From: Atopobiaceae bacterium
Lineage (GTDB): Bacteria > Actinomycetota > Coriobacteriia > Coriobacteriales > Atopobiaceae
Direction of reading: 5' to 3'
NCBI GenBank assembly: GCA_017652285.1
Contig: JAGCBF010000341.1
Coordinates: 1-64,000 of the forward strand
DNA: 64,000 nucleotides
The notes beneath the pieces were generated by a model. The model ran no database searches. It saw nothing but the letters and a program-made list of their open reading frames with translations, and was not told the DNA's origin. How positions within the stretch are numbered: the first letter of the stretch is position 1; each line of letters begins with the position of its first letter. This document shows, piece by piece, positions 1 through 64,000 of the stretch. A program made the translations under genes and the position numbers.

Positions 1-303
1 ACGACACTTCCAACCATTTCGCAGCTCGTTTTGTTTCTGCTGCTTGTAGGAGTCACCATTTCTGCCAGTTCTTATGGCGTTGGCAATAACAATCCACTCT
101 TGCAGAATCGCGTCACTCTCTTTTTAGGGGCAATCAGTCTTCCAGTTTATTTAAGCCAAAACGTCGTGCGCGCAGTTGTTAGAACTATGAACCTACCCAT
201 ACGAGGATCATCGCATTTCGTACTGGTGGTTGTCCTAACATATGCAGTAAGCGTTATTGCCGTGTTGCTCAATCACCGCTCTACGCGCCCTCATCACGGC
301 TAG
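1..303 (+). CDS. C-terminal end of a membrane acyltransferase (partial)
   Basis: The frame is open from the left edge of the window and stops at 303, leaving 100 residues. Three hydrophobic stretches (about residues 8-24, 38-55 and 73-92) end in a short basic tail, and the order of short loops and helices resembles the last helices of acyltransferase-3 family (OafA/OatA-like) integral membrane proteins. These transfer acyl groups to extracytoplasmic polysaccharides. The family call rests on topology and on the cell-envelope neighbours, because the catalytic N-terminal part lies outside the window. It could also be another polytopic envelope protein. Confidence 0.45.
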   Translation, partial: TTLPTISQLVLFLLLVGVTISASSYGVGNNNPLLQNRVTLFLGAISLPVYLSQNVVRAVVRTMNLPIRGSSHFVLVVVLTYAVSVIAVLLNHRSTRPHHG

Positions 304-532
304 ACAATATCGTTCCGCCTGCGGTGGCGAGAACTTGCGACACCACAACGATGCGAGATGCAGCTCAAGGAGTAGAACGGCCATAACGCCCACGAATTTG
401 TTGCCGCTCAATTAGCTATGTTACCAAAGAAACATGCTCTGGTAGTATGGGTGCATGTGTTGGGAAGACTGCGCCGCACATGTGGCGGCATTCGTATAGT
501 GCTGAACCTGTTTGTTTACGGAAGGTGCACCC

Positions 533-3500
533 ATGAAGATTGTTCCAGCCGTGCGCAAGGCCAAAAGAATTGCGAAGAAGGTCGTTACCACCCCTGTGCG
601 CGTTATGAAGTCGATGACCAACCCTCGGCAGCGATACGCGTACTACTACAAATACGCAAAGGTACGCGATAATCGGATGCTGTTCGATTCGTTTAGCGGC
701 AGGGGCATCTCGGACTCCCCGTACGCCGTGCTGCAGGAGATGATGCGCCAAGGCATCGACGCGGACTACGAGATCTTCTTTACGTCTCGCGACGTCGAAC
801 ACGACCAAGCGTTTGTCGATGCAAACAACCTGCCCGTCAAATTGGTCGACTTCTATTCTTTGGAATATCCCAAGATCTTGGCCACCGCCAAATACCTGCT
901 TTCCAACAGCTCGTTCCCCCAGTACTTCATTCGCCGACCCGAGCAGGTATTTGTGGAGACGTGGCACGGAACGCCCCTCAAGACGTTGGGCAAACAGATC
1001 AAGAACGGCATGCAGTCCATGTACTTTGCTCAACACAGCTTTATCCAGGCATCAGTTCTTACCTACCCCAACGACTTTACGCGCGACGCCATGATGCGCG
1101 ACTACAACTTGGAAAACATCTTTACCGGACGCGTCGCCATGGTGGGCTACCCAAGGAACGCCATCTTTTTGCAGGAGCAGGACCCCTCCATGCGAAAGAC
1201 GTATGACCTCGACGGACATACCAACTTTGCGTACATGCCCACCTGGAGGGGCACGAGCAGCCTCGACGTCAACGTCGATGCGTACGCAAAGGACGTAGAC
1301 GCCATGCTGCGCGACATCGACAAGCGGCTGGACGACTCCGTGCGGATCTACGTCAACCTGCACTCCATGGTCGCCAGCAGCATAACCCTCGACTCGTACG
1401 AGCACATACTGCCCTTTCCTCCCGAGGTCGGGACGTACGACTTCCTCACGCAGATGGATGCGCTCATCACCGACTACTCCAGCGTAATGATCGACTACGC
1501 GCTCACGCGCAAGCCCGTGATCCTTTTTGCCTACGACATGGACGAGTACTTGGCCGACAGAGGCATGTACATCACCTTGGACGAGCTGCCCTTCCCCATC
1601 GTAACGACCACAGACGAGCTGTGCTCCATGATCGCGGACGGGAGCTATGCCAAAATGGGCGAGGCGCACGAAGCCTTTGCCGAGCGCTTCCTCAAATACG
1701 ACTCGGCGGACAACGCCAAGGACGTGCTCGACATCCTTTTGGAAAGGCCCACCGAGCACGTCCCCATGATCGACTACGCCACAAGGGACCGAGAGCCACT
1801 TTTGGTGATCGACGCGAAGCCGCAGAAGACCGCAAAGAACATACGGGGAATCTTGCAGAAGGCAGATCCGGATCGCGACGTCGTGCTTCTTCAACGCAAG
1901 GGATTTGGCCCTGTCAAATCCGACGTCGTCTACGGCGACTACCTGGACAGGCAGTTCGTGTTCGTCACCAACGCAAACCCAACCACGCATCTTGAGGACG
2001 CATTGGGCAAGCGTTCGACCAGCGTGCAAGATACGCTCGGAAGACGTGACCGGTTGCGCATGCTCGGCACCGTCCCGACAAAGCCGGATGCGCAGGACGC
2101 GTATTGCGGCGACGTGGCGGGCACGTCGTATAACGCGCCCATGGAGTTGAGGCTGCCCGCGCACACGTGGGCAGAGGGGGGCACCCTGCACATTCAGCTG
2201 TTGCAGAGCGGCTATGACGCAACGAGGATCATTCTTGCCAGCAAACGCGAGATACTGTGGGACCGCGAGCTCACGGACATCGAGAAGACGTCAGGGTTGG
2301 TGTCGCTCGACGTCGTCGAGCCACTCTGCAGCAGCACGCTCCTTGCCAAGAACAACCTCCGCGCAAAAGTCTGCCTGATCGTTCGGGAGACCTCATCGGG
2401 CCGCGAGTATGTTGTCGACCTTATCGACGAGCGCTTCGATCCCGACGAAAAGGATCTGTCACGTCGCTATATGGATCCCATCGTCGTCGACAAAAAGGAC
2501 TGGGAGGGTCGCGTGGCGCATGACAAGGACGGTCGGGCGGTTGTCCCCATCCTCAATCGCCAAAAGGACAACAAGCGCGTCTTTGTATCTCCCTACGACA
2601 ACATAAACGGCGCGTTTTCCCTCTTCTTTGCCGTTGAGGGCGAGACGGCACAGGCATATTACAAACCGGTGGTCACAGCGGTCTGCACACCGCATAACCA
2701 AACCATAGTCGCACGAATCAAGCTCCCCAAAGGAGACTACACGGTCGACAACGTGCGCATCGTCAACCGGGCCAAGTCGTCCGACACCTCATACGACGCG
2801 ACCTTTACCCTAAAGAGGCACGAATGCTTTGATCGCCTTACCGTTCGATTCGACCCGCGCGGCCTGGTCTTTGACGGAGTGTTTTGGGACCTCTATGTGT
2901 GCATCACGGACTCCAACGGATACGCCCAACAGCTCTTGTGCCAAGCTTCCGACTCGCTGAGGCACTCTCTGTTCTTTAGGAATCCGCAGGTTATCGTCGA
3001 CGACGACAATGTCTTCTTCCCCTACATCTGGAAGGGAAAGATCGCCTTTACTCACCGAGAGTACAACCAGTACGATTCCGCCGTGACAAAGGCAAAGGAA
3101 TGGTCTGCCTTTGCCACCTACGTGCTCCTGTTGCCGTACTGGAAGCAACGACACATCTGGCTGACATACGAAAAGTACTGCTTTGCCGCACAGGATAACG
3201 GCTACCACTTCTTTAGATACTGCATGGACGAGAACCCCAACAACGCGCGCAAACACGTCTATTACGTCATAAAGAAGGATGCGGCGGATTACCAAAACGT
3301 CGAGCAGTATGGGCGCAACGTAATAGACTTCATGAGCTTTAGGCACATGCTGTACGCGATGGCCGCCGAAATCTACGTCAGCTCCGACACAAAGACGCAC
3401 CTGTACCAATGGAGGTCCAAGCAAAGCGTCGTACGCAAGGTCATCTCTAGGAAGGAGGAGTTCTTCCTGCAGCATGGCGTCATGGCCATGAAACGCGTGG

Positions 3501-4249
3501 ACTATCTGCTCGGCAAACAGGGCACCACGCCCATGACGTTCTTCCTCACCTCCTCGGTGCCCGAGCAAGACATTATCGTCGAGAACTTTGGCTATGCGCG
3601 CACGGCCGTTCCTGTGTTGGGTCTTTCGCGGTGGGACATGCTCAAGGACACGTCCACGCCCGACAATCCGGTCATTCTCCTCATGCCCACGTGGCGGCAA
3701 TGGCTAGAAGGGGTCGACGACAACACGTTTTTGGAAAGCGACTATTTCCGGGCGTATTCTGAGCTTATCCAAAACGAGGAACTCATCCGCGTTCTGCAAC
3801 AGGCGCATGCCAAGATCAAGTTCTTCATTCACCCCAAACTCAGCGAACAGCTCAGGCACTTTGGGAGCGAATCCTCGTCCATCGAGCTTATCGAGATGGG
3901 CAGTCAGCCGATGAACGAGATCATCATGGAGTGCTCCGCTTGCATTACGGACTACTCAAGCGTGGCATGGGACGTTCTTTACCAAGAGAAGCCCGTCATA
4001 TACTTCCAATTTGACCAAGAGCGCTATTTGGACGAGGTCGGATCCTACATAGACCTCAACACAGAACTGCCGGGTCCTGTCTGCAAAGACACAGCTGCCG
4101 TAACAAAGGCAATCGCCGAGCTGATTGCAAACGGCTTTACGCTAAAACCCAGCGACCTCGCAAAGACGAAGGACTGGTACGCCTTCAAAGACACGAACAA
4201 CCGCAAGCGGACGTTTGACTTCCTGCAGCAGTTCTTCCCGTTTGAGTAG
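533..4249 (+). CDS. Two-domain CDP-glycerol:polyglycerolphosphate glycerophosphotransferase
   Basis: This 1,238-residue protein likely polymerises glycerol phosphate (or a related polyol phosphate) from a CDP donor onto a lipid-linked teichoic-acid-type chain at the inner membrane face. It carries two separate TagB/TagF-type domains. The first (about 50-400) has ETWHGTPLK near 140 and TDYSSVMIDYAL near 313. The second (about 850-1238) has LQHGVMAMKR near 975 and TDYSSVAWDVLYQEKP near 1137. The HG and DYSS motifs correspond to the catalytic and CDP-binding signatures of the family. The roughly 400-residue middle has no motif I recognise. The ATG at 533 is preferred over a TTG at 512 because GGAAGG lies 8 nt upstream of it. 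The gene converges on the minus-strand tagD operon. Family members usually have one such domain, so the duplication is unusual. Confidence 0.85.
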   Translation: MKIVPAVRKAKRIAKKVVTTPVRVMKSMTNPRQRYAYYYKYAKVRDNRMLFDSFSGRGISDSPYAVLQEMMRQGIDADYEIFFTSRDVEHDQAFVDANNLPVKLVDFYSLEYPKILATAKYLLSNSSFPQYFIRRPEQVFVETWHGTPLKTLGKQIKNGMQSMYFAQHSFIQASVLTYPNDFTRDAMMRDYNLENIFTGRVAMVGYPRNAIFLQEQDPSMRKTYDLDGHTNFAYMPTWRGTSSLDVNVDAYAKDVDAMLRDIDKRLDDSVRIYVNLHSMVASSITLDSYEHILPFPPEVGTYDFLTQMDALITDYSSVMIDYALTRKPVILFAYDMDEYLADRGMYITLDELPFPIVTTTDELCSMIADGSYAKMGEAHEAFAERFLKYDSADNAKDVLDILLERPTEHVPMIDYATRDREPLLVIDAKPQKTAKNIRGILQKADPDRDVVLLQRKGFGPVKSDVVYGDYLDRQFVFVTNANPTTHLEDALGKRSTSVQDTLGRRDRLRMLGTVPTKPDAQDAYCGDVAGTSYNAPMELRLPAHTWAEGGTLHIQLLQSGYDATRIILASKREILWDRELTDIEKTSGLVSLDVVEPLCSSTLLAKNNLRAKVCLIVRETSSGREYVVDLIDERFDPDEKDLSRRYMDPIVVDKKDWEGRVAHDKDGRAVVPILNRQKDNKRVFVSPYDNINGAFSLFFAVEGETAQAYYKPVVTAVCTPHNQTIVARIKLPKGDYTVDNVRIVNRAKSSDTSYDATFTLKRHECFDRLTVRFDPRGLVFDGVFWDLYVCITDSNGYAQQLLCQASDSLRHSLFFRNPQVIVDDDNVFFPYIWKGKIAFTHREYNQYDSAVTKAKEWSAFATYVLLLPYWKQRHIWLTYEKYCFAAQDNGYHFFRYCMDENPNNARKHVYYVIKKDAADYQNVEQYGRNVIDFMSFRHMLYAMAAEIYVSSDTKTHLYQWRSKQSVVRKVISRKEEFFLQHGVMAMKRVDYLLGKQGTTPMTFFLTSSVPEQDIIVENFGYARTAVPVLGLSRWDMLKDTSTPDNPVILLMPTWRQWLEGVDDNTFLESDYFRAYSELIQNEELIRVLQQAHAKIKFFIHPKLSEQLRHFGSESSSIELIEMGSQPMNEIIMECSACITDYSSVAWDVLYQEKPVIYFQFDQERYLDEVGSYIDLNTELPGPVCKDTAAVTKAIAELIANGFTLKPSDLAKTKDWYAFKDTNNRKRTFDFLQQFFPFE

Positions 4250-4261
4250 GGCATCGATGAG

Positions 4262-4294
4262 CGCCTATTGGGAAGACACCCTTTCCAATAGGCG
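4262..4294. terminator. Hairpin between convergent genes
   Basis: A 10-bp perfect stem (CGCCTATTGG / CCAATAGGCG) sits 12 nt after the stop of the plus-strand polymerase gene and overlaps the stop codon of the convergent acyltransferase gene. No strong T tract follows on either side, so its efficiency as an intrinsic terminator is uncertain. Confidence 0.5.
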
Positions 4295-5383
4295 TGAAAT
4301 CGCCGCATCATACCGAATCACACGTTTGAAGAGTCGAAATGCCAGCGCAACTAGCAGGGTCAGAGCTATGAGCCTTACCATGACGAGGGCAAAATGCCCT
4401 TCGGCGTATACAAAAGCCGAGCAATAGCGCGAACGAATGAGCGTGTGTATAAGGAACAGCTCCGCAGACCATTCACCCAAAAAACGAAGCATGCTGTTCA
4501 GGAACGGAACCTTCGCAACGGTCATGACGATGCAAAGAACATAGATGGGAATAAACAGTCCCCACTTAACATCCCAAAACTTGCTCGAAGAAAAGCTCAG
4601 ATTAAACTTGTAGAAGAACACCATCGTGGCCAGAAGAAACGCTATAAGGCCGGCCTTTTTATATGGCGAATCATCGCTCCACTTGTTGACTCGATCAAAA
4701 AAAGCAGCATTGGCACATGTCATGCCCATGATAAAGGCCGGTAAAAACGTTAGGTAGTGCGTACTTCCAGGATAGCCACCCGCCACGCGAGCTCCTACGA
4801 TGGCAATGCCAATACACGCGATGCTACTAAAACGCCGTATAACCCAATATAGAATTGGCGCCAACAGGATATACACGAGCGCTGCGCTCATGTACCACCA
4901 CGTACCAACCAACAATGGTGTGTCGAGTATGCTGCTCACGCCAACTACGCTAAACACAAGATTGAGCATACCCGTAAACATAGAGTCTTTAAAGTATGTC
5001 GAAGCTGTGCTGCCGTCCAGCAACTGACAAATCACGCAACATAGCAGCACAATGAGCCAATAGTCAGAAAAAGAACGTATGTAGCGAGTCTTATACCATC
5101 GCACCATGTCTTTTGCTGAACCGACACCAGATGGGCCATCTTTGCTCAAGGAACAAAACAGCCCGTAGCCAGACACGAACGCGAATAGGCCAACGCAAAT
5201 CTTTAGAAACGAAGCAATGTTGATAACTTGGGATTGAGTAAAGGGAAAAAACGTTAGATCGTATTGGCTAAAACGCGATTCGTTCAAAAAGCAATGATGC
5301 CACATCATGGCAAGTATCGCCACGCCCTTAATGATTAAGGAGTCGTCTTTTGATAAACCCACTGGCTTATTCATACGCGTCAC
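4265..5383 (-). CDS. Membrane acyltransferase, acyltransferase-3 family
   Basis: The 372-residue polytopic membrane protein has about ten hydrophobic segments. The start of the family is visible in the first 35 residues: a short cytoplasmic lead (SKDDSLIIKGVAILAMMWHH) with the conserved K-G-x-A-I-x-x-V/M pattern and a histidine pair in the first helix, as in OafA/WecH-like O-acyltransferases. Such proteins acetylate or succinylate cell-surface glycans or glycopolymers. It is the last gene of the minus-strand polymer operon, 49 bp after tagD, which suggests that it modifies the same polymer. Substrate and acyl donor cannot be read from the sequence. Its codon use and A+T content are noticeably higher than in the upstream tag genes, hinting at separate acquisition. 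Confidence 0.75.
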   Translation of the reverse strand: MTRMNKPVGLSKDDSLIIKGVAILAMMWHHCFLNESRFSQYDLTFFPFTQSQVINIASFLKICVGLFAFVSGYGLFCSLSKDGPSGVGSAKDMVRWYKTRYIRSFSDYWLIVLLCCVICQLLDGSTASTYFKDSMFTGMLNLVFSVVGVSSILDTPLLVGTWWYMSAALVYILLAPILYWVIRRFSSIACIGIAIVGARVAGGYPGSTHYLTFLPAFIMGMTCANAAFFDRVNKWSDDSPYKKAGLIAFLLATMVFFYKFNLSFSSSKFWDVKWGLFIPIYVLCIVMTVAKVPFLNSMLRFLGEWSAELFLIHTLIRSRYCSAFVYAEGHFALVMVRLIALTLLVALAFRLFKRVIRYDAAISRLLERVSSQ

Positions 5384-5432
5384 TGCTTTTCATTAAGAGA
5401 AGGACCGAGCATCGCCTCTTAACCGATAATCC

Positions 5433-5897
5433 TTACTTCGTGGGACCCGTCGACAGGTTGGCCTTGACCTGCGTGGTGGAGATGCCCTCGGTGCGGTCCA
5501 GGTAGACGACCTCGCAGTAGTCCTTGAGGTACTCGAAGCGGTCGCTGCCCGCCCAGTCGCCGCCCATGACCACGACGTCGATGCCGTACTCCTTGATGTC
5601 GGTGACCTTTTGCTCCCAGGAGTCTTCGGGGATGACGAGGTCGACGTAGCGTATCGACTCGAGCATCTCGCGGCGGACCTCGTAGGAGTAGAAGCTCTTC
5701 TTCCCCTTGCCGGCGTTGAACTCGTCGGTGGAAAGCGCCACCACCAGGTAGTCGCCGAGCTGGGCGGCGCGGCGCAGCAGCCGCACGTGGCCGTAGTGCA
5801 GCAGGTCGAACGTACCGTACGTGAGGACGCGGCGCAGGCCCCTGTACGAGCTGTCGCCCGCCACCTTGAACTGCGTGCCGTCATTTTCGTTTGCCAT
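5433..5897 (-). CDS. tagD: Glycerol-3-phosphate cytidylyltransferase
   Basis: TagD makes CDP-glycerol from CTP and sn-glycerol 3-phosphate in the cytosol, the activated donor used by the TagB/F-like enzymes encoded around it. The 154-residue protein has the nucleotidyltransferase signature YGTFDLLHYGHVRLLRRA (about residues 26-43), with the HxGH motif, and the late RTEGISTT motif that contacts CTP. Length matches the family (about 130-150 residues). The ATG at 5897 is chosen because GGGGGAA lies just upstream; an in-frame start at 5948 would add 17 residues of unconserved leader. It is followed by the acyltransferase gene and preceded 73 bp away by a glycerophosphotransferase gene, all on the minus strand. 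Confidence 0.93.
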   Translation of the reverse strand: MANENDGTQFKVAGDSSYRGLRRVLTYGTFDLLHYGHVRLLRRAAQLGDYLVVALSTDEFNAGKGKKSFYSYEVRREMLESIRYVDLVIPEDSWEQKVTDIKEYGIDVVVMGGDWAGSDRFEYLKDYCEVVYLDRTEGISTTQVKANLSTGPTK

Positions 5898-5970
5898 GTT
5901 TCCCCCATCCTCGTTAAGGGCGAGTCTTTGCTCTGTATAGCCTACCAAATCGGTGCGGGAGGCGGGCGGG

Positions 5971-7536
5971 CTACATCAAACCCATAAGCGCCAGCCAGCG
6001 TCGCTGCGTGCCGTCGTGGATGGCCACGACGTCGAAGCGCGCGTCCCCAAAGAGCCTCCGGCGCTCGAACTCGAGCGCCGCGCGTGCCCGACGCGCGGCT
6101 CCGGCGCCCGTTCGATGCCACGTGACGGCGAGGGCGATGCGCTCCCCGACCGTGAGTGCAGGGCTCGGCTGCAACGGCGTATAGGACACCTCCTGCGGCA
6201 GCGACGCGAGGAACGCCCCCCTGTCGTGGCCACATTCCTTGGGAAACGCCAGACGCACCGCGTATGTCTGCGCAAGGGATTCCAGCTCCGAACGCAGCTC
6301 GTCCAAGTCGCAGGCCAGCTCGCTATAGATGAGTGCTGTCGGCCGATCCGGCGCCGTCACAACGTGCTCGCCCTCGAGCGGCGCGCCGCCGCGAATCACG
6401 CGTTCGCACAGGCTGCGGGCGGCGCCGAGCGTGGGGTACGGCCACCAAGCCGCACGGAGGCCCGCGTCGTCGTACGCCTTGGGCGAACGGAGCTCGCCCA
6501 ACAATGCGTCTGCATCGTTTACCTGCGCAAACGGCAGCTCGTCCATGCTCTGGTAGAGTCCGCGGTCACGCTCGTACTCGTCCTTGTCAAACGGCGCGAG
6601 CACCACCTTGCCACCACCGAGCGCAAAGTCGAACATTACGCTGGAATAATCTGTGACCAGGACGTCGCACGTCGACAAGAACTCGTAGGCCTCTACGCCC
6701 TGTGGGAAGGCGCGCACGTGGATGAGCCCCGACAGGTCGAAGCGGTCCGCCACGATGGGGTGTGGCCGAAAGTACAGCGTCTCGTCGTCTTGGAGTTTGC
6801 CGTCGAGCGCCGCCAGCATGTCCCGTATCGCCTGAGGCGTGCTTCGCCTGGAATCCGCGTCCATGCGAAACGTGGGAAGCCATGCGTAGGCGCGTCTGCC
6901 TTCCCTGCCGGGACGACGCTGGACGAAGGGCTCGTTGCGGGGGTACCCCAAGGGAAGCACGCGCGCGCCGCAGATGCCTTGCAGCATGTAGTCGCGCACC
7001 ATGATGCGCTCCATGCTCGCGTTGGGCATGATCAGGTAGTCCGCCACGGCGAGGCAGCGCTGCACGTTGCCGATGAGCGGGGCAGACGTGACCTCCTGAC
7101 GTCCCAGTGTCTTGAGCGGGATGCCGTGCCAGGTGTTGACAAGCACCTGCCCCGGGCGTTTTGCGAAGCACGGCGGCAACGTGTTGTCCACAAACAGGTA
7201 CTTCGAGGTGGCAAGAGCGCGGTAATACTCCTTCGATCCTCTCGCGACCGTCTTTGTCTGCACTCCCCTGCGGGCGAGCTCGGCCTCCATGTTGGCCTGG
7301 CCCGCCTCGGTCACCACCAGGAGAACGTGGAGGTCGGGATAGCCGTCGGCGCGCAGGAGCTCACGAAGCACGTAGTAGATGTTGCCATCGAGGGTTCGGC
7401 CGTTCTGCTGCTCCAGAAGCACGCCGTGGTCGTCCAAGGGCAGCGCATCCACCCACACGCGATAGCGTCGCTGATTCCGCTCGGCCCTTGAGCTGACTTT
7501 CTTTGCCGTTTGCACCGCTCTTCTCACGCGCCCCAT
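5971..7536 (-). CDS. CDP-glycerol glycerophosphotransferase family protein
   Basis: The 521-residue protein has the TagB/TagF catalytic domain over about residues 15-390, with VNTWHGIPLKTLGRQ near 130-145 and TDYSSVMFDFALGGGK near 290-310. It is expected to add or polymerise polyol-phosphate units on a lipid-linked acceptor. The last ~130 residues (rich in Arg, Ala and Glu) extend past the usual fold end and show no motif I recognise. The gene lies 33 bp after the glycosyltransferase gene and upstream of tagD in one minus-strand operon. Whether it acts as a primase (TagB-like) or polymerase (TagF-like) cannot be decided from sequence alone. Confidence 0.85.
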   Translation of the reverse strand: MGRVRRAVQTAKKVSSRAERNQRRYRVWVDALPLDDHGVLLEQQNGRTLDGNIYYVLRELLRADGYPDLHVLLVVTEAGQANMEAELARRGVQTKTVARGSKEYYRALATSKYLFVDNTLPPCFAKRPGQVLVNTWHGIPLKTLGRQEVTSAPLIGNVQRCLAVADYLIMPNASMERIMVRDYMLQGICGARVLPLGYPRNEPFVQRRPGREGRRAYAWLPTFRMDADSRRSTPQAIRDMLAALDGKLQDDETLYFRPHPIVADRFDLSGLIHVRAFPQGVEAYEFLSTCDVLVTDYSSVMFDFALGGGKVVLAPFDKDEYERDRGLYQSMDELPFAQVNDADALLGELRSPKAYDDAGLRAAWWPYPTLGAARSLCERVIRGGAPLEGEHVVTAPDRPTALIYSELACDLDELRSELESLAQTYAVRLAFPKECGHDRGAFLASLPQEVSYTPLQPSPALTVGERIALAVTWHRTGAGAARRARAALEFERRRLFGDARFDVVAIHDGTQRRWLALMGLM

Positions 7537-7569
7537 ACTCGGCCTCTTTTCGATGTGATCGCCCGTGCC

Positions 7570-9453
7570 CTACTCGTCGAAGGGGCTTCCCAAAAGGCAG
7601 GTCTTTGCCTCGCCCGCGTATGCATACACCTGCGGAACCGTGAAGTCGGCAATGCGCTCCCACGTTTGGTAGCTGCACGGCAGGAGCCTCTTGAAGTCGT
7701 ACTCCCCCGAAACGACTCGCTCCGCGCCGATTAGCGCCGCAACCCGTGCCTGGTGTCCCTGCAGGTCCTCCATGCGCAGGCGCACCACGCCGTCCCACTC
7801 GTCGCTATCCCGCTCGTATGCCTTGGGCGCGTCCACATACAGCCAAAGGCGGGTGCCTTCCAGCTGGCGCAGCGCCTTGGGAAGCGCGGCACGCAAGGAA
7901 CGGACCTCATCCACGTCGTAATCGCCCGTCCGGCGCCTGTCGCGCACGCGCATGAGGCGTGTTACCACCGGCATGGTCCACGCCGGCAGATCCTTGACGG
8001 TGCCCACGCGCAAGGCGCCCCCCGCAAGCGTGAGTCGGCGATCGCCAAACTCACGGACCGTGGCGTTTATGCGACGGCCGTTGCATCGGCACAGGTCAAA
8101 GGCAAAAGAGAAGGCTGGGATGGACTGTCCGTCTGCCGAACCCATAAGCGTTGCAATGTAGGGCTTGCCGTCCATGGGAGGAAGCTCGGCCTCAAAGTGC
8201 CAGGCATCGCGTTGGGACGCGTCCTTGACCTCGTCTTCCGTGCGCCGGACAAACGAAACGACGGGGCTGACCTCGCCACCGTCCCACGTAAGGCGCAGGC
8301 TCAACCCCGACGCAGGCGTGAGAGCCGGGCTCTGCACGAAGCCCCGCACGAGCACTCCCTTGTCGGTGCGCAGGGCGGCATAGATGACGGCACGCGGAAC
8401 CCCCAGCTCAAGGGGTTCGGAAGACGCCTTATCCTGTTCCAGAATCGTGTGGTCGCACGTAAACGCGACACTATCCGGCTTCCCCACAACGCCATAGCGC
8501 CGCATCAGAAAGACACGTTGGGTGTCGGTGAGGTCGGGACTGCCCAACCAACAGTCGCGCGGTATGGCGCGCGCGACCGATGACAAGCGCTCGTGATTGC
8601 GTAGTTGTTCCCGCTCGGTCCCAAACGCGAGCGAGAGCTTGTCCTGCTTGAGACGCCAGGCAAGGTTGTAGAGCACGAGCGAGTACGCGTAATCGGCCAT
8701 CGTCTGGTTGGACTCCGCAAGCTCGACGAGCATCTCGTAGAGCCTCATCATGTCTTCGAAGGAATAGCGGGGCTCGTCCCATTGGGACGACGAGCTCTGG
8801 GCGTTGTCCAGGTGGTAGTACGTGGCTCCGTCGCAATAGCCCAGCACGCCGCGCTGGGCCAGGACCTGGGTGTTGAAGTATTGGTCCTCCCCCATCCTCA
8901 TGCCCACGGGAAAAAGCGGCGTTTGGTCGCCGTCGTTGCGTATGCAGACGTTGGGGGTCGTCTGCGCCAGATACGGGTATCGTCGCACGTCGTAGACCCC
9001 GGTTGCGGTAAGCAGCTTGGAGCGCCGATGCCGCCGCATGGCGTTTGTTGCCACGTCGACGTACACGACGTTGTACGTGAGCAGGTCGACGGCCGTCTCG
9101 TAACGCCTGAACGTGCGCACCAGGCGCCCGATCGCGCGTTTGGAGAGCGCGTCGTCCGCGTCCAAAAACATGATGAAGCGCCCGCGCGCCGCCTGGATTC
9201 CCACGTTCCGTGCGGCCGAGACTCCTTGGTTCGACTGGTCTATGAGCACGTAGTTTGGTCGGGCCGCCACGGCCTCCCTGCACAGGTCGAGGCTCTTGTC
9301 GGTTGAGCCGTCGTTGACAAGAACGACCTCGAACGAGTCCTGCCGCGCGGATTGAACGTCCAAGGATGCCAGACAGCGCCCGAGGTAGCGCTCCGCGTTG
9401 TAGACCGGCACGACCACCGTCATGTCGTAGGCAAACTCTGCGCTGGCCATCAT
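7570..9453 (-). CDS. Family 2 glycosyltransferase with long C-terminal region
   Basis: The N-terminal ~280 residues are a GT-A glycosyltransferase family 2 domain: VVVPVYNAERYLGRCLASLD at 12-31, the nucleotide-binding Asp region (LVNDGSTD) near 44-51, and LDADDAL near 96-102 for metal binding. GEDQYFN near 190 fits the acceptor-binding acidic site. The remaining ~340 residues have no recognised domain, a layout seen in teichoic acid and capsule transferases in which a C-terminal segment holds the enzyme at the polymer. ATG codons at 9453 and 9450 overlap the TGA of the upstream glycerophosphotransferase gene, indicating translational coupling. The likely job is adding a sugar to the polyol-phosphate polymer; donor and linkage are unknown. 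Confidence 0.85.
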   Translation of the reverse strand: MMASAEFAYDMTVVVPVYNAERYLGRCLASLDVQSARQDSFEVVLVNDGSTDKSLDLCREAVAARPNYVLIDQSNQGVSAARNVGIQAARGRFIMFLDADDALSKRAIGRLVRTFRRYETAVDLLTYNVVYVDVATNAMRRHRRSKLLTATGVYDVRRYPYLAQTTPNVCIRNDGDQTPLFPVGMRMGEDQYFNTQVLAQRGVLGYCDGATYYHLDNAQSSSSQWDEPRYSFEDMMRLYEMLVELAESNQTMADYAYSLVLYNLAWRLKQDKLSLAFGTEREQLRNHERLSSVARAIPRDCWLGSPDLTDTQRVFLMRRYGVVGKPDSVAFTCDHTILEQDKASSEPLELGVPRAVIYAALRTDKGVLVRGFVQSPALTPASGLSLRLTWDGGEVSPVVSFVRRTEDEVKDASQRDAWHFEAELPPMDGKPYIATLMGSADGQSIPAFSFAFDLCRCNGRRINATVREFGDRRLTLAGGALRVGTVKDLPAWTMPVVTRLMRVRDRRRTGDYDVDEVRSLRAALPKALRQLEGTRLWLYVDAPKAYERDSDEWDGVVRLRMEDLQGHQARVAALIGAERVVSGEYDFKRLLPCSYQTWERIADFTVPQVYAYAGEAKTCLLGSPFDE

Positions 9454-10628
9454 GCATCACCGTCCAAAACGGCACCGAGGATGCGGTCGGTGGCATGGCC
9501 GTCGCACGCGCTCATAAACTTGTTTCGGAATTCCTCGAGTCCTTGGTAGTCGAAGTCCTCGCGCGCGGTCAGGGCCCACTCCGCCAGCTCGTCGGTCGTG
9601 TTGAACACCGGCCCGGGCGTCATCTCGTCGTAATCGTAATAGAAGCCCCGCCAGTCATCGTATTCGTCGCGGTCAGGCGCCAAGAAGGCGACGGGGCGAC
9701 CGAGCAGGGACCACTCGAACACCAGCGAGGAATAGTCCGTAACGCAGACGTCGGCGGCGATCATCGCGGACTCGATGGTAAGCGCATCGGTTATGTCGAA
9801 GGCGAAGTCCGCGCATGAGGAAGGTATGGGCGGACGGTCCTTTACGTGCGGGTGCTGCTTTACCAGCAACGCCCACCCGTCGCCCAAGCGGTCGTGGAGC
9901 GCCTCGACGTCCAGGAAGTCCGGGGCCGTCGCGGTGCGCACGTGCCCCCTAAAGGTCGGCGCGTACAGGAGCACCCTCTTGCCCTCGATTGCCGGCAACG
10001 CGCGCAGCACCTGGTCGCGTGCGTTGCGAAGGTAGGCGTCATCGAAGAACACGTCGGTCCTGCTTACGCCCGTGGCCTGCACGCATTCGGGCCTATCCTT
10101 CATGTCCAGCGCCTCGATGTAGGCCCAGCGCACCTCGGGGCTGCTGACCGTGACCAACGACGTGCTGCGATGCTCGGGAAAGTACTTCTTGATCTCGCGC
10201 GTGGCGCCAAAGATCTTGTCGGCCGTGCTCATGCCAAACTTCTTGAAGGCGCCGCATCCATGCCAGAGCTGCACGACCTTGGAGTCGCGACGGATGGGCA
10301 GGCAGCCGACGGCCATGCAGGCCTCGCACACGAAGACGAGGCGCACGGAGGACGCCTTCCACGCGAGCACGAGGGAGCGGGCCGCCAGTTTGAGGCCCGG
10401 TACGCGATGCTTGCCCCATGAGTACACCTCGCAGCGGTAGCCACGTCGTTCGAGCTCGTCGATCATGACGGTAAAGCTATCTGACGGCGTTTCGTTCCGT
10501 ACCTCTACGAACAGGGCGGTCTTCTTCCTCGCCGGCGCCAAGGAACGCAGGCGGTAGGCTGTTGCCACCACCCCAAAGTAATAGAGGTGCTTGGCGGTAT
10601 CCGTCAGTTTGCGTTTTGCTTTTGACAT
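9450..10628 (-). CDS. CDP-glycerol glycerophosphotransferase family protein (TagB-like size)
   Basis: This 392-residue protein has the length of single-domain TagB enzymes. Diagnostic motifs are QLWHGCGAFKKFGM near 118-131 and VTDYSSLVFEWSLLGRP near 293-309, followed by the conserved F-Y-Y-D-Y-D region. It probably primes or extends the polyol-phosphate chain. The ATG at 10628 begins MSKAKRK; a GTG at 10655 would add nine residues and has no better ribosome site. This is the first gene of the minus-strand operon (glycerophosphotransferase, glycosyltransferase, glycerophosphotransferase, tagD, acyltransferase), divergent from licD, so the promoter should lie in the 81-bp gap at 10629-10709. 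Confidence 0.85.
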   Translation of the reverse strand: MSKAKRKLTDTAKHLYYFGVVATAYRLRSLAPARKKTALFVEVRNETPSDSFTVMIDELERRGYRCEVYSWGKHRVPGLKLAARSLVLAWKASSVRLVFVCEACMAVGCLPIRRDSKVVQLWHGCGAFKKFGMSTADKIFGATREIKKYFPEHRSTSLVTVSSPEVRWAYIEALDMKDRPECVQATGVSRTDVFFDDAYLRNARDQVLRALPAIEGKRVLLYAPTFRGHVRTATAPDFLDVEALHDRLGDGWALLVKQHPHVKDRPPIPSSCADFAFDITDALTIESAMIAADVCVTDYSSLVFEWSLLGRPVAFLAPDRDEYDDWRGFYYDYDEMTPGPVFNTTDELAEWALTAREDFDYQGLEEFRNKFMSACDGHATDRILGAVLDGDA

Positions 10629-10709
10629 GTTCTTATCCACACACTCGTTGGCCACAAACTATTCTATTGTCATAGTACACCGTCACACACAACGAGTCTT
10701 GGGGTGCCC

Positions 10710-11624
10710 ATGAAGCTTTCTACGGTAAACCAGATGAAGACCATCGTTTCGTCTTCCATGGTGATGATCGACGACGCGACCTTGCACAAGCTGCAGGCCG
10801 TGCTTCTTACGATCCTCGATGACATAACCGCGTTTTGCGACGAGGAAGGCATAGCGTACGTGTTGAGCGGTGGCTCCGCGCTGGGTGCGGTACGTCATCA
10901 GGGATTCATCCCCTGGGACGACGACATAGACATAGACATGCCGCGCGCCGACTACGACCGCTTTATTTCCACGTTTCCCCAGCGTTTTGCCAGCAAGTAC
11001 AGCGTGCAGGCGCCCGAGCTCACCCCCGAGGTCGGCACGGCCATTGCGCGCGTGCGCCTGCGCGACACCGTCATGCGCATGCACGACGACTGCAACTTGG
11101 AGGAATGCGGCATCTTTATTGACGTGTTCCCCATAGAAAACGTGTACGACAACCCCGTTGCGCGTGCCGTGCACGGCTTTGCCTGCATGGCGACGGGCTT
11201 TTTGTACTCGTGCCGACGCTTTTGGCGCGACAGGGCGTTTTACCTTGACTTTGGAAAGGACAATCCCGACTTTGCCCGCGTGGTGCGCGTCAAGGCGCTG
11301 CTGGGCATCCCCACGGCCGTCATGTCGGTGGAGCGGTGGAGCAGGCTCGTTACGAGGGTCTACTCGCTGTGCAAGGACGAAAACAGCAGGATGGTCGGCG
11401 TGCCCGCGGGTCGCGGCCACTACTACGGCGAGCTGTGCCCGCGCGACGTGTTCGCCAAGAGTCGGGACGCCGAGTTCGAGGGTCGCACGGTTAGGATTCC
11501 CGCCCAGGCAGAGGCGTACCTTACGCACTATTACGGCGACTGGCAGCGCATTCCCGCGCCAGAGGAGCGCGAGCACCACGCCTACCTGGAGCTCGACTTT
11601 GGCCCCTACGCGCTCGAGGCATAG
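10710..11624 (+). CDS. LicD family phosphotransferase
   Basis: LicD proteins transfer phosphocholine or a similar phospho-substituent from a CDP-activated donor onto teichoic acid or other surface glycans. The 304-residue protein shows the family core near residues 40-80: CDEEGIAYVLSGGSALGAVRH, then GFIPWDDDIDIDM with its Asp cluster for metal and nucleotide. A second conserved region (EECGIFIDVFPIENVYD) lies near 130. An ATG at 10710 is preferred to the GTG at 10704. The gene stands alone on the plus strand next to the divergent tag operon, so modification of that polymer is the natural role. No choline kinase or cytidylyltransferase gene is visible nearby, so the transferred group is undetermined. 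Confidence 0.85.
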   Translation: MKLSTVNQMKTIVSSSMVMIDDATLHKLQAVLLTILDDITAFCDEEGIAYVLSGGSALGAVRHQGFIPWDDDIDIDMPRADYDRFISTFPQRFASKYSVQAPELTPEVGTAIARVRLRDTVMRMHDDCNLEECGIFIDVFPIENVYDNPVARAVHGFACMATGFLYSCRRFWRDRAFYLDFGKDNPDFARVVRVKALLGIPTAVMSVERWSRLVTRVYSLCKDENSRMVGVPAGRGHYYGELCPRDVFAKSRDAEFEGRTVRIPAQAEAYLTHYYGDWQRIPAPEEREHHAYLELDFGPYALEA

Positions 11625-11650
11625 CGCCAGACGCCAGCCACCCCGCCCCA

Positions 11651-11687
11651 AAGTGGCCGATTGGGGCTAGGCCCCTTTCGGCCACTT
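11651..11687. repeat. 31-nt GGCC palindrome, copy 1
   Basis: This copy has extended arms (AAGTGGCCGA / TCGGCCACTT) around the inner GGGGC/GCCCC stem, and starts 27 nt after the licD stop codon. The two stems are separated by a 2-nt TT/TT mismatch that recurs in the other copies. Confidence 0.9.
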
Positions 11688-11727
11688 CTGGGCCAGGGCG
11701 CCCAGCGGCGGTCTCCAAGCCGCTAAT

Positions 11728-11780
11728 TGGCCGATTGGGGCTAGGCCCCTTTCGGCCAGTTTCGGCCCCTTTCGGCCAGC
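11728..11780. repeat. 31-nt GGCC palindrome, copy 2, with trailing half copy
   Basis: A full copy (11728-11758) is followed by a partial right arm (CGGCCCCTTTCGGCCA, ending at 11778). The partial copy suggests slippage or template switching at the element. Confidence 0.85.
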
Positions 11781-11952
11781 TTCCCGCGAAATCGCGTTTG
11801 GCGAGGGGCGATTCCTCACAAAATGCGTTTGGCGAGGGGAATTCCCAGGTTTTCTCATTTGGCGAGGCTCGTCAGATTGACTTTCGTAGGAAAAAGCCTC
11901 GCCAGATTGATTTTCGCGGGAATCTTCCCTCGCCAGATTGATTTTCGCGGGA
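11781..11952. repeat. Six-unit array of ~28-nt repeats, three direct then three inverted
   Basis: Units at 11781-11808, 11811-11839 and 11840-11867 read TTCCCGCGAAATCGCGTTTG then GCGAGGGG or close variants. Units at 11868-11892, 11896-11922 and 11927-11952 are the reverse complement type, CCTCGCCAGATTGATTTTCG followed by CGGGAA. Units abut or are separated by 0-4 nt, so there are no spacers and this is not a CRISPR array. The middle of the array is thus a large inverted repeat. Confidence 0.8.
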
Positions 11953-11961
11953 TCGTCGGCC

Positions 11962-11994
11962 GCATGAGTCGGAGACAGGTACCCTGACTCATGC
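11962..11994. repeat. Hairpin with GACAGGTACC loop
   Basis: A perfect 9-bp stem (GCATGAGTC / GACTCATGC) encloses a 15-nt loop with GGAGACAGGTACCCT. The GACAGG(T/C)ACC core resembles motifs of REP-like palindromes mobilised by REP-associated tyrosine transposases in several phyla. No such transposase is encoded in the window. Confidence 0.65.
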
Positions 11995-12077
11995 CTCGGC
12001 GATCATGGACTCATAAACGGCACCGTCCGACGTCCGCGCTACGCCTGCGCCGGTCCCGCTCTCGCCGGGGCCCGCGT

Positions 12078-12210
12078 CAGAAAGCTGGGCAGGTTTCTGT
12101 TCGAAAAAGCTAGGTAGCTTTTTGACGACCGCGCCCGCGAGCTGGGGTTTTGTCGGCGGAGGCTCAAAACCTACCCAGCTTTTGAATCAGAAACCTGCCC
12201 AGCTTTTGAG
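12078..12210. repeat. Nested inverted repeat, 19-bp perfect arms
   Basis: AAAGCTGGGCAGGTTTCTG at 12081-12099 is repeated exactly in inverse at 12188-12206. Inside, an AAAAAGCTAGGTAGCTTTTTGA unit near 12104 faces CTCAAAACCTACCCAGCTTT near 12163, which is a diverged copy of the same motif. The structure could form a long double hairpin. Confidence 0.75.
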
Positions 12211-12245
12211 CACGCGCCCCCCTTCGCAGCTCGAGACTGAACGGC

Positions 12246-12295
12246 GAGTCAGGGAGACAGGTACCCTTGAGTCGAGGGGACAGGCACCCCGACTC
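12246..12295. repeat. Two tandem GACAGG(T/C)ACC units flanked by GAGTC/GACTC
   Basis: GAGTC-type half sites at 12246, 12269 and 12291 frame two loops, one with GACAGGTACC and one with GACAGGCACC. The second forms a GAGTCG...CGACTC stem with an inner GGGG/CCCC pairing. It belongs to the same family as the hairpin at 11962-11994. Confidence 0.6.
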
Positions 12296-12316
12296 ACGTT
12301 CCGACCCCTGTCTGGC

Positions 12317-12519
12317 GGCGTGCCATTTCGGGTGCGCGAAAGTGCACGTTTTTCCGAGGTTAGTGTAGTTTTTGGGTGCCGATTCGCCACGGGCGGAAAA
12401 GGTGCCCCGCGTTTGCGCAGGTAGAGCGGGCCATAAATAAAACTCCGTGAAAACGGAGACCGAAAAACTACACGAACCTCGACTTTTTGTGCGTTTTCGT
12501 GCATCCGTTTTGGCACGCC
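12317..12519. repeat. Large inverted-repeat element, copy 1
   Basis: Two 57-nt imperfect inverted arms (12317-12373 and 12463-12519, starting GGCGTGCCA and ending TGGCACGCC) enclose an 89-nt core. A homologous element lies at 30289-30491. The ~100 bp after the right arm (to about 12620, ending TTATTATGTTTGGGTAAT) also match the sequence after copy 2, but the arms plus core are in the opposite orientation relative to that flank. Confidence 0.8.
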
Positions 12520-12687
12520 CGTGCCGTGCGGGGCGCATCGGACCATCGGCGCTGCCGCGCACGCCCGCCGGACCGGCCCGCGGGCACGCTCGTGACACGT
12601 TTATTATGTTTGGGTAATGCTATGTCCCTTTCGACTACTTCTGGGCCGTTTGGGCACATCGCGCCCCGGAGGCCGGCGTCGGCATAC

Positions 12688-12781
12688 AGTGTGCGCACAC
12701 TCTGACGGAAGTGTACGCACACTTGCTGCGCGCGTATCGGCGGTTCGCGTACACTTTTTGCCCACGAAAAGTGCGCACGCG
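12688..12781. repeat. Cluster of GTGTACGCAC-type palindromes
   Basis: AGTGTGCGCACACT (12688-12701) is a perfect 14-bp palindrome. AGTGTACGCACACT (12710-12723) is its near-copy, and CGCGTACACTTTT...AAAAGTGCGCACGCG (12746-12781) is a related hairpin. The GCGTACA/TGTACGC word recurs in the hairpins at 32185-32295. Confidence 0.65.
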
Positions 12782-12945
12782 GGGCTGCGGACAAAATCTT
12801 GGAGCGGTCACGCGGCGTCGGTGAGCGCGTACACTTTTTCGAGAGTGTAGGGGCGCTGTTGACAAGGGCTTGCGCGCTGACGAGGAACTCGCAAGGACGC
12901 GCGGGGCGTCGGCATGGCGGGCGCCTGTGCGCGCAGACGTACATC

Positions 12946-12996
12946 TGGCCGAAAGGGGCCTAGCCCCAATCGGCCAGCCCTAGCCCCAATCGGCCA
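12946..12996. repeat. 31-nt GGCC palindrome, copy 3 plus half copy
   Basis: A full copy in reverse orientation (12946-12976) is followed directly by a half copy (CCTAGCCCCAATCGGCCA) ending at 12996. Confidence 0.85.
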
Positions 12997-13098
12997 ATTA
13001 CGACTTTGGCTCGATTACGACCATGCACCTCATTGCTCGTCGACTAATGATCATGGCTATCTTCATCAACGGGATAGATTCATGCGTGGACAAACGCG

Positions 13099-14811
13099 CT
13101 ATCCAACCAGCACTTCCTTGCCACGGAAGGCGATGCCGTAGGTGCGGATGCGCCCGTGGGCTATGCCACGCGAGACGAGCCCCGACACATATGAGCGCTC
13201 CTCGATCTGTGCCCGTGCGCGGACGACGGTGTCCTCGAGCGTTTTCTCGCGACGTGGATCGAACACCTTGAACTCTATGACCACGGCTGGATCGATGCCT
13301 GCAGCGCCATCGGTGGGCACGAGCGCAACGTCGTAGCGACCGCGTCCACTTTCGCGGTTGGATTCGACGGACCAGCGCCCGCGAAGACTCGCCAGCATCC
13401 CCAGCACAAGGCCGTGATAAAAGCGCTCGGGCTCGGACTCCGCGGAGCGATTCGTCCCGTCGAAGCTCGACATGCAGTAGAGCGTAATCTCGGCAAGGTA
13501 GTCAGTGGCGGCCTCGGCATCGCCCGCAAACAGGGCCTGGGCGAAGTCGTCCCAGTCGTCCTCCGCCTCGGAAAACCAGCCCTCTGCCATGCGATCAAAG
13601 GCGTGCGCCACCTCGCGGTTGGTCAGGCGAAGGCGCCTGGGCTCGATTGCGACGAACTCCGGCACCGGCCCGGGAGAAGTGACGTAGCCCGCAGCCAGGA
13701 GCAGCGCCCACACGGCGTTCGGTCGCGTGCGAAGCTCAGAGACCACGACCTGCTCGTCGATGACCTTTTGAATCTCGCCACCCCGCAGCAGCGTCTCGAA
13801 GTCGGACTTTAGGCGTTTGTCACCGCAGCGCACCACATCGCCCACCAGACCGTTTCCACTGGTATTGGCCCAGTAGGCGTCGAAGAAACCGCCGCTTTTT
13901 AAAAATTGCGTCACAGACCATGGGTTATAGATGTGCGCGTGTCCGTCGAAGACAAACCCGTCGTACCAATCGCGCACGTCCTCGCGCTTGCCCGAGAGAC
14001 CATACTCGAGAAGAGCCGCGTCTACCTCTTCCTGCGTAAACCCAAAGCACGTCTGGTAGGCAGGCGTTGAAGTGGTCACGACGCTCAGGTTGTTGAGGTC
14101 GCTGAATATCGACTCACGGGAGACGCGCGTGACGCCGGTAATAAGCCCGCGGCCAAGCGCTGGGCTGGTCTTGAACGTGGCGTTCATGAACTGGCGCAAG
14201 AAGTCAGAGGCATCGTCCCAGTACCCCGCCGTCCATGCGCGCTCCATTGGGGAGTCATATTCATCGAGCATGACCACCGGCTTCGTCCCCCAGTGAGCGG
14301 CCAGCATCGAGCACAGCTGGTTAATGGCGTCGGCAGCGACAGCGACGGGCATGTCGTCGGAAACCCGAGCGAGGAAGGCGCGATCGCCGTCAGTGAGGAC
14401 AGGCGACTTGCGCAGATAGCCGTGCGTATCAACAGCTCCCCTGATTACCCTCCTCAAGCCATCGAACGTCTCGCTAAACGTGGCGCCTTTGACCCGTGCA
14501 AAGCTCATCGCCACCACGGGTACCGTCCCCTGCAGCATGCGCATTGCCTTGCGCTGCGCCTCTGTGCCACCATCCCACACGTCAAGCCCGCCGAAGAGTT
14601 CCTCTCCGCGCCCTGCGTACTCCGTGGAAAGAAAGCAGCGCACCGTGTCCAGGTTGAGCGTCTTTCCAAAGCGCCGAGGTCGACATATGAGGGTCACCTG
14701 ATCACGTGCGAACCACCAGTCCCTCACGAAACCGGTCTTGTCGACGTAGAAATCCCCGCCCGTACGGATGTCCTCGAACCCCTGCGCCCCGATGTTGATC
14801 GTACGTGTCAT
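13099..14811 (-). CDS. AAA-ATPase-like / PD-(D/E)XK nuclease family protein
   Basis: This 570-residue protein fits the widespread AAA-ATPase-like plus DUF1703 (PD-(D/E)XK nuclease) family of unknown physiological role. The N-terminal domain opens with the typical FxDIRxxGxxYVDKT pattern, then the P-loop RPRRFGKTL near residues 43-51 and a Walker B-like VMLDEYDSPM near 178. The C-terminal nuclease core AVVIEFKVFDP near 508-518 keeps the Asp/Glu-x-Lys signature. The ATG at 14811 has AAGGAG 8 nt upstream; a start at 14865 lacks one. The gene is bracketed by repeat islands and unrelated to its neighbours, consistent with an accessory gene. Such genes often occur in several copies per genome; a role in defence or in mobile DNA is only conjecture. 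Confidence 0.85.
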   Translation of the reverse strand: MTRTINIGAQGFEDIRTGGDFYVDKTGFVRDWWFARDQVTLICRPRRFGKTLNLDTVRCFLSTEYAGRGEELFGGLDVWDGGTEAQRKAMRMLQGTVPVVAMSFARVKGATFSETFDGLRRVIRGAVDTHGYLRKSPVLTDGDRAFLARVSDDMPVAVAADAINQLCSMLAAHWGTKPVVMLDEYDSPMERAWTAGYWDDASDFLRQFMNATFKTSPALGRGLITGVTRVSRESIFSDLNNLSVVTTSTPAYQTCFGFTQEEVDAALLEYGLSGKREDVRDWYDGFVFDGHAHIYNPWSVTQFLKSGGFFDAYWANTSGNGLVGDVVRCGDKRLKSDFETLLRGGEIQKVIDEQVVVSELRTRPNAVWALLLAAGYVTSPGPVPEFVAIEPRRLRLTNREVAHAFDRMAEGWFSEAEDDWDDFAQALFAGDAEAATDYLAEITLYCMSSFDGTNRSAESEPERFYHGLVLGMLASLRGRWSVESNRESGRGRYDVALVPTDGAAGIDPAVVIEFKVFDPRREKTLEDTVVRARAQIEERSYVSGLVSRGIAHGRIRTYGIAFRGKEVLVG

Positions 14812-14906
14812 GGCCTGCTCCTTCCGACCCGTCACCATCATACCCCCGATTGTGCCGGCCCACATGCTCCAGGTTTTACGAGGGGTGCGCTACAGGCCGT
14901 CTTGAT

Positions 14907-14979
14907 TGGCCGAAAGGGGCCTAGCGCAGGCGGCCAATTGGCTGAAAATGGCCGAAAGGGGCCTAGCCCCAATCGGCCA
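14907..14979. repeat. 31-nt GGCC palindrome, copies 4 and 5
   Basis: A diverged copy (14907-14936, inner stem altered to GGGGCCTAGCGCAGG) is followed 12 nt later by a canonical copy (14949-14979). They lie downstream of the DUF4422 gene, whose stop is at 15002, and upstream of the nuclease gene. Confidence 0.85.
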
Positions 14980-15001
14980 ATTCCGTCGACAAGATGAGAG
15001 A

Positions 15002-15784
15002 TCAGAAGCTCTTGTCGTAGGGTTTGCCAAAGAACTTGGCGGCCAAGAAGGACGTGCCGCGCTTGAAGAGGTTTCTTCCCTCGAGCTCGCGCACCGCCAA
15101 CTCGACGTACGCAACGTCTTCCGACCGTAGCCATACATCGAGCAACAGCTCCCCCAGCCTTCCGATGCAGCGCTCTTGAAATGCGGAGGCCTCCGTAAGG
15201 TCGATGCGCCCCTCCACGTCTTCCAACACATCAAAGAGCCACCCGCAGTAAGGATGAAGCACCTCGTTGCGCATCACGCTCATGTTGAACATGTGCGCGC
15301 TGGTAGAGCGCATGCAGGCGTCAAAGGTGTCCAGGCGATGCGGACTTACGCGCCTTACGGACTCGCGCAGCGAATCGAGGTGCGCGCCGTCGTGGGTGTG
15401 CGCATAATGCGAGGCGATCGACTCTATGTAGTAGCGACGCCTTTTGGGAACGATCACCGGCGCCCGTTGCAACAGCGTGCGAGCCTCCGGCCCCGTAAGC
15501 ACGCCCTTCTCGCCCGAACCCGCAAAGTGCCTGCGGTAATGGACAAGACCGAGGGCGTCACAATCCAGATTGCGCCATCCCCACCACAGGGCCGTGAGCT
15601 CGCAATACCGCGGGTTCTTGTCCGCTATGGAGTCGCCCTCTGCGTCGGAGGCAAAGCCCGCTATGGGGCCGTTCTTGTGCGCCCCCACGCAAATCGGCAC
15701 ATAGAGCGGGTCGTTCGGCATCCAGTATGGCTTGTGCGACGCCACAAGAATCCGCACGTCATCTTTCCGCACGTCATCTTCCAT
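15002..15784 (-). CDS. DUF4422 family glycosyltransferase
   Basis: The 260-residue protein matches the DUF4422 family found in capsule and exopolysaccharide clusters and thought to be glycosyltransferases. Recognisable features are the opening ILVASHKPYWMPND, the VGAHKNG segment, the ADKNPRYCELTALWWGWRN pattern and GLVHYRRHF. The start codon overlaps the stop of the preceding sugar-transferase gene by one base (TAATG), so the two are translationally coupled. It probably adds the second sugar to the carrier-linked sugar phosphate made by that enzyme. Sugar specificity is not visible. Confidence 0.8.
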   Translation of the reverse strand: MEDDVRKDDVRILVASHKPYWMPNDPLYVPICVGAHKNGPIAGFASDAEGDSIADKNPRYCELTALWWGWRNLDCDALGLVHYRRHFAGSGEKGVLTGPEARTLLQRAPVIVPKRRRYYIESIASHYAHTHDGAHLDSLRESVRRVSPHRLDTFDACMRSTSAHMFNMSVMRNEVLHPYCGWLFDVLEDVEGRIDLTEASAFQERCIGRLGELLLDVWLRSEDVAYVELAVRELEGRNLFKRGTSFLAAKFFGKPYDKSF

Positions 15785-17232
15785 TACAGCGCACCCCTGC
15801 CACCAATGACCACCATCACGGTCTTGAGCATGATCTTGATGTCCAGACCAATGTTCCAGTTCTCTATGTATTCGCGGTCAAGCTGCACGACCTTCTCGAA
15901 CTCGGTGATCTTGCTGCGACCGCTCACCTGCCACAAGCCCGTGATGCCCGGCTTTATGCTCATGCGCACCCGGTGCTCCATGTCGTAGCGCTCCCATTCG
16001 TCCAGCGTGGGAGGACGGGTCCCCACAAGGCTCATCTCGCCGCGAAGCACGTTGAGGAACTGCGGGAACTCGTCGATTGAGTAACGCCGTATAAAATGCC
16101 CTATGCCGGCAGGCTTGCCCTTTTTGTTGCGCTTGTGGCCGTCGATTATGCGCGGATCGTCGTCGACCTTGAACATGAGGCCATCGTTGATGCGGTTCTT
16201 GCTCTGCAATTCCTGCTTGCGCTCCTCGGCGTCCATGTACATGCTGCGGAACTTGTACATCTTGAACGTCTTCCCGTTACGGCCGACGCGCTCTTGCACA
16301 AAAAAGACGGGGCCAGGTGACTTTGCATAGATCATCGGCCCGATGATCAGCGCGACGATGGCGGTGACGACGCACCCGATAAACCCTCCCACGATGTCCA
16401 TGACGCGCTTTATGAGCATTTGGCCCAGGGAAATCTCGCGAATCCTGCTCGTGAGGACGGCATACGGGCCGATCTTTCCCGCGTCGTTAACAGAGAAGTG
16501 CGCGCCTTCAAGAGAAAAGCTGACCGTCATGCCCATTTGCATGAGATTTGCCATGAGCTTGGAAGGCACGGGCATATTGGCGGGTTGCAGAATCAGGATC
16601 TCGTCCACCCAGCCGTGGGTGAGCTCTTCCATGGCAGAGGTGTCCAAAGAGGATACGGACATGCCCCCCAGCTCGTCTTCGTCGCCCGTCCCGTCAAGCA
16701 ACACGACGTTGGCGATGAAGAAGTCGCTGTAGTTGCCCGCGCGCTTGAGCCTTTGCACGGCGTCCGCAGCCAACGCCTTCGAGGTAACGAGCACCAGCGA
16801 ACGCTTCTTGCCGAGCGCCCTGCGTCGCCTTCGCAAAAGGAGCTTGTTGAGCTGGCGCAGACCATAGCCGAATACCAAAAAGAGCAGTGACGTAAAGCCG
16901 AACTGCCAGCGGGACGCGTCGCCGACCCAGTGGATCGCAAACAGGTACACGATGGCGAGGGCGAACACCTCGGCAATGTAGGTAAACGTCGCCACGAGCT
17001 CGTCGAACCACGACCTGCGCACGATGCCGTGGTAGTTGTTGGAAAACAATACGACAAATGCCTGGCTGGCGAGCATGACCAGCGCCTGGTACCGGTACCG
17101 ATACACCTCGTACGGGTTGCCAAAGGTAAAGTTGATCCAGTAGCTCAGCACATAGCAAGCCTGCAAGCACAGGACGTCCAACAGGATGAAGTCCCCATGC
17201 TTAATAAACCCTGAAATGAGTCGTTTGTTCAC
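15784..17232 (-). CDS. Polyisoprenyl-phosphate sugar-1-phosphate transferase (WcaJ/WbaP type)
   Basis: This 482-residue protein should start a surface polymer by moving a sugar-1-phosphate from a UDP donor to undecaprenyl phosphate. Five hydrophobic segments fill about residues 14-135, and a soluble central region (about 146-260) follows. The catalytic bacterial sugar transferase domain takes up 270-482: RVMDIVGGF, FVQERVGRNGKTFKMYKFRSM near 325-345, RRYSIDEFPQFLNVLRGEMS with the catalytic DE pair near 400, and the LVGTRPP signature. It heads a two-gene minus-strand unit with the DUF4422 gene and is divergent from tagGH, so the polymer it starts may be the one that TagGH exports. Confidence 0.9.
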   Translation of the reverse strand: MNKRLISGFIKHGDFILLDVLCLQACYVLSYWINFTFGNPYEVYRYRYQALVMLASQAFVVLFSNNYHGIVRRSWFDELVATFTYIAEVFALAIVYLFAIHWVGDASRWQFGFTSLLFLVFGYGLRQLNKLLLRRRRRALGKKRSLVLVTSKALAADAVQRLKRAGNYSDFFIANVVLLDGTGDEDELGGMSVSSLDTSAMEELTHGWVDEILILQPANMPVPSKLMANLMQMGMTVSFSLEGAHFSVNDAGKIGPYAVLTSRIREISLGQMLIKRVMDIVGGFIGCVVTAIVALIIGPMIYAKSPGPVFFVQERVGRNGKTFKMYKFRSMYMDAEERKQELQSKNRINDGLMFKVDDDPRIIDGHKRNKKGKPAGIGHFIRRYSIDEFPQFLNVLRGEMSLVGTRPPTLDEWERYDMEHRVRMSIKPGITGLWQVSGRSKITEFEKVVQLDREYIENWNIGLDIKIMLKTVMVVIGGRGAL

Positions 17233-17303
17233 ATGCTCCCCAATGTGTTACTTGGCTGCTGTTATGCGTGGCCTAAGACTATACCAAATACGATGTGCTA
17301 AGG

Positions 17304-17331
17304 TTAACGAACCATCGTTGGCTCATATAAA
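17304..17331 (+). promoter_or_regulatory. Possible promoter for tagGH
   Basis: TTAACG (17304-17309) and TATAAA (17326-17331) are separated by 16 bp, and lie 32 bp upstream of the tagG start in the 130-bp divergent intergenic region. This is a motif match only. Confidence 0.35.
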
Positions 17332-17362
17332 GTCTGGCTTCTAAAGGAAAGAGCATGGATCA

Positions 17363-18154
17363 ATGGTGCCCAAAACGATCAAACGCGTAACCACGAACCT
17401 CAAGCGAAACTCGTTTTTGTTTGAGCAGTTGGTAAACAGGGACTTCCAGCAACGCTACAAGCGTACCGCGCTGGGCATGGCATGGAGCGTGCTCTCGCCT
17501 CTTATGAACCTCGCGGTCATGATGCTCGTCTTCAGCCGCCTGTTTGGACGCAACGTCGACCACTTCGTCATCTACCTGTTTAGCGGCAACATCGTTATGG
17601 CCTATTATAAGGAATCCACCAAAAACGGCATGCAGAGCCTCATGAACAACTCTGCCATTATCAGCAAGATAAATGTGCCAAAATACCTGTTTCTTCTATC
17701 GCGAAACGTATCGGCGCTTATAAACTTTGGCTTGACGATTATTATCTACTTTTTATTTTGCATCACCGACGGCATCACGTTTACGCCTGCAATGCTCATG
17801 TTATGGTATCCGATCTTTTGGTTTGTAGTCATGAACATTGGTATTGGCATGGTATTGTCGGCCTTGTATGTGTTCTTTCGCGACATTCAATACCTCTACG
17901 ACATCTTCCTAACGCTCCTGACGTATCTCTCGGCCATCTTTTACACCATAGACAAGTTCCCGGAGCAAATGCAGCGGTTCTTCCTGCTTAACCCCGTGTA
18001 CGTCAACATCAAGTACTGGCGCCTCGTAGTCATCGACGGCATCATCCCTTCTGTCCCGTACCATCTGCTCGTAGCCTTTTACGCCCTGCTGTTCTTGGGC
18101 CTCGGTGCCTTCTTCTATAAGAAGTACAACCATCGGTTTGTCTACTACTTCTAA
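17363..18154 (+). CDS. tagG: Teichoic acid / polysaccharide ABC exporter permease
   Basis: The 263-residue ABC-2 type permease has six hydrophobic segments and the amphipathic N-terminal region typical of TagG/RfbA exporters (FEQLVNRDFQQRYKRTALGMAWSVLSPLMNL near 20-50). With the ATPase encoded 28 bp downstream it should flip a lipid-linked teichoic acid or glycan across the membrane. An AAAGGAAAGAG sequence precedes the ATG at 17363. An ATG at 17355 is in another frame and gives no long product. The symbol reflects family and context; equivalent names (tarG, rfbA, wzm) are possible. Confidence 0.88.
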   Translation: MVPKTIKRVTTNLKRNSFLFEQLVNRDFQQRYKRTALGMAWSVLSPLMNLAVMMLVFSRLFGRNVDHFVIYLFSGNIVMAYYKESTKNGMQSLMNNSAIISKINVPKYLFLLSRNVSALINFGLTIIIYFLFCITDGITFTPAMLMLWYPIFWFVVMNIGIGMVLSALYVFFRDIQYLYDIFLTLLTYLSAIFYTIDKFPEQMQRFFLLNPVYVNIKYWRLVVIDGIIPSVPYHLLVAFYALLFLGLGAFFYKKYNHRFVYYF

Positions 18155-18181
18155 GCGCAACGCATTGGTGAGTGAGGTCGC

Positions 18182-19147
18182 ATGAGCGTTATAGAGTGCA
18201 ACGACGTAAGCATTCGCTACATAACAGGTGACTTTAAGTCCATAGGACTCAAGGAGTATGTCGTACGCAAGCTCACGCGCAACTTTCATGTGCAGGAGTT
18301 TTGGGCGGACCGCCACGTTACGTTTTCGGTGGAGCGCGGCGACATGCTGGGCATCATCGGCTCCAACGGGGCCGGCAAGTCCACGCTGCTCAAAGCCGTT
18401 ACGGGCATCATGATTCCCACGGACGGCACGATCAAGACGCATGGAAAGATCGCCGCGTTGCTAGAGCTCGCCAGTGGGTTCGACGCCCAGATGACGGTGC
18501 GCGAAAACACGTATTTGCGTGGCGCGATGCTCGGCTACACCAAGCAGTTCTTGGACGAGAGGTACGACGAGATCATTGCCTTTGCCGAGTTGGAGGAGTT
18601 CCAGGACTACATGTTCAAGCAGCTCTCCAGCGGCATGAAGAGCCGCCTGGCGTTTTCGGTCGCGTGCCTGGTCGATCCCGACATCCTCATTTTGGACGAG
18701 GTCCTAAGCGTGGGCGACGGCGCCTTTCGCAAGAAGAGCGGCGACAAGATGATGGAGATACTTTCGGGCGGCACGACCGGCGTGCTCGTGTCGCATTCCA
18801 TCGGGCAGGTGCGCGAGCTCTGCAACAAGATTCTGTGGCTCGACCACGGCAACCAAATCGCCTTTAGCGACAACGTCCAGCTGTACTGCGATGCCTACGA
18901 GGAGTTTCTCTCGACCAAAAAGCTTCCACAAAGCGAGTCGGACGTGTACAAGCTTGCGGAGGACTTTTCCAAAAGAAGCGAGCGGGCACGCGCGGAGCGG
19001 CAGAGAAAAGAGGCAAAGCGTCTGGAGAAGGTCTTGGAAAAGGGCACGTCGGAGTCCGCGGTCCTCGCGGCGATTAAGATTTTGCAGAAGAGCCGCCCCG
19101 AGGCGCTTGCGCCAGAATACAACGGGGGCGGAACTGGCACGGCGTAA
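18182..19147 (+). CDS. tagH: Teichoic acid / polysaccharide ABC exporter ATPase
   Basis: The 321-residue ATPase has Walker A GSNGAGKSTLLK (about 60-71), the signature LSSGMKSRL near 149, and Walker B DILILDEVLSVGD near 165-177. The sequence upstream of Walker A (KSIGLKEYVVRKLTRNF...EFWADRHVTFSVERGD) is typical of TagH/Wzt, where it contacts the permease. A ~75-residue charged C-terminal tail rich in Arg, Glu and Lys (from about 245) probably forms a helix; it lacks the carbohydrate-binding domain of long Wzt proteins. It pairs with the permease just upstream. Confidence 0.9.
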   Translation: MSVIECNDVSIRYITGDFKSIGLKEYVVRKLTRNFHVQEFWADRHVTFSVERGDMLGIIGSNGAGKSTLLKAVTGIMIPTDGTIKTHGKIAALLELASGFDAQMTVRENTYLRGAMLGYTKQFLDERYDEIIAFAELEEFQDYMFKQLSSGMKSRLAFSVACLVDPDILILDEVLSVGDGAFRKKSGDKMMEILSGGTTGVLVSHSIGQVRELCNKILWLDHGNQIAFSDNVQLYCDAYEEFLSTKKLPQSESDVYKLAEDFSKRSERARAERQRKEAKRLEKVLEKGTSESAVLAAIKILQKSRPEALAPEYNGGGTGTA

Positions 19148-19185
19148 CGCTGCCGACGCTGCCCGCGGCATGGCTTGCATATGAC

Positions 19186-19216
19186 AAGAGGCAAGGAATT
19201 CCGTTCCTTGCCTCTT
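19186..19216. terminator. Bidirectional intrinsic terminator after tagH
   Basis: A perfect 13-bp stem (AAGAGGCAAGGAA / TTCCTTGCCTCTT) with a 5-nt loop is followed by TTTTGTTAG on the plus strand. It separates tagH from the convergent XRE gene that stops at 19220. Confidence 0.85.
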
Positions 19217-19219
19217 TTG

Positions 19220-19525
19220 TTAGTCAACGGCTTGAAACTCTATGCTCGACGGCAATTGCGCCCGAGGCTCGTCGCCCAGCACCAAGCCAGACTCCGGTGC
19301 CGGTGGAAACAGGTCGGCAACCCAGACGCCAAGACCTATGGCAATGCGCGTGAGCATGTCGATGGACACGTTGCGCTTGCCCTTCTCTATGTTGATAAGA
19401 TAGCTGCGGTCCATGCCGATCATCTTGGCGAATTGGTGCTGCGACAAGCCACGCTGCTCGCGTAGCTGCCGTATGCGCAGACCGACGCCATGCCTAACGA
19501 TGTTATTTCCAACTGAGTTCTTCAT
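19220..19525 (-). CDS. XRE-family transcriptional regulator
   Basis: The 101-residue protein contains a Cro/CI-type helix-turn-helix: LRIRQLREQRGLSQHQFAKMIGMDRSYLINIEKGKRNVSIDMLTRIAIGLG, about residues 17-67, with the QHQFAKMIG and RSYLINIEKG helices intact. The C-terminal ~30 residues carry no known domain. It is divergent from another small XRE gene at 19694, with a palindrome between them, an arrangement common in regulator pairs controlling a shared promoter region. The start is uncertain: ATG at 19525 or TTG at 19546, neither with a strong ribosome site. Confidence 0.8.
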   Translation of the reverse strand: MKNSVGNNIVRHGVGLRIRQLREQRGLSQHQFAKMIGMDRSYLINIEKGKRNVSIDMLTRIAIGLGVWVADLFPPAPESGLVLGDEPRAQLPSSIEFQAVD

Positions 19526-19558
19526 ACGTCTAGGGTAAACGCCCAAGCACGATAACTA

Positions 19559-19574
19559 GTAGATTATAGTCTAC
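19559..19574. promoter_or_regulatory. Candidate operator between divergent XRE genes
   Basis: GTAGATTATAGTCTAC is a 16-bp near-perfect palindrome with GTAGA/TCTAC arms, in the A+T-rich 168-bp gap between the two XRE genes. A half-site-like TTGACTATAAG follows at 19616. Binding is inferred from placement only. Confidence 0.45.
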
Positions 19575-19693
19575 ATTTATCAATATTGCACAAAATGCAC
19601 GTTATTGTTAGGTGGTTGACTATAAGACACTACTGTTCTAATTGACAAAAATATGCCATGGTTAACTTGTGAGGCGCCGTCGAATGGGTTTTC

Positions 19694-19939
19694 ATGGCAA
19701 AGGAAGTAGACAGGATCATTGGCAACACGCTACGTGTGAAGCGCAGGAAGCTTGGGCTCACCCAGGTCCAAGTTGCGCACACGCTCCACACGTCGCAGAC
19801 GTTCATCAGCAAGACCGAGTCTGGCGCACGGAGCCTGCGCGTGACCGAAGCGGTTCTGTACTCGCTCGGCGTAAACATGACTCCCCACCAGCTCTACAAG
19901 GAGCTCAAGAGCGCCCTGCACGACCATGGCTATGCATAG
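19694..19939 (+). CDS. Small XRE-family helix-turn-helix protein
   Basis: The 81-residue protein is almost entirely a Cro/CI-type HTH domain: TLRVKRRKLGLTQVQVAHTL near 12-31 and TSQTFISKTESGARSLRVTEA near 33-53. There is no ligand or dimerisation domain. It starts with an ATG at 19694 and runs toward the minus-strand gene at 19970. It may act with, or oppose, the divergent XRE regulator. Targets are unknown. Confidence 0.8.
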   Translation: MAKEVDRIIGNTLRVKRRKLGLTQVQVAHTLHTSQTFISKTESGARSLRVTEAVLYSLGVNMTPHQLYKELKSALHDHGYA

Positions 19940-19969
19940 CGAGATATGAAGTGGCGTTCCCGCCGCGTC

Positions 19970-20359
19970 TTACAGCTGAGACTCGAGCTCGGCAAACTCC
20001 TGCGGAATCTCGTCGAGGTCCGCCCCAAAAGAATCCGCGATGGCCGATGCCTGCTCGCGGCGCAGCTGCGCCAGGTCGTGGTCTCCCATGTCGTCGTAGG
20101 CATCGCCCAGCCGATTGAGCGCATACGCCGCATACCCAGCCACCGAGTCGCCAGTGCCGGAAAGCATCATCATGGTGACCAGCGACTGCGGAGCCAGCGC
20201 CATGGCCGTATCGGGGTCGAGCTGGACAAGGTCCGCCACGGCGGCCTCGACCTCCTCTGCCGCCTCGAAGTCGCGCTGAAGCAACGCGCGCACGAGCGCC
20301 TGCGAAACGGTAGACACAAACTGTTCGATAACCTCTAGCAAATAGTCCTTGTGCAACAT
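19970..20359 (-). CDS. Conserved hypothetical protein (possibly DUF6483)
   Basis: The 129-residue protein is acidic and predicted to be helical, beginning MLHKDYLLEVIEQFVSTVSQAL. The alternating helices, with an AYALNRLGDAYDDMGDHDLAQLRR stretch, resemble a TPR-like hairpin. The opening resembles proteins annotated as DUF6483, but I cannot confirm that. It lies 51 bp downstream of ruvB on the same strand and may be the last gene of the ruv operon. No catalytic motif is visible. Confidence 0.6.
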   Translation of the reverse strand: MLHKDYLLEVIEQFVSTVSQALVRALLQRDFEAAEEVEAAVADLVQLDPDTAMALAPQSLVTMMMLSGTGDSVAGYAAYALNRLGDAYDDMGDHDLAQLRREQASAIADSFGADLDEIPQEFAELESQL

Positions 20360-20410
20360 AGCCTTATCCCTTCCAAACGCATACGAATACGGAGAGCCGC
20401 AGGCAATGCC

Positions 20411-21475
20411 TTACGACGGCGGTGGCGTGACGCCCAAATGCTCAAACGCCGCAAGCGTGGCTTGACGGCCCTGTGGGGTGCGGATGATGAGCCCTTGTTG
20501 CAACAGGTAGGGCTCATAGACGTCCTCCAGAGTGGAGGGGTCTTCTGCCACGGCGCTCGCGATGGTGGTGAGTCCTACGGGCCTGCCCCTAAACGTGGTC
20601 GTCAGTGCCTGCAAGATCTTGGTGTCCATCCAGTCCAGGCCAAGCTCGTCTATCTCGAAGAAGGTCAGCGCCTCGGCGGCCACCTGCCACGTTATGTTGC
20701 CGTCCGCCTTTACCTGCGCGTAGTCGCGCACGCGTTTGAGCAGGCGGTTGGCAAGGCGCGGCGTCCCACGGCTGCGAGACGCGATCTCCTGGGAAGCCTC
20801 GGCATCGAGCCTAGCACCCAGGATGTGGGCCGAGCGCTCCACGATGCGAGCCAAGTCCTTTACCGAATAGTAGTCCAGCCTATACGAAATGCCAAAGCGG
20901 TCCCTCAACGGGCCGGTGAGCAAGCCGGTGCGCGTCGTGGCACCCACCAAGGTAAACCGCGGGACGTCAAGGCGAATGGAGCGGGCGGCGGGACCCTTTC
21001 CTATGACGATATCAAGAAAGAAGTCCTCCATTGCCGGATACAGCACCTCTTCGACCTGGTGATTAAGACGATGGATCTCGTCCACAAACAGGACGTCGCC
21101 CTCCTCGAGGTTGGTGAGAATGGCGGCAAGGTCTCCCGTCCGCTCGATGGCGGGTCCGGAGGTCGTGCGGAGCCTCGCGCCCATCTCGTTTGCGACGATG
21201 CCCGCCAGGGTCGTCTTGCCCAAGCCCGGAGGGCCCGAGAAGATGACGTGGTCGAGTGCCTCGCCGCGTTCCTTTGCGGCTTGAATGAGCACGCGGAGGT
21301 TCTCCACCACGCGTTCTTGCCCGCAATAGTCCGCAAGCGTCTGTGGCCGTAGGCTGCGCTCCACGTCGATGTCCTCGCCCGTGAGCTCGCCGGTGACCGC
21401 ACGTGGCGGCACCGGGACCTTGTCGTGGGTCTGCGCACGTGGCGCAAACAGATCGCCGGAATCAGCTTCCCACAT
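20411..21475 (-). CDS. ruvB: Holliday junction branch migration ATPase RuvB
   Basis: RuvB is the hexameric motor that drives branch migration at Holliday junctions with RuvA. The 354-residue protein has the N-terminal [14 protein letters not shown] entry, Walker [12 protein letters not shown] near residue 82, Walker [11 protein letters not shown] near 130-139, sensor-1 region [10 protein letters not shown] near 175, and the [18 protein letters not shown] winged-helix transition near 230. Its length matches the family. It lies 3 bp after ruvA, in the order ruvC-ruvA-ruvB. Confidence 0.97.
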
Positions 21476-21478
21476 AGG

Positions 21479-22111
21479 CTAGCCCCTCCTTCCCAAGCGC
21501 CTGAGCGCAAAGCCCAGGGCGGCCTCCACGGTAGAGGCGCCAGCCTCCTCAAAGCCCTCGAGGGCAAGCTCGGCCTCCTGCGAGGTAAAGCCCATGGCAA
21601 GGAGCGCCTCGGTTACGTCTGCGACCACGCTGGACGCCACGGGCGACGCGCCGTTTTTGCCTTGGGACGCAGAGGAGGTGCCGGCAAGGCCCCTGAGGAC
21701 GGGGTCTTTGGCAAAGACGTCCGCCAGCTCCATGATAAGGCGCGAGGCGGTCTTCTTTCCCACACCCGGCACGCGCGACATGCCCGTTACGTCGTCGGAC
21801 ATGACGACCGTGGCCAGAGCCTGAGGCGTAAAGGTCGACAACACCGACAACGCGAGCTTTGGTCCTACGTGCGATATCCCCACGAGCTTGTCAAAGAGGG
21901 TGCGCTCGTCGCGCGACGAAAAGCCATACAGGTCCACCGCGCCCTCGCGCACGACCATGCGCGTGAGCAGGGTGACGCCCGACGTGCCCACAGCGGGCAA
22001 GCTGGCCGCCGTGGTGGCCGAAATGCCAAGCTCATAGCCAACGCCGTTGACGTCGAGCACCGCGACGGAGGACGAGAGCTCTGCCAAAGTACCCGTAAGA
22101 GAGACGATCAT
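21479..22111 (-). CDS. ruvA: Holliday junction DNA-binding protein RuvA
   Basis: RuvA binds four-way junctions as a tetramer and loads RuvB. The 210-residue protein begins MIVSLTGTLAEL, the usual OB-fold start, followed by two helix-hairpin-helix regions (LVGISHVGPKLALSVLS near 75-91 and MSRVPGVGKKTASRLIMEL near 110-128) and the C-terminal domain III that contacts RuvB (ALLAMGFTSQEAELALEG). A strong AGGAGG lies upstream of the ATG at 22111, ruling out the longer frame that opens at 22315. The start overlaps the stop of ruvC (ATGA). Confidence 0.96.
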   Translation of the reverse strand: MIVSLTGTLAELSSSVAVLDVNGVGYELGISATTAASLPAVGTSGVTLLTRMVVREGAVDLYGFSSRDERTLFDKLVGISHVGPKLALSVLSTFTPQALATVVMSDDVTGMSRVPGVGKKTASRLIMELADVFAKDPVLRGLAGTSSASQGKNGASPVASSVVADVTEALLAMGFTSQEAELALEGFEEAGASTVEAALGFALRRLGRRG

Positions 22112-22761
22112 ATGGTTGACCTCCTGCTCTGCCTGACATGTCGCACGACGTTGCGGTCGCGCGTTCCACCGTACGTATGGGCCGCGGTCGCCGCGGCGGT
22201 TATCTCGCGGGCGGCCTCTTGGTCCGCTCGCTGCTGCGCCTGCTCCTGTTCGAGCATTTGCACGGCAGCGTGATCGCGCGTTATCGCCTGCGTGCGCATG
22301 AGGTTGGCATGGCACACCGCGGCGGCAAGCGCGTCGGCACAGTGATCTGGCCGCGGATCGTGATCGAGCTCCAAGACGTTGCGCACCATATAGATGACCT
22401 GGCGCTTGTCGGCAGATCCCGTACCGACCACGGCCTGTTTGATCTGCATGGGAGTATACTCCCCCACCTCCAGCCCCGCATGGGCCCCTGCCACGAGCGC
22501 GGCCCCACGCGCCTGCGCCGTGGCGATGGCCGAGCGCGAATTATCTCCAAAAAAGATCTTCTCTATGGCGAGTTGAGTGGGTCCGTACTTCTTTATAGCC
22601 AAGCTCAGCTCGTCAAAGATGGCGCCCAGTCGCTGGGAAAGTGGCGCGCTTGCCTTGGTGGTGACACAGCCATACGCTCGCGCGCGGCACAGCGAGCCAC
22701 GAGTCTCCACAACGCCCCAGCCCGTGTGGGCAAGACCAGGGTCAACGCCAAGTATAACCAT
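22108..22761 (-). CDS. ruvC: Holliday junction resolvase RuvC
   Basis: RuvC cuts Holliday junctions symmetrically. The 217-residue protein shows the four acidic active-site residues in their motifs: Asp in ILGVDPGLAHTGWG (residue 7), Glu in LAIEKIFFG (near 66), and the late Asp pair in DHCADALAAAV near 140-147. It exceeds the usual 160-180 residues by a ~50-residue Ala/Arg-rich tail that reads into the start of ruvA. It is the first gene of ruvCAB, and the promoter probably lies in the 69-bp gap before 22831. Confidence 0.95.
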   Translation of the reverse strand: MVILGVDPGLAHTGWGVVETRGSLCRARAYGCVTTKASAPLSQRLGAIFDELSLAIKKYGPTQLAIEKIFFGDNSRSAIATAQARGAALVAGAHAGLEVGEYTPMQIKQAVVGTGSADKRQVIYMVRNVLELDHDPRPDHCADALAAAVCHANLMRTQAITRDHAAVQMLEQEQAQQRADQEAAREITAAATAAHTYGGTRDRNVVRHVRQSRRSTI

Positions 22762-22830
22762 GCGACACCTCCTTAGCGAACGGCTGTTCTATGGTATCAC
22801 ATTGCACGGCGACTGGGACGCAAAATTTGA

Positions 22831-24729
22831 TCAGTTCTCCGAGAAGGGACTTCCCCATGTGAGCGGCCCGAAGGGTCCCCCTATGTTGGGAGGCTGCTCC
22901 CCGCTCTGGGCCATGTCTTGGATAAGCCCCAGCAGGTCCCCCAAGGCGCTTTCCAACGTCTCGCGGTCGAGGCCTTCGGGCATGGAGCCCGACTTGAACT
23001 CCACCTCGAGCCCTTCCAGCAAATGGGAAAGATCCGGCAGCTCGCCCGCAGACTGCTCCTGCGCGTCGGCGTCGCGCAAGGCGGACAGCATGCGCTCCGC
23101 GCGCCGTTGGTCGCGTCGGCGCTCGTCCTCGCTCCGCAGACGGTCGTGCCACGCAAAGCCCGAGGGCATGCGCGTGGCAAACAGGGGACGCGACGACACC
23201 ACCAAACAAGGGGCCCAAAGGTCGCGCGCCGCTTGCTTTTCGCGTAGCGCCCCAAGTATGGCGACGGTAACGTCGGGCGCGCCTTGTCGTGCCGCCACGT
23301 CGCTTATCGAACGCTCCCATTCCAAATGGGACGCGAGGGTCACGTCCACCCGCTCGAGCCGGAGCTCACGCGTCGGCTCGACCGCGTCGAGCCCTTCGAT
23401 GCGCGGCACGTCGTAGCGCTCGAACGCCTCGGCCGGAACGATGGGAGAAATGGTGTTGCGCAAGTGAGCGAGGTCGACGACGTCGCTTCGGTATACGTCC
23501 CCAAAGGGAAGCAGGTCGGCGACGGTACAACGCGTGCGCGGCACCTCGACGGCCAAGAAGGTCTTGTCGGCCGCAGACAGGACGATCGCGTCTCGCTCGC
23601 GGGCCATGCGCGCAAGGCTTGCCTGCAACAGGTCGTGCAAAACGTCTGTTTCGTCGGCAGTCACAAACGACGGAGGGACCTCGGATACGTCGACACGAAG
23701 GTCGTCCGCAAGCTTGCGCGCAGTTTGCTGCCGCGCCTGATCGCACGAGGCGTCGAGCAGCGCATGCACGTGCATGGGGCCCAAGGCATCCGACGCCAGC
23801 ACCGCAAGCAAGCTGGACGTGAGCCCGCCATCGAGCGCAAGCGCCACGTCGTGACGATCCTGCTTGTGCAAGAAGTCCCTTAGGCCCAACACCAGCGTCT
23901 CCCACAGATGCAGCGAGCGGTTGTAGAGCTCGGGCTCCATCGGGGACACGTCCAGATCTGCCCCGCCGTTTCCTCCGTGCGTGGTGACGTCTGCCAGTAT
24001 CAGCGCCTCCTCAAACGCAGGCGCCGACGCGACCAGGTCGCCGTTTGGCGCAAGCACGAAGCTTGAGCCCGAATAGACCTGCAGGCCATACCCTCCAACG
24101 GCGCATGTGGCAACCAGCCAGGCGTCCAGGGATATGGCGTCCGCCTTAAAGCGATTCTCCTGAAGCGATGCGCCGAGCGCCGAGTTCGCGTCGTCCAGCG
24201 CGTAGCCGTATCTCGAAACGAACAGGACCACGTCGAACTGGTCCGCAGAATCCACCAGGTCGTTGAGCTCGTCGTAGGTGGTGGCCAAACCCAGATGCCA
24301 GCCTTCGTAGTCAAACACCAAGGGGGCATGCGACAATTCCTGCAGCACGTCATCGAGCGCCTCTTGGTACCCGTGCCCTTGGACGTCCTTGCTGCGAGCC
24401 ATTAGGGAGCGTGCGCGCAGGGGTATTACCCCCTCCTTGCCTACCATCATGACCTCGGTAATCGGGTCGTCGTCGCCGTAGGTCACGACGGGGACCAAAC
24501 AGGGGCAGGCGACACGGCCGCTCAAGGCGTCCAGCGTGCCAAGAATGTCCGCACGATAGCCCTCGTGGCTCGCATAGTCCACCGGCGTGTGGCCGGTAAG
24601 GATCACGAGGGGGAACACGACCAGATCGGCCTGGGCATCGCATGCGTTTTGCGCATAGGCCTCCATGCGTTCCGACGTCGGAACAAAGTCACCCGCACGA
24701 GTGTTGAGCTGCGCTATGGCTATTCTCAT
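22831..24729 (-). CDS. NAD synthetase (NadE)-like protein with degenerate active sites
   Basis: This 632-residue protein has the two-domain layout of glutamine-dependent NAD+ synthetase: an N-terminal nitrilase-type amidase (about 1-250) and a C-terminal PP-loop synthetase (about 285-520), plus an extra ~100-residue acidic tail. Overall similarity is recognisable (MRIAIAQLNTRAGDF; YSGSSFVLAPNGDLV; SAADKTFLAVE...LPFGDVYRSDV). However, the FPE motif reads FPLVILTG (39-46), the catalytic-Cys motif (C-E-D/Y) reads ATTYDEL (149-155), and the SGGxDS PP-loop reads LDGGLTSS (299-306). Both reactions therefore look lost or altered. The ATG at 24729 follows AAGGGAA. It may be a lineage-specific pseudo-enzyme or a divergent active form. 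Confidence 0.75.
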   Translation of the reverse strand: MRIAIAQLNTRAGDFVPTSERMEAYAQNACDAQADLVVFPLVILTGHTPVDYASHEGYRADILGTLDALSGRVACPCLVPVVTYGDDDPITEVMMVGKEGVIPLRARSLMARSKDVQGHGYQEALDDVLQELSHAPLVFDYEGWHLGLATTYDELNDLVDSADQFDVVLFVSRYGYALDDANSALGASLQENRFKADAISLDAWLVATCAVGGYGLQVYSGSSFVLAPNGDLVASAPAFEEALILADVTTHGGNGGADLDVSPMEPELYNRSLHLWETLVLGLRDFLHKQDRHDVALALDGGLTSSLLAVLASDALGPMHVHALLDASCDQARQQTARKLADDLRVDVSEVPPSFVTADETDVLHDLLQASLARMARERDAIVLSAADKTFLAVEVPRTRCTVADLLPFGDVYRSDVVDLAHLRNTISPIVPAEAFERYDVPRIEGLDAVEPTRELRLERVDVTLASHLEWERSISDVAARQGAPDVTVAILGALREKQAARDLWAPCLVVSSRPLFATRMPSGFAWHDRLRSEDERRRDQRRAERMLSALRDADAQEQSAGELPDLSHLLEGLEVEFKSGSMPEGLDRETLESALGDLLGLIQDMAQSGEQPPNIGGPFGPLTWGSPFSEN

Positions 24730-24788
24730 GGCCGTTCCCTTTCGTTGGCGATCCAAACACTATCATACGGCATCGCAAAAGATAAAAC

Positions 24789-24824
24789 GCCCGACGTGGC
24801 TGGAGAAATCCAACCACATCGGGC
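24789..24824 (-). terminator. Intrinsic terminator of the superoxide reductase gene
   Basis: A 12-bp stem with one mismatch (CGCCCGATGTGG / CCACGTCGGGCG on the minus strand) is followed by TTTTATC, 56 bp after the stop of the minus-strand gene at 24880. Confidence 0.8.
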
Positions 24825-24879
24825 GCGACGTTGGTACGGGGCGGCCGCAGGGCCAACGGGGACAAAACCCGTGTTGCGC

Positions 24880-25260
24880 TTACGCCTCGGCCTTCCACAG
24901 ACCGTGGAGGTTGCAGTACTCGTAAACGGTGATCGCCTGGTCATCGGCGCACGCGAACTCGGTCGCGGGCTTGTCGCCGGGATGCAGGTAGTGAATCTCC
25001 ACGCGATCGGTCGTGGCAAGCGCGACCCACTGGATGAAGTGGGCGTCCAGCATGGGGTGCTCGACGTCGCCGACCTGCACGGACACGACGCCGTTGGCGC
25101 GGGTGACGGCGGGAACGTGCTTCTCGGTGGCGGCGTCCGTGGAGCCGGCCTCGAGCTTGGTCATGGGCTGGCCGCAGCACTGGGGCACGCAGGTGCCCTT
25201 TTGCACGACGGCGACGAGGTTTCCGCACTTTTCGCAACGATAGAACGTGACTTCTGCCAT
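24880..25260 (-). CDS. dfx: Desulfoferrodoxin / superoxide reductase
   Basis: Superoxide reductase reduces superoxide to hydrogen peroxide without releasing oxygen and is typical of anaerobes. The 126-residue protein has the two-iron desulfoferrodoxin layout. Center I cysteines are C9, C12, C28 and C29. Center II ligands are H48 (EKHVP), H68 (GDVEHPM), H74 (DAHFIQW), C116 and H119 (EYCNLHGLW). All expected ligands are present, so the enzyme should be functional. It is a monocistronic unit with its own terminator, between the NadE-like gene and dnaE. Confidence 0.95.
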   Translation of the reverse strand: MAEVTFYRCEKCGNLVAVVQKGTCVPQCCGQPMTKLEAGSTDAATEKHVPAVTRANGVVSVQVGDVEHPMLDAHFIQWVALATTDRVEIHYLHPGDKPATEFACADDQAITVYEYCNLHGLWKAEA

Positions 25261-25343
25261 GGGGTTCTCCTCTCATAGAAACGTGACACCAGTATAACCC
25301 GCAACGCATGGCAAAAGGCGACAAACCCCTTATTGGCATGGAG

Positions 25344-25477
25344 TGGCCGATTGGGGCTGGCCTGGCCGATTGGGGCTAGGCCCCTTTCGGCCATTTTTGC
25401 GGGCGGCGGCGGTTTTGCCGCCTGCGCTGGCCGCTTGGAGCGGTTTTGGCCGATTGGGGCTAGGCCCCGTTCGTCCA
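25344..25477. repeat. 31-nt GGCC palindrome, copies 6 and 7 plus a half copy
   Basis: A left half copy (25344-25360) abuts a full copy (25363-25393). A third, partly decayed copy lies at 25447-25477, where the right arm reads GTTCGTCCA instead of TTTCGGCCA. They sit just downstream of the dnaE stop codon. Confidence 0.85.
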
Positions 25478-25496
25478 TTTATGCGGAGGCGACCAA

Positions 25497-28400
25497 CTAC
25501 ACCAGGACGACGTTGCCCTCTTTGCCCAAGATCTCCTTGACCAGCGTGAGGAGCAGGCCGTTATGGGCGTCCACCTGCTGCGGGAGCGCAAGTCGCAGCG
25601 TGTCGCCCGAGCCCGCGTGCACGAAGACCTCGATGTGGTCCAAGCCCTCAAAGCGCATCAGCGTGGAGTTGAGCTTCTCCATGCAGCCACGCGTAAACTT
25701 GCTGGAAGGCAGCACCACCTTTATGACCTTGGGACGGTTGGTCCGCTCCGAGAGCTCCAGCGCATCGATCTTGGAGCAGATGATTTGGATACCGCGGTCG
25801 CTGCGCTCGAGCTTGCCCGTTACGCACACGAAGACGTCGCCCTCGGACTCGCCCATGTCGTTGACCTGACCCGCCAGGGTCGCGGCGCATTCCTCGTACA
25901 GGTTGGGAAACACCACGCACGAGACCTCGCCTTCCATGTCCTCTAGCTGCACGATTGCCATGGCCTTGCCCGATTTGGTCGACTTCTTCGCCACCGACGA
26001 CACCATGCCCGCCAGACGAATGGTCTTGCCATCCTCGATGCGCGGGACCGATTCGGTGGCCCCGTTGCTGCCGACCTGCTCGTCGGTGGCCTCCAGGTCG
26101 GATATCTGATAATCGCGCGCTTGCGCGAGCGCATACTCAAAAGGCCCGAGCGGATGGTCGGACACGTAGCGCCCCAGCACTTCCTTCTCTTGCGCGAGCT
26201 TAATGCTTCGGTCCCACTCGATACCGTCGGGCGCGGGAACGTCCTGGTCAAAGCCGGAGCCGTCCACGCCCGCAAACATGTCGAAGAACGACACCTGACC
26301 GCTGGCGCGGTCGCGTTGGCGCTTGGCTGCCGCGTCCAGGATGTTTTGCGGGTTGCCCTTGTCTACAAAGTAGAGCAGCTGGCGACGCGTGTAGCCCGTG
26401 GAGTCAAACGCGCCGGACTTGATAAGGGCCTCGACCACGCGACGGTTGGCGGTGCTGGAGTCCACGCGCTCCACAAAGTCGTGCAGGGTCTTGAACGGAC
26501 CGCCCTTGTCTCGCTCGGCGAGGATGGCCTCGCCCACGCCCTCTCCCACGCCACGGATGCCCGCGAACCCAAAGCGAATGCCTTCGGGCACGGCCGTAAA
26601 GTCCTTGCCGGACTCGTTGATGTCAGGCGGCAGGATCTCGATGCCCTCGTGACGGCAGGCGCTTAGGTAGTGCACGATCTTGTCGGTCTTGCCCATGTAG
26701 CTGGTCAGCACCGATGCCATGTACTCACGCGGATAATACGCCTTGAGCCATGCCGTCTGCATGACCAAAATGGCATAACCGGCGGAATGCGACTTGTTGA
26801 ACGCGTACGAGGCGAACTCGAGCACGTCGTCCCAAATCTTTTGCGCTATCTCCTTGGAATACCCGTTCTTCACCGCGCCGTTCATCCAGTGGTCGTAGGT
26901 CGTCTCGTCCGAGCCGTCCTCCCAATGGAACACGGTGCTGGTAAGGAGCTTGATCTTCTTCTTTGCCACCGGCTTGCGGATGCGCGAGTCCGACTCGCCG
27001 GCGGAGAAGCCACACATCTTCATGGAGATCTGCATGACCTGCTCCTGGTAGACCATGGTGCCGTAGGTCTCGCTCAGGATGTCGGCCAGGCGGTTGTCGT
27101 AGAACGCGACCTCCTTGCGACCGTTCATGCGGTCGATGTAGTCCGCGACCATGCCGGCGCCCAAGGGGCCGGGGCGATACAGGGCGATAAGGGCCACGAC
27201 GTGCTTGAACTCCTTGGGCTGCATGCCCTTGATCGTGGCCGTCATGCCGCCGGACTCGATCTGGAACACGCCCGCCGTGTGGCCGCGACCCATGAGTTCG
27301 AAGATGTGCGGGTCCGCAAAGGGGATCTTGTCCACGTCGATGTCCACGCCCACGCTGCCGGGCTTGAGCGTGGAGCGCACGGCCTCTGGCGCGTTGGCGG
27401 CATCCGCCGCGGTGCCGTTGTTGGCAAGGATGTTGCGCAGCGCCTTCGTAATGACCGTGAGCGTTCGAAGGCCTAGGAAGTCCATCTTGAGCAGGCCCAT
27501 GTCTGCCACGGAATGGCCTTCGTACTGCGTGATCTCCACGCCGCCCTTGGTGTCCAGCTTGGTGGGCACGTGGTCGTTTACCGGCGTGGGGGCGATCAGG
27601 ACGGCGCACGCGTGCACGCCCTCGCCACGCGTGAGGCCCTCGATGGACAGTGCGGAGTCGATGATGCGCCGGTCGTCCGCGTTGTTGCGGTAGGCGTCCA
27701 CGAAGTCCTGGCTGTACAGGTCCTCCTTGCCCTCCGTCTTGTTGAGCGTGAACTTGAGCTTGGCCGACGGGCTGGAGCTCACCATCTTGGAAAGCTGCTG
27801 GGCCTTGTACACGGGGAAGTCCAGCACGCGCGCCGAGTCGTTGATGGCCTGCTTGGCCTTGATGGTGGAGTAGGTGATGACGTGGCACACGCGGTCCGCG
27901 CCGTAGAGCTCGCGCACGTGCTGCACGACCTCCAGGCGCCGTTCGTCGTCGAAGTCCATGTCGATATCCGGCATCTCCGAACGTTCCACCGACAAGAACC
28001 TCTCGAACATCAGGCCGTTCTCCAACGGGTCAAACGTGGTGATGTCCATGGCGTAGGCCACGATGGCACCAGCCGCCGACCCGCGGCCCGGACCGACGCC
28101 GATGCCGTTTTGCTTGGCCCAGCGCACGTACTCCTGCACGATGAGGAAGTAGTCCGCGAAGCCCTTGGTGCAGATGACGTTGTATTCGTACTCAAAGCGC
28201 TCGCGGATGTTGACGCCGTTGATCTCCTTGCCGTCCCAGTCGTCGCCGTAGCGCATGGCGAGGCCCTCCTCGCACTCCTTGCGGAACCGCTCCTCGCTGG
28301 TCTCGCCTTTGCGCAGGTCTGGGAACTTGGGCAGGAACATGGACGACCAGTCCAGCTCGTAGTCGCACTTGGCCGCGATCTCCAAGGTATTGTCACATGC

Positions 28401-29402
28401 CTCCGGGCACCACTGGAAGAGCTGGCGCATCTCGTCCTCGGACTTCATGTAGAACTCCGTGCCCTCCATGCGCTTGCGGTCGGTTTGGTCGATCTTGGCG
28501 TTGGTGCCAATGCAGGAGAGCGTGTCCTGAATGGGAGCGTCCTCGCGCTTGAGGTAGTGGATGTCGTTGGTGGCCACGACCTTGATGCCCAGCTTGCGGG
28601 CGAGCCGTACCAGCTGCTCGTCCAGCTTGCGGTCGTCGTAGCCGCCGCGGAAGTCCAGCCCGTGGTCCTGGATCTCGATGTAGAAGTCCTCGCCAAAGAT
28701 GTCCTGGAAGATGCGGGCCCAGCGCTCGGCCTCCGCCATGTTGTTGTCCAGGATGTTTTGCGGGATGATGCCCTGCACGCACGCGCTCTGGCAGATGATG
28801 CCCTCGTGATACTCGCGCAGCATGTCCAGCGTGGTGCGCGGCTTGTAGTAGTACATCTCGTTGGCGGCCTTGGACATCATCTTCATGAGGTTGACGTAGC
28901 CTTTTTCGTTCTTGGCAAGCAGGATGAGGTGATACCGGCGCTGCTTGGTGCCGCGCTCGATCTGGTCGTCCGTGATGAAGTAGGCCTCGCAGCCAAAGAT
29001 GGGCTTGATCAGCGGCGCGGGCTTGTTGGCTTTGACGGCCTCGAGCGCCTCTTCCTTGTTTTGGGCGCCGCCGTGAGCGTTCCACACGGCCAAGTCGCTT
29101 TGCCACTGGTCGTGCACGTGGTCGTGCGGACCGGCATCTGGCGCGTCCGGGTCGGGCTCGTCGAGCTCCCAGTCCTTGGTAAAGCACTCGACGTCGTGCG
29201 ACCACTGCTTGAAGTCCTTTTGCGCGGAGTTGTAGCCGCGGCAGGCCAAGTCGAAGTTGGGCACGCCAAACATGTAGCCGTGGTCGGTGAGCGCCACGGC
29301 GGGCATGCCAAGCTCAACGGCGCGACTCACCAGGTCGTCCACGCGCGTTGCGCCGTCCAAAATCGAGAAGTCCGTATGGTTGTGCAAGTGTACGAATGCC
29401 AT
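25497..29402 (-). CDS. dnaE: DNA polymerase III alpha subunit
   Basis: This 1,301-residue protein is the replicative polymerase subunit of the DnaE type. The N-terminal PHP domain begins FVHLHNHTDFSILDGA and carries the histidine/aspartate pattern through about residue 300. The polymerase active-site loop PDIDMDFDDERR lies near 480, preceded by GPGRGSAAGAIVAYAM near 440. The helix-hairpin-helix region with GIRGVGEGVGEAIL lies near 950. A C-terminal OB fold (IRLAGMVSSVAKKSTKSG near 1125) follows. The acidic insert near 80-120 (DEPDPDAPDAGPHDHVHD) is unusual in this position. Length fits the family allowing for that insert. It is transcribed alone; the upstream gap holds a repeat and a truncated gene. 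Confidence 0.97.
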   Translation of the reverse strand: MAFVHLHNHTDFSILDGATRVDDLVSRAVELGMPAVALTDHGYMFGVPNFDLACRGYNSAQKDFKQWSHDVECFTKDWELDEPDPDAPDAGPHDHVHDQWQSDLAVWNAHGGAQNKEEALEAVKANKPAPLIKPIFGCEAYFITDDQIERGTKQRRYHLILLAKNEKGYVNLMKMMSKAANEMYYYKPRTTLDMLREYHEGIICQSACVQGIIPQNILDNNMAEAERWARIFQDIFGEDFYIEIQDHGLDFRGGYDDRKLDEQLVRLARKLGIKVVATNDIHYLKREDAPIQDTLSCIGTNAKIDQTDRKRMEGTEFYMKSEDEMRQLFQWCPEACDNTLEIAAKCDYELDWSSMFLPKFPDLRKGETSEERFRKECEEGLAMRYGDDWDGKEINGVNIRERFEYEYNVICTKGFADYFLIVQEYVRWAKQNGIGVGPGRGSAAGAIVAYAMDITTFDPLENGLMFERFLSVERSEMPDIDMDFDDERRLEVVQHVRELYGADRVCHVITYSTIKAKQAINDSARVLDFPVYKAQQLSKMVSSSPSAKLKFTLNKTEGKEDLYSQDFVDAYRNNADDRRIIDSALSIEGLTRGEGVHACAVLIAPTPVNDHVPTKLDTKGGVEITQYEGHSVADMGLLKMDFLGLRTLTVITKALRNILANNGTAADAANAPEAVRSTLKPGSVGVDIDVDKIPFADPHIFELMGRGHTAGVFQIESGGMTATIKGMQPKEFKHVVALIALYRPGPLGAGMVADYIDRMNGRKEVAFYDNRLADILSETYGTMVYQEQVMQISMKMCGFSAGESDSRIRKPVAKKKIKLLTSTVFHWEDGSDETTYDHWMNGAVKNGYSKEIAQKIWDDVLEFASYAFNKSHSAGYAILVMQTAWLKAYYPREYMASVLTSYMGKTDKIVHYLSACRHEGIEILPPDINESGKDFTAVPEGIRFGFAGIRGVGEGVGEAILAERDKGGPFKTLHDFVERVDSSTANRRVVEALIKSGAFDSTGYTRRQLLYFVDKGNPQNILDAAAKRQRDRASGQVSFFDMFAGVDGSGFDQDVPAPDGIEWDRSIKLAQEKEVLGRYVSDHPLGPFEYALAQARDYQISDLEATDEQVGSNGATESVPRIEDGKTIRLAGMVSSVAKKSTKSGKAMAIVQLEDMEGEVSCVVFPNLYEECAATLAGQVNDMGESEGDVFVCVTGKLERSDRGIQIICSKIDALELSERTNRPKVIKVVLPSSKFTRGCMEKLNSTLMRFEGLDHIEVFVHAGSGDTLRLALPQQVDAHNGLLLTLVKEILGKEGNVVLV

Positions 29403-29468
29403 GCGCCGCGCCCCTCTCCGCTTCTTTTGAACCTTGGTATTCTACCACGGGCGGCAACTGGACGTGCA

Positions 29469-29517
29469 TGGCCGATTGGGCCGGTTTGGCCGATTGGGGC
29501 TAGGCCCCTTTCGGCCA
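29469..29517. repeat. 31-nt GGCC palindrome, copy 8 plus half copy
   Basis: A half copy at 29469-29484 is followed by a full copy at 29487-29517. The element lies where homology of the HipA-like pseudogene to its family stops, about 20 nt from the truncation point. Confidence 0.85.
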
Positions 29518-29536
29518 CATTTGGGCCCCTCGGCCA

Positions 29537-30126
29537 CGCGAGCTTGCCGTGGTAGTTCCCGAGCGTGTAGGGCACGTGCTCGATCCCCGCCGCATCGAGA
29601 ATGTCCGAGCAGAGCTTTTCTGAATACGGCTCGGAGCCAGCGTTGGCATAGCCCGAGGAACCACGCTTAAGAAGGTGCGGCCCGTCTTCTTCGCGCACCC
29701 AGCACTTGTCAAACGACCCCGAGGTCCCAAACTCGGGGCTGGTGCTGTAAAACTGGCGTCCGTACATCCCCACCCCGTTAAACGCGATGCATGCCACCAC
29801 GTCATCAAAGCTGTTCTCATACAGCGACACGTCCGACCAATTAAGACAGGAGTCCTCGCGGCGGACCCAAAACGTGTCGTTGAGCGATACGCAGCGGATC
29901 ATGTCCACAAATCCCTTGCGGTTATCAATGCAGAGCTCCGCCATAAGCTTTTTTATGGACGTACGATGCTTGGCAATCTGCCTGTCGTCAATCCACTCAT
30001 CCATAGAGATAAACCCGTAGGGGAGATAGTCGTCGAATTGCTCCGTGATTTCGTATGTATAGTCACCAACTCGTAGCGTTCTTCCAAGCTTGCCACGACC
30101 TTGTCGCGATTCATGAGCTGATACAT
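29537..30126 (-). pseudogene. HipA-like kinase, frameshifted and truncated
   Basis: The remnant opens with MYQLMNRDKVVASLE at an ATG at 30126 that has a strong GGGAGGAGG site. The frame then shifts near 30083-30090 and continues as RTLRVGDYTYEITEQFDDYLPYGFISMDEW...SLNDTFWVRREDSCLNWSDVSLYENSFDD...KCWVREEDGPHLLKRGSSGYANAGSEPYSE. That pattern belongs to HipA-like serine/threonine kinases. Homology stops at GNYHGKLA, where intact members continue into the kinase core, and the reading frame then runs into the GGCC palindrome. With one frameshift and most of the catalytic domain missing, it is not expected to be functional. No HipB-like partner is adjacent. Confidence 0.75.
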
Positions 30127-30288
30127 AGCGCCTCCTCCCGCAATTCGCGACCCGCACCACAACATGTAGTGTACCCCACGCATTTGCGTCCCGAAAAAGG
30201 TGTGCTGTGGCACCCGGTTGGCAGGCGAGAAACTCATCGCATTCCAAAAGATCTTCTCGGGTAGGAGCTTCTCTGCTCCCCGCCCGGC

Positions 30289-30491
30289 GGCGTGCCAAAA
30301 CGGATGCGCGAAAACGCACGAAAAGTCGAGGTTAGTGTAGTTTTGCGGTCTTCGTTTTTGCGGGGCCAGATTCGCGGCACCCTCTACCTGCGCAAAAGCG
30401 GGGCATCTTTTCCGCCTGTGGGGATTTGGCGCCCAAAAACTACACTAACCTCGAAAAAACGTGCACATTCGCGCACCCGGAATGGCACGCC
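30289..30491. repeat. Large inverted-repeat element, copy 2
   Basis: Arms at 30289-30344 and 30435-30491 enclose a 90-nt core. The left arm of this copy matches the right arm of copy 1 (12463-12519) read in reverse, and the core reads CTCTACCTGCGCAAAAGCGG here but its reverse complement in copy 1. The right flank (to about 30592, ending TTATTATGCGTGGGTAAT) is in the same orientation in both. Confidence 0.8.
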
Positions 30492-30581
30492 CGAACCGTG
30501 TGGGGCGCAGCGGACCCGTCGGTGCCGCCACATGCCCCGCCGGACCGGTCAGCGAGTCCCCTCATCGCACCGTTATTATGC

Positions 30582-30782
30582 GTGGGTAATAATAGCTCCG
30601 CAGAGGACAACCTAAAGTTCATTCCCCAAGGCGCGTTTCCCAAGCTGAAGAGCCTCTACGAAGGCGACCGCACCGCGCTGTTCGACGGGCTTGAGCTGGC
30701 GACGTCGACCGCGTGGCGCGACGCGGTGTGGTCCATGATCTGGCAAAGGTGGTGTCGCCTTGAAACACTTCCCACTGCGTAA
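30582..30782 (+). pseudogene. Short unrecognised gene or C-terminal remnant
   Basis: A 66-residue frame begins at a GTG at 30582 and contains IPQGAFPKLKSLYEGDRTALFDGLEL followed by a Trp-rich end. The frame is open further upstream only by reading through the inverted-repeat element, so the original N-terminus may have been replaced by that element. It overlaps the start of the following DUF2442-HTH gene by 23 bp, a spacing typical of coupled pairs. I do not recognise the family. It is listed as a probable remnant. Confidence 0.4.
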
Positions 30783-31649
30783 CGCCGCAAACGAAGACGC
30801 AGGCATCCTCGCCCTCCTTGAATGCTACGAGCGCGAGCGGTGGTTTTGCTTTGAGATGCCTCCACAGGCAGACCCATGGGATCTGCCCTTCGTGCTACAC
30901 GAGTTCACCCAACGGAACGAGTTCACCGTTGACGCCCAGCGGAGCCTTCGTGGGTGCAGTCGCGGCTCGTACCAACGGAGCGACAGAACCTTGGCGAAGT
31001 GTTGCGCACAAACGGCCTCGACAGCTATGACGAGCTCCGACACTTGGAGCTGACGGACGGCAAATGCTCACAAGACGACTGTTATCTCGTGCCCATGGGA
31101 GAAGGGCAACTGCCCAACTGGTATCGGGAACGTCTGGCCTTGCGTGCCATCGACATTTACCCCCTCGAGCGCTTCAGGATACTCGCGTCGTTTAGGGACG
31201 GGTCGACGGCACTCTGTTACATGCGAGACATGCTTGCTGGAGAGCGGACGTTCGCACGCATCCTTGAGGATGAAACCATCTTCCGTCGCGCCGCCCTACA
31301 ACCTGGAGGCTATGGAGTTCGTTGGGGAAAGAGGCTACTCGTGTCATCGGACACTCTGCGAAGGCGGGGCCAGCCCGTCGCACTCGAAGCATCCGACATC
31401 GCCGAGCTGGTACGTCAGGCAGCCCTCGAAACCTCAGAGGTCGCCCAGCTCTTGGGATGCACCCGCCAGAACGTGAGCGACCTCGTTAGACGAGGGAAGC
31501 TCGTTCCGCTGAAGACATCGGCCCGCGGACCGCTGTTCCAGCGAAGCGACATATATGCACTTCTGGATTCGCGGGGTTATCAACGATCCGCCAAGCACGA
31601 TTGCATGGGAACGGCGCGTCTCGCCCCGCGAGAGCACCCTATTAAGTGA
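30760..31649 (+). pseudogene. DUF2442 plus helix-turn-helix protein, frameshifted
   Basis: Translation begins at a TTG (30760, after AAGGTGG) as KHFPLRNAANEDAGILALLECYERE...VLHEFTQRNEFTVDAQRS. It must shift by one frame near 30945-30952 to continue as WVQSRLVPTERQNLGEVLRTNG. The downstream frame holds a DUF2442-type segment (FRILASFRDGSTALCYMRDML...FARILEDETIFRRAALQPGG...VRWGKRLLVSSDTL, about 31165-31370) and then a MerR/excisionase-type HTH (TSEVAQLLGCTRQNVSDLVRRGKLVP, about 31430-31510) to 31649. If the shift is not a sequencing error, only the C-terminal part, from a GTG at 30954, could be made. The product would be a DNA-binding regulator, possibly antitoxin-like. Confidence 0.6.
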
Positions 31650-31926
31650 CACAGAGGCCCCGTTTCGGCCGTCGGATGTCACTTAATCGGTTTCGGTACC
31701 TGGCAAAACCGATTAAGTGACATCTCGGCCCAAAAATTGGCGTCTCGTGTCACTTAATCGGTCAATAGGCATAATATCTTGTATCACATGCGCCCGTCCG
31801 ACCTATTAAATGACATCGGACGGCCTTTTTCGGCCCTTCATGTCATTTAATAGGTTTGTGCTCCGGACGAAACTGATTAAATGACATCTTACCCCCGATT
31901 TTGGCAACTCGTGTCACTTAATCGGT
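31638..31926. repeat. Four tandem long palindromes (ATTAAGTGACA array)
   Basis: Units at 31638-31690, 31708-31762, 31801-31855 and 31871-31926 each have 14-17-nt arms around a 23-25-nt loop rich in GGCC. Unit 2 has ACCGATTAAGTGACA arms. Unit 3 has ACCTATTAAATGACAT with a perfectly matching opposite arm, so two changes are compensated. The first unit overlaps the 3' end of the HTH pseudogene. No coding sequence is credible here. Confidence 0.85.
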
Positions 31927-32067
31927 CGCGGCTCCTACCGCCGACTCGCGAGATACGCGCTGTACGGAGCGTGCCTTGGCGGGAACGGCGTAGCACGAGG
32001 AGGCCGCAGCGCTGCCTCGTGGGGACTCATGGAGTCATTCGCACCCTCCCGCTGCTGGCAGGCAACG

Positions 32068-32120
32068 AAACCTCCGAAGTTGCGTGCATGGCCTTCAGAC
32101 GCACGCAGTTTCGGAGGTTT
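32068..32120. repeat. Long hairpin, 20-nt arms
   Basis: AAACCTCCGAAGTTGCGTGC (32068-32087) faces GCACGCAGTTTCGGAGGTTT (32101-32120), with two central mismatches and a 13-nt loop. No T tract follows. Confidence 0.7.
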
Positions 32121-32184
32121 GGCCGCTCTTCTCGGCGGTAGGCCTCCGATGTACGGATCGCCCGAGAGGCCTACAGTTCCGCAA

Positions 32185-32295
32185 TTGCGTACAGTCAGGC
32201 CGAGTGTACGCAAAAACGGACCTTTGCAGCCGAAACGCGAGAGTATAGTTCCGATTCTGCGTACAGTCCGGCTGAGTGTACGCAGATAAGGAACT
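32185..32295. repeat. Twin hairpins with TGCGTACA/TGTACGCA arms
   Basis: Two related ~45-nt units occur. In the first, TTGCGTACA (32185-32193) faces TGTACGCAA (32205-32213). In the second, CTGCGTACA (32257-32265) faces TGTACGCAG (32277-32285) within an outer AGTTCC/GGAACT stem (32247-32295). The T-A to C-G change at the end of the inner stem is matched on both sides. Confidence 0.7.
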
Positions 32296-32372
32296 TTGGG
32301 CGTGCCGGAGCGGGCGGGGCATGGTGGCGGTGCCAGGCGCCCGGGCCGGGGCGAACCGAAACGACCCAGAAT

Positions 32373-32403
32373 TGGCCGAAAGGGGCCTAGCCCCAATCGG
32401 CCA
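32373..32403. repeat. 31-nt GGCC palindrome, copy 9
   Basis: A canonical copy in the reverse orientation, 24 bp downstream of the addA stop codon. Confidence 0.9.
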
Positions 32404-32427
32404 TTTCTGGGCACGGACGGCAACTGA

Positions 32428-35400
32428 CTAACCAAAGGCGTAGCGGGCGACGATGCCGGTTTCCACGGCAAAGAAGGCGCATTCCACGCGACTGAAGCCA
32501 AGTGACAGGAGCACGCTGGCATACAACTCGGCCTGGGCGGCATGGCGGGCATGCACCTGCTCGGGACCTAACCCGACGTCGCCCGTCTTGTAGTCCACGA
32601 CAAGTGCCGGTCCCTCGCAGGCAGTGCCCGTCGTGCACAAAAGGTCGATGGCACCCTCCGCATACGCCCCGTGCGGACTTCCGCCCGACGGTGCAAAGAA
32701 CGGCACCTCCGCGCGAACCACGTTCCACGACAAGGCCTCCTTGCGCAGCTCGCTTGTACGCCACCGCTCCAACGCCGCATCAAGCCGCACACGCTGCCGC
32801 GCCGACAGGTTCCAACGCCGGCACAGCGCCTCCACACGCTCGGGACTCGGGTCCGCCCCGGTCTGCACCATGGTCTGGGCGATCATATGGAAGGCGGACC
32901 CCAAGTTGGTGGCCTTGTCCTCATCCGACGCCAGCGGCTCGCCCGCTGCCTGCGCGTCGCGCTCCTCGCGCGGCGGGAGCTTGGGTTGCCGACCACGTAC
33001 ATTCGAATCCGACGACTCCAAGCCCGCCAAGGCTGAGCTGTAGCTAAACACGTCCTCGCGCGCCCGCAACGTGCGCGCCGTTAGACATCCCACCGCTTCC
33101 ATGGGATACAGCGCCACCTCGCGCGGCTCGTCCGACAAGCCCTCCGCGCTGCCGACCTTATCGTCTGCAAACAGCGACGCCATGGCGCCGCCGTCATCGA
33201 TGACGATGGGGTCGTTCTTCTCGCGCGTAAGGGCGACATGGCGGACTAGCGCCGGCTCCGTGCCGCCGTAGTCGACCATGCACTGCCCCGCCGGAGGCAG
33301 CTCGGGCAAATCGCCCTCGAACAGTGCCCGCGTAACGCCCTCAGCAAGCTCGGAGGATATGCCCGACTTTGATGTCGCGACGCTCATCGCGAGCACCAGC
33401 GCCTCACGCGCACGGGTAAGGGCCACATAGAGCAGGCGTGCCTTCTCCTGTCCGTCGTCGTCGGCGTTGCGCGCGCAGATGTCGTAGGCCAGCGAGGCCA
33501 GGTCGTCGGACAACGTGTCCTCGGTCATGTCGTCCACCTTGGTACCGCCCGGCGTGATGACCACGCTCTTTGCGCCGTCACCCGCAGCGGCCGACCACAC
33601 GCCTGAGTCGCGCCGCGGATTGTTCCAGCACTCCGCCACCGCCACCACGGGATACTCAAGCCCCTTGGACGCGTGAATCGTCATGACGCGCACGGTGTCG
33701 CGCTCGGCACCGGCAAGCGATGCGGGCGGCACCTTGGAGACCTCGAGCCAATGGGCGAACTCCGACGCCGCACGCGAGGGACCCAAGCCAAGCTCGTCCG
33801 TAAGGTCGCGAATGTAGCGCACCGCCGCGAGCACGTTTGCCTCTCGCGCGGCACCTTCCGCTCCCTGCGCCTCCAGCCGAGAAAGCCAGCCGGAGTCACG
33901 CAGCACGTCCATGCATACGTCTGCCACCGGTTTTGTGGCGACGGAGGCCAAAGCGGCCATGAGCACGTCGTGCGCGTGCTGCAAGCGCGCGCTGGGCCTT
34001 GCGTCGCCATACAGCTCAAGCGACTCGAGCCCGCGGTCGATGGTCCGCTTGGTGGGAGCGTCCAGCCGCTGCTGCCTGCGCGAGCCCAACTGCAAGAAGT
34101 CGTTGGCGTCGAGCTCGAACATGTCGCTGGAAAGCAGGGGGAACAACCCCGACTGGGTGTCGTGCGGGTTGGCGAGCGTGCGCAGCAGCGCCAGCATGAC
34201 TCCCACCTCCGGCGCCTTGGTAAACGTGGAGCCGCCCGTGACCACGCACTCCAGTCCGCGGTTGCGCAAGGCGTCGATGTAGAGGTCCGCATGGGTGGTC
34301 GACCCAAGGAGAAGCGCCATGTCGCCAGCCGACTCCCCCGCGTTGCGATACCACGCCAACCGATCGGCCACCTGCTGCGCAAGCACCTCCACGCGCCGCC
34401 CGCCCACGCGTCCGCGCGAGCTGGCAACCTCCACGCAGATCCTTGGCAAGGAACGCGCGTGGTAGCCGTCCTTGCGCGTGGGGCTGGGGTCAAGATGCAT
34501 GAATCCCCTAAGCACGCCATGGACCCCGCCGCAGACCTTGTCCACGAACGAAAGCACGTCCGGCGCGCTGCGATAGTTGACGTCCAGCCGCACGTGACCC
34601 GCCTCGTCCACGCGCGTGCCGCGCTCGTTGAACACGGCCACGTCCGCCCCGCGAAAGCGATAGATCGACTGCTGGGCGTCGCCCACCGTGGCGAGGTGGC
34701 GCGGGTCCTCGCTGCCGTCTCCCCCAGCCAAAAGCGATATGAGCTTGAGCTGCTTCGTGTCGGTATCCTGGAACTCGTCCACCATCACGAGCTTGAAGCG
34801 ACCCGCATAGCGCCGAGCCACGGACTCGTTTTGCTGCACGGCGCGCAGCGCCAGCGTGACAAGATCGTCGTTGTCCAACAGCGACAACGAGCGTTTGAGC
34901 TCGTCGTAGCATGCATCGGTGCGCTGCGCCAGGTCCAGCAAAAACGGTGTGAACTCGTGCACCTGCTCCAGCGCCACGAGCACGCGGGTATGCGCGAGCT
35001 CGGCCTTCGCGTCGCCCAGAACGTCCGCGATCGCCTTGGAGCTCCGCGGCATCTTGCAGGATTCCAACGCCTCAGCGGCGCGGGCGACCGTTCGCTCGCC
35101 GGGAGCCAGCTCGGCAAAGGCATGCAGGGCCTCCAGCGAAGGCAGCACCGCGTTTTGCGCCGAGGCGGTAAGCTTTGCCGACGCCAGCGCCTCGTACGAG
35201 CGGGTGAGGTCCGCCATCTGCCGCGCAATGTGGCCGCCACTTCCAAACCGCAGGTCATCGAACCCGTTGGCGCACGAGTGAGCCACCTGCACGAGCGCCA
35301 GCACGCGAAGCACCACGCCACCGTACGTAAGGTCCTCAAACGCACGCGCCTCGGGCGAGCCCGCACCCGCCGACCTGCGCGCCGCGCCGACCACCTGCTC

Positions 35401-35826
35401 CACCGCCTGCTCGACGAGCTCGTCCTCGCGGTGCGTGCCGCACACGCCAAACTCGGGGTCGAGCCCCAGGTCCAGCGCGTTGCGCCGCAGGATGCGCCCG
35501 CACATGCCGTGGATGGTGCTTATCCATGCGGAATCGACCGCCAACGCGGCGTCGCGCATGCCTGCCGCTCGCAACGTGGCACGCACGCGCTCCTTGATCT
35601 CTTGCGCGGCGGCGTTGGTAAACGTGATGACCAGCACTTGGTCCAAGCTGGAAAGAAACGCCTTGCCATCCGCCCCGGAGCCCTCGGACAAGGCCCAGGC
35701 GACGCGACGCGTAAGGGTAAACGTCTTGCCCGAGCCCGCGCCGGCCTCAACGAACAGGGGGTCGTCAAGCGTCGTGGCAATGGTGCGCTGGGAATCGTTA
35801 AGCGTGGAAAGGTCTACTCCGCTCAT
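32428..35826 (-). CDS. addA: AddA-type helicase-nuclease subunit
   Basis: The AddAB complex processes double-strand breaks for RecA loading. This 1,132-residue subunit is an SF1A helicase fused to a nuclease. Walker A EAGAGSGKTFTLTRR lies near 27-41, the Q-motif SQRTIA just before it, motif II MVDEFQDTD near 350, motif V/VI region HASKGLEYPVV near 720, and the RecB-type nuclease core ALVVDYKTGD near 1080. An upstream GGAGG supports the ATG at 35826. Start and addB stop overlap as ATGA. UvrD-like helicases with fused nuclease (for example PcrA relatives) are less likely given the addB neighbour. Confidence 0.9.
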   Translation of the reverse strand: MSGVDLSTLNDSQRTIATTLDDPLFVEAGAGSGKTFTLTRRVAWALSEGSGADGKAFLSSLDQVLVITFTNAAAQEIKERVRATLRAAGMRDAALAVDSAWISTIHGMCGRILRRNALDLGLDPEFGVCGTHREDELVEQAVEQVVGAARRSAGAGSPEARAFEDLTYGGVVLRVLALVQVAHSCANGFDDLRFGSGGHIARQMADLTRSYEALASAKLTASAQNAVLPSLEALHAFAELAPGERTVARAAEALESCKMPRSSKAIADVLGDAKAELAHTRVLVALEQVHEFTPFLLDLAQRTDACYDELKRSLSLLDNDDLVTLALRAVQQNESVARRYAGRFKLVMVDEFQDTDTKQLKLISLLAGGDGSEDPRHLATVGDAQQSIYRFRGADVAVFNERGTRVDEAGHVRLDVNYRSAPDVLSFVDKVCGGVHGVLRGFMHLDPSPTRKDGYHARSLPRICVEVASSRGRVGGRRVEVLAQQVADRLAWYRNAGESAGDMALLLGSTTHADLYIDALRNRGLECVVTGGSTFTKAPEVGVMLALLRTLANPHDTQSGLFPLLSSDMFELDANDFLQLGSRRQQRLDAPTKRTIDRGLESLELYGDARPSARLQHAHDVLMAALASVATKPVADVCMDVLRDSGWLSRLEAQGAEGAAREANVLAAVRYIRDLTDELGLGPSRAASEFAHWLEVSKVPPASLAGAERDTVRVMTIHASKGLEYPVVAVAECWNNPRRDSGVWSAAAGDGAKSVVITPGGTKVDDMTEDTLSDDLASLAYDICARNADDDGQEKARLLYVALTRAREALVLAMSVATSKSGISSELAEGVTRALFEGDLPELPPAGQCMVDYGGTEPALVRHVALTREKNDPIVIDDGGAMASLFADDKVGSAEGLSDEPREVALYPMEAVGCLTARTLRAREDVFSYSSALAGLESSDSNVRGRQPKLPPREERDAQAAGEPLASDEDKATNLGSAFHMIAQTMVQTGADPSPERVEALCRRWNLSARQRVRLDAALERWRTSELRKEALSWNVVRAEVPFFAPSGGSPHGAYAEGAIDLLCTTGTACEGPALVVDYKTGDVGLGPEQVHARHAAQAELYASVLLSLGFSRVECAFFAVETGIVARYAFG

Positions 35827-38800
35827 CGCGTCATCCTCCGTTCGCAATTGAGCACCGGACAATACGAGCACGCGTTGGCATCTACTGGGTCCGCCTCAAT
35901 ACGGCCGGCACGCAGCCGCTCCACCTTTTGAGCGACCGCCTGCTCCGTGGCAGCAAGAAGCGCCTTCATGCCGTGCGCGTCGTGCTGCCCAAAGTCATTG
36001 TCTCGCGGAACCGACACCTGCTTGGTGCCCATCTTGGTAAGGTGCCCGCCAAAGACCGCGTCTGCAAACAGCTCGTCCACGGCACCGCTCAGCACGTGCG
36101 TTCCACGCGTTCCCAAATACAGGGCCCCGACCACCTCGAGGTCGGGAAACGCCCGCTGCACGACCTGCGCGTACATGAGCGACTGGATCCTTCGCGGGAG
36201 CTCGAACGTACCCTCTTGCGCACCGTCCTTGTCAAATGCCGCGTATTCCGAGAAGAACCCCGCCGGCCCCTTGTGCTTGTAGTCTATGATGACCGCCTTG
36301 CCCTGGGCGTTGACGTCGATTCTGTCCACCGTGCCCGTTACCGCCACGCCCGCGTAGCGCGCGCGGGGCAAAGAGGGCAGCCCCGGCTGCGTGCGCGTGT
36401 GCTTGCCGCGACCAAACTCCCATTCAAACGCCCGGGGCTCGAATCCCTTGAGCCTGCACGACACGTAGTCGAGCGTAGACAAAAGATCGCGACGCAGACG
36501 ATCCGTCTGACCCTCCTCCGACGAGCTGTGCGCAATGAGCGCCTGGTAGGCGGCCCGCCCACCGACCCTCATGTATTGGTGCTCCAGATGTAGCGAAAAG
36601 TTGGCATCCAGCACCTCGCGCGCGTGCGCCAGGCCATCCTGGTTGGACTCGTCCAGATTGGCGCAGCCCTCCTCAAAGAGCTGCGCATAGGTGAGCTCGA
36701 GCACGCGATGCGCAAACGTGCCCATCTCCAGCGGGCTGAATCCCGCGTCGTTGTCGCCTAGGCGCAAGCGCCTGAGGCTGAACCACTTGAGGGGGCACTC
36801 AAGGTACGACTCGATCTGAGACGCAGAGAGCACCGGCAGCCCACCGGGCAGCTCCGCCATGCCCTCCTGCGGAACCACCACTAGCGAGCGCAGCCCGTCG
36901 TCGATGTTTCCCGCACGCGTCGGGGTCTCAACCTCAACGGGGACGGGCGCGACGCCAGCCGCAGACACGTTCTTGCGCGCCTCGTCCTCCGCCAGCCCCG
37001 TGGCCGACGGCCGTTCACCGTACGCCGCCAACAGCTCCGTGAGCATGACCGCCGGATACGTTTCGTGCGAGTCGGCCGAGAAGAGCGTGCGCTCCAAAAG
37101 CAGCTCGCACGTGGGCAGGGAGCACAGCCTATGGAACTGCGCCCGCTGTGCAGCCAACGCGTTTACCTGCGGCTCGATGCCCAGCGCCAGCAACATGCCG
37201 CTTAGGAGGTCGTCGTTCGAGCCCGGCGCGTACTCCGTGGACGTCAGCCCACAAAGCATTGCCACCTCCACCGATCCCGGTGTCATCGACGCCGCTTGGC
37301 CACGCGAGCACAGCGTCACCGTAGCCCGCGGCGAGCCCTTTTGGGCGGGCACCTCCAGCTTTTGCCGAATGCTCATGGAGCTCAGCAGCAACTCGGCCTG
37401 GTCGACAAGCTGCTGGAGCGACACCGAGTCCCGCACGGTGGGGTCGGCCGTGATCCCAAGCTCCTTGAGCGTGCCGGCAGCCGACATGATTGCCGCAAGT
37501 ACCTGCACGGACTCGTCTTCCGCAAGCTCAACGACCCTATCCTGCCGGTTCTGCGCCGCGCCTGCCGCCACAAGAGGCGCAAGCAGCTTGGATGCCGCGG
37601 AACCCAAGCGCCCACGCAAGAGCTCGCGCGTGGCGCGCTCCACGGGATCAGACGTCAGCTTGGCGCTCATCAGCTGCGCGAGCACGTCCGCAGGCGACAA
37701 TAGCCGGTCCCCTCGCCAGACCAGGTCCAAGGACCGCGCCTTGTGTGGCTCAACGCACGCGACCCCCGAAAGCAGAAAGTCCGTTAGCTCCTTGGGCGGC
37801 CACCAATCCATGGTGCCCAGGCGCACGAGGGAGCCGTCCTTGCCCTCGACAGGCTCCGGCCACGTGGCGTCGAGCGCCACCAGATGCGCCACGGTCCTCG
37901 CGTACCCCATAAAGGCACGACCAGCCTGGGTAGACAACACGGGCGTCGACAGGTCCGCGCGCACGGTCATCCCACGATTCACCAGCTTTGGGACAAGCTC
38001 TTGCCAGGCACGTCGCACGTCGGGCACGACCGCCGCCACGGCAGGCGAGCCGTCCAGCTCGTTTGCCACGCGCACGACCTCCCGCGCCATGAGCTCCGCC
38101 TCGGCGAGCGGGCCCGACGCCTCCAACAGGTGCACGGCACCCGCAGGCTCGACGACCCCCTCGTCGACGCCAAACAGCCCACCGAGCAGCTCGTTGAGCT
38201 CTGGCGCGCGCTTAAGCGGCGCGCGTGGCTCGTCGTCCACAAGTGCCGTCTTTGCCCCCAAGGCACGGGCTTCCTGACTCACGAGCTCCGCAGACAAGCA
38301 CGCGAGCTCGTAAGCCGGGCCCTCTTGCCGTGGCCGCAGCATCGTTACCTCAGTCACCAAAGAAAGACGTGCCACGAACGCGCGCTCCGCACGAGGCAGC
38401 GCGTTGAAGCCCGCCACGACGACCTGCGGAACAGACACGCCGGCCTCACGCAGGGAAGACGGCAAGGACACCATGACGGTAGCGCCCTCCACCAGGCCCT
38501 TCTCGCCCAGTATGCGCTCGTAGGACCCAAGGCGCGCCAGGGCCGCGCGCTCGGCTTTTGTCAAGTCGGCGTCAGGTGCGTCCACGGCGTCCGCCACCCA
38601 CGGCAAACAGCGCTCCGCAAGCTGGCACATCAGCCTGATCGTGCCCGGTGCCGCGTCATCCCCCAGCACCTCGCGCATAAGAAGCATGCGCTGCGCCGTA
38701 TCGACCACGCGCCGCCCGTCTCCCCACAGGTCCCACAGGTCCCGAGCCCACGACCGAGGCGTGGCGACGCTAACGCCCAACCCCAGGCCCTGGTCCGCAA

Positions 38801-38942
38801 GCTCCTTTTGCACCTGCAGCGCCTCGTCAAAGGAGGGCACCAGCACCACCGCCTCACCGCCACGCACGCCCGTGCGTACCAGGGCAATGACGGCCTCCCC
38901 CGCAATGTGTTCGTCGTCGGTGCAACAAACGGTAAGCGACAT
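35823..38942 (-). CDS. addB: AddB-type nuclease subunit
   Basis: The 1,039-residue protein is the partner of AddA. The C-terminal nuclease has VIIDYKHKG near 885 and an iron-sulfur cluster set: one Cys in YLECPLKWF near 712 and three in CSYCPVLNC near 1025-1033, the spacing known for AddB. The N-terminal helicase-like region (VLVPSFDEALQVQKEL) shows no Walker A motif where one would be expected, so only nuclease and scaffold roles are likely, as in AddB proteins with inactive motor domains. The ATG at 38942 has AGAGGAAG upstream; the longer frame from 39011 has a repeated HGTPN leader that looks non-coding. Confidence 0.87.
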   Translation of the reverse strand: MSLTVCCTDDEHIAGEAVIALVRTGVRGGEAVVLVPSFDEALQVQKELADQGLGLGVSVATPRSWARDLWDLWGDGRRVVDTAQRMLLMREVLGDDAAPGTIRLMCQLAERCLPWVADAVDAPDADLTKAERAALARLGSYERILGEKGLVEGATVMVSLPSSLREAGVSVPQVVVAGFNALPRAERAFVARLSLVTEVTMLRPRQEGPAYELACLSAELVSQEARALGAKTALVDDEPRAPLKRAPELNELLGGLFGVDEGVVEPAGAVHLLEASGPLAEAELMAREVVRVANELDGSPAVAAVVPDVRRAWQELVPKLVNRGMTVRADLSTPVLSTQAGRAFMGYARTVAHLVALDATWPEPVEGKDGSLVRLGTMDWWPPKELTDFLLSGVACVEPHKARSLDLVWRGDRLLSPADVLAQLMSAKLTSDPVERATRELLRGRLGSAASKLLAPLVAAGAAQNRQDRVVELAEDESVQVLAAIMSAAGTLKELGITADPTVRDSVSLQQLVDQAELLLSSMSIRQKLEVPAQKGSPRATVTLCSRGQAASMTPGSVEVAMLCGLTSTEYAPGSNDDLLSGMLLALGIEPQVNALAAQRAQFHRLCSLPTCELLLERTLFSADSHETYPAVMLTELLAAYGERPSATGLAEDEARKNVSAAGVAPVPVEVETPTRAGNIDDGLRSLVVVPQEGMAELPGGLPVLSASQIESYLECPLKWFSLRRLRLGDNDAGFSPLEMGTFAHRVLELTYAQLFEEGCANLDESNQDGLAHAREVLDANFSLHLEHQYMRVGGRAAYQALIAHSSSEEGQTDRLRRDLLSTLDYVSCRLKGFEPRAFEWEFGRGKHTRTQPGLPSLPRARYAGVAVTGTVDRIDVNAQGKAVIIDYKHKGPAGFFSEYAAFDKDGAQEGTFELPRRIQSLMYAQVVQRAFPDLEVVGALYLGTRGTHVLSGAVDELFADAVFGGHLTKMGTKQVSVPRDNDFGQHDAHGMKALLAATEQAVAQKVERLRAGRIEADPVDANACSYCPVLNCERRMTR

Positions 38943-39089
38943 ACGGCTTCCTCTCTTGCCAAGTCTGTTTGGCGTCCCATGATTTGGTGTCCCATGATAA
39001 ACCATGTGCAAGACAAGAACTGCACTCGTCGCCCCGCGCGCAAAGCTGGCGGCTCCCCGCGGGTGGCCGCGCCTCTCTTGGTTCTTTTG

Positions 39090-39404
39090 CTAGTGGTCGA
39101 GCTTGTCGAATACGAGCCTGTACCCGCCATTGGTGCCGTTGAGGCATTTGGAGACCCGACTCACCGTTGTGGACGACGCGCCCGTCAGTCTGGAGACCAT
39201 GACGTACGAAAGGCCCTCGTTTAGCAGCTTTGCGACCGCAAGGCGCTGGGCTAGGTCCTGGAGTTCCTTTGCGGTGAGCAAATCACGCAGCAAAAGCCTC
39301 ATTTCCTCGCGTTCGCCAACCGCGCACAGGGCATCAAGCAATTGGTCTGTTAGGTCGCTTCCGTCTGCGGGTGTCATGCGCTCGCCGCCCAAAGGTCGTA
39401 GCAT
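39090..39404 (-). CDS. TrpR-like protein, YerC/YecD family
   Basis: The 104-residue protein has the TrpR-fold helix-turn-helix pattern of YerC/YecD: LLRDLLTAKELQDLAQRLAVAKLLNEGLSYVMVSRLTGASSTTVSRVSKCL. The TTVSR recognition helix is complete. Its function is not established, but a DNA-binding role is expected. ATG codons at 39404 and 39377 are both possible. It is 147 bp upstream of addB on the same strand. Confidence 0.85.
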   Translation of the reverse strand: MLRPLGGERMTPADGSDLTDQLLDALCAVGEREEMRLLLRDLLTAKELQDLAQRLAVAKLLNEGLSYVMVSRLTGASSTTVSRVSKCLNGTNGGYRLVFDKLDH

Positions 39405-39587
39405 CCGTTATGAATCTGCCTACACTTTACCCCATTCCGGCAAAAAACGACGCGACACGTACGGCAAAGGGGGTTTGTCGTTTTTGTCAAAAGAAGCCAA
39501 GCTCCTTTGCCGTTGGCGGTTCGTCTTTTTGCCGGGCTGCGCTACAATCTGCATTGCTGCAAAAGGCATAAGATGACAGGAGGAAGC

Positions 39588-39953
39588 ATGAACTTCATAC
39601 TAACGTGGCTGGTAACGGCCGTTGCGGCGGCATTTGCAACGTGGATGGTGCCTGGCATGCAGGTAATGGGTGGCTATATGGGCATAATCACGTTTGCGCT
39701 GGCAATAGCTTTGGTCAACGCGAGCGTCCGACCCATCATGCACTTGGTCTCGCTACCCATTACCATCCTTACGCTGGGCATTTTTCATTTGGTGGTCAAC
39801 GCGCTCGCGCTCAACATAGCCAGCTGGCTGTCGCTCAACCTGTTCAACGTCGGCGTGTACGTGGTGGATTTTTGGGCCGCCCTCTGGGGGTCGATCGTAA
39901 TATCCATCGTCTCTGCCATCGTTGGCTCCATCGTTGGAGTGGACGAGAACTAG
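39588..39953 (+). CDS. Phage holin family 4-like membrane protein
   Basis: The 121-residue protein has four hydrophobic helices and the pattern ALVNASVRPIMHLVSLPITILTLGIFHLVVNALAL, characteristic of the conserved YvlD/phage-holin-4 superfamily of chromosomal membrane proteins. Despite the name, these are usually not phage genes, and none lie nearby. Function is unknown. AGGAGG directly precedes the ATG at 39588, so the longer frame from 39507 is not used. Confidence 0.85.
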   Translation: MNFILTWLVTAVAAAFATWMVPGMQVMGGYMGIITFALAIALVNASVRPIMHLVSLPITILTLGIFHLVVNALALNIASWLSLNLFNVGVYVVDFWAALWGSIVISIVSAIVGSIVGVDEN

Positions 39954-39976
39954 CGCTGTAGTCCTTGTAAAAGCTT

Positions 39977-40013
39977 GCGCCCCCGTCGCCTTGCTCGAAA
40001 GCGACGGGGGCGC
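39977..40013. terminator. Strong bidirectional hairpin terminator
   Basis: A perfect 13-bp GC-rich stem (GCGCCCCCGTCGC / GCGACGGGGGCGC) with an 11-nt loop lies between the convergent genes ending at 39953 and 40053. CTCTTGT follows on the plus strand and AAGCTTTTAC on the minus strand. Confidence 0.85.
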
Positions 40014-40052
40014 CTCTTGTCTAGCGCAGACGCATTGCGCCAGCCTCCTGGC

Positions 40053-43000
40053 CTACCTTGTTCTTATTGCCGCAACGTTGGCGTTGTAGCCCAAAGGCAC
40101 GGCACCCTTGGGCAAGAGCTGCACCTCAACAGCCTCCGCTTGCTTGGAGAGGCCCACCGTGCCGGCGTCCCCGCCATCGTGCGCCCAGCCAAGCCAACCA
40201 AAGCTCTGCGAGTGCACGCGGTACCATACGCTCAGGTGATCGGCGACCTTGCCGCTGAGCCGCATCCTCACGGCCTCGAGGCGACGGGATTGTCCCGTTG
40301 TGCCAGCGACCTTGCCGTTAGCCTTGCGCGTCATCCAGCCCTTGCCCTGGGCATGCACCTCGTAGGAGATGCTGCCCTTCCAAAGCTGGGCGGGAAGCTT
40401 GATCGAGATGGCCTCGAGGCGACGGGACTTTCCCGTGGTGCCAACAAGACCGGCCGACACCTTGCCAGTCCAGCCAACGCCCTGCACGTGAGCCTTGGCA
40501 ACGGTTGCCCCGACGTATGCGGGCACTCCCTCGTCGTAGCCGGTGGGCACTTGTCCGTCGGCAAGAATCACAGCCTGGTAGGCCTCGACGCGCTTGGAGA
40601 GGCCAGCGGTGCCAGCCGGGTCGCCGTCCTTGGCCCATCCGAGCCAACCGAAGCTCTGGGAATGCACGCGATACCACACGTGGAAGCCGGCAAGGTTCTT
40701 GAGCCTCATCTGGATCGCCTCGATGCGCTTGGACTGTCCCTTGGTGCCAGACGTCTTGCCATCCTTCGCCCATGTCTTTTCCCATCCCTTGCCCTGCACG
40801 TGGGCACGGTATTCTATGGTTCCCTCGCTTGCCTTGGCCCATAGCGTCTCGAGCCGTTTTCCACGACCCGTGGTGCCGCAGGTCTTGCCGTCCTTTGCCT
40901 TGGGAAGGGTGCCGACGGACTGCGCATGTCCTCCGTACGTGAGCGATACGGCCACGGCGGGAATCTCCTCGTCCCTCGTCAAGCTACAGCGCTTGCAGGT
41001 AAAGGTGCGCGTTCCGGGCTTGCCCGCTGCCGGCTTCTTCGTCACCTTGCCCTTGTTCCAGTTGTGGCCCAGCGCAGCCACGAGCGTGTCTTCCTGCGAG
41101 ATTATCTTCGTGCACGCCTCGTCCTCAAAATACGTGTCGGTATCGGGGTCATACCAGTACTCGATGGTGCCCCCCTCGGTGCAGGTTGGTCTCTGTGCCT
41201 CAAAGTGGATGGGGTTGAAGCTCACCGGATCGGCATACGCCTTGATGGAGAAGTTGTCTATTGCGTAGCCGTTGTACGCGGGGACCATCGTTCTGACCTC
41301 GGCCAGCGCGTCGGTCCAGTCGCTCCACCCGCTCGTATCGTATGCATAGCTCTCGCCCGGATTGACCACCGCAACGCTGTAGTAGGTCATCTTTTGTTGA
41401 TTCATCGCCTCGGCCGTCGCGTTGTATTGTTCAACAACTTCCCGACCAAAACCCATGTTCACAGAGAAGCTATAGAGACGCTGGCCCGTTTCGTTGAGCT
41501 TCGACGTCGTGCTCACTATGGAGAAGCGCTTGCCCGCCGCCACCTTGAAGGGCCGGTCCAAGTCGAGCCGATGGAATCCGGCGAATTCGTAGTTGCGTGA
41601 GGTGCGCATGATCATCTCGCCATCCGTGGGGATTTTCGCGTCGTCGTTGAGCAGGTACACGGCGTACGTAACGCGCATGTTGGCTTCTGCGGTACGCGTG
41701 GAGACGCTCTTTACCTCGATGCTCTCGTCGGTACTAAACACGTTGGCCGTGCTTTGAACGTACGGCGTGCCCTGTGTGCCTAAGAACTGGGCCGTCGACG
41801 GCATGTAGTCATACTGCAAGGTGGCGAAGAACCCTTGTGCGCCCAGGTTGTACGAGAAGTCCATGGTCTCTACGCGGTCGATCGACATGTCGTAGTACGA
41901 CAGGTAGAAGTAGCCCGTATACTCGCCTTCGGCGTTCTTGGCACCATATTCCAGTCGGTTGACCACGTTGCCCAAGTCGTCCGGGCCCGCATCGGCCGTG
42001 GAGCCCCAACTGTTCTTTACGATCCAGGCGCCGTTTCCGGGAGGCGTCGTGAGCGCGATTGCCTGTTCTTCGGTAAGAGGCTTGCCCTCGTTGTCGACAA
42101 GGGGATTGCCCATGGTGTCCGTCGTGTGGGTAAACGTGCTCGCGTCGTAGTTGTCGTCCCAGCCCACGATGCAGACGCTATGGTCCCGCGACGCGGGCTC
42201 GCCTACGTACTGACAGAACAGATCGCCCAGCTCGCCATCACTTCTCGAGTACTTCTCGCCTTGGTCGGCATGATACGCAATGGACACTGCGTGACCGTTG
42301 AGCAGCTCCTGCTTTATGGCCGATATGCTTTCATTGTTGATCTGCACGGGAACGTCGTTCTGCGTGTGCCAGTACGCAGGCAGGATGTTGCCGTCCTTGA
42401 GTACAAGACCGCCGTTAAACAGGCGGTTCGACTGCCCGTTCTCGTTCGTGGCGGGAATGGACCAGTCGTCGTTTTCGCTGTACGTCACGAAGGAGGCGTT
42501 TATTTGGCGCAACTCCTCCTTCACGGCCTCGAAGTACTGTTCTTCGGTCATGTCCATGGCGGCGGCAACAGCGGCAAGGTACTCCTCGTACGACGCGTCG
42601 GCAGCCTTCGCCCACTCCTCTATCTGTGCCCTGGTCCTCTCGTCGGCATGGTCCTCGAAGTCTTGGGTGGTTGTGATGGCGTTCTTGCCCCTGTAGGGGA
42701 ATGCGAGTTCGGGCATGGGGCCAACGCCCTGCGAGAAGAGCGTGGTGATTATAATGGACTTGCCACCCGCGTTGAACACGCCACTCGGCGTGTTGTCAAA
42801 CACGTGGAGCCCCTCGCCCACCTGGGTGGGATCTTCGAGCTCCGTGATCGGCTGGAGTCCGAACCAAGTAAGATGCTTTTCGGAAAGGTCGAGTCCTGAG
42901 TCTTGGTACGTCGTGCCGTTGGCCGACAAGATCGACGTCTCGGCGGCCGCGATGCCGCCAAAAGCCCAGCAGCTTCCCCAAGGATTCTGGAACTTGACGG

Positions 43001-43265
43001 GCGTCACGATTCCTTCGGTGCGCATGTCGTAGGCGGTAGGAAAGTCTGCCTGGGCCGTAACGACGACGTCGTCATGGTCGCCGTCGTCAATCGCCCATTC
43101 CGGCACCTCTTCCGACGCCTCGTCCCCACCGTCTACCGACCAGAGGGGTACCTCTGGGAGTGGTCCCTCTTCGGCACGTGCAGCCGACGGGACTAGAGCA
43201 ATTGCCATAGACAACGCGACGAGCAGCGACAACGCGCCGCGCCATCCCCTTCCACGCATCTTCAT
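40053..43265 (-). CDS. Secreted papain-like cysteine protease with ChW repeats
   Basis: The 1,070-residue protein has a Sec signal peptide (residues 1-31, ending AARA). A C1-type peptidase domain covers about 60-480: catalytic Cys in NPWGSCWAFGGI near 95, His in DHSVCIVGWDDN near 360, and Asn in WIVKNSWGS near 415. After a linker, about six ChW-type repeats fill 760-1050 (for example VWYRVHSQSFGWLGWAKDG), ending each unit with a (R/K)-x-E-A motif. ChW repeats are thought to bind cell-wall or surface polymers and to occur on exported proteins of anaerobes. Cys-rich EYW... segments near 690-740 lie between. AAGGAGG precedes the ATG. Likely role: surface protein processing, adhesion or nutrient acquisition. 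Confidence 0.88.
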   Translation of the reverse strand: MKMRGRGWRGALSLLVALSMAIALVPSAARAEEGPLPEVPLWSVDGGDEASEEVPEWAIDDGDHDDVVVTAQADFPTAYDMRTEGIVTPVKFQNPWGSCWAFGGIAAAETSILSANGTTYQDSGLDLSEKHLTWFGLQPITELEDPTQVGEGLHVFDNTPSGVFNAGGKSIIITTLFSQGVGPMPELAFPYRGKNAITTTQDFEDHADERTRAQIEEWAKAADASYEEYLAAVAAAMDMTEEQYFEAVKEELRQINASFVTYSENDDWSIPATNENGQSNRLFNGGLVLKDGNILPAYWHTQNDVPVQINNESISAIKQELLNGHAVSIAYHADQGEKYSRSDGELGDLFCQYVGEPASRDHSVCIVGWDDNYDASTFTHTTDTMGNPLVDNEGKPLTEEQAIALTTPPGNGAWIVKNSWGSTADAGPDDLGNVVNRLEYGAKNAEGEYTGYFYLSYYDMSIDRVETMDFSYNLGAQGFFATLQYDYMPSTAQFLGTQGTPYVQSTANVFSTDESIEVKSVSTRTAEANMRVTYAVYLLNDDAKIPTDGEMIMRTSRNYEFAGFHRLDLDRPFKVAAGKRFSIVSTTSKLNETGQRLYSFSVNMGFGREVVEQYNATAEAMNQQKMTYYSVAVVNPGESYAYDTSGWSDWTDALAEVRTMVPAYNGYAIDNFSIKAYADPVSFNPIHFEAQRPTCTEGGTIEYWYDPDTDTYFEDEACTKIISQEDTLVAALGHNWNKGKVTKKPAAGKPGTRTFTCKRCSLTRDEEIPAVAVSLTYGGHAQSVGTLPKAKDGKTCGTTGRGKRLETLWAKASEGTIEYRAHVQGKGWEKTWAKDGKTSGTKGQSKRIEAIQMRLKNLAGFHVWYRVHSQSFGWLGWAKDGDPAGTAGLSKRVEAYQAVILADGQVPTGYDEGVPAYVGATVAKAHVQGVGWTGKVSAGLVGTTGKSRRLEAISIKLPAQLWKGSISYEVHAQGKGWMTRKANGKVAGTTGQSRRLEAVRMRLSGKVADHLSVWYRVHSQSFGWLGWAHDGGDAGTVGLSKQAEAVEVQLLPKGAVPLGYNANVAAIRTR

Positions 43266-43439
43266 GTTCCCTCCTTACATCTGGTGTTCAGGCCATGCTA
43301 AAACTATATCATCAGTACGTCGATTGTTCGGACTCACGGCAAACACGCGCCTCGTTGTGCCTGAGGCACGGCGTTAAGGCCGCATGCGGCATCTATCTGC
43401 GAGCGCAAGGGCCACATCCGACCCGATGCCCGCAAAAAA

Positions 43440-43480
43440 CGGGGTGGCCCCACCGCCGCATGAGCGATGGGGCCACCCCG
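43440..43480 (-). terminator. Intrinsic terminator of the fucO-type gene
   Basis: A perfect 13-bp stem (CGGGGTGGCCCCA / TGGGGCCACCCCG) lies 24 bp beyond the stop at 43504. On the minus strand it is followed by GTTTTTTG. Confidence 0.85.
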
Positions 43481-43503
43481 GCACAATGCCCAAATGGGCG
43501 TCT

Positions 43504-44664
43504 TTATGCCATGATCTTGCGGAAGAGCTCCTTGACGGTCGCGTGGTCGGCCTCACGCGGGTTTCCGGGATAGCAGGCGTCGGCCAGGGCGTCGCTCGCA
43601 AGCTGGTCGAGGTCGGCCTCGACCAGGCCGTCGCAGGTCTTGGGGATGTTGACGTCGGCAGAAAGCTGACGCACGGCGGCGATGGCGGCGTCGGCGGCCT
43701 CGTCCGTGCTCATGCCGGTGGTGTCAACGCCCATGGCCACGGCCACGTCGGCCAGGCGCTCGGCCACGACGGGCTTGTTGTACTCCATGGCAATGGGAAG
43801 CAGCATGGCGCAGGCGACGCCGTGCGGGGTGTCGTAGTGGGCGGACAGCGTGTGCGCCATGGCGTGGTCGATGCCCAGGCCCACGTTGGAGAAGCCCATG
43901 CCGGCGATGTACTGGCCCAGCGCCATGCCCTCGCGACCGCTGCCGGGAACGCCGCTCTTGGCCTCGGCGTAGGAGTCGCGCAGGTTGCGGCTGATGGTGC
44001 GGATGGCCTCAAGATGGAACATGTCGCTGAGCTGCCAGGCACCACGTGTGGTGTAGCCCTCGATGGCGTGGGTCAGCGCGTCCATGCCGGTCGCGGCGGT
44101 AAGGCCCGCAGGCATGGAGGCCATCATGTCGGGATCGACGACCGCGACGTCGGGGATGTCGTTGACGTCGACGCACACGAACTTGCGCTCCTTCTCTGGG
44201 TCGGTCACGACGTAGTTGATGGTGACCTCGGCCGCGGTACCGGCGGTGGTGGCGACGGCAATGGTAAAGGTGGCGTGGTTCTTGGTGTCCGCCACGCCCT
44301 CAAGGCTCACGACGTCAGCGAACTCGGGATTCTCGGCAATGATGCCAATGCCCTTGGCGGTGTCCATGGCCGAGCCGCCGCCAACGGCCACGATGCAGTC
44401 TGCGCCGGAGGCCTTGAAGGCCGCCACGCCGTCCTGCACGTTCTTGATGGTGGGATTGGCCTTGATGTCCGAGAAGAGCTCCCACGCGATGCCGGCCTCG
44501 TCCAGGAGGTCGGTCACCTTGCTGGTGACGCCAAACTTCACCAGGTCGGGGTCGGACGCGACGAACACCTTTTTGTAGCCACGGCGGCTGATCTCGCCAG
44601 GAACCTCGGCGATGGCGCCCTTGCCATGGTACGAGATGTTGTTGAGCACAAAACGATTAGCCAT
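43504..44664 (-). CDS. fucO: Iron-dependent alcohol dehydrogenase, lactaldehyde reductase type
   Basis: The 386-residue enzyme closely resembles FucO, which interconverts L-lactaldehyde and 1,2-propanediol with NADH. Whole segments match: the MANR(F/M)xLN start, AVGGGSAMDTAKGIGII for nucleotide binding near 96-112, TTAGTAAEVTINYVVTD, HDIP/NDIP, ATGMDALTHAIEGY with two metal ligands near 195-200, GMGFSNVGLGIDHAMAH and DTPHGVAC with the other two near 262-277. The substrate could be another short diol or aldehyde. It is a single-gene unit with its own terminator. No fuc or pdu genes are nearby. Confidence 0.88.
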   Translation of the reverse strand: MANRFVLNNISYHGKGAIAEVPGEISRRGYKKVFVASDPDLVKFGVTSKVTDLLDEAGIAWELFSDIKANPTIKNVQDGVAAFKASGADCIVAVGGGSAMDTAKGIGIIAENPEFADVVSLEGVADTKNHATFTIAVATTAGTAAEVTINYVVTDPEKERKFVCVDVNDIPDVAVVDPDMMASMPAGLTAATGMDALTHAIEGYTTRGAWQLSDMFHLEAIRTISRNLRDSYAEAKSGVPGSGREGMALGQYIAGMGFSNVGLGIDHAMAHTLSAHYDTPHGVACAMLLPIAMEYNKPVVAERLADVAVAMGVDTTGMSTDEAADAAIAAVRQLSADVNIPKTCDGLVEADLDQLASDALADACYPGNPREADHATVKELFRKIMA

Positions 44665-44762
44665 GAGTGTCCTCCTTCAAATATGGCATAGTTGCCTCTG
44701 ACCCCTCATTATACGGCAGGGCGGTTCCGCAGAGCCAAGAGGACATGCCCTTTACAAAGATG

Positions 44763-44803
44763 ACGTTGCTCCGCCGTCACACGATCGCGACGGCGGAGCA
44801 ACG
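44763..44803 (-). terminator. Intrinsic terminator of the small membrane gene
   Basis: ACGTTGCTCCGCCGTC / GACGGCGGAGCAACG form a 15-bp stem, 35 bp past the stop at 44838. T-rich sequence on the minus strand is weak. Confidence 0.65.
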
Positions 44804-44837
44804 CCCAAACGTAAGGTCACGGATTCCGGCGACCGGG

Positions 44838-45329
44838 CTACTTCTTGCGCGAAGAGTCGCCCTCCCACTCCAAGTCGAAGAAGGCTGCCCAAGGGTCGCC
44901 ACGGCTCACCTCGACGCCATAGCGCGCGTCCGAATGCGCCTGCTCGATACGCATGATGAGCATGCCGAGCACCAGGAAGAGCCCCGACATCACCGAAGGC
45001 GCAAGCCAGACCACGTAGTACAGGATGTCGCTGGTCTCGAGCAAAAGGTCAAAGATGCCCACGATAAACACCGCGTACATGACCACGATGTGGAAAAATC
45101 CCCATCGCCACGCCGTACGGCTGGATGCTCGCGTGCGATGCTGAAGCACCTCTCCCATGATGAAGCCGTAAGGAATGCAACCAATGGCAAACGGCATGAG
45201 GAACAAGAACACCCAGTGGCCGCGACCGATGCCACCGTAGCGCGAAAGCAATGGCCCCGTTGCCGAAAGGGCAAACAGGATCACATACGTGAACCACAGA
45301 GGAGCAACTCGCCTAAAGGATCTACCCAT
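44838..45329 (-). CDS. Four-helix membrane protein of unknown function
   Basis: The 163-residue protein has four hydrophobic helices (about 12-30, 40-60, 78-98 and 108-130) and an acidic soluble tail ending in KK. I do not recognise a family. An ATG at 45329 with GAGGGAG just before it is preferred to in-frame starts at 45347 and 45401. It is monocistronic and flanked by terminators on both sides. Confidence 0.6.
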   Translation of the reverse strand: MGRSFRRVAPLWFTYVILFALSATGPLLSRYGGIGRGHWVFLFLMPFAIGCIPYGFIMGEVLQHRTRASSRTAWRWGFFHIVVMYAVFIVGIFDLLLETSDILYYVVWLAPSVMSGLFLVLGMLIMRIEQAHSDARYGVEVSRGDPWAAFFDLEWEGDSSRKK

Positions 45330-45445
45330 GACTCCCTCGCTTCGCATAGTCATAAACACTGTACAGGATATGACAAGTCTGCCCGCTCGCGCAAGCGTCA
45401 TTGCGTGACGATCTGATACCCCCGAGCCCCGCGCGCAAGGCCGAC

Positions 45446-45495
45446 AAGTCGCCGGAGGGCATCACCTGCGCCAGGCGACGCCCTCCGGCGACCTT
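45446..45495 (-). terminator. Hairpin after the transglutaminase gene
   Basis: AAGTCGCCGGAGGGC and GCCCTCCGGCGACCTT form a 15-bp stem with one mismatch and a 19-nt loop, starting 7 bp after the stop at 45502. There is no obvious T tract. Confidence 0.6.
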
Positions 45496-45501
45496 GGGCG
45501 G

Positions 45502-47760
45502 CTAGACCAGCTCCTGACCTTGCGGGGTGTAGTAGATGACGGGAGCCGTGCTGTACAGGTTCCAGAAGAAGTCTCTTATGGGCAGGTTTTGCTGGAGCTC
45601 GGGATCCACCACGTAGGTCGTCCCGCCGTAATGGACCTCGACCCACCCATGCGGAGAAAGACCTGCGGAAGTCGTGTTGAGCTGGCCGCAGTACACGTTG
45701 GCGTCGAAGCCCATGCCAATGGCAAGCCAGCACGCAATGGACGCATAGCGGTAGCAGTTGCCGCCCTTGTTGTTCCAAAACTCCTTGGCGTACTCCTTCG
45801 ACCACACGCGCCAGTCTCCCGCAGGCCACACGTTCTGCCGTATGTACCTAAACGTGGGACCCGCAAGGTAGTCGTGCGCCCGTCTGAGCGACGACACGCC
45901 GCTGGTTCCCGTGCGCAGGTATATCGTGTTAAGAATCGCATCCAATGCCGAGTCCCCGCTTACGACGAAGGCCCGCGAAAGCGTCGTCGATCCAGGAGCC
46001 GCCGAGCCCTTGGGGAGTATCTTGACCTGGAACGCCTCCAACCGCAGGCCAAGGCCGTCCGAACCGGCGGTCGCGCCGTTCTTCGTCCAGCCAAGCCAAC
46101 CCAAGCCGGACACGTGCGCACGATACCACACGTCCATGTAGGAGGACGCCGTTCCCACGAGCTTGAATTTCAATGCCTCGGCCTTGTCGTTTGCGGCGCG
46201 CGCCGTCGCACCGGCTTTGGCCCAACCGGACCATCCCCCGTCCGCCGACTTTATGCGGCAGGCGAGCCCGCCATCCGCGCGCACCGCCTGCACGCGCAGC
46301 GACCTTCCCGTGGACCCCGAGGTGGCACCGCCCGAGCGCCATCCCTGCCAGGACCCGCCAACCTGGGACCTGTAGCGCGCGCCACCTACGGACAGAAACG
46401 CCGTGGACACGTCGGACTTGACCTTGGAGGCAGGCTGCTCCGAGCCTTTGGCGACGAGCGCGACCTGAACCGCCTCCACGCCCAGCGACATGCCCTCGGT
46501 GCCTGCGGATTCCCCGTTCTTCGTCCAGCCCATCCAGCCGACTCGCTGCACGTGCAGCCTATACCATACGTCATAGCGCTTCGCCAGTCCGCCCGTCAGC
46601 TTTACGCGCAGCGCCTCCACGCGCAGACCGCGACCCACCGTGCCTGCGACCTTGCCGTTCTTGACGCTCTTTTGCCAACCGATCCCCTGCACGTGCGCCT
46701 GGTACACGATGCTGCCCGTCAGGTCGCCGTTCGTCGGACGATCCAGCGTAAGGGATTCCAGCCGCAACCCACGTCCGGTGGTCCCCAGGGTAACGCTGTA
46801 GCCATGCTTGGCGGCCCGCCAGCCCACGGACTGCACGTGTGCCCGGCCCGTCAGGCCGGCATCCGCATACGCCTTCCCCATCGCTGGGTGCGTCGCGTCC
46901 TTGGTGAGCACGCGCACCTGCAAGGCGGTCAACGCCCGTCCGAGGCCCTCCGTGCCCGCAAGCAGCCCGTTCTTGGTCCATCCCATCCAGCCCTTGCCAC
47001 TCGTCTTCACGCGATACCATAGGTCATGGGTCTGGGCGACCTCTCCCGTCAGCTCCATGCGCACGGCCTGGATGTCTTGCGCGGCGCTCCCCGCGCCCGA
47101 AGGCCCGCTCTTCCAGTCGAGCCAGCCCTTGTTGCCCACGTGCACGCGGTAGCGAATGCCGCCGGCCGTCTTTGACGAAGCGAGCCTAAGGGCCACGCCA
47201 GAAAGCGCCGCAGAGCCGTCGCCGAGCGTCAAGGTCGCCCCCTTCTGGCCCCATGCCTGCCACGTCCCGCCGACGAGTCGCACGCGGGAGCGCAGCTCGG
47301 CCGGATTGTCCTGTGCCTGCGCCACCGGGTGGACGGCCCCGTCTTCCGGGACGCCCGCCGCATCAGTCGACAGGACCTCGATCGTGTCTGCGGCGGCTTC
47401 TTCCGACTCGTCCAACGTCAAGGCGTCGCTCGCTCCATCGTCTGCCACCATGCCGTCCCCTGCGTCCGAGGTGACCTCCAGCACCTGTCCGTCGGTCGTC
47501 TCTTCCTCGCCCACCAGGTCTTCGACGGGCGCCAGCTCGATGGGGCCAACCTGCTCCTCGTCCTCAACGGGCGTCGCGTCAACGTCTTGCGCCTGGGGAC
47601 TCGAGTCGTCCGCAGCCCGCCCCTCCACGTCCGCGACGTCTTCGGTCGGCAGGTCCGGGTATTCTTGCGCCTGTGCCCACGCGGGTTCGGCAAGGGGGGC
47701 ACACGCGAGCAAGAGGGATAACGCGAACGCCAGCACCCGACGTGTTTGTGTCTTTAACAT
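45502..47760 (-). CDS. Secreted ChW-repeat protein with transglutaminase-like domain
   Basis: The 752-residue protein has a signal peptide (about 1-27, cut after AWA), an acidic low-complexity stretch (28-140), about nine ChW-type repeats (150-600, each with a YRxHVxxxGWxxW core) and a C-terminal transglutaminase-like fold. The catalytic Cys lies in NKGGNCYRYASIACWL near 675 and the His in PHGWVEVHYGGTTYVVDPE near 715-733. Such domains act as peptidases or cross-linkers at the cell surface. GGAGG precedes the ATG at 47760. The gene lies 16 bp after a lipoprotein gene, so the two probably work together. It shares repeat type with the papain-like protein at 40053-43265. Confidence 0.85.
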   Translation of the reverse strand: MLKTQTRRVLAFALSLLLACAPLAEPAWAQAQEYPDLPTEDVADVEGRAADDSSPQAQDVDATPVEDEEQVGPIELAPVEDLVGEEETTDGQVLEVTSDAGDGMVADDGASDALTLDESEEAAADTIEVLSTDAAGVPEDGAVHPVAQAQDNPAELRSRVRLVGGTWQAWGQKGATLTLGDGSAALSGVALRLASSKTAGGIRYRVHVGNKGWLDWKSGPSGAGSAAQDIQAVRMELTGEVAQTHDLWYRVKTSGKGWMGWTKNGLLAGTEGLGRALTALQVRVLTKDATHPAMGKAYADAGLTGRAHVQSVGWRAAKHGYSVTLGTTGRGLRLESLTLDRPTNGDLTGSIVYQAHVQGIGWQKSVKNGKVAGTVGRGLRVEALRVKLTGGLAKRYDVWYRLHVQRVGWMGWTKNGESAGTEGMSLGVEAVQVALVAKGSEQPASKVKSDVSTAFLSVGGARYRSQVGGSWQGWRSGGATSGSTGRSLRVQAVRADGGLACRIKSADGGWSGWAKAGATARAANDKAEALKFKLVGTASSYMDVWYRAHVSGLGWLGWTKNGATAGSDGLGLRLEAFQVKILPKGSAAPGSTTLSRAFVVSGDSALDAILNTIYLRTGTSGVSSLRRAHDYLAGPTFRYIRQNVWPAGDWRVWSKEYAKEFWNNKGGNCYRYASIACWLAIGMGFDANVYCGQLNTTSAGLSPHGWVEVHYGGTTYVVDPELQQNLPIRDFFWNLYSTAPVIYYTPQGQELV

Positions 47761-47776
47761 ACCTACCTCCAAAAAG

Positions 47777-48541
47777 CTATCGCAGAACAAGATCGTTTGG
47801 GTCGATGTCGCCAGTTGGGGCCGCGTCGACCGCCTCGCGCCCCTCTTGAGTGGTGCCCGCCTCGTACGACGTGGTCAGATAGTCGACAAACGCCTCGTCG
47901 CCCTCCGTACGCAGCGTCACGGAATCGTACGTGGGCGCGAGCGCCGCCAAAAACTCAAGCTCGCGCTCGTCGCCTTGGTCAGAGACGACCGATACCAGCA
48001 GGTCATACGTGACCGCATCGTCCTGGCCGGCGCGAGGAACGTACAGGCGCACGACCTCGTTGACGGCGATCTCGCGTCCGTCGTGCAGCAAGGACGCCCC
48101 GTAGTCGGCGTCGCCCACCGCGCGAAGCCTGAGCGAGGTGACCCTCGCCCCCAACCCGTTGGAAAGCGACGTGACGTAGCCGGCATATTCCTTGTCGCCC
48201 ACTGCCAGAAGGACGTCGTCGTCCTGGCCAGAGGAACCACCTGCCTCAGGCTGCCCGTCAACCAGCTTCGCAACGACGTCGGCCTCGTGTGCGTCGCCTT
48301 CGTCAGGCTCGCCAACCTGTCCGACGTCCTTGTCTGCCGCCACCTCGGCACCGCCCTTGTCGCTCGTCGCAGGCGCCGTGGTCTCGTCCGTCGTCTGCCG
48401 TTGCGCCTCGACCCGTTCCTGCGCATCGACGGCAACGGGCTCCGAAGCCGTCTTGCCGCCACAGCCAACAAGACACAGGCAGAGCAGCAGCGACGCCGAC
48501 AATACACGCGCCGGCACGTTCGCCCTTCGCAGAACCCCCAT
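47777..48541 (-). CDS. Predicted lipoprotein
   Basis: The 254-residue protein begins with a type II signal peptide and lipobox (SASLLLCLCLVGCGG; the Cys near residue 26 would be lipidated). A ~90-residue Glu/Ala/Asp-rich linker is followed by a β-rich domain of about 130 residues (VTSLSNGLGARVTSLRLRAVGDADY...EVVRLYVPRAGQDDAVTYDLLV). I do not recognise this domain. AGGAGG precedes the ATG at 48541, so the upstream in-frame extension to 48721 is not used. It is co-transcribed with the transglutaminase-like surface protein and may anchor or assist it. Confidence 0.7.
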   Translation of the reverse strand: MGVLRRANVPARVLSASLLLCLCLVGCGGKTASEPVAVDAQERVEAQRQTTDETTAPATSDKGGAEVAADKDVGQVGEPDEGDAHEADVVAKLVDGQPEAGGSSGQDDDVLLAVGDKEYAGYVTSLSNGLGARVTSLRLRAVGDADYGASLLHDGREIAVNEVVRLYVPRAGQDDAVTYDLLVSVVSDQGDERELEFLAALAPTYDSVTLRTEGDEAFVDYLTTSYEAGTTQEGREAVDAAPTGDIDPNDLVLR

Positions 48542-48775
48542 GTACCCTCCTCGAACGTAGCCATGAGCATGCGCGGTCCGGCGCAGCGTCTTTTGCGCCG
48601 CCCTCAGAACCAAAGACAGTATAGCCGCATGCCTCGACCTGCCCGTCTTATGTTTTAGCATAACGGCTCGTCGCCAATTGTTTCTATAGCTCAGCCTTGT
48701 TGTTAAGAATGAGTAACCCAAACGAGGTCCGCGCTATGCTCTTTGAGGTCGATGATACCAACGAGGAGGAGACAG

Positions 48776-49753
48776 ATGAAAATCGCGATAGCAGGATATG
48801 GCAACTTGGGACGCGGCGTGGAGGCCGCCGTGACCAACGCGCAGGACATGGAGCTGGTCGGCATCTTTACCCGACGCGACCCCCAAACCGTCACGGTCGC
48901 CACGGACACGCCCGTATATGCCTGGGGCGACCTTGAGGCGCATGCCGACGACATCGACGTGGTCGTGCTATGCGGCGGAAGCGCGACCGACCTGCCCCAG
49001 CAGACGCCCGAGCTCGCCAAGCGCTTTTGCGTGGTGGACAGCTTTGACACCCACGCCAACATTCCCGCCCACTTTGCCAACGTGGACGCCGCCGCGCGCG
49101 AAGCGGGCACCATCGGCGTGATTTCGTGCGGCTGGGACCCCGGTCTGTTCTCCTTGGCGCGTCTGTACGCCAGCGCGGCGCTGCCCGATGGCGCCGACTA
49201 CACGTTTTGGGGCCGCGGCGTAAGCCAGGGCCACTCGGACGCCATCCGGCGCATCCCCGGCGTGGCCGACGCCCGCCAGTACACCGTGCCCGTGCCAAGT
49301 GCCGTCGAGGCCGCGCGTTCCGGCAAGAATCCCCAGCTCACCACGCGTCAAAAGCACACGCGCGAGTGCTTCGTGGTCGCCGAGGAGGGCGCCGACCTCG
49401 CCGCCATCGAGAAGGCCATCGTGACGATGCCCAACTACTTTGCGGACTACGACACCACGGTCACCTTCATCACCCAGGAAGAGCTCGACGCCAACCATGC
49501 CGGCCTGCCCCACGGCGGCACCGTCATTCGCAGCGGCCGTACCGGACTCAACGCCGAGTTCGGCGACACCGTGGAGTTTACGCTCGCGCTCGACTCCAAC
49601 CCCTACTTTACGGGCAGCGTGCTCGCGAGCGTCGCGCGTGCCGCGTATCGTCTGCACCAAGACGGTCAGGTGGGCGCGCGCACCATGTTTGACATCCCGC
49701 CCGCACTGCTTTCTCCTCTGAGCGCCGAGGAGCTTCGCGCTCACCTTATGTAG
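48776..49753 (+). CDS. ddh: meso-Diaminopimelate dehydrogenase
   Basis: Ddh reductively aminates tetrahydrodipicolinate to meso-diaminopimelate with NADPH and ammonia, skipping the acylated intermediates of other DAP routes. The 325-residue protein has the NADPH-binding start IAIAGYGNLGRGVE, LVGIFTRRDP, and the substrate-binding region VVDSFDTHANIP, ISCGWDPGLFSL and YTFWGRGVSQGHSDAIRRIPGV. These match the Corynebacterium-type enzyme. AGGAGG precedes the ATG at 48776. It is followed by a terminator and lysA, so DAP supply and DAP decarboxylation are encoded side by side. Confidence 0.93.
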   Translation: MKIAIAGYGNLGRGVEAAVTNAQDMELVGIFTRRDPQTVTVATDTPVYAWGDLEAHADDIDVVVLCGGSATDLPQQTPELAKRFCVVDSFDTHANIPAHFANVDAAAREAGTIGVISCGWDPGLFSLARLYASAALPDGADYTFWGRGVSQGHSDAIRRIPGVADARQYTVPVPSAVEAARSGKNPQLTTRQKHTRECFVVAEEGADLAAIEKAIVTMPNYFADYDTTVTFITQEELDANHAGLPHGGTVIRSGRTGLNAEFGDTVEFTLALDSNPYFTGSVLASVARAAYRLHQDGQVGARTMFDIPPALLSPLSAEELRAHLM

Positions 49754-49785
49754 TTTGGGGTAGCACACCCTATTCGTTGTTAAAT

Positions 49786-49818
49786 GGTGTGCAAAGGGAA
49801 CCCATCCCTTTGCACACC
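49786..49818 (+). terminator. Intrinsic terminator between ddh and lysA
   Basis: A perfect 14-bp stem (GGTGTGCAAAGGGA / TCCCTTTGCACACC) with a 5-nt loop is followed by TTTGTATTT. It lies 33 bp after the ddh stop and 20 bp before the lysA start, so lysA expression must come from read-through or from a control at this site. Confidence 0.8.
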
Positions 49819-49837
49819 TTTGTATTTGGGAGGAGCC

Positions 49838-51133
49838 ATGCTCTACAGCAACTTGTCAGTCAACGACGCCGGTCACCTGTGCGTTGCGGGCATCGACGCC
49901 TGCGAACTGGCCGCCACCTACGGCACCCCGCTCTATGTGCTCGACGAGGACCGCGTGCGCCAGAACTGCCGCACCTACGTGCAGGCCATGAAGACGTACC
50001 TGCCCGAGGGCTCGTATCCGCTGTTCGCCAGCAAGACGCTCTGCTTCAAGGGCATCTATCCCATCGTCGAGAGCGAGGGAACGGGTGCGGACGTGGTTTC
50101 TGCCGGAGAAGTCGCCACCGCGCTGGCCGCAGGCTTTCCTGCGGACAAGCTCTTCTTCCATGGGAGCAACAAGACGGACGACGAAATCGCCTATGGCGTA
50201 AGGAGCGGCGTCGGTTGCTTTGTGGTGGACAACGTCGACGAGCTGGCGACGCTCGCCCGCGAGGCACGGTCGCAGGGCATCGTGCAAAAGGTACTGCTGC
50301 GCGTTACGGTCGGCCTTGACCCCCACACGCTGGCCGCCATCAACACCGGCAAGGTCGACTCGCAGTTTGGCGTGCCCATCGAGACCGGCCAGGCGCTGCG
50401 GTTCGTGCGACAGGCGCTGGCGACCGAGGGCGTGGACGTCCTTGGCTTCCACAGTCACATCGGCAGCCAGATCTTTGAGGCGACGTCCTTCTGCGACCAG
50501 GTGGACCGCCTGCTGGCCTTTGCCTGCGACGTGCGCGACGAGCTTGGATACGTAGCCGGCACGTTTAACCTGGGCGGCGGCTTTGCCGTCCCCTACGTGG
50601 AGGCTGACCCGCGCATCGACATCGCGGCAAACATCCAGGCCATAGCCACGCACCTGCAAAGCGGCTGCGAACGCAACGACTATCCCCTGCCGCGCGTGCT
50701 CATGGAGCCCGGCCGCTCGCTCGTGGCCGACGCCGGCCTCACCCTGTACTCCGCCGGGCGCATCAAGACCATCGAGGGCTATCGCAGCTACGTAATGGTG
50801 GACGGCGGCATGACCGACAACCCCCGTTATGCGCTGTACAAGAGCGCCTATACCGTGCTCAACGCCAGCCGCGCCAACGCACCCGCGGACTTCGCGTGCA
50901 CCATCGCCGGACGTTGCTGCGAAAGCGGCGACCGCATTGCGGAGGACGTCTTCATCGCGCGTCCCGAGCACGACGACGTGATTGCCGTGCTCACCACCGG
51001 CGCCTACAACTTTGCGATGTCGAGCAACTACAACCGCGTGCTGCGCCCCGCACTCGTCGTCATCGCCAACGGACAAGCCCGCGTGGCCGTGCGTCGCCAG
51101 ACCATCGACGACCATCTCGCGTTGGAGGCATAG
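49838..51133 (+). CDS. lysA: Diaminopimelate decarboxylase
   Basis: LysA decarboxylates meso-DAP to L-lysine using pyridoxal phosphate. The 431-residue protein has the PLP-lysine motif FASKTLCFK near 64-72, HSHIGSQI near 205-212, GGGFAVPY near 245, EPGRSLVADAG near 288-298, and CESGDRI near 360. Length and motif order match the family. TTGGGAGGAG precedes the ATG at 49838, ruling out the longer frame from 49784. It converges on dapB. Confidence 0.95.
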   Translation: MLYSNLSVNDAGHLCVAGIDACELAATYGTPLYVLDEDRVRQNCRTYVQAMKTYLPEGSYPLFASKTLCFKGIYPIVESEGTGADVVSAGEVATALAAGFPADKLFFHGSNKTDDEIAYGVRSGVGCFVVDNVDELATLAREARSQGIVQKVLLRVTVGLDPHTLAAINTGKVDSQFGVPIETGQALRFVRQALATEGVDVLGFHSHIGSQIFEATSFCDQVDRLLAFACDVRDELGYVAGTFNLGGGFAVPYVEADPRIDIAANIQAIATHLQSGCERNDYPLPRVLMEPGRSLVADAGLTLYSAGRIKTIEGYRSYVMVDGGMTDNPRYALYKSAYTVLNASRANAPADFACTIAGRCCESGDRIAEDVFIARPEHDDVIAVLTTGAYNFAMSSNYNRVLRPALVVIANGQARVAVRRQTIDDHLALEA

Positions 51134-51168
51134 CATCGCCGCGCCGCAATTGTCCCATAAACCAAAAA

Positions 51169-51213
51169 CTCCGCCCTTGCGTACTCGAAGAACTCGGGTA
51201 CGCAAGGGCGGAG
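51169..51213. terminator. Bidirectional terminator between lysA and dapB
   Basis: A perfect 16-bp stem (CTCCGCCCTTGCGTAC / GTACGCAAGGGCGGAG) is followed by TTTTTGGTTTAT on the minus strand, so it serves dapB strongly. It also closes lysA. Confidence 0.85.
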
Positions 51214-51241
51214 GTCGTTAGTCCCTCGTACGATGTGACCG

Positions 51242-51964
51242 CTAACCAAGCATCAGCTCGTCAAAGGTATGGAAGCCCGTCTTGGCCGCCAGCAGGCGCT
51301 GGGCACAGGCGACCGCACCGGCCACGAAGATCTGCCTGCTCGCGGCGCGATGCGTAAGGCACAGCTCCTCGTCGGTGCCAAAGAAGTGCACCTCGTGCGT
51401 GCCCGCAACGGTGCCGCCACGCAGGGCGTGCATCCCGATCTCGCGAGAGGGGCGTGCGCCCACGATGCCCTCGCGCCCATGCACCACGTCGTACGCTCCC
51501 TGCGGGTCGACGGCCTTGAGCAACGCCACGGCAGTGCCAGACGGGGCATCCGCCTTTTGGTTGTGGTGGGTCTCGACGATCTCCACGTCCCAGGCCTCGA
51601 GCGCGCGGGCGGCCTCCGCGGCAACCTTGCGCAGCACGGCGACGCCCAGCGAGTAGTTGGACGCCCACACGACGCGCGTGGACGAACCCAGCTCGCGCAA
51701 CCGCGCGAGGTCGGCGTCTTGCAGACCGGTGGTGCCGCTCACCAGCGCCGCACCCGTACGCTCCACGTACGCGATCACGTGCGGCAACGCGGCAGGCTGC
51801 GAGAAGTCTATGACAAGGTCGACGGCCGGCGCGACCTCGTCCAGCTCGTCGATGTTGTCAACGTCATAGCCGCCGGCAAGCTCCAATCCCTCGGTCGCCT
51901 CGACCGTGGCGCAAACCAGCTGCCCCATGCGACCGCGCGCGCCAACCACATAGACCTTAGCCAA
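51242..51964 (-). CDS. dapB: 4-Hydroxy-tetrahydrodipicolinate reductase
   Basis: DapB reduces 4-hydroxy-tetrahydrodipicolinate with NAD(P)H. The 240-residue protein has the nucleotide-binding VVGARGRMGQ at 4-13, the catalytic segment EIVETHHNQKADAPSGTA near 137-154, and GREGIVGARPSREIGMHALRGG near 170-191. It starts inside the 3' end of dapA (8-bp overlap), so the two are coupled. Together with ddh and lysA this gives a complete short route from DapA product to lysine within 4 kb. Confidence 0.95.
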   Translation of the reverse strand: MAKVYVVGARGRMGQLVCATVEATEGLELAGGYDVDNIDELDEVAPAVDLVIDFSQPAALPHVIAYVERTGAALVSGTTGLQDADLARLRELGSSTRVVWASNYSLGVAVLRKVAAEAARALEAWDVEIVETHHNQKADAPSGTAVALLKAVDPQGAYDVVHGREGIVGARPSREIGMHALRGGTVAGTHEVHFFGTDEELCLTHRAASRQIFVAGAVACAQRLLAAKTGFHTFDELMLG

Positions 51965-52853
51965 CGAGACCAGCCTCCTTCATGACCTTCTCCAGGCGGG
52001 CGCGGTTCTGCGCCGCCATGGGATAGAGCGGCATGCGATAGGTCTCCTCGATCAGGCCCATCATGGCAAGCGCCGCCTTTACCGGAATGGGGTTGACCTC
52101 GCAGAAGAGCGCGTGCACCAGGTCAAGGCCGTCGAGCTGCATGCGCAGGCTGGACCGATAGTCGCCGTCCAGGTAGCTTGCCACCAAGTCATGGCAGATC
52201 TGCGGCTGCACGTTGGCCCACACGCTGATGACGCCCGAGCCGCCCAACGACAAGATCGGCACGATCATGTCGTCGTTGCCCGAGTACATGCGGAAGTCCG
52301 GCGAAAGGTGACGCGCCACGCTGGTCGCGTAGGCAATGGATCCCGACGCCTCCTTGATGCCCATCACCTTGGGATGCTCCGCCAGGCGCACGACGTTGGC
52401 TTCGCTGATGGAGCAGCCCGTACGTCCGGGAATGTTGTACAGGATGGAAGGGACCTCGGTCTTGTCGAGCACGTCGGTGAAGTGCCGATAGATGCCCTCC
52501 TCGTTTGACTTGTTATAGTAGGGCGTGATGAGCAGCAGCGCGTCCACGCCGACCATCTGCAGGCCCTTGGCCTTGTTCAGGCTTTCTTCCGTGGAGTTGG
52601 AACCCGCGCCGCCAATGATGGGAATCGCGCCGTTAACGCGATTGACCACGTGTTGGGCAACCGCCACGTCCTCGGCGTCGGTCATGGTGGAGGACTCGCC
52701 CGTGGTGCCAAGCACCAAGATGCCGTCCGTGCCGTTTTGCAGGTGGAGGTCCACCAGGCGGTCAAGGGCGGCGAAGTCGACCTCGCCGTTGGTCTTGAAC
52801 GGGGTCACCAGCGCCACGATGGAGCCAGTCAAGTTTCGTACGTCTGTCGCCAT
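51957..52853 (-). CDS. dapA: 4-Hydroxy-tetrahydrodipicolinate synthase
   Basis: DapA condenses pyruvate with aspartate semialdehyde. The 298-residue protein has the Thr-Thr proton relay in LGTTGESSTM near 48-57, the Tyr in LYNIPGRTGCS near 138-148, and the Schiff-base Lys in VMGIKEASGS near 164-173, and is of standard length. AAGGAG precedes the ATG at 52853. It is divergent from a LysR-type regulator gene, which is therefore a candidate regulator of dapAB. Confidence 0.95.
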   Translation of the reverse strand: MATDVRNLTGSIVALVTPFKTNGEVDFAALDRLVDLHLQNGTDGILVLGTTGESSTMTDAEDVAVAQHVVNRVNGAIPIIGGAGSNSTEESLNKAKGLQMVGVDALLLITPYYNKSNEEGIYRHFTDVLDKTEVPSILYNIPGRTGCSISEANVVRLAEHPKVMGIKEASGSIAYATSVARHLSPDFRMYSGNDDMIVPILSLGGSGVISVWANVQPQICHDLVASYLDGDYRSSLRMQLDGLDLVHALFCEVNPIPVKAALAMMGLIEETYRMPLYPMAAQNRARLEKVMKEAGLVG

Positions 52854-53059
52854 GCTCTTCTCTCCTTCTTTGGCCTAGGCGAACCCAGGATAATTACCTT
52901 AGCAGGTCAGATTATCACGCGCTCGTTACCCTGACAAGCCAAACACCTAACTGTTATCTCGCTAGTTACATATACTCTTTGCGTAATTATTATGCGTGCA
53001 CTTGATATCTCAACTATCTATGAATACGATAAGTCGGCAACCAGAAAGGCGGAGACACG
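52854..53059. promoter_or_regulatory. Divergent dapA / LysR-gene promoter region
   Basis: This A+T-rich 206-bp gap should hold both promoters. For dapA, a minus-strand TTGTCA (52932-52937) and GATAAT (52911-52916) lie 15 bp apart. An imperfect palindrome GCGTAATTATTATGC (52981-52995), of the size expected for a LysR T-N11-A box, lies 65 bp before the LysR start. Confidence 0.4.
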
Positions 53060-53989
53060 ATGACCCTACAGCAGCTGCGCTACCTCATTGCCATAGCAGA
53101 ATACGGTTCGATGAACGCTGCCGCGTACAACCTGTATGCCAGCCAGTCCAACTTGTCCACCGCCATACGCGACTTGGAACGCGAGTTCAAGATCACCATC
53201 TTTAAGCGCTCAAACCGCGGCGTCACGCTCACGAGCGAGGGGACCGAGCTTTTGGGCTATGCGCGCCAGGTCATCGAGCAGGCCAACATGCTCGAAAGCC
53301 GCTATGCCAAGGGAGACGCCGGCCGCACGCGGCTTGCGGTGAGCGCGCAGCACTATGCGTTTTCGGTCCAGGCGTTCATCGACGTGATCGGGGAATGCGT
53401 CACCAACGATTACGAGTTCGTAATGCGCGAGACGTCGACGGGGCAGATCATCGAGGACGTGGGGAGCTTTCGCAGCGAGGTCGGCATACTGTTTGTGGAC
53501 GACTTCAACCGGCGCGTGCTCGAAAAGGCCTTTACGGATGCGAACCTGTCGTTTCACCCGTTGTTTGACGCCCGCATTCACGTGTTCGTGGGAGAAGGCC
53601 ACCCGCTCGCGCAGCAAGACGTCATAAGGCCCGAGGAGCTTGAGCCCTGGCCGTACCTCACGTTTGAGCAAGGCTCGGACAACTCGTTCTATTTTTCCGA
53701 GGAGCCGTTCTCGTACCTTCCCCATCACCGGATGATCCGCGTGACCGACCGTGGCACCATGACAAGCCTGCTCACCCACCACAACGGATACCTGCTGTCT
53801 ACGGGCGTGCTTTCGGACGAGATGCAGGGCGGCATCGTGTCGGTCCCGCTCGACACCGACAAGCGCATGCGCGTTGGCTACCTCATGCACAAGGAGCGAA
53901 AGCCGAGCAAGCTGCTAAGGCGCTACATCGAGCGCCTTTCGGACATCGTGCGCAACAATCCCAGCGTCGAGGCGTTTCTTGGCGAATAG
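53060..53989 (+). CDS. LysR-family transcriptional regulator
   Basis: The 309-residue protein has the winged HTH at its N-terminus (LRYLIAIAEYGSMNAAAYNLYASQSNLSTAIRDLEREFKITIFKRSNRGVTLTSEG, about 5-60), a linker helix, and a two-lobe effector domain (90-300). The usual LysR features (the Q-x-x-L-S-x-x-I recognition helix and the F-x-R-x-x-R-G wing) are all present. It is divergent from dapA and may respond to a lysine-pathway metabolite, though the ligand cannot be read from the sequence. AGGCGGAG precedes the ATG. Confidence 0.88.
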   Translation: MTLQQLRYLIAIAEYGSMNAAAYNLYASQSNLSTAIRDLEREFKITIFKRSNRGVTLTSEGTELLGYARQVIEQANMLESRYAKGDAGRTRLAVSAQHYAFSVQAFIDVIGECVTNDYEFVMRETSTGQIIEDVGSFRSEVGILFVDDFNRRVLEKAFTDANLSFHPLFDARIHVFVGEGHPLAQQDVIRPEELEPWPYLTFEQGSDNSFYFSEEPFSYLPHHRMIRVTDRGTMTSLLTHHNGYLLSTGVLSDEMQGGIVSVPLDTDKRMRVGYLMHKERKPSKLLRRYIERLSDIVRNNPSVEAFLGE

Positions 53990-54581
53990 CGTCCCGTTGG
54001 CGGCAACGGTTCCAAAATAGATATGCTTTCGTTAAATAAGCATGTTGTTTGCTACGTAAGTATGGAGAACTTGCGAATCTGGATACGTCACAAAATCTAC
54101 ATAATACCCCGTGGGAGCAATGGGGCGAATTGCCCTGATTCACGCTGTGGCAGTAGCGACCAGACGCTTGGCAATGCCTTGCAGGTAATGTGCGCCCCAT
54201 ACGGGGAAATAGTTTTTGCATAATCTGAAGCAATCCTGAATACATATCGCTGTATTTACTGGTATGTTCTCGCACTTCTCTGCATACTATATTTTTAATT
54301 GTTGACGTATAGTCTAAATCGTCAATTGTCAAATGGGATACTCTACTTATTTATAGGTGTGTTTTCTCACGAAGCTTCAACAAGTTACTTATATCATCGC
54401 GCACTATATGCTTGCGTGCTCTACACTTATTGAGACGATACTTCATAAAAATAGGAACAAAGGCAGCACCAACGTCGGTAGAATCATCTTATAATTGGCC
54501 TGACCAAAATGGCACAAAGAGGCGAAGTGTCTGCTTGGCATGCATCGGCAGCGTAACGCCCCGTCAGAAGCGAGGATTGTC
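53990..54581. other. A+T-rich gap without recognised gene
   Basis: This 592-bp stretch is much richer in A+T than its surroundings and has no credible coding frame. It contains a TTGACG...CGTCAA inverted repeat (54302-54325), close to likely -35/-10-like words, upstream of the XRE gene. The composition suggests acquired or decayed DNA. I see no tRNA or riboswitch in it. Confidence 0.5.
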
Positions 54582-55022
54582 ATGGACCGTAACATAGTTG
54601 CAGTTGTTTTCCTTAACGAGGGTAGTTTGGTTGCCTGGTTCGATAATGGCATCTCGAAGCATTACACGTCAGAGGACCTCAACGTAGCTAGTTGCGACGA
54701 CTTTAGATCCATTCATATCACCGGCACCGGCGCATCGCTCGAATGGAACGGCGACAGGACCATCGGCGCGGACGAGCTCTACCAACTGGGCGAGGTCGTC
54801 AACTATGTGGAGGACGAGAAGCGCCGCCTGCTCAAGAGCCTTTCGGAGATTCGACGCGACGCATCTTTTTCGCAAACCAGGCTCGGCGAGGCCGCCGGCA
54901 TCCGCCAGTCGGTGATAAGCCGCATCGAAGGATGCGAGATTTCGCCGCAGATAAACACGTTGCTCAAGCTCCTTGCTCCCTTGGGCAAGACCTTGGCCAT
55001 CGTGGACCTCAAACAAGAATAG
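54582..55022 (+). CDS. DUF2442-type plus XRE helix-turn-helix regulator
   Basis: The 146-residue protein has an N-terminal ~70-residue segment of DUF2442 type (VAVVFLNEGSLVAWFDNGISKHY...ASLEWNGDRTIGADELYQLGE) joined to a Cro/CI HTH (LSEIRRDASFSQTRLGEAAGIRQSVISRIEGCEISPQINTLLKLLAPLGKTL, about 87-140). Such fusions resemble antitoxins and small autoregulators. No toxin-like gene is adjacent. The ATG at 54582 follows GAGGA. The same domain pair, with a MerR-like HTH, occurs in the broken gene at 30760-31649. Confidence 0.75.
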   Translation: MDRNIVAVVFLNEGSLVAWFDNGISKHYTSEDLNVASCDDFRSIHITGTGASLEWNGDRTIGADELYQLGEVVNYVEDEKRRLLKSLSEIRRDASFSQTRLGEAAGIRQSVISRIEGCEISPQINTLLKLLAPLGKTLAIVDLKQE

Positions 55023-55040
55023 CTCCCGCCACCGCGCGCG

Positions 55041-56546
55041 TTACGTCGAAAGCCGCTTTAGCAAGAGCTGGTTAAAGAGCTTGGGGTTGCCGGTGCCGCG
55101 CGAGGCCTTCATGCACTGCCCCACGAGGAATCCCACGACCTTTTTGTTGCCATCCCTATACTGCCTCACCTGGTCGGGGCACCGCTCGAGCACCTCGTCG
55201 ACAGTTTTGGCAAGCGCGTCGGCGTCGGTACTTTGGCGCAAGCCGCGCTCGTCCACGATGCGCCGTGGGTCCTCATTCGTTCCGTCCGCGAGCCCAAGCA
55301 CCTCGCGTGCCTGGGCAAACGTGATGGCCTCTGCGGCGAGCAGCTCCGCTATGCTCGCCGTCTGCTCGGGAGTCACGGCCTGCATGGCAGGCAGCATGTT
55401 AACGACCACGTTTGCGACCATCGAAGCGGCACGCGGCGCAAGTCGCACGGCCTGCTCAAAAAAGCGCGCCGTCGCCGGATCGCCTGCGATCTGCTCGGCG
55501 GCCTTGCGCGAAAGGCCGAGCTCGGCCATGTAGCGGTCGCGCCTGGCATCTGGCAGCTCCGGCACGCGGTCGCGGCATTGCTGGACGAACTCGTCGGACA
55601 GGTCAAACGGCGCGAGGTCCGGGTCGGGGTACATGCGGTAGTCGTCCGCGGTCTCCTTAACGCGCATGACCATGGTGCGGCGCCTGCTAGGCTCCCAGTG
55701 GCGCGTCTCTTGACGGACGGCGCCGCCAGCCTCCAGCACCTCCGCCTGGCGGCAGATCTCGTACGCCAGCGCATCGTGCAGGCTCTTGAACGAGTTGAGG
55801 TTCTTCATCTCTGTCTTGACGCCAAAGCCAGTGGTCCCACGACGCCGGATGCTCACGTTGCCGTCGCAGCGCATGGATCCCGACTCAAGCGAGCAGTCCG
55901 ATATGCCCAGCGCCATAAACGTCCGGCGAAGCTTCTCCATAAACAGACGCGCCTCTTCGGGCGTGCGCAGGTCGGGCTCCGTAACAAGCTCGATGAGCGG
56001 GGTGCCGCAGCGGTTGTAGTCGATGAGCGACTCTGACGCGCTGGTGATGCGCCCTTCCGATCCGCCCACATGCACCATCTTTGCCGCGTCCTCCTCCATG
56101 TGGATGCGCAGGATGCGGATGGGCGCCACGTAGGAGCCGTCCTCGTTCTTGTCTGCCGTGGCGTCCGGGCGTTCCTGGGCGCCTTGCCCGCGCACCTCGA
56201 GGTCCAGGTGCCCATGCATGCAAAAGGCGACGGGTCCTTGCGTCGTTTGGTAGTTCTTGGACATGTCGGGGTAAAAGTAGTGCTTGCGATAAAAGCTCGA
56301 GTGCCGCTGAATGTGGCAGTTGGTGGCAAGGCCCGCCATCACGATGTACTCGATGGCACGCCTGTTGGGCACCGGCAGCGCGCCGGGCAGGCCCAGGCAC
56401 ACGGGGCACACGTTGGTGTTGGGAGGGTCGTCGTGACAGATCCTGCAGTCGCAGAACATCTTGGTCTGGAGCGTCGTCAGCTCCGTATGGACCTCTAGGC
56501 CAATGACCGCCTCCCAGTCGCGCAGGACCTCTTGGAGCCGCCTCAT
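55041..56546 (-). CDS. gatB: Aspartyl/glutamyl-tRNA amidotransferase subunit B
   Basis: GatB is the kinase/amidotransferase core that converts mischarged Glu-tRNA(Gln) or Asp-tRNA(Asn) to the amide forms with GatA and GatC. The 501-residue protein shows IGLEVHTELTT near 13-23, the zinc-binding cysteines in CDCRICHDDPPNTNVCPVCLGLPGALPV near 32-60, DYNRCGTPLIELVTEPD near 165-181, and the YqeY-like C-terminal tail ending GNPKLFNQLLLKRL. The ATG at 56546 overlaps the gatA stop (ATGA) and has GAGGAGG 10 nt upstream. Confidence 0.95.
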   Translation of the reverse strand: MRRLQEVLRDWEAVIGLEVHTELTTLQTKMFCDCRICHDDPPNTNVCPVCLGLPGALPVPNRRAIEYIVMAGLATNCHIQRHSSFYRKHYFYPDMSKNYQTTQGPVAFCMHGHLDLEVRGQGAQERPDATADKNEDGSYVAPIRILRIHMEEDAAKMVHVGGSEGRITSASESLIDYNRCGTPLIELVTEPDLRTPEEARLFMEKLRRTFMALGISDCSLESGSMRCDGNVSIRRRGTTGFGVKTEMKNLNSFKSLHDALAYEICRQAEVLEAGGAVRQETRHWEPSRRRTMVMRVKETADDYRMYPDPDLAPFDLSDEFVQQCRDRVPELPDARRDRYMAELGLSRKAAEQIAGDPATARFFEQAVRLAPRAASMVANVVVNMLPAMQAVTPEQTASIAELLAAEAITFAQAREVLGLADGTNEDPRRIVDERGLRQSTDADALAKTVDEVLERCPDQVRQYRDGNKKVVGFLVGQCMKASRGTGNPKLFNQLLLKRLST

Positions 56547-58060
56547 GCAGGCCACACCTCCTCTTTTGTCACGCCATGCAGACGCGCCACGGTTCCCGGC
56601 GCATAGCGACCTGCCGCCTCCACGCCGCGCTCGAGCGCACGGGCGATGCGCAGGAGCTTGGCGTCATCGAACGCCGGTCCCTGCAGTTGCGCCGACAAGG
56701 GCATGCCCGTATCGGCGCCTAACCCCACCGGCACGCTGACGCCGCAGTTGCCCGCGATGTTGCTGGAGATGGTAAAGAGGTCGGACGCATACATCTGCGT
56801 GGGGTCGCTGACCTCGCCAAGGTGCCACGCCGTGGTGGGTGCCGTCGGGAGCAACAGGGCGTCGCAGCGCCTAAAGGCCGTGGCGTAGTCCGACACGATG
56901 AGCGTGCGGACCTGCTGGGCCGGGTAATAGTACGCGTCGTACACGCCCGAGGCCAAAAGATAGGCGCCCAGCAACTGTCGGCGCTTGGCCTCCGCCCCAA
57001 ATCCGCGCGCACGTGACCATGACGTCTGCTCCGCAAGCGTGGCGCATCCCGGTTCCTGATAGCCAAACCGGACGCCGTCGAAGCGCGCGAGGTTGCTAAA
57101 GGCCTCGCAGGGACCGATGACGTAATAGGCAGCAATGGCAGCCGCCATGTGGGGCAGGTCCACCTCGACCAGCTGCGCACCCTGGCCTTCGAGCGCGGCG
57201 CTGGCAGCAGTGAGACCCTCGCGGACTTCCGCACTCAGGCTTTCGTGCTCCATGAGCGCAGGGATCACGCCCACGCGCATGCGTGCCAGGGGAACGTCGA
57301 GCCCATCCAAAAAGCCCGGCGCCACCGCCTGCGACGTAGAGTCGAGCTTGTCTTTGCCCGGCGCCACGAGGGCGTTCATGGCCAAGGCGACGTCTGCCAC
57401 GCTTCGACCGAAGGGGCCGACTTGGTCAAGAGACGAGCCGAACGCCACGACGCCGTAACGGCTCACGGCGCCATAGGTGGGCTTCATGCCCACCACGCCG
57501 CAAAAGCTCGCGGGCTGGCGGATGGACCCGCCCGTATCCGAGCCAAGGGTAAGCGTCACCTCGCCCGCAGCGACTGCCGCGGCGCTTCCGCCCGAGGACC
57601 CTCCTGGCACACGGCTAACGTCCCACGGGTTACGGGTACGGCAGAACGCGCTGTTCTCGGTGGACGACCCAAACGCAAACTCGTCCATGTTGGTCTTGCC
57701 CATGGGCGTGGCGCCTGCGTCCAAGAGTCGCTGCACGCACGTTGCCGTGTAAGGGGATTCGTAGTCTTGCAGCATCCGACTCGCGCACGTGGTCCGCGTT
57801 CCCACCAGATGCAAGTTGTCCTTAAACGCCACGGGCACGCCCGCAAGCGGGCCAAGCGGCTCGCCCGCAGCGCGACGGGCGTCGGTCGCCGCGGCTGCCT
57901 CCAGGGCAAGGTCTGCGCTGACTTGCAAAAACGCCCGCACGTGTGGCTCGCGGGCGTCGATGGCGGCAAGCGACGCCCGCGCGACCTCGGTTGCCGAGAA
58001 GTCTCCGGCAACGATCCCCGCGACGATGGATGCGGCACTCAGCTGGTCAACGCCTTCCAT
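56543..58060 (-). CDS. gatA: Aspartyl/glutamyl-tRNA amidotransferase subunit A
   Basis: GatA is the amidase that releases ammonia from glutamine. The 505-residue protein has the amidase signature with the Ser-cisSer-Lys triad: Lys in VPVAFKDNLH near 72-81, and GGSSGGSAAAVAAGEV near 145-160 with SDTGGSIRQPASFCG following. Length is typical. The ATG at 58060 (MEGVDQLS) is chosen; the frame continues upstream only by reading through the GGCC palindrome between gatC and gatA. Confidence 0.95.
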   Translation of the reverse strand: MEGVDQLSAASIVAGIVAGDFSATEVARASLAAIDAREPHVRAFLQVSADLALEAAAATDARRAAGEPLGPLAGVPVAFKDNLHLVGTRTTCASRMLQDYESPYTATCVQRLLDAGATPMGKTNMDEFAFGSSTENSAFCRTRNPWDVSRVPGGSSGGSAAAVAAGEVTLTLGSDTGGSIRQPASFCGVVGMKPTYGAVSRYGVVAFGSSLDQVGPFGRSVADVALAMNALVAPGKDKLDSTSQAVAPGFLDGLDVPLARMRVGVIPALMEHESLSAEVREGLTAASAALEGQGAQLVEVDLPHMAAAIAAYYVIGPCEAFSNLARFDGVRFGYQEPGCATLAEQTSWSRARGFGAEAKRRQLLGAYLLASGVYDAYYYPAQQVRTLIVSDYATAFRRCDALLLPTAPTTAWHLGEVSDPTQMYASDLFTISSNIAGNCGVSVPVGLGADTGMPLSAQLQGPAFDDAKLLRIARALERGVEAAGRYAPGTVARLHGVTKEEVWPA

Positions 58061-58080
58061 ATCACACCGTTTCTTTGTTT

Positions 58081-58133
58081 TGGCCGATTGGGGCTGGGGT
58101 TTTGGCCGATTGGGGCTAGGCCCCTTTCGGCCA
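58081..58133. repeat. 31-nt GGCC palindrome, copy 10 plus half copy
   Basis: A half copy (58081-58097) precedes a full copy (58103-58133) in the 55-bp space between gatA and gatC. The TAG inside it (58116-58118, minus strand) terminates gatC. Confidence 0.9.
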
Positions 58134-58445
58134 CTTTTGGTCCTCGTTGCCCAGAATCGAGGGCACGCGGAACGCGCGACCCTGCGTCGACTTCGCATTC
58201 CGCAACGCCACGTCCAAGGTCAGCGAGCGCCCGTTGGCGTCTGTCTGGTCGTCCGACATGACGTTGGAAAGGTCACCGATGGGATGATAGGTGGGCTCGA
58301 CGCCCGTAAGGTCATACGCACGAATGGGCTCGAGCAGCTCGATGGCGTCGTTGAGATACGAGGTCATCTCTTGGAGCTCCTCGTCGGTAAGCGCTATGCG
58401 CGCGTAATCCGCAATGCCACGCACGTCGTTGGTGGTGAGGGCCAT
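58116..58445 (-). CDS. gatC: Aspartyl/glutamyl-tRNA amidotransferase subunit C
   Basis: GatC stabilises the GatAB complex. The 109-residue protein carries the family pattern VRGIADYARIALTDEELQEMTSYLNDAIELLEPIRAYDLTGVEPTYHP and the late FRVPSIL motif. GGGAGGAG precedes the ATG at 58445. The last six residues (KWPKGA) and the stop codon are encoded by the GGCC palindrome, so the native end of the gene has been replaced or extended by that element. Confidence 0.92.
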   Translation of the reverse strand: MALTTNDVRGIADYARIALTDEELQEMTSYLNDAIELLEPIRAYDLTGVEPTYHPIGDLSNVMSDDQTDANGRSLTLDVALRNAKSTQGRAFRVPSILGNEDQKWPKGA

Positions 58446-58483
58446 CCGTCTCCTCCCGCTTGACCCGGTCCGCATTTGTCACT

Positions 58484-58514
58484 TGGCCGAAAGGGGCCTA
58501 GCCCCAATCGGCCA
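58484..58514. repeat. 31-nt GGCC palindrome, copy 11
   Basis: A canonical copy in reverse orientation lies between the lipoprotein stop (58532) and the gatC start (58445). Confidence 0.9.
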
Positions 58515-58531
58515 ATTCAGTCGACCGCGCC

Positions 58532-59719
58532 CTACTGGAGCGTCAGACGACCGCCGCCGACAAGGCGCTCGAGGGCGGCGTCCATGTCTTCGCCTTGCGC
58601 CATGATCGCCTCTATGCGCAGCGGACTGCCATCGAGGTCGACCCACGCGGTAAGCACCCGGTCAAGAGGGGCGCACACGCCCGTGCCCCAGTTTTGCTCG
58701 ACCATGCTCGCACTCACCGCATAGCCCTCCACCTCATATGACTCGGCATCTTCCGCCGGCTCGTCCGTGGGGGCGAAGTCATAGCTAACCGGATGCTTGG
58801 CCGACCGTTCCTTCGTGGGATCCGCGAGAGCGATCTGATGCGCGCTGTAGGCCAGCAGGTCTCCTCCCTTAAGCGCCACCACGACCTTGTGCTCGTCTGC
58901 GGCGTCCGCTATGGTCATGTCCGCCATGTACGAGGCGGCGTCCAGCGTTTGGGCCTGGTCGTACGGCACGAACTCGAGCGGCTCGTACAGCTGCGTCACG
59001 AGTTGTTCTCCCGTCAGGTCAAAGGTGGCCCCCGCATCGACGGAGCAGATGACAGACGATGTAAAGGCGCACTTGTCCGCCCGTTGCTCGAAGGCATACA
59101 CCGTCACGCTGCGGTCGCCTGCGGCCGCGTCGGCATCCGCCTCCGAAGCCTGTGCCTCGAGGTCGGGGATGGCCTTCGCGGACTCGTTTCCCTTGTCGAC
59201 CACATACGACACGTCGTGCTCGCCAATGGTTATGTGCTGGACCTCTCCCATGTTTTCAAAGTATCCCTCTTCGGAAGCGCGAACGGGCGTCTGCGCTCCC
59301 TGCGCGACGCCGGACTCGTTGCGATACGCGTAATTGCATGCATACGAGCCCCATTCGGTAGGCACGCGGGTGTAGCAGATGCTGTTGCGCCCCCAACCCA
59401 GCGTGCCTTCGGAACCCCACGCTGCAGGCGGGCGTACCACGCACACCTCTTGCAGTCCCAGGTCCACCTGTTCGTCAGACGCCGCCGCCTGGTCGACCGT
59501 CGCGTCGCTCACGATGTACTTGGCGCCCTCGTAGGTCGCAACAGGGGCGCCAAGCGTCGTGACGTCGATGCTGGTGGTGCTCGCGTCCCCGCTCGCGGCC
59601 GCCTGCCCCTGGGACCCGTCCTGCGATGCGGAAGGCATCGCTTGCCCGCAGCCCGCGAGGCCCAAGGTCAGGGCACCCGCCAGTGCAAAGATGACAGCAT
59701 TGTGCGCAAGGCTTTTCAT
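58532..59719 (-). CDS. Predicted lipoprotein of unknown function
   Basis: The 395-residue protein has a type II signal peptide with lipobox ALTLGLAGCGQ (Cys near 24) and a Gln/Ser/Ala-rich linker to about 50. The rest is an extracellular domain with no motif I recognise, which contains three cysteines in WGxxxICYTRVP...YACNYAY and a late ENWGTGVCAPLDRVLTAWVDLDG. AGCGACC precedes the ATG. It is 86 bp upstream of gatC on the same strand, separated by the GGCC palindrome, and is probably independent of it. Confidence 0.7.
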   Translation of the reverse strand: MKSLAHNAVIFALAGALTLGLAGCGQAMPSASQDGSQGQAAASGDASTTSIDVTTLGAPVATYEGAKYIVSDATVDQAAASDEQVDLGLQEVCVVRPPAAWGSEGTLGWGRNSICYTRVPTEWGSYACNYAYRNESGVAQGAQTPVRASEEGYFENMGEVQHITIGEHDVSYVVDKGNESAKAIPDLEAQASEADADAAAGDRSVTVYAFEQRADKCAFTSSVICSVDAGATFDLTGEQLVTQLYEPLEFVPYDQAQTLDAASYMADMTIADAADEHKVVVALKGGDLLAYSAHQIALADPTKERSAKHPVSYDFAPTDEPAEDAESYEVEGYAVSASMVEQNWGTGVCAPLDRVLTAWVDLDGSPLRIEAIMAQGEDMDAALERLVGGGRLTLQ

Positions 59720-59782
59720 GGTCGCTCCTCACAACGTTTCTTTTGATCCAATACGGCGCATGGCGCCTTTACGACATCGGCC

Positions 59783-60178
59783 TCACACCTGCTTGACGGC
59801 CGAAGACCCGTCCGCAAGCATGGCGTCGCGAATGGCGTCCAAGTCGAGCCCGTCGTCGATGCCCATCACGGCCGAAATCGCCATGGGCAGGTTTGCCCCG
59901 GCCAGCACCAGGACCTTGTCGCCCATGCCCTTGTCATCCAAGGCGACAAGGGCGTTCTTGAGCGGCGAGCCGCCCGCGATGTCTGCCAAGACGACGACCT
60001 CGTCCTCACTCGTTACGGAATCGAGCGCCTGGAAGACGCCGGCACGGTATGCGTCGGGGGTCATGCCATCCTCCATGCCACAGGCCAACACGTACGAACG
60101 TGCGCCTAGCAGCATTTCCAGCGCCTCTTTGATCCCGCGCGCAAGCGTTGCGTGACTTGCCACTAACAGATATTTCAT
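59783..60178 (-). CDS. PTS EIIA domain protein, mannose family
   Basis: The 131-residue protein is a lone EIIA-Man type phosphocarrier domain. The phosphorylatable His9 lies in VASHATLARGIKEALEMLLG, and the FADIAGGSP-like loop appears as VVLADIAGGSPLKNAL near 65-80. It should receive phosphate from HPr and pass it to an EIIB, but no EIIB, C or D gene is in the window; a regulatory or shared EIIA role is possible. It is divergent from the Cof-type phosphatase gene. Confidence 0.85.
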   Translation of the reverse strand: MKYLLVASHATLARGIKEALEMLLGARSYVLACGMEDGMTPDAYRAGVFQALDSVTSEDEVVVLADIAGGSPLKNALVALDDKGMGDKVLVLAGANLPMAISAVMGIDDGLDLDAIRDAMLADGSSAVKQV

Positions 60179-60312
60179 GGATAGCTCCCCTCCACATGCC
60201 TTTGCCTCACCTTAAGGTTAGCACTGCCATGATACGATTTTGTCTACATCTTTTGGATGATGCGGGGAACGTCTCCCGCGCTGAGCTCGTTACCGACAGA
60301 CGGGAGAAGCAC

Positions 60313-61131
60313 ATGTATCGCTTGGTCGCAACCGACATGGACGAGACCTTCTTGGCATCCGACCACACCATTCCGCAGGCCAACATCGACGCCATCCTTG
60401 CCATGCGAAAAAAGGGCGTGCTGTTCGTTCCCGCAAGCGGGCGCGCGTATGGGTCCATCATGAGCAGCCTGCGCAACCTGCCGCCCGCTTGCCTGGAGGG
60501 CAGCTACGTCATTTCGTACAACGGCGGGTGCATCAATCGCGTGGGCGAGGACGAGCCGTTGATAAGCCATCAAATCGAGTTCGAGACGGTCAAGCGCCTG
60601 TTTGACTTCGCCGCCGAAGCGGGCGACATCGGCATGCACATCTACACCGTCGCCGGCGACGTGTGGGGCTGGCACCTTACGGACTCCGAGGTCGCGTACC
60701 TGGACGGGCACATGGACATCGAGCTGTTTGAGGGCGACGACATCGAGTTCCTGCGCGACGTCCCGCTTTCCAAGTGCCTGTACGTGTACGAGGACCTGGA
60801 CCTTTTGCACGAGCTCGCGCTCGCCATGGATCCTGCGCTGACCGAGGGGCTCTCCACGACCTTCTCGTCCGGGCGCTACTACGAGTTCAACCCCAACGGC
60901 GTCGACAAGGGCGCGGGGCTGCGCACGCTCGCCGAGCTGCTCGACGTCGATCTTGCCGACACCATTGCCTGCGGCGACTCCGCCAACGACATCGCCATGC
61001 TCGAGGTCGCCGGCGTGGGCGTGGTGGTGAGCAACGCATCGGCCGACGCCGTCGCCGTTGCCGACTACTGCGCCAAGTCCAGCTGCTCCGACGGCGTCTT
61101 TGCCGAGGTCTACCGCGAGTTCATTGCATAA
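60313..61131 (+). CDS. Cof-type HAD-superfamily phosphatase
   Basis: The 272-residue protein is a class IIB HAD hydrolase. The nucleophile motif is ATDMDETFL (Asp8 and Asp10), motif II is FVPASGRAYGS near 41-51, and motif IV is CGDSANDIAMLEVAG near 218-232. The GRYYEFNPNGVDKGAGLRTL cap-to-core segment is typical of Cof/YidA. It dephosphorylates sugar phosphates or related small molecules; the substrate is unknown. An ATG at 60313 after GGGAGAAG is chosen over the longer frame from 60148. Confidence 0.88.
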   Translation: MYRLVATDMDETFLASDHTIPQANIDAILAMRKKGVLFVPASGRAYGSIMSSLRNLPPACLEGSYVISYNGGCINRVGEDEPLISHQIEFETVKRLFDFAAEAGDIGMHIYTVAGDVWGWHLTDSEVAYLDGHMDIELFEGDDIEFLRDVPLSKCLYVYEDLDLLHELALAMDPALTEGLSTTFSSGRYYEFNPNGVDKGAGLRTLAELLDVDLADTIACGDSANDIAMLEVAGVGVVVSNASADAVAVADYCAKSSCSDGVFAEVYREFIA

Positions 61132-61178
61132 GCCACTGACTCACCCAACATATTTCTTCCATGACCCTTGCATTTTAA

Positions 61179-61205
61179 TTCCTAGTAACTACTCTGAATT
61201 AGGAA
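61179..61205. promoter_or_regulatory. Inverted repeat upstream of sufC
   Basis: TTCCTA (61179-61184) and TAGGAA (61200-61205) form an inverted repeat with 15-bp spacing, 54 bp before the sufC start, in an A+T-rich gap. It could be an operator for an iron-sulfur or iron-responsive repressor, but does not match a motif I can name with confidence. Confidence 0.3.
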
Positions 61206-61258
61206 GAAGGGTACACCACGCGTAACGACGGTTGCGCGCGATCATAGGGAGAATAACC

Positions 61259-62023
61259 ATGTCAGACCAACTACTACGCGTGAGCGGGCTTTGTGCTGGT
61301 ACCGAGGACAAGCCGATACTTCACGACGTCAGCCTGAGCGTCGGCGCGGGGCAAACGCACGTGCTCATGGGGCCTAACGGCGCAGGAAAGTCCACGCTCG
61401 GCCATGTGATCATGGGCGACCCTGCCTACCAGGTCACAAGCGGCACCATCGAGTTTGACGGCGCGGACGTCACCGACGATTCCGCCGACAAGCGCTCGCT
61501 CGCGGGCATCTTCTTGAGCTACCAGGCGCCGGTGGAGGTGCCGGGCGTGCCCCTGTACTCGTACTTGCGCACCATTACGCAAAAGCGTCCCGAGCTCAAG
61601 ATGACGGCGCGCAAGTTCCGCGACCGCGTGGGGCAGATCGCCGACCAGCTCGACATGGGCAGCTCCTTCCTTACGCGCGAGCTCAACGTAGGCTTTAGCG
61701 GCGGAGAAAAGAAGAAGATCGAGATGCTTCAGCTGCTGCTCCTGCGTCCCAAGCTGGCAATTCTGGACGAGACCGACTCGGGCCTGGACGTGGACGCGCT
61801 TTCTGTGGTGAGTCGCGGCATCGAGGCCTACCGCCAGGCCTGCGACGGCGCGCTGCTCGTCATCACCCACAACACGCGCATCCTGGAGCGCCTGTCGGTC
61901 GACCGCACCCACGTCATGGTACAGGGCAAGCTGGTGGCCGAAGGCCCCGCGTCCCTTATCGACGACATCGACGCCCACGGCTTCGAGCAGTTCGAGCACG
62001 CAAAGGGTGGTGACGCCCAGTGA
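61259..62023 (+). CDS. sufC: Fe-S cluster assembly ATPase SufC
   Basis: SufC is the ABC-type ATPase of the SufBCD scaffold for iron-sulfur cluster assembly. The 254-residue protein has Walker A MGPNGAGKSTLGH near 36-48, the signature ELNVGFSGGEKKKIEML near 140-156, and Walker B AILDETDSGLDVDAL near 165-179, with the SufC-specific FLSYQAPVEVPGV segment. The ATG at 61259 follows GGGAG. Its stop overlaps the sufB start (GTGA). The C-B-D gene order is seen. Confidence 0.96.
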   Translation: MSDQLLRVSGLCAGTEDKPILHDVSLSVGAGQTHVLMGPNGAGKSTLGHVIMGDPAYQVTSGTIEFDGADVTDDSADKRSLAGIFLSYQAPVEVPGVPLYSYLRTITQKRPELKMTARKFRDRVGQIADQLDMGSSFLTRELNVGFSGGEKKKIEMLQLLLLRPKLAILDETDSGLDVDALSVVSRGIEAYRQACDGALLVITHNTRILERLSVDRTHVMVQGKLVAEGPASLIDDIDAHGFEQFEHAKGGDAQ

Positions 62024-63444
62024 GCGAGCGCACGCAAAACCGCACGCAGGTCGCGGACGTGGACCGCTCGCTGTACGACTTTACCTACAGCGAGGAGGGC
62101 TACGAGCGCTACGACGACGGCCTGACGCCCGACATCGTGCGCGCCATCAGCAAGAAGAAGGACGAGCCGGAGTGGATGCTCGCCATGCGCCTGGCCGCTC
62201 TGGACACCTATCACGCCAAGGAGATGGCTCCCAACTGGGGCCCGAGCATCGCCGGGCTCGACATGGACCACATCTCCACCTACGTAAGTCCCAAGACCAA
62301 GCAGGCCAAGAGCTGGGACGACGTTCCGGACGACATCAAGACCACCTTCGAGCGGCTGGGCATTCCCGAGGCCGAGCGCGAGAGCCTTGCCGGCGTGGGC
62401 GCCCAGTACGACTCGGAGATCGTGTACCACAACATGCGCGAGGAGGTGGCGCGCGACGGCGTCATCTACACCACCATCGAGGACGCGTTGCACGACCCGC
62501 AGTGGGAGCCCGTCGTCCACGAGTACTTTGGCACGCTGATCCCCCCTGCGGACCACAAGTTCGCGGCGCTGCATTACGCCGTGTGGTCGGGCGGCTCGTT
62601 TGTATACGTGCCCGCCGGCGTCAAGGTGGACTACCCGCTGCAGAGCTACTTCCGCCTTAACGCGGAGGGCGCCGGGCAGTTCGAGCACACGCTCATAATC
62701 GTGGAGAAGGGCGCCGACCTGCACTTTATCGAAGGCTGCTCGGCACCCAAGTACTACGAGGCCAACCTGCACGCCGGCGCCGTGGAGCTGTTCGTAAAGG
62801 ACGGTGCGCGCCTGCGCTACTCCACCATCGAGAACTGGTCCAAGAACATGTACAACCTCAACACCAAGCGTGCCCGCGTTGGCGCGGACGCGCAGATGGA
62901 GTGGGTGTCCGGTTCGTTTGGCAGCCACGTGAGCTACCTCTACCCCACCACCATCTTGCAGGGCGATCGCTCCAACTGCGAGTTTACCGGCATCACGTTT
63001 GCCGGCGCCACGCAGGACCTGGACACGGGCTGCAAGGTCATTCTAAACGGCGCAGACACCACGGCGACCGTGGACACCAAGTCGATATCCAAAGACGGTG
63101 GCTGCAACACCTTCCGCAGCTCCATCGTCGTGGGCAGGCGCGCCGCCAACGCCCGCGCATCCGTGAGCTGCCAGTCGCTCATGCTCGACGACATCAGCCG
63201 CTCCGACACCATCCCCGCGATGGACGTGCGCAACGCCACCGCAAACGTGGGGCACGAGGCCACGATCGGCCGCATTTCCGACGACACGGTGCTCTACCTC
63301 ATGAGCCGCGGCTGCTCGGAGGCGGAGGCGCGCACCATGGTGGTGGGCGGCTTCGCCAACCCCGTGAGCAAGGAGCTTCCGCTGGAATATGCCGTGGAGA
63401 TGAACAACCTCATCAAGCTGGAGATGGAAGGGGCGATTGGATAA
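62020..63444 (+). CDS. sufB: Fe-S cluster assembly scaffold SufB
   Basis: SufB is the scaffold on which the cluster forms. The 474-residue protein shows the family's characteristic EPEWMLAMRLAAL, GVIYTTIEDAL, YFGTLIPPADHKFAALH, GGSFVYVPAGVKVDYPLQSYFR and the late GCSEAEARTMVVGGFANPV. It starts with a GTG overlapping the sufC stop and ends with a TAA overlapping the sufD start (TAATG). Confidence 0.96.
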   Translation: MSERTQNRTQVADVDRSLYDFTYSEEGYERYDDGLTPDIVRAISKKKDEPEWMLAMRLAALDTYHAKEMAPNWGPSIAGLDMDHISTYVSPKTKQAKSWDDVPDDIKTTFERLGIPEAERESLAGVGAQYDSEIVYHNMREEVARDGVIYTTIEDALHDPQWEPVVHEYFGTLIPPADHKFAALHYAVWSGGSFVYVPAGVKVDYPLQSYFRLNAEGAGQFEHTLIIVEKGADLHFIEGCSAPKYYEANLHAGAVELFVKDGARLRYSTIENWSKNMYNLNTKRARVGADAQMEWVSGSFGSHVSYLYPTTILQGDRSNCEFTGITFAGATQDLDTGCKVILNGADTTATVDTKSISKDGGCNTFRSSIVVGRRAANARASVSCQSLMLDDISRSDTIPAMDVRNATANVGHEATIGRISDDTVLYLMSRGCSEAEARTMVVGGFANPVSKELPLEYAVEMNNLIKLEMEGAIG

Positions 63445-64000
63445 TGGCAACCGCGACCACCGCAACGCCTGAGCTCAAGCTCGAACGAGTCAACACCCCG
63501 CCCGCACAGACGTGGAACTACCTGCGCGCCAACGACATAACGCTCACCGTTCCTAGCGAGTCGCGCAAGGGCGACGTGTACTTTGCGCTCCCCCGCCTGT
63601 TCGAGGGCATCGAATGCGGCATGGGGCCAGACGTCACCGCCTGGATCGAATCGCAGGCAGCCGACGCCCAGTATGTGGAAGTCCGCGCGGGCGAGAGGCG
63701 CATCGAGCCGATAATCGCCACCATGGACACCGGCGTCATGGTCCGCACCGGCGCCGAGGCCACGATCGTGGTGTGCGCCGACGCGCAGGCGACGTCCCGC
63801 ACGTCCGCAGCCTTGGTACGCGTCATCGCAGAGAAGGGCGCGCGCGTACGCGTCCTTGAGTTCGTTGCCACGGGCGACGACCAGCAGCACCTCGAGTCCG
63901 TGGGCATCACGGCCGACGAGGGGGCGCGCGTCGAGGTGCGTCAGTACTTCCTCGGCGCCCACACCACGGCAGCGGGCCTTTCGTGCGCGCTCAACGGCGC
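63444..64000 (+). CDS. sufD: SufD-family Fe-S assembly protein (partial)
   Basis: An ATG at 63444 overlaps the sufB stop, and the frame runs to the right edge (185 residues visible). The start PPAQTWNYLRANDITLTVP and the middle VRAGERRIEPIIATMDTG resemble the N-terminal part of SufD, which pairs with SufB. The conserved C-terminal core is beyond the window, so the assignment rests mainly on position. Confidence 0.75.
   Translation, partial: MATATTATPELKLERVNTPPAQTWNYLRANDITLTVPSESRKGDVYFALPRLFEGIECGMGPDVTAWIESQAADAQYVEVRAGERRIEPIIATMDTGVMVRTGAEATIVVCADAQATSRTSAALVRVIAEKGARVRVLEFVATGDDQQHLESVGITADEGARVEVRQYFLGAHTTAAGLSCALNG

What the first reader, a model, noticed from the sequence alone, without database searches (positions are those of the whole stretch)
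31638..31926. Four tandem palindromes with compensatory arm changes
Four units, each with 14-17-nt arms of the ATTAAGTGACA type, follow one another. In unit 3 two arm positions differ from unit 2 (ACCGATTAAGTGACA versus ACCTATTAAATGACA), and the opposite arm has both matching changes. Compensation within an array means that pairing, in DNA or RNA, has been maintained or copied as a whole. The loops carry further GGCC/GGC pairing. The size and arrangement do not match a terminator, riboswitch or CRISPR array that I know.
Basis: seen in the sequence. Interest (0 to 1): 0.6.

Follow-up and report, generated by a model that had tools for sequence, protein, structure and literature searches.

The report
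Nuclease-linked palindrome arrays scattered through genome
This stretch is one of about a dozen scattered copies of a strictly spaced eight-arm palindrome array whose arm sequence matches an array sitting beside an uncharacterised nuclease gene in the same gut-bacterium genome, and related species repeat the pairing with different arm sequences, which suggests an undescribed partnership between a DNA-cutting enzyme and its own repeat family.

Summary
Eight ATTAARTGACA arms in alternating orientation lie at 31637-31926; the genome has 11 such loci, the complete ones with nearly identical spacing. Arms 2-3 and 6-7, across the short spacers, do covary strongly in two related species. The arrays are not transposase-linked REPs: the genome's larger RAYT-like (Y1) genes carry a different repeat. 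Instead, one copy sits 87 nt after the stop codon of a 342-aa protein with a Vsr/EDxHD-type nuclease fold. In eight species, 7 of 8 orthologous nuclease genes have such an array just after the stop codon and the eighth has it upstream. Arms differ by species but the architecture holds: four palindromes with centres 71/93/71 bp apart (93/93/93 in one branch). A second nuclease clade has 85-bp-spaced arrays directly 3', again each with its own arms. Dispersed arrays carry the arms of the resident nuclease in all six genomes checked. Best explanation: an undescribed nuclease/repeat pair that works like REP-RAYT but uses an unrelated enzyme. Binding, cutting and the route of spread are inferred, not shown.

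The parts
31637..31651 (+). arm 1 (CCCTATTAAGTGACA)
   Evidence: same offset in the other loci
31677..31691 (-). arm 2 (ACCGATTAAGTGACA on the - strand)
31708..31722 (+). arm 3 (ACCGATTAAGTGACA)
31748..31762 (-). arm 4
31801..31815 (+). arm 5 (ACCTATTAAATGACA)
31841..31855 (-). arm 6
31872..31886 (+). arm 7
31912..31926 (-). arm 8
31675..31724 (.). inverted repeat made by arms 2 and 3 (19 bp perfect, 12-nt spacer); the kind of arm pair that covaries in related species
   Evidence: I1; covariation
31840..31887 (.). inverted repeat made by arms 6 and 7 (18 bp, 89% complementary, 12-nt spacer)
   Evidence: I4
31763..31800 (.). central linker between the two halves, conserved between most copies in this genome; one copy (L036) is 11 nt longer
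31606..31636 (.). left flank resembling the left flank of several other copies
31927..31985 (.). right flank resembling the right flank of several other copies

Best explanation
The array is one dispersed copy of a repeat family that belongs to a specific nuclease. SHOWN: (1) the array is a unit of four palindromes (eight arms) with fixed spacing; it is found at 11 loci in this genome, six of them holding all eight arms; (2) one copy stands directly after the stop codon of a gene for a Vsr/EDxHD-type nuclease-fold protein; (3) closely related nuclease genes in other species stand beside an array of the same architecture but with different arms; (4) dispersed arrays in each genome checked carry the arms of that genome's nuclease-linked array; (5) between two sister species the arms change more slowly than the loops. 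INFERRED: the nuclease recognises the arms as double-stranded sites, probably several molecules on one face of the helix since spacing classes differ by about one or two helical turns; it cuts or nicks there; and copying of array DNA during repair or transposition founded and homogenised the family, with recognition sequence and enzyme diverging together between species. The pair would be a largely domesticated selfish element, like REP/RAYT but with an unrelated enzyme.
For: Copies and spacing: 11 loci; centre steps 71/93/71 in five complete G000 copies and 72/104.5/71 in a sixth; 71/93/71 within about 1 bp in G001/G002, G005 (L194) and G014 (L193) with different arms; 93/93/93 in G008-G010. 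Unrelated neighbouring genes at the copies. Linkage: P0001 gene with array 87 nt after the stop; array beside all 8 orthologous genes, seven on the 3' side and one (L196) on the 5' side. A second clade has 85-bp arrays 30-58 nt after the stop in the scan, and 14 of 15 members by reading the sequence. By one mechanical detector, 16 of 24 genes in the two clades against 0 of 40 other paralogues have an array (Fisher p = 1.5e-9); the two array types map to two groups of the tree, each supported 100/99. Cognate arms: G000, G001, G002, G005, G006, G014. Enzyme: profile match to homing endonuclease I-Bth0305I (E 9e-4 and 1.2e-3); AlphaFold2 pLDDT 91.5, pTM 0.90; Foldseek 3r3p probability 0.97. Arms constrained: 4.1% changed against 14.6% in loops and 8.2% in flanks (p = 2.6e-13 and 1.1e-4).
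Against: No clean empty site was found: seven G001 arrays have an orthologue in G002, and the one absence followed to base level looks like loss, with the first arm still present. So spread is old or slow and not demonstrated. Target duplications were not found. Whether the protein binds or cuts DNA is untested, and the Foldseek match is not significant by E-value (0.12). Many paralogues of the nuclease lack such arrays. The nuclease-linked copy in this genome is among the most divergent copies outside its arms.
Confidence: 0.62

Rival explanations
1. REP/BIME (REPIN) arrays spread by a RAYT, a Y1 (HUH) transposase.
For: Alternating inverted arms, intergenic location, species-specific sequence; Y1 genes occur in 15 of 16 genus genomes.
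Against: The two larger Y1 genes of this genome (C277, C340) have a different palindromic repeat at or near them (TGGCCGATTGGGGC...), and no ATTAAGTGACA arm within the fetched flanks. Single arms are not themselves palindromic. The arrays stand beside another gene family instead. The third, small Y1 match (C326) was not inspected.
Confidence: 0.07
2. Structured RNA: the array is transcribed (in the linked copy, as the 3' end of the nuclease mRNA) and works as a folded RNA, as a regulator or as a partner of the nuclease.
For: Very stable folds on both strands; position within about 90 nt of the stop codon in seven of eight clade-A loci; arms 2-3 and 6-7 covary; Vsr-like RAP domains bind RNA (own knowledge; one search lists mitoribosomal proteins at weak scores).
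Against: Arm sequence is conserved, not only pairing: most arm pairs (1-2, 3-4, 5-6, 7-8, 1-4) do not covary. Loops 1-2 and 3-4 are no more complementary within an array than between arrays. Spacing changes by 10-11 nt steps suit dsDNA. Most copies stand beside unrelated genes. No meaningful Rfam match.
Confidence: 0.15
3. Binding sites of a host regulator or chromosome-organising protein, with the nuclease gene next to one of them for reasons unrelated to recognition.
For: Arms conserved as sequence, helical-turn spacing steps, retention at orthologous sites.
Against: Does not explain why two separate nuclease clades each stand directly beside arrays with their own arms, or why one genome (G013) with several such nucleases has several arm families.
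Confidence: 0.1
4. Ordinary MITE of a DNA transposon.
For: About 0.3 kb core plus shared flanks repeated at several loci.
Against: No consistent terminal inverted repeat or target duplication; the linked gene is not a transposase by Pfam or NCBIfam.
Confidence: 0.06

Closest known systems
REP / BIME / REPIN with RAYT (PMC2817692, PMC3116915)
   Same: Inverted short sequences in regularly spaced alternating order in intergenic DNA; species-specific repeat sequence; a dedicated enzyme gene with the matching repeats beside it; dispersed copies without the enzyme.
   Different: The enzyme is a Vsr/EDxHD-type (PD-(D/E)XK-like) nuclease fold, not a Y1 HUH transposase; single arms are not palindromes; the array is a fixed set of four palindromes at 71/93/71 bp (or 85 bp in a second clade); about a dozen to a few dozen loci, not hundreds.
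EDxHD homing endonuclease I-Bth0305I (PDB 3r3p)
   Same: C-terminal catalytic-type domain (sequence profile E about 1e-3; fold match probability 0.97).
   Different: No intron or intein context was seen; the protein is longer, with a large extra N-terminal part, and is tied to a palindrome array present at many loci.
Vsr mismatch endonuclease (PDB 1vsr) and DUF559 proteins (PF04480)
   Same: Same broad nuclease fold; DUF559 matches below its cut-off in three homologues.
   Different: No methyltransferase partner was sought or seen; the repeat partner has no counterpart in Vsr as far as I know.

Membership tests
REP/REPIN-RAYT | cognate Y1 (PF01797) transposase gene flanked by the repeat | tested here: not met
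   Y1 genes at C277 and C340 carry another repeat nearby; no ATTAAGTGACA arms there (C326 not inspected, but one search lists no arm on it)
REP/REPIN-RAYT | each REP is itself an imperfect palindrome | tested here: not met
   read from the sequence: arm ACCGATTAAGTGACA has no evident internal palindrome
REP/REPIN-RAYT | inverted pairs, intergenic, dispersed copies | tested here: met
MITE | terminal inverted repeats and target-site duplications | tested here: not met
   no consistent terminal repeat; no duplications recognised by eye
EDxHD / Vsr-type nuclease (the linked protein) | sequence and fold relation to a solved member | tested here: met
   the fold match is by probability and TM-score, not by E-value
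EDxHD / Vsr-type nuclease (the linked protein) | DNA cleavage at the arms | not testable with these tools
   needs biochemistry
Homing element | gene inside an intron or intein and copied into a cognate empty site | tested here: inconclusive
   no intron or intein noticed at the linked loci (not searched systematically); the one absence examined looked like a loss
CRISPR array | direct repeats with unique spacers beside cas genes | tested here: not met
   arms alternate in orientation; no cas gene among the neighbours read
Rfam RNA family | match above gathering score | tested here: not met
   only mir-1791 at 27 bits (gathering 75), a chance hairpin

The most novel reading that the evidence does not exclude
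A general class of two-part elements in Atopobiaceae in which a Vsr/EDxHD-type nuclease and a palindrome array evolve as a matched pair: each nuclease lineage fixes an architecture (71/93/71, 93/93/93 or 85 bp), and each nuclease has its own arm sequence, which its dispersed arrays share. The enzyme family would have diversified its site specificity many times within one genus; in a stronger and less likely form, the 3' array would also be an RNA partner of the enzyme.
Probability: 0.5. Interest if true: 0.85.

Novelty: categorically new. Interest (0 to 1): 0.74.

Why it matters
REP/RAYT is the textbook case of a bacterial repeat family run by a domesticated enzyme. A second case with an unrelated enzyme would show that such pairings arise more than once, and the many naturally diverged nuclease/arm pairs in one genus would make the recognition code of a Vsr-type nuclease directly testable. 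I found no report of it in the open-access papers searched, which is a limited search.

Tried and rejected
The arm sequence was not found outside this genome in 140 family genomes, genome contigs or viral contigs. RAYT link rejected. Within-unit compensation rejected. Inter-locus replacement of arrays, suggested by fast loops, was not supported: orthologues are the best matches. Empty-site tests gave a likely loss and a rearranged locus. Terminal inverted repeats in the flanks were too weak to claim. The first structure model, without paralogues, was poor; with 27 sequences it was good. Terminator reading rejected: the scan found none inside the array. The nuclease was not found in viral contigs.

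Full report
What is there. Window 31637-31926 holds eight 15-nt arms (consensus ACCGATTAAGTGACA) in alternating orientation. Offsets of the core arm starts are 0, 36, 71, 107, 164, 200, 235, 271. The array folds much more stably than shuffled sequence on both strands. The core ATTAARTGACA occurs 56 times in the genome (3.05 Mb, 364 contigs), the reversed control 0 times, and every occurrence is in one of 11 array loci: C265 (the window), C338, C77, C39, C222, C317, C341, C345, C239, C245, C301. Several are cut by contig ends. Six of these loci hold all eight arms. Neighbouring genes differ from locus to locus. Several copies share extra flanking sequence on one or both sides. None of the other 139 family genomes searched has the arm pair.

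Compensation. With one array per orthologue pair, 2-3 and 6-7 remain the two strongest of 28 arm pairs. This may reflect selection or template-switch correction of close inverted repeats.

Same architecture, other arms. Scanning relatives' DNA for repeated inverted arms showed arrays of the same layout with different arms. Centre-to-centre steps: G000 71/93/71 (L036: 72/104.5/71); G001 and G002 about 71/93/71; G005 72/93/72; G014 71/94/71; G008, G009, G010 about 93/93/93. Steps differ by about 11 or 22 bp, near whole helical turns; G013 two-palindrome elements include loops 10 nt longer. The number of independent spacing changes is small, so phasing is suggestive only.

The linked gene. The divergent copy in this genome, L035:2938-3219, lies 87 nt after the stop codon of a 342-aa gene (P0001, L035:3315-4340; downstream sequence). 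Homologues occur in all 16 genus genomes, 5 to 15 matches each. The eight genes of the same clade (G000, G001, G002, G014, G005, G008, G009, G010) all have an array beside them: within about 90 nt after the stop in seven, and about 200-260 nt upstream in G010. A homologue in Parafannyhessea umbonata 105184 has repeated inverted sequence downstream that I read by eye only. A second clade has 85-bp (once 96-bp) arrays starting 30-58 nt after the stop where the scan detected them; reading the sequence adds further members, 14 of 15 in all, the exception being L244, whose ORF is shorter. These arrays share a central TATTTTA-like motif while arms differ from gene to gene. The remaining paralogues gave no array in the same scan: 16 of 24 against 0 of 40, Fisher p = 1.5e-9. 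The two array types fall in two groups of the protein tree, each supported 100/99 against the other. The groups were drawn up after seeing arrays, and several proteins are near copies, so the p value is a guide.

Cognate arms. Dispersed arrays carry the arms of the nuclease-linked array in G000, G001, G002, G005, G006 and G014, six of six genomes where both were in hand; G005 arms differ slightly (CCTGACAAAGCGG against CTGACAAAGTG).

The protein. Pfam shows only sub-threshold DUF559, E 0.03-0.19, in three of the array-linked homologues and nothing for P0001 itself. NCBIfam gives nothing meaningful and PADLOC only weak homing-endonuclease matches, E 0.015-0.029. Profile searches of solved structures give the homing endonuclease I-Bth0305I catalytic domain, E 9e-4 and 1.2e-3. 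AlphaFold2 with 27 sequences gives pLDDT 91.5 and pTM 0.90. Foldseek gives that domain probability 0.97, TM 0.64 of the target, but E 0.12; Vsr (1vsr) scores TM 0.44. I call it a Vsr/EDxHD-type nuclease fold; activity is not shown. Named hosts of homologues are Atopobiaceae or Coriobacteriaceae MAGs, two of them titled as sheep gut, and P. umbonata.

Constraint and history. Across seven orthologous array pairs of G001 and G002, arms changed at 26 of 636 sites (4.1%), loops and spacers at 188 of 1292 (14.6%), flanks, which include coding sequence, at 430 of 5233 (8.2%) (Fisher p). Orthologues are each other's best matches. So arrays persist in place with the arms constrained; the single absence followed in detail looks like loss, not an empty site.

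Not REP/RAYT. The larger Y1 genes of this genome have a different repeat at or near them, the TGGCCGATTGGGGC family that is also common in the window, and no array arm in the fetched flanks.

Reading. The simplest account of linkage, cognate arms and arm constraint is that each nuclease recognises its array's arms. How this founded and maintains dispersed arrays is inferred by analogy with REP/RAYT; no step of it was observed. I rate the system 'categorically new' because the tested defining features of the nearest known kinds were not met; the comparison with REP/RAYT is about how it may work, not membership.

Noticed in passing
window 11654-58535, ten copies: TGGCCGATTGGGGCTAGGCCCCTTTCGGCCA palindromic repeat, the repeat found at or near this genome's own Y1 (RAYT-like) genes on contigs C277 and C340.
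   Followed up: partly
window 32068-32120: Another inverted repeat (AAACCTCCGAAGTTGCGTGC / GCACGCAGTTTCGGAGGTTT) about 140 nt right of the array; similar sequence lies beside the array copy in L030.
   Followed up: no
window 12306-12377 and 30278-30349: A 72-nt repeat, 76% identical, containing GAGGTTAGTGTAGTTTT.
   Followed up: no
window 30954-31649: A 231-aa ORF with a weak HTH_17 match whose stop codon (TAA) is formed by the first arm of the array.
   Followed up: no
L104 and L111 (G006): Long arrays of AAATGCACG arms with 73-nt period and many units; possibly a third array type, partner unknown.
   Followed up: no
L089, L091, L092 (G013:C40): A gene encoding another protein flanked on both sides by near-identical CTATCCTTCTCAAA-type arrays; it did not match the nuclease profile at E 1e-4.
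   Followed up: partly
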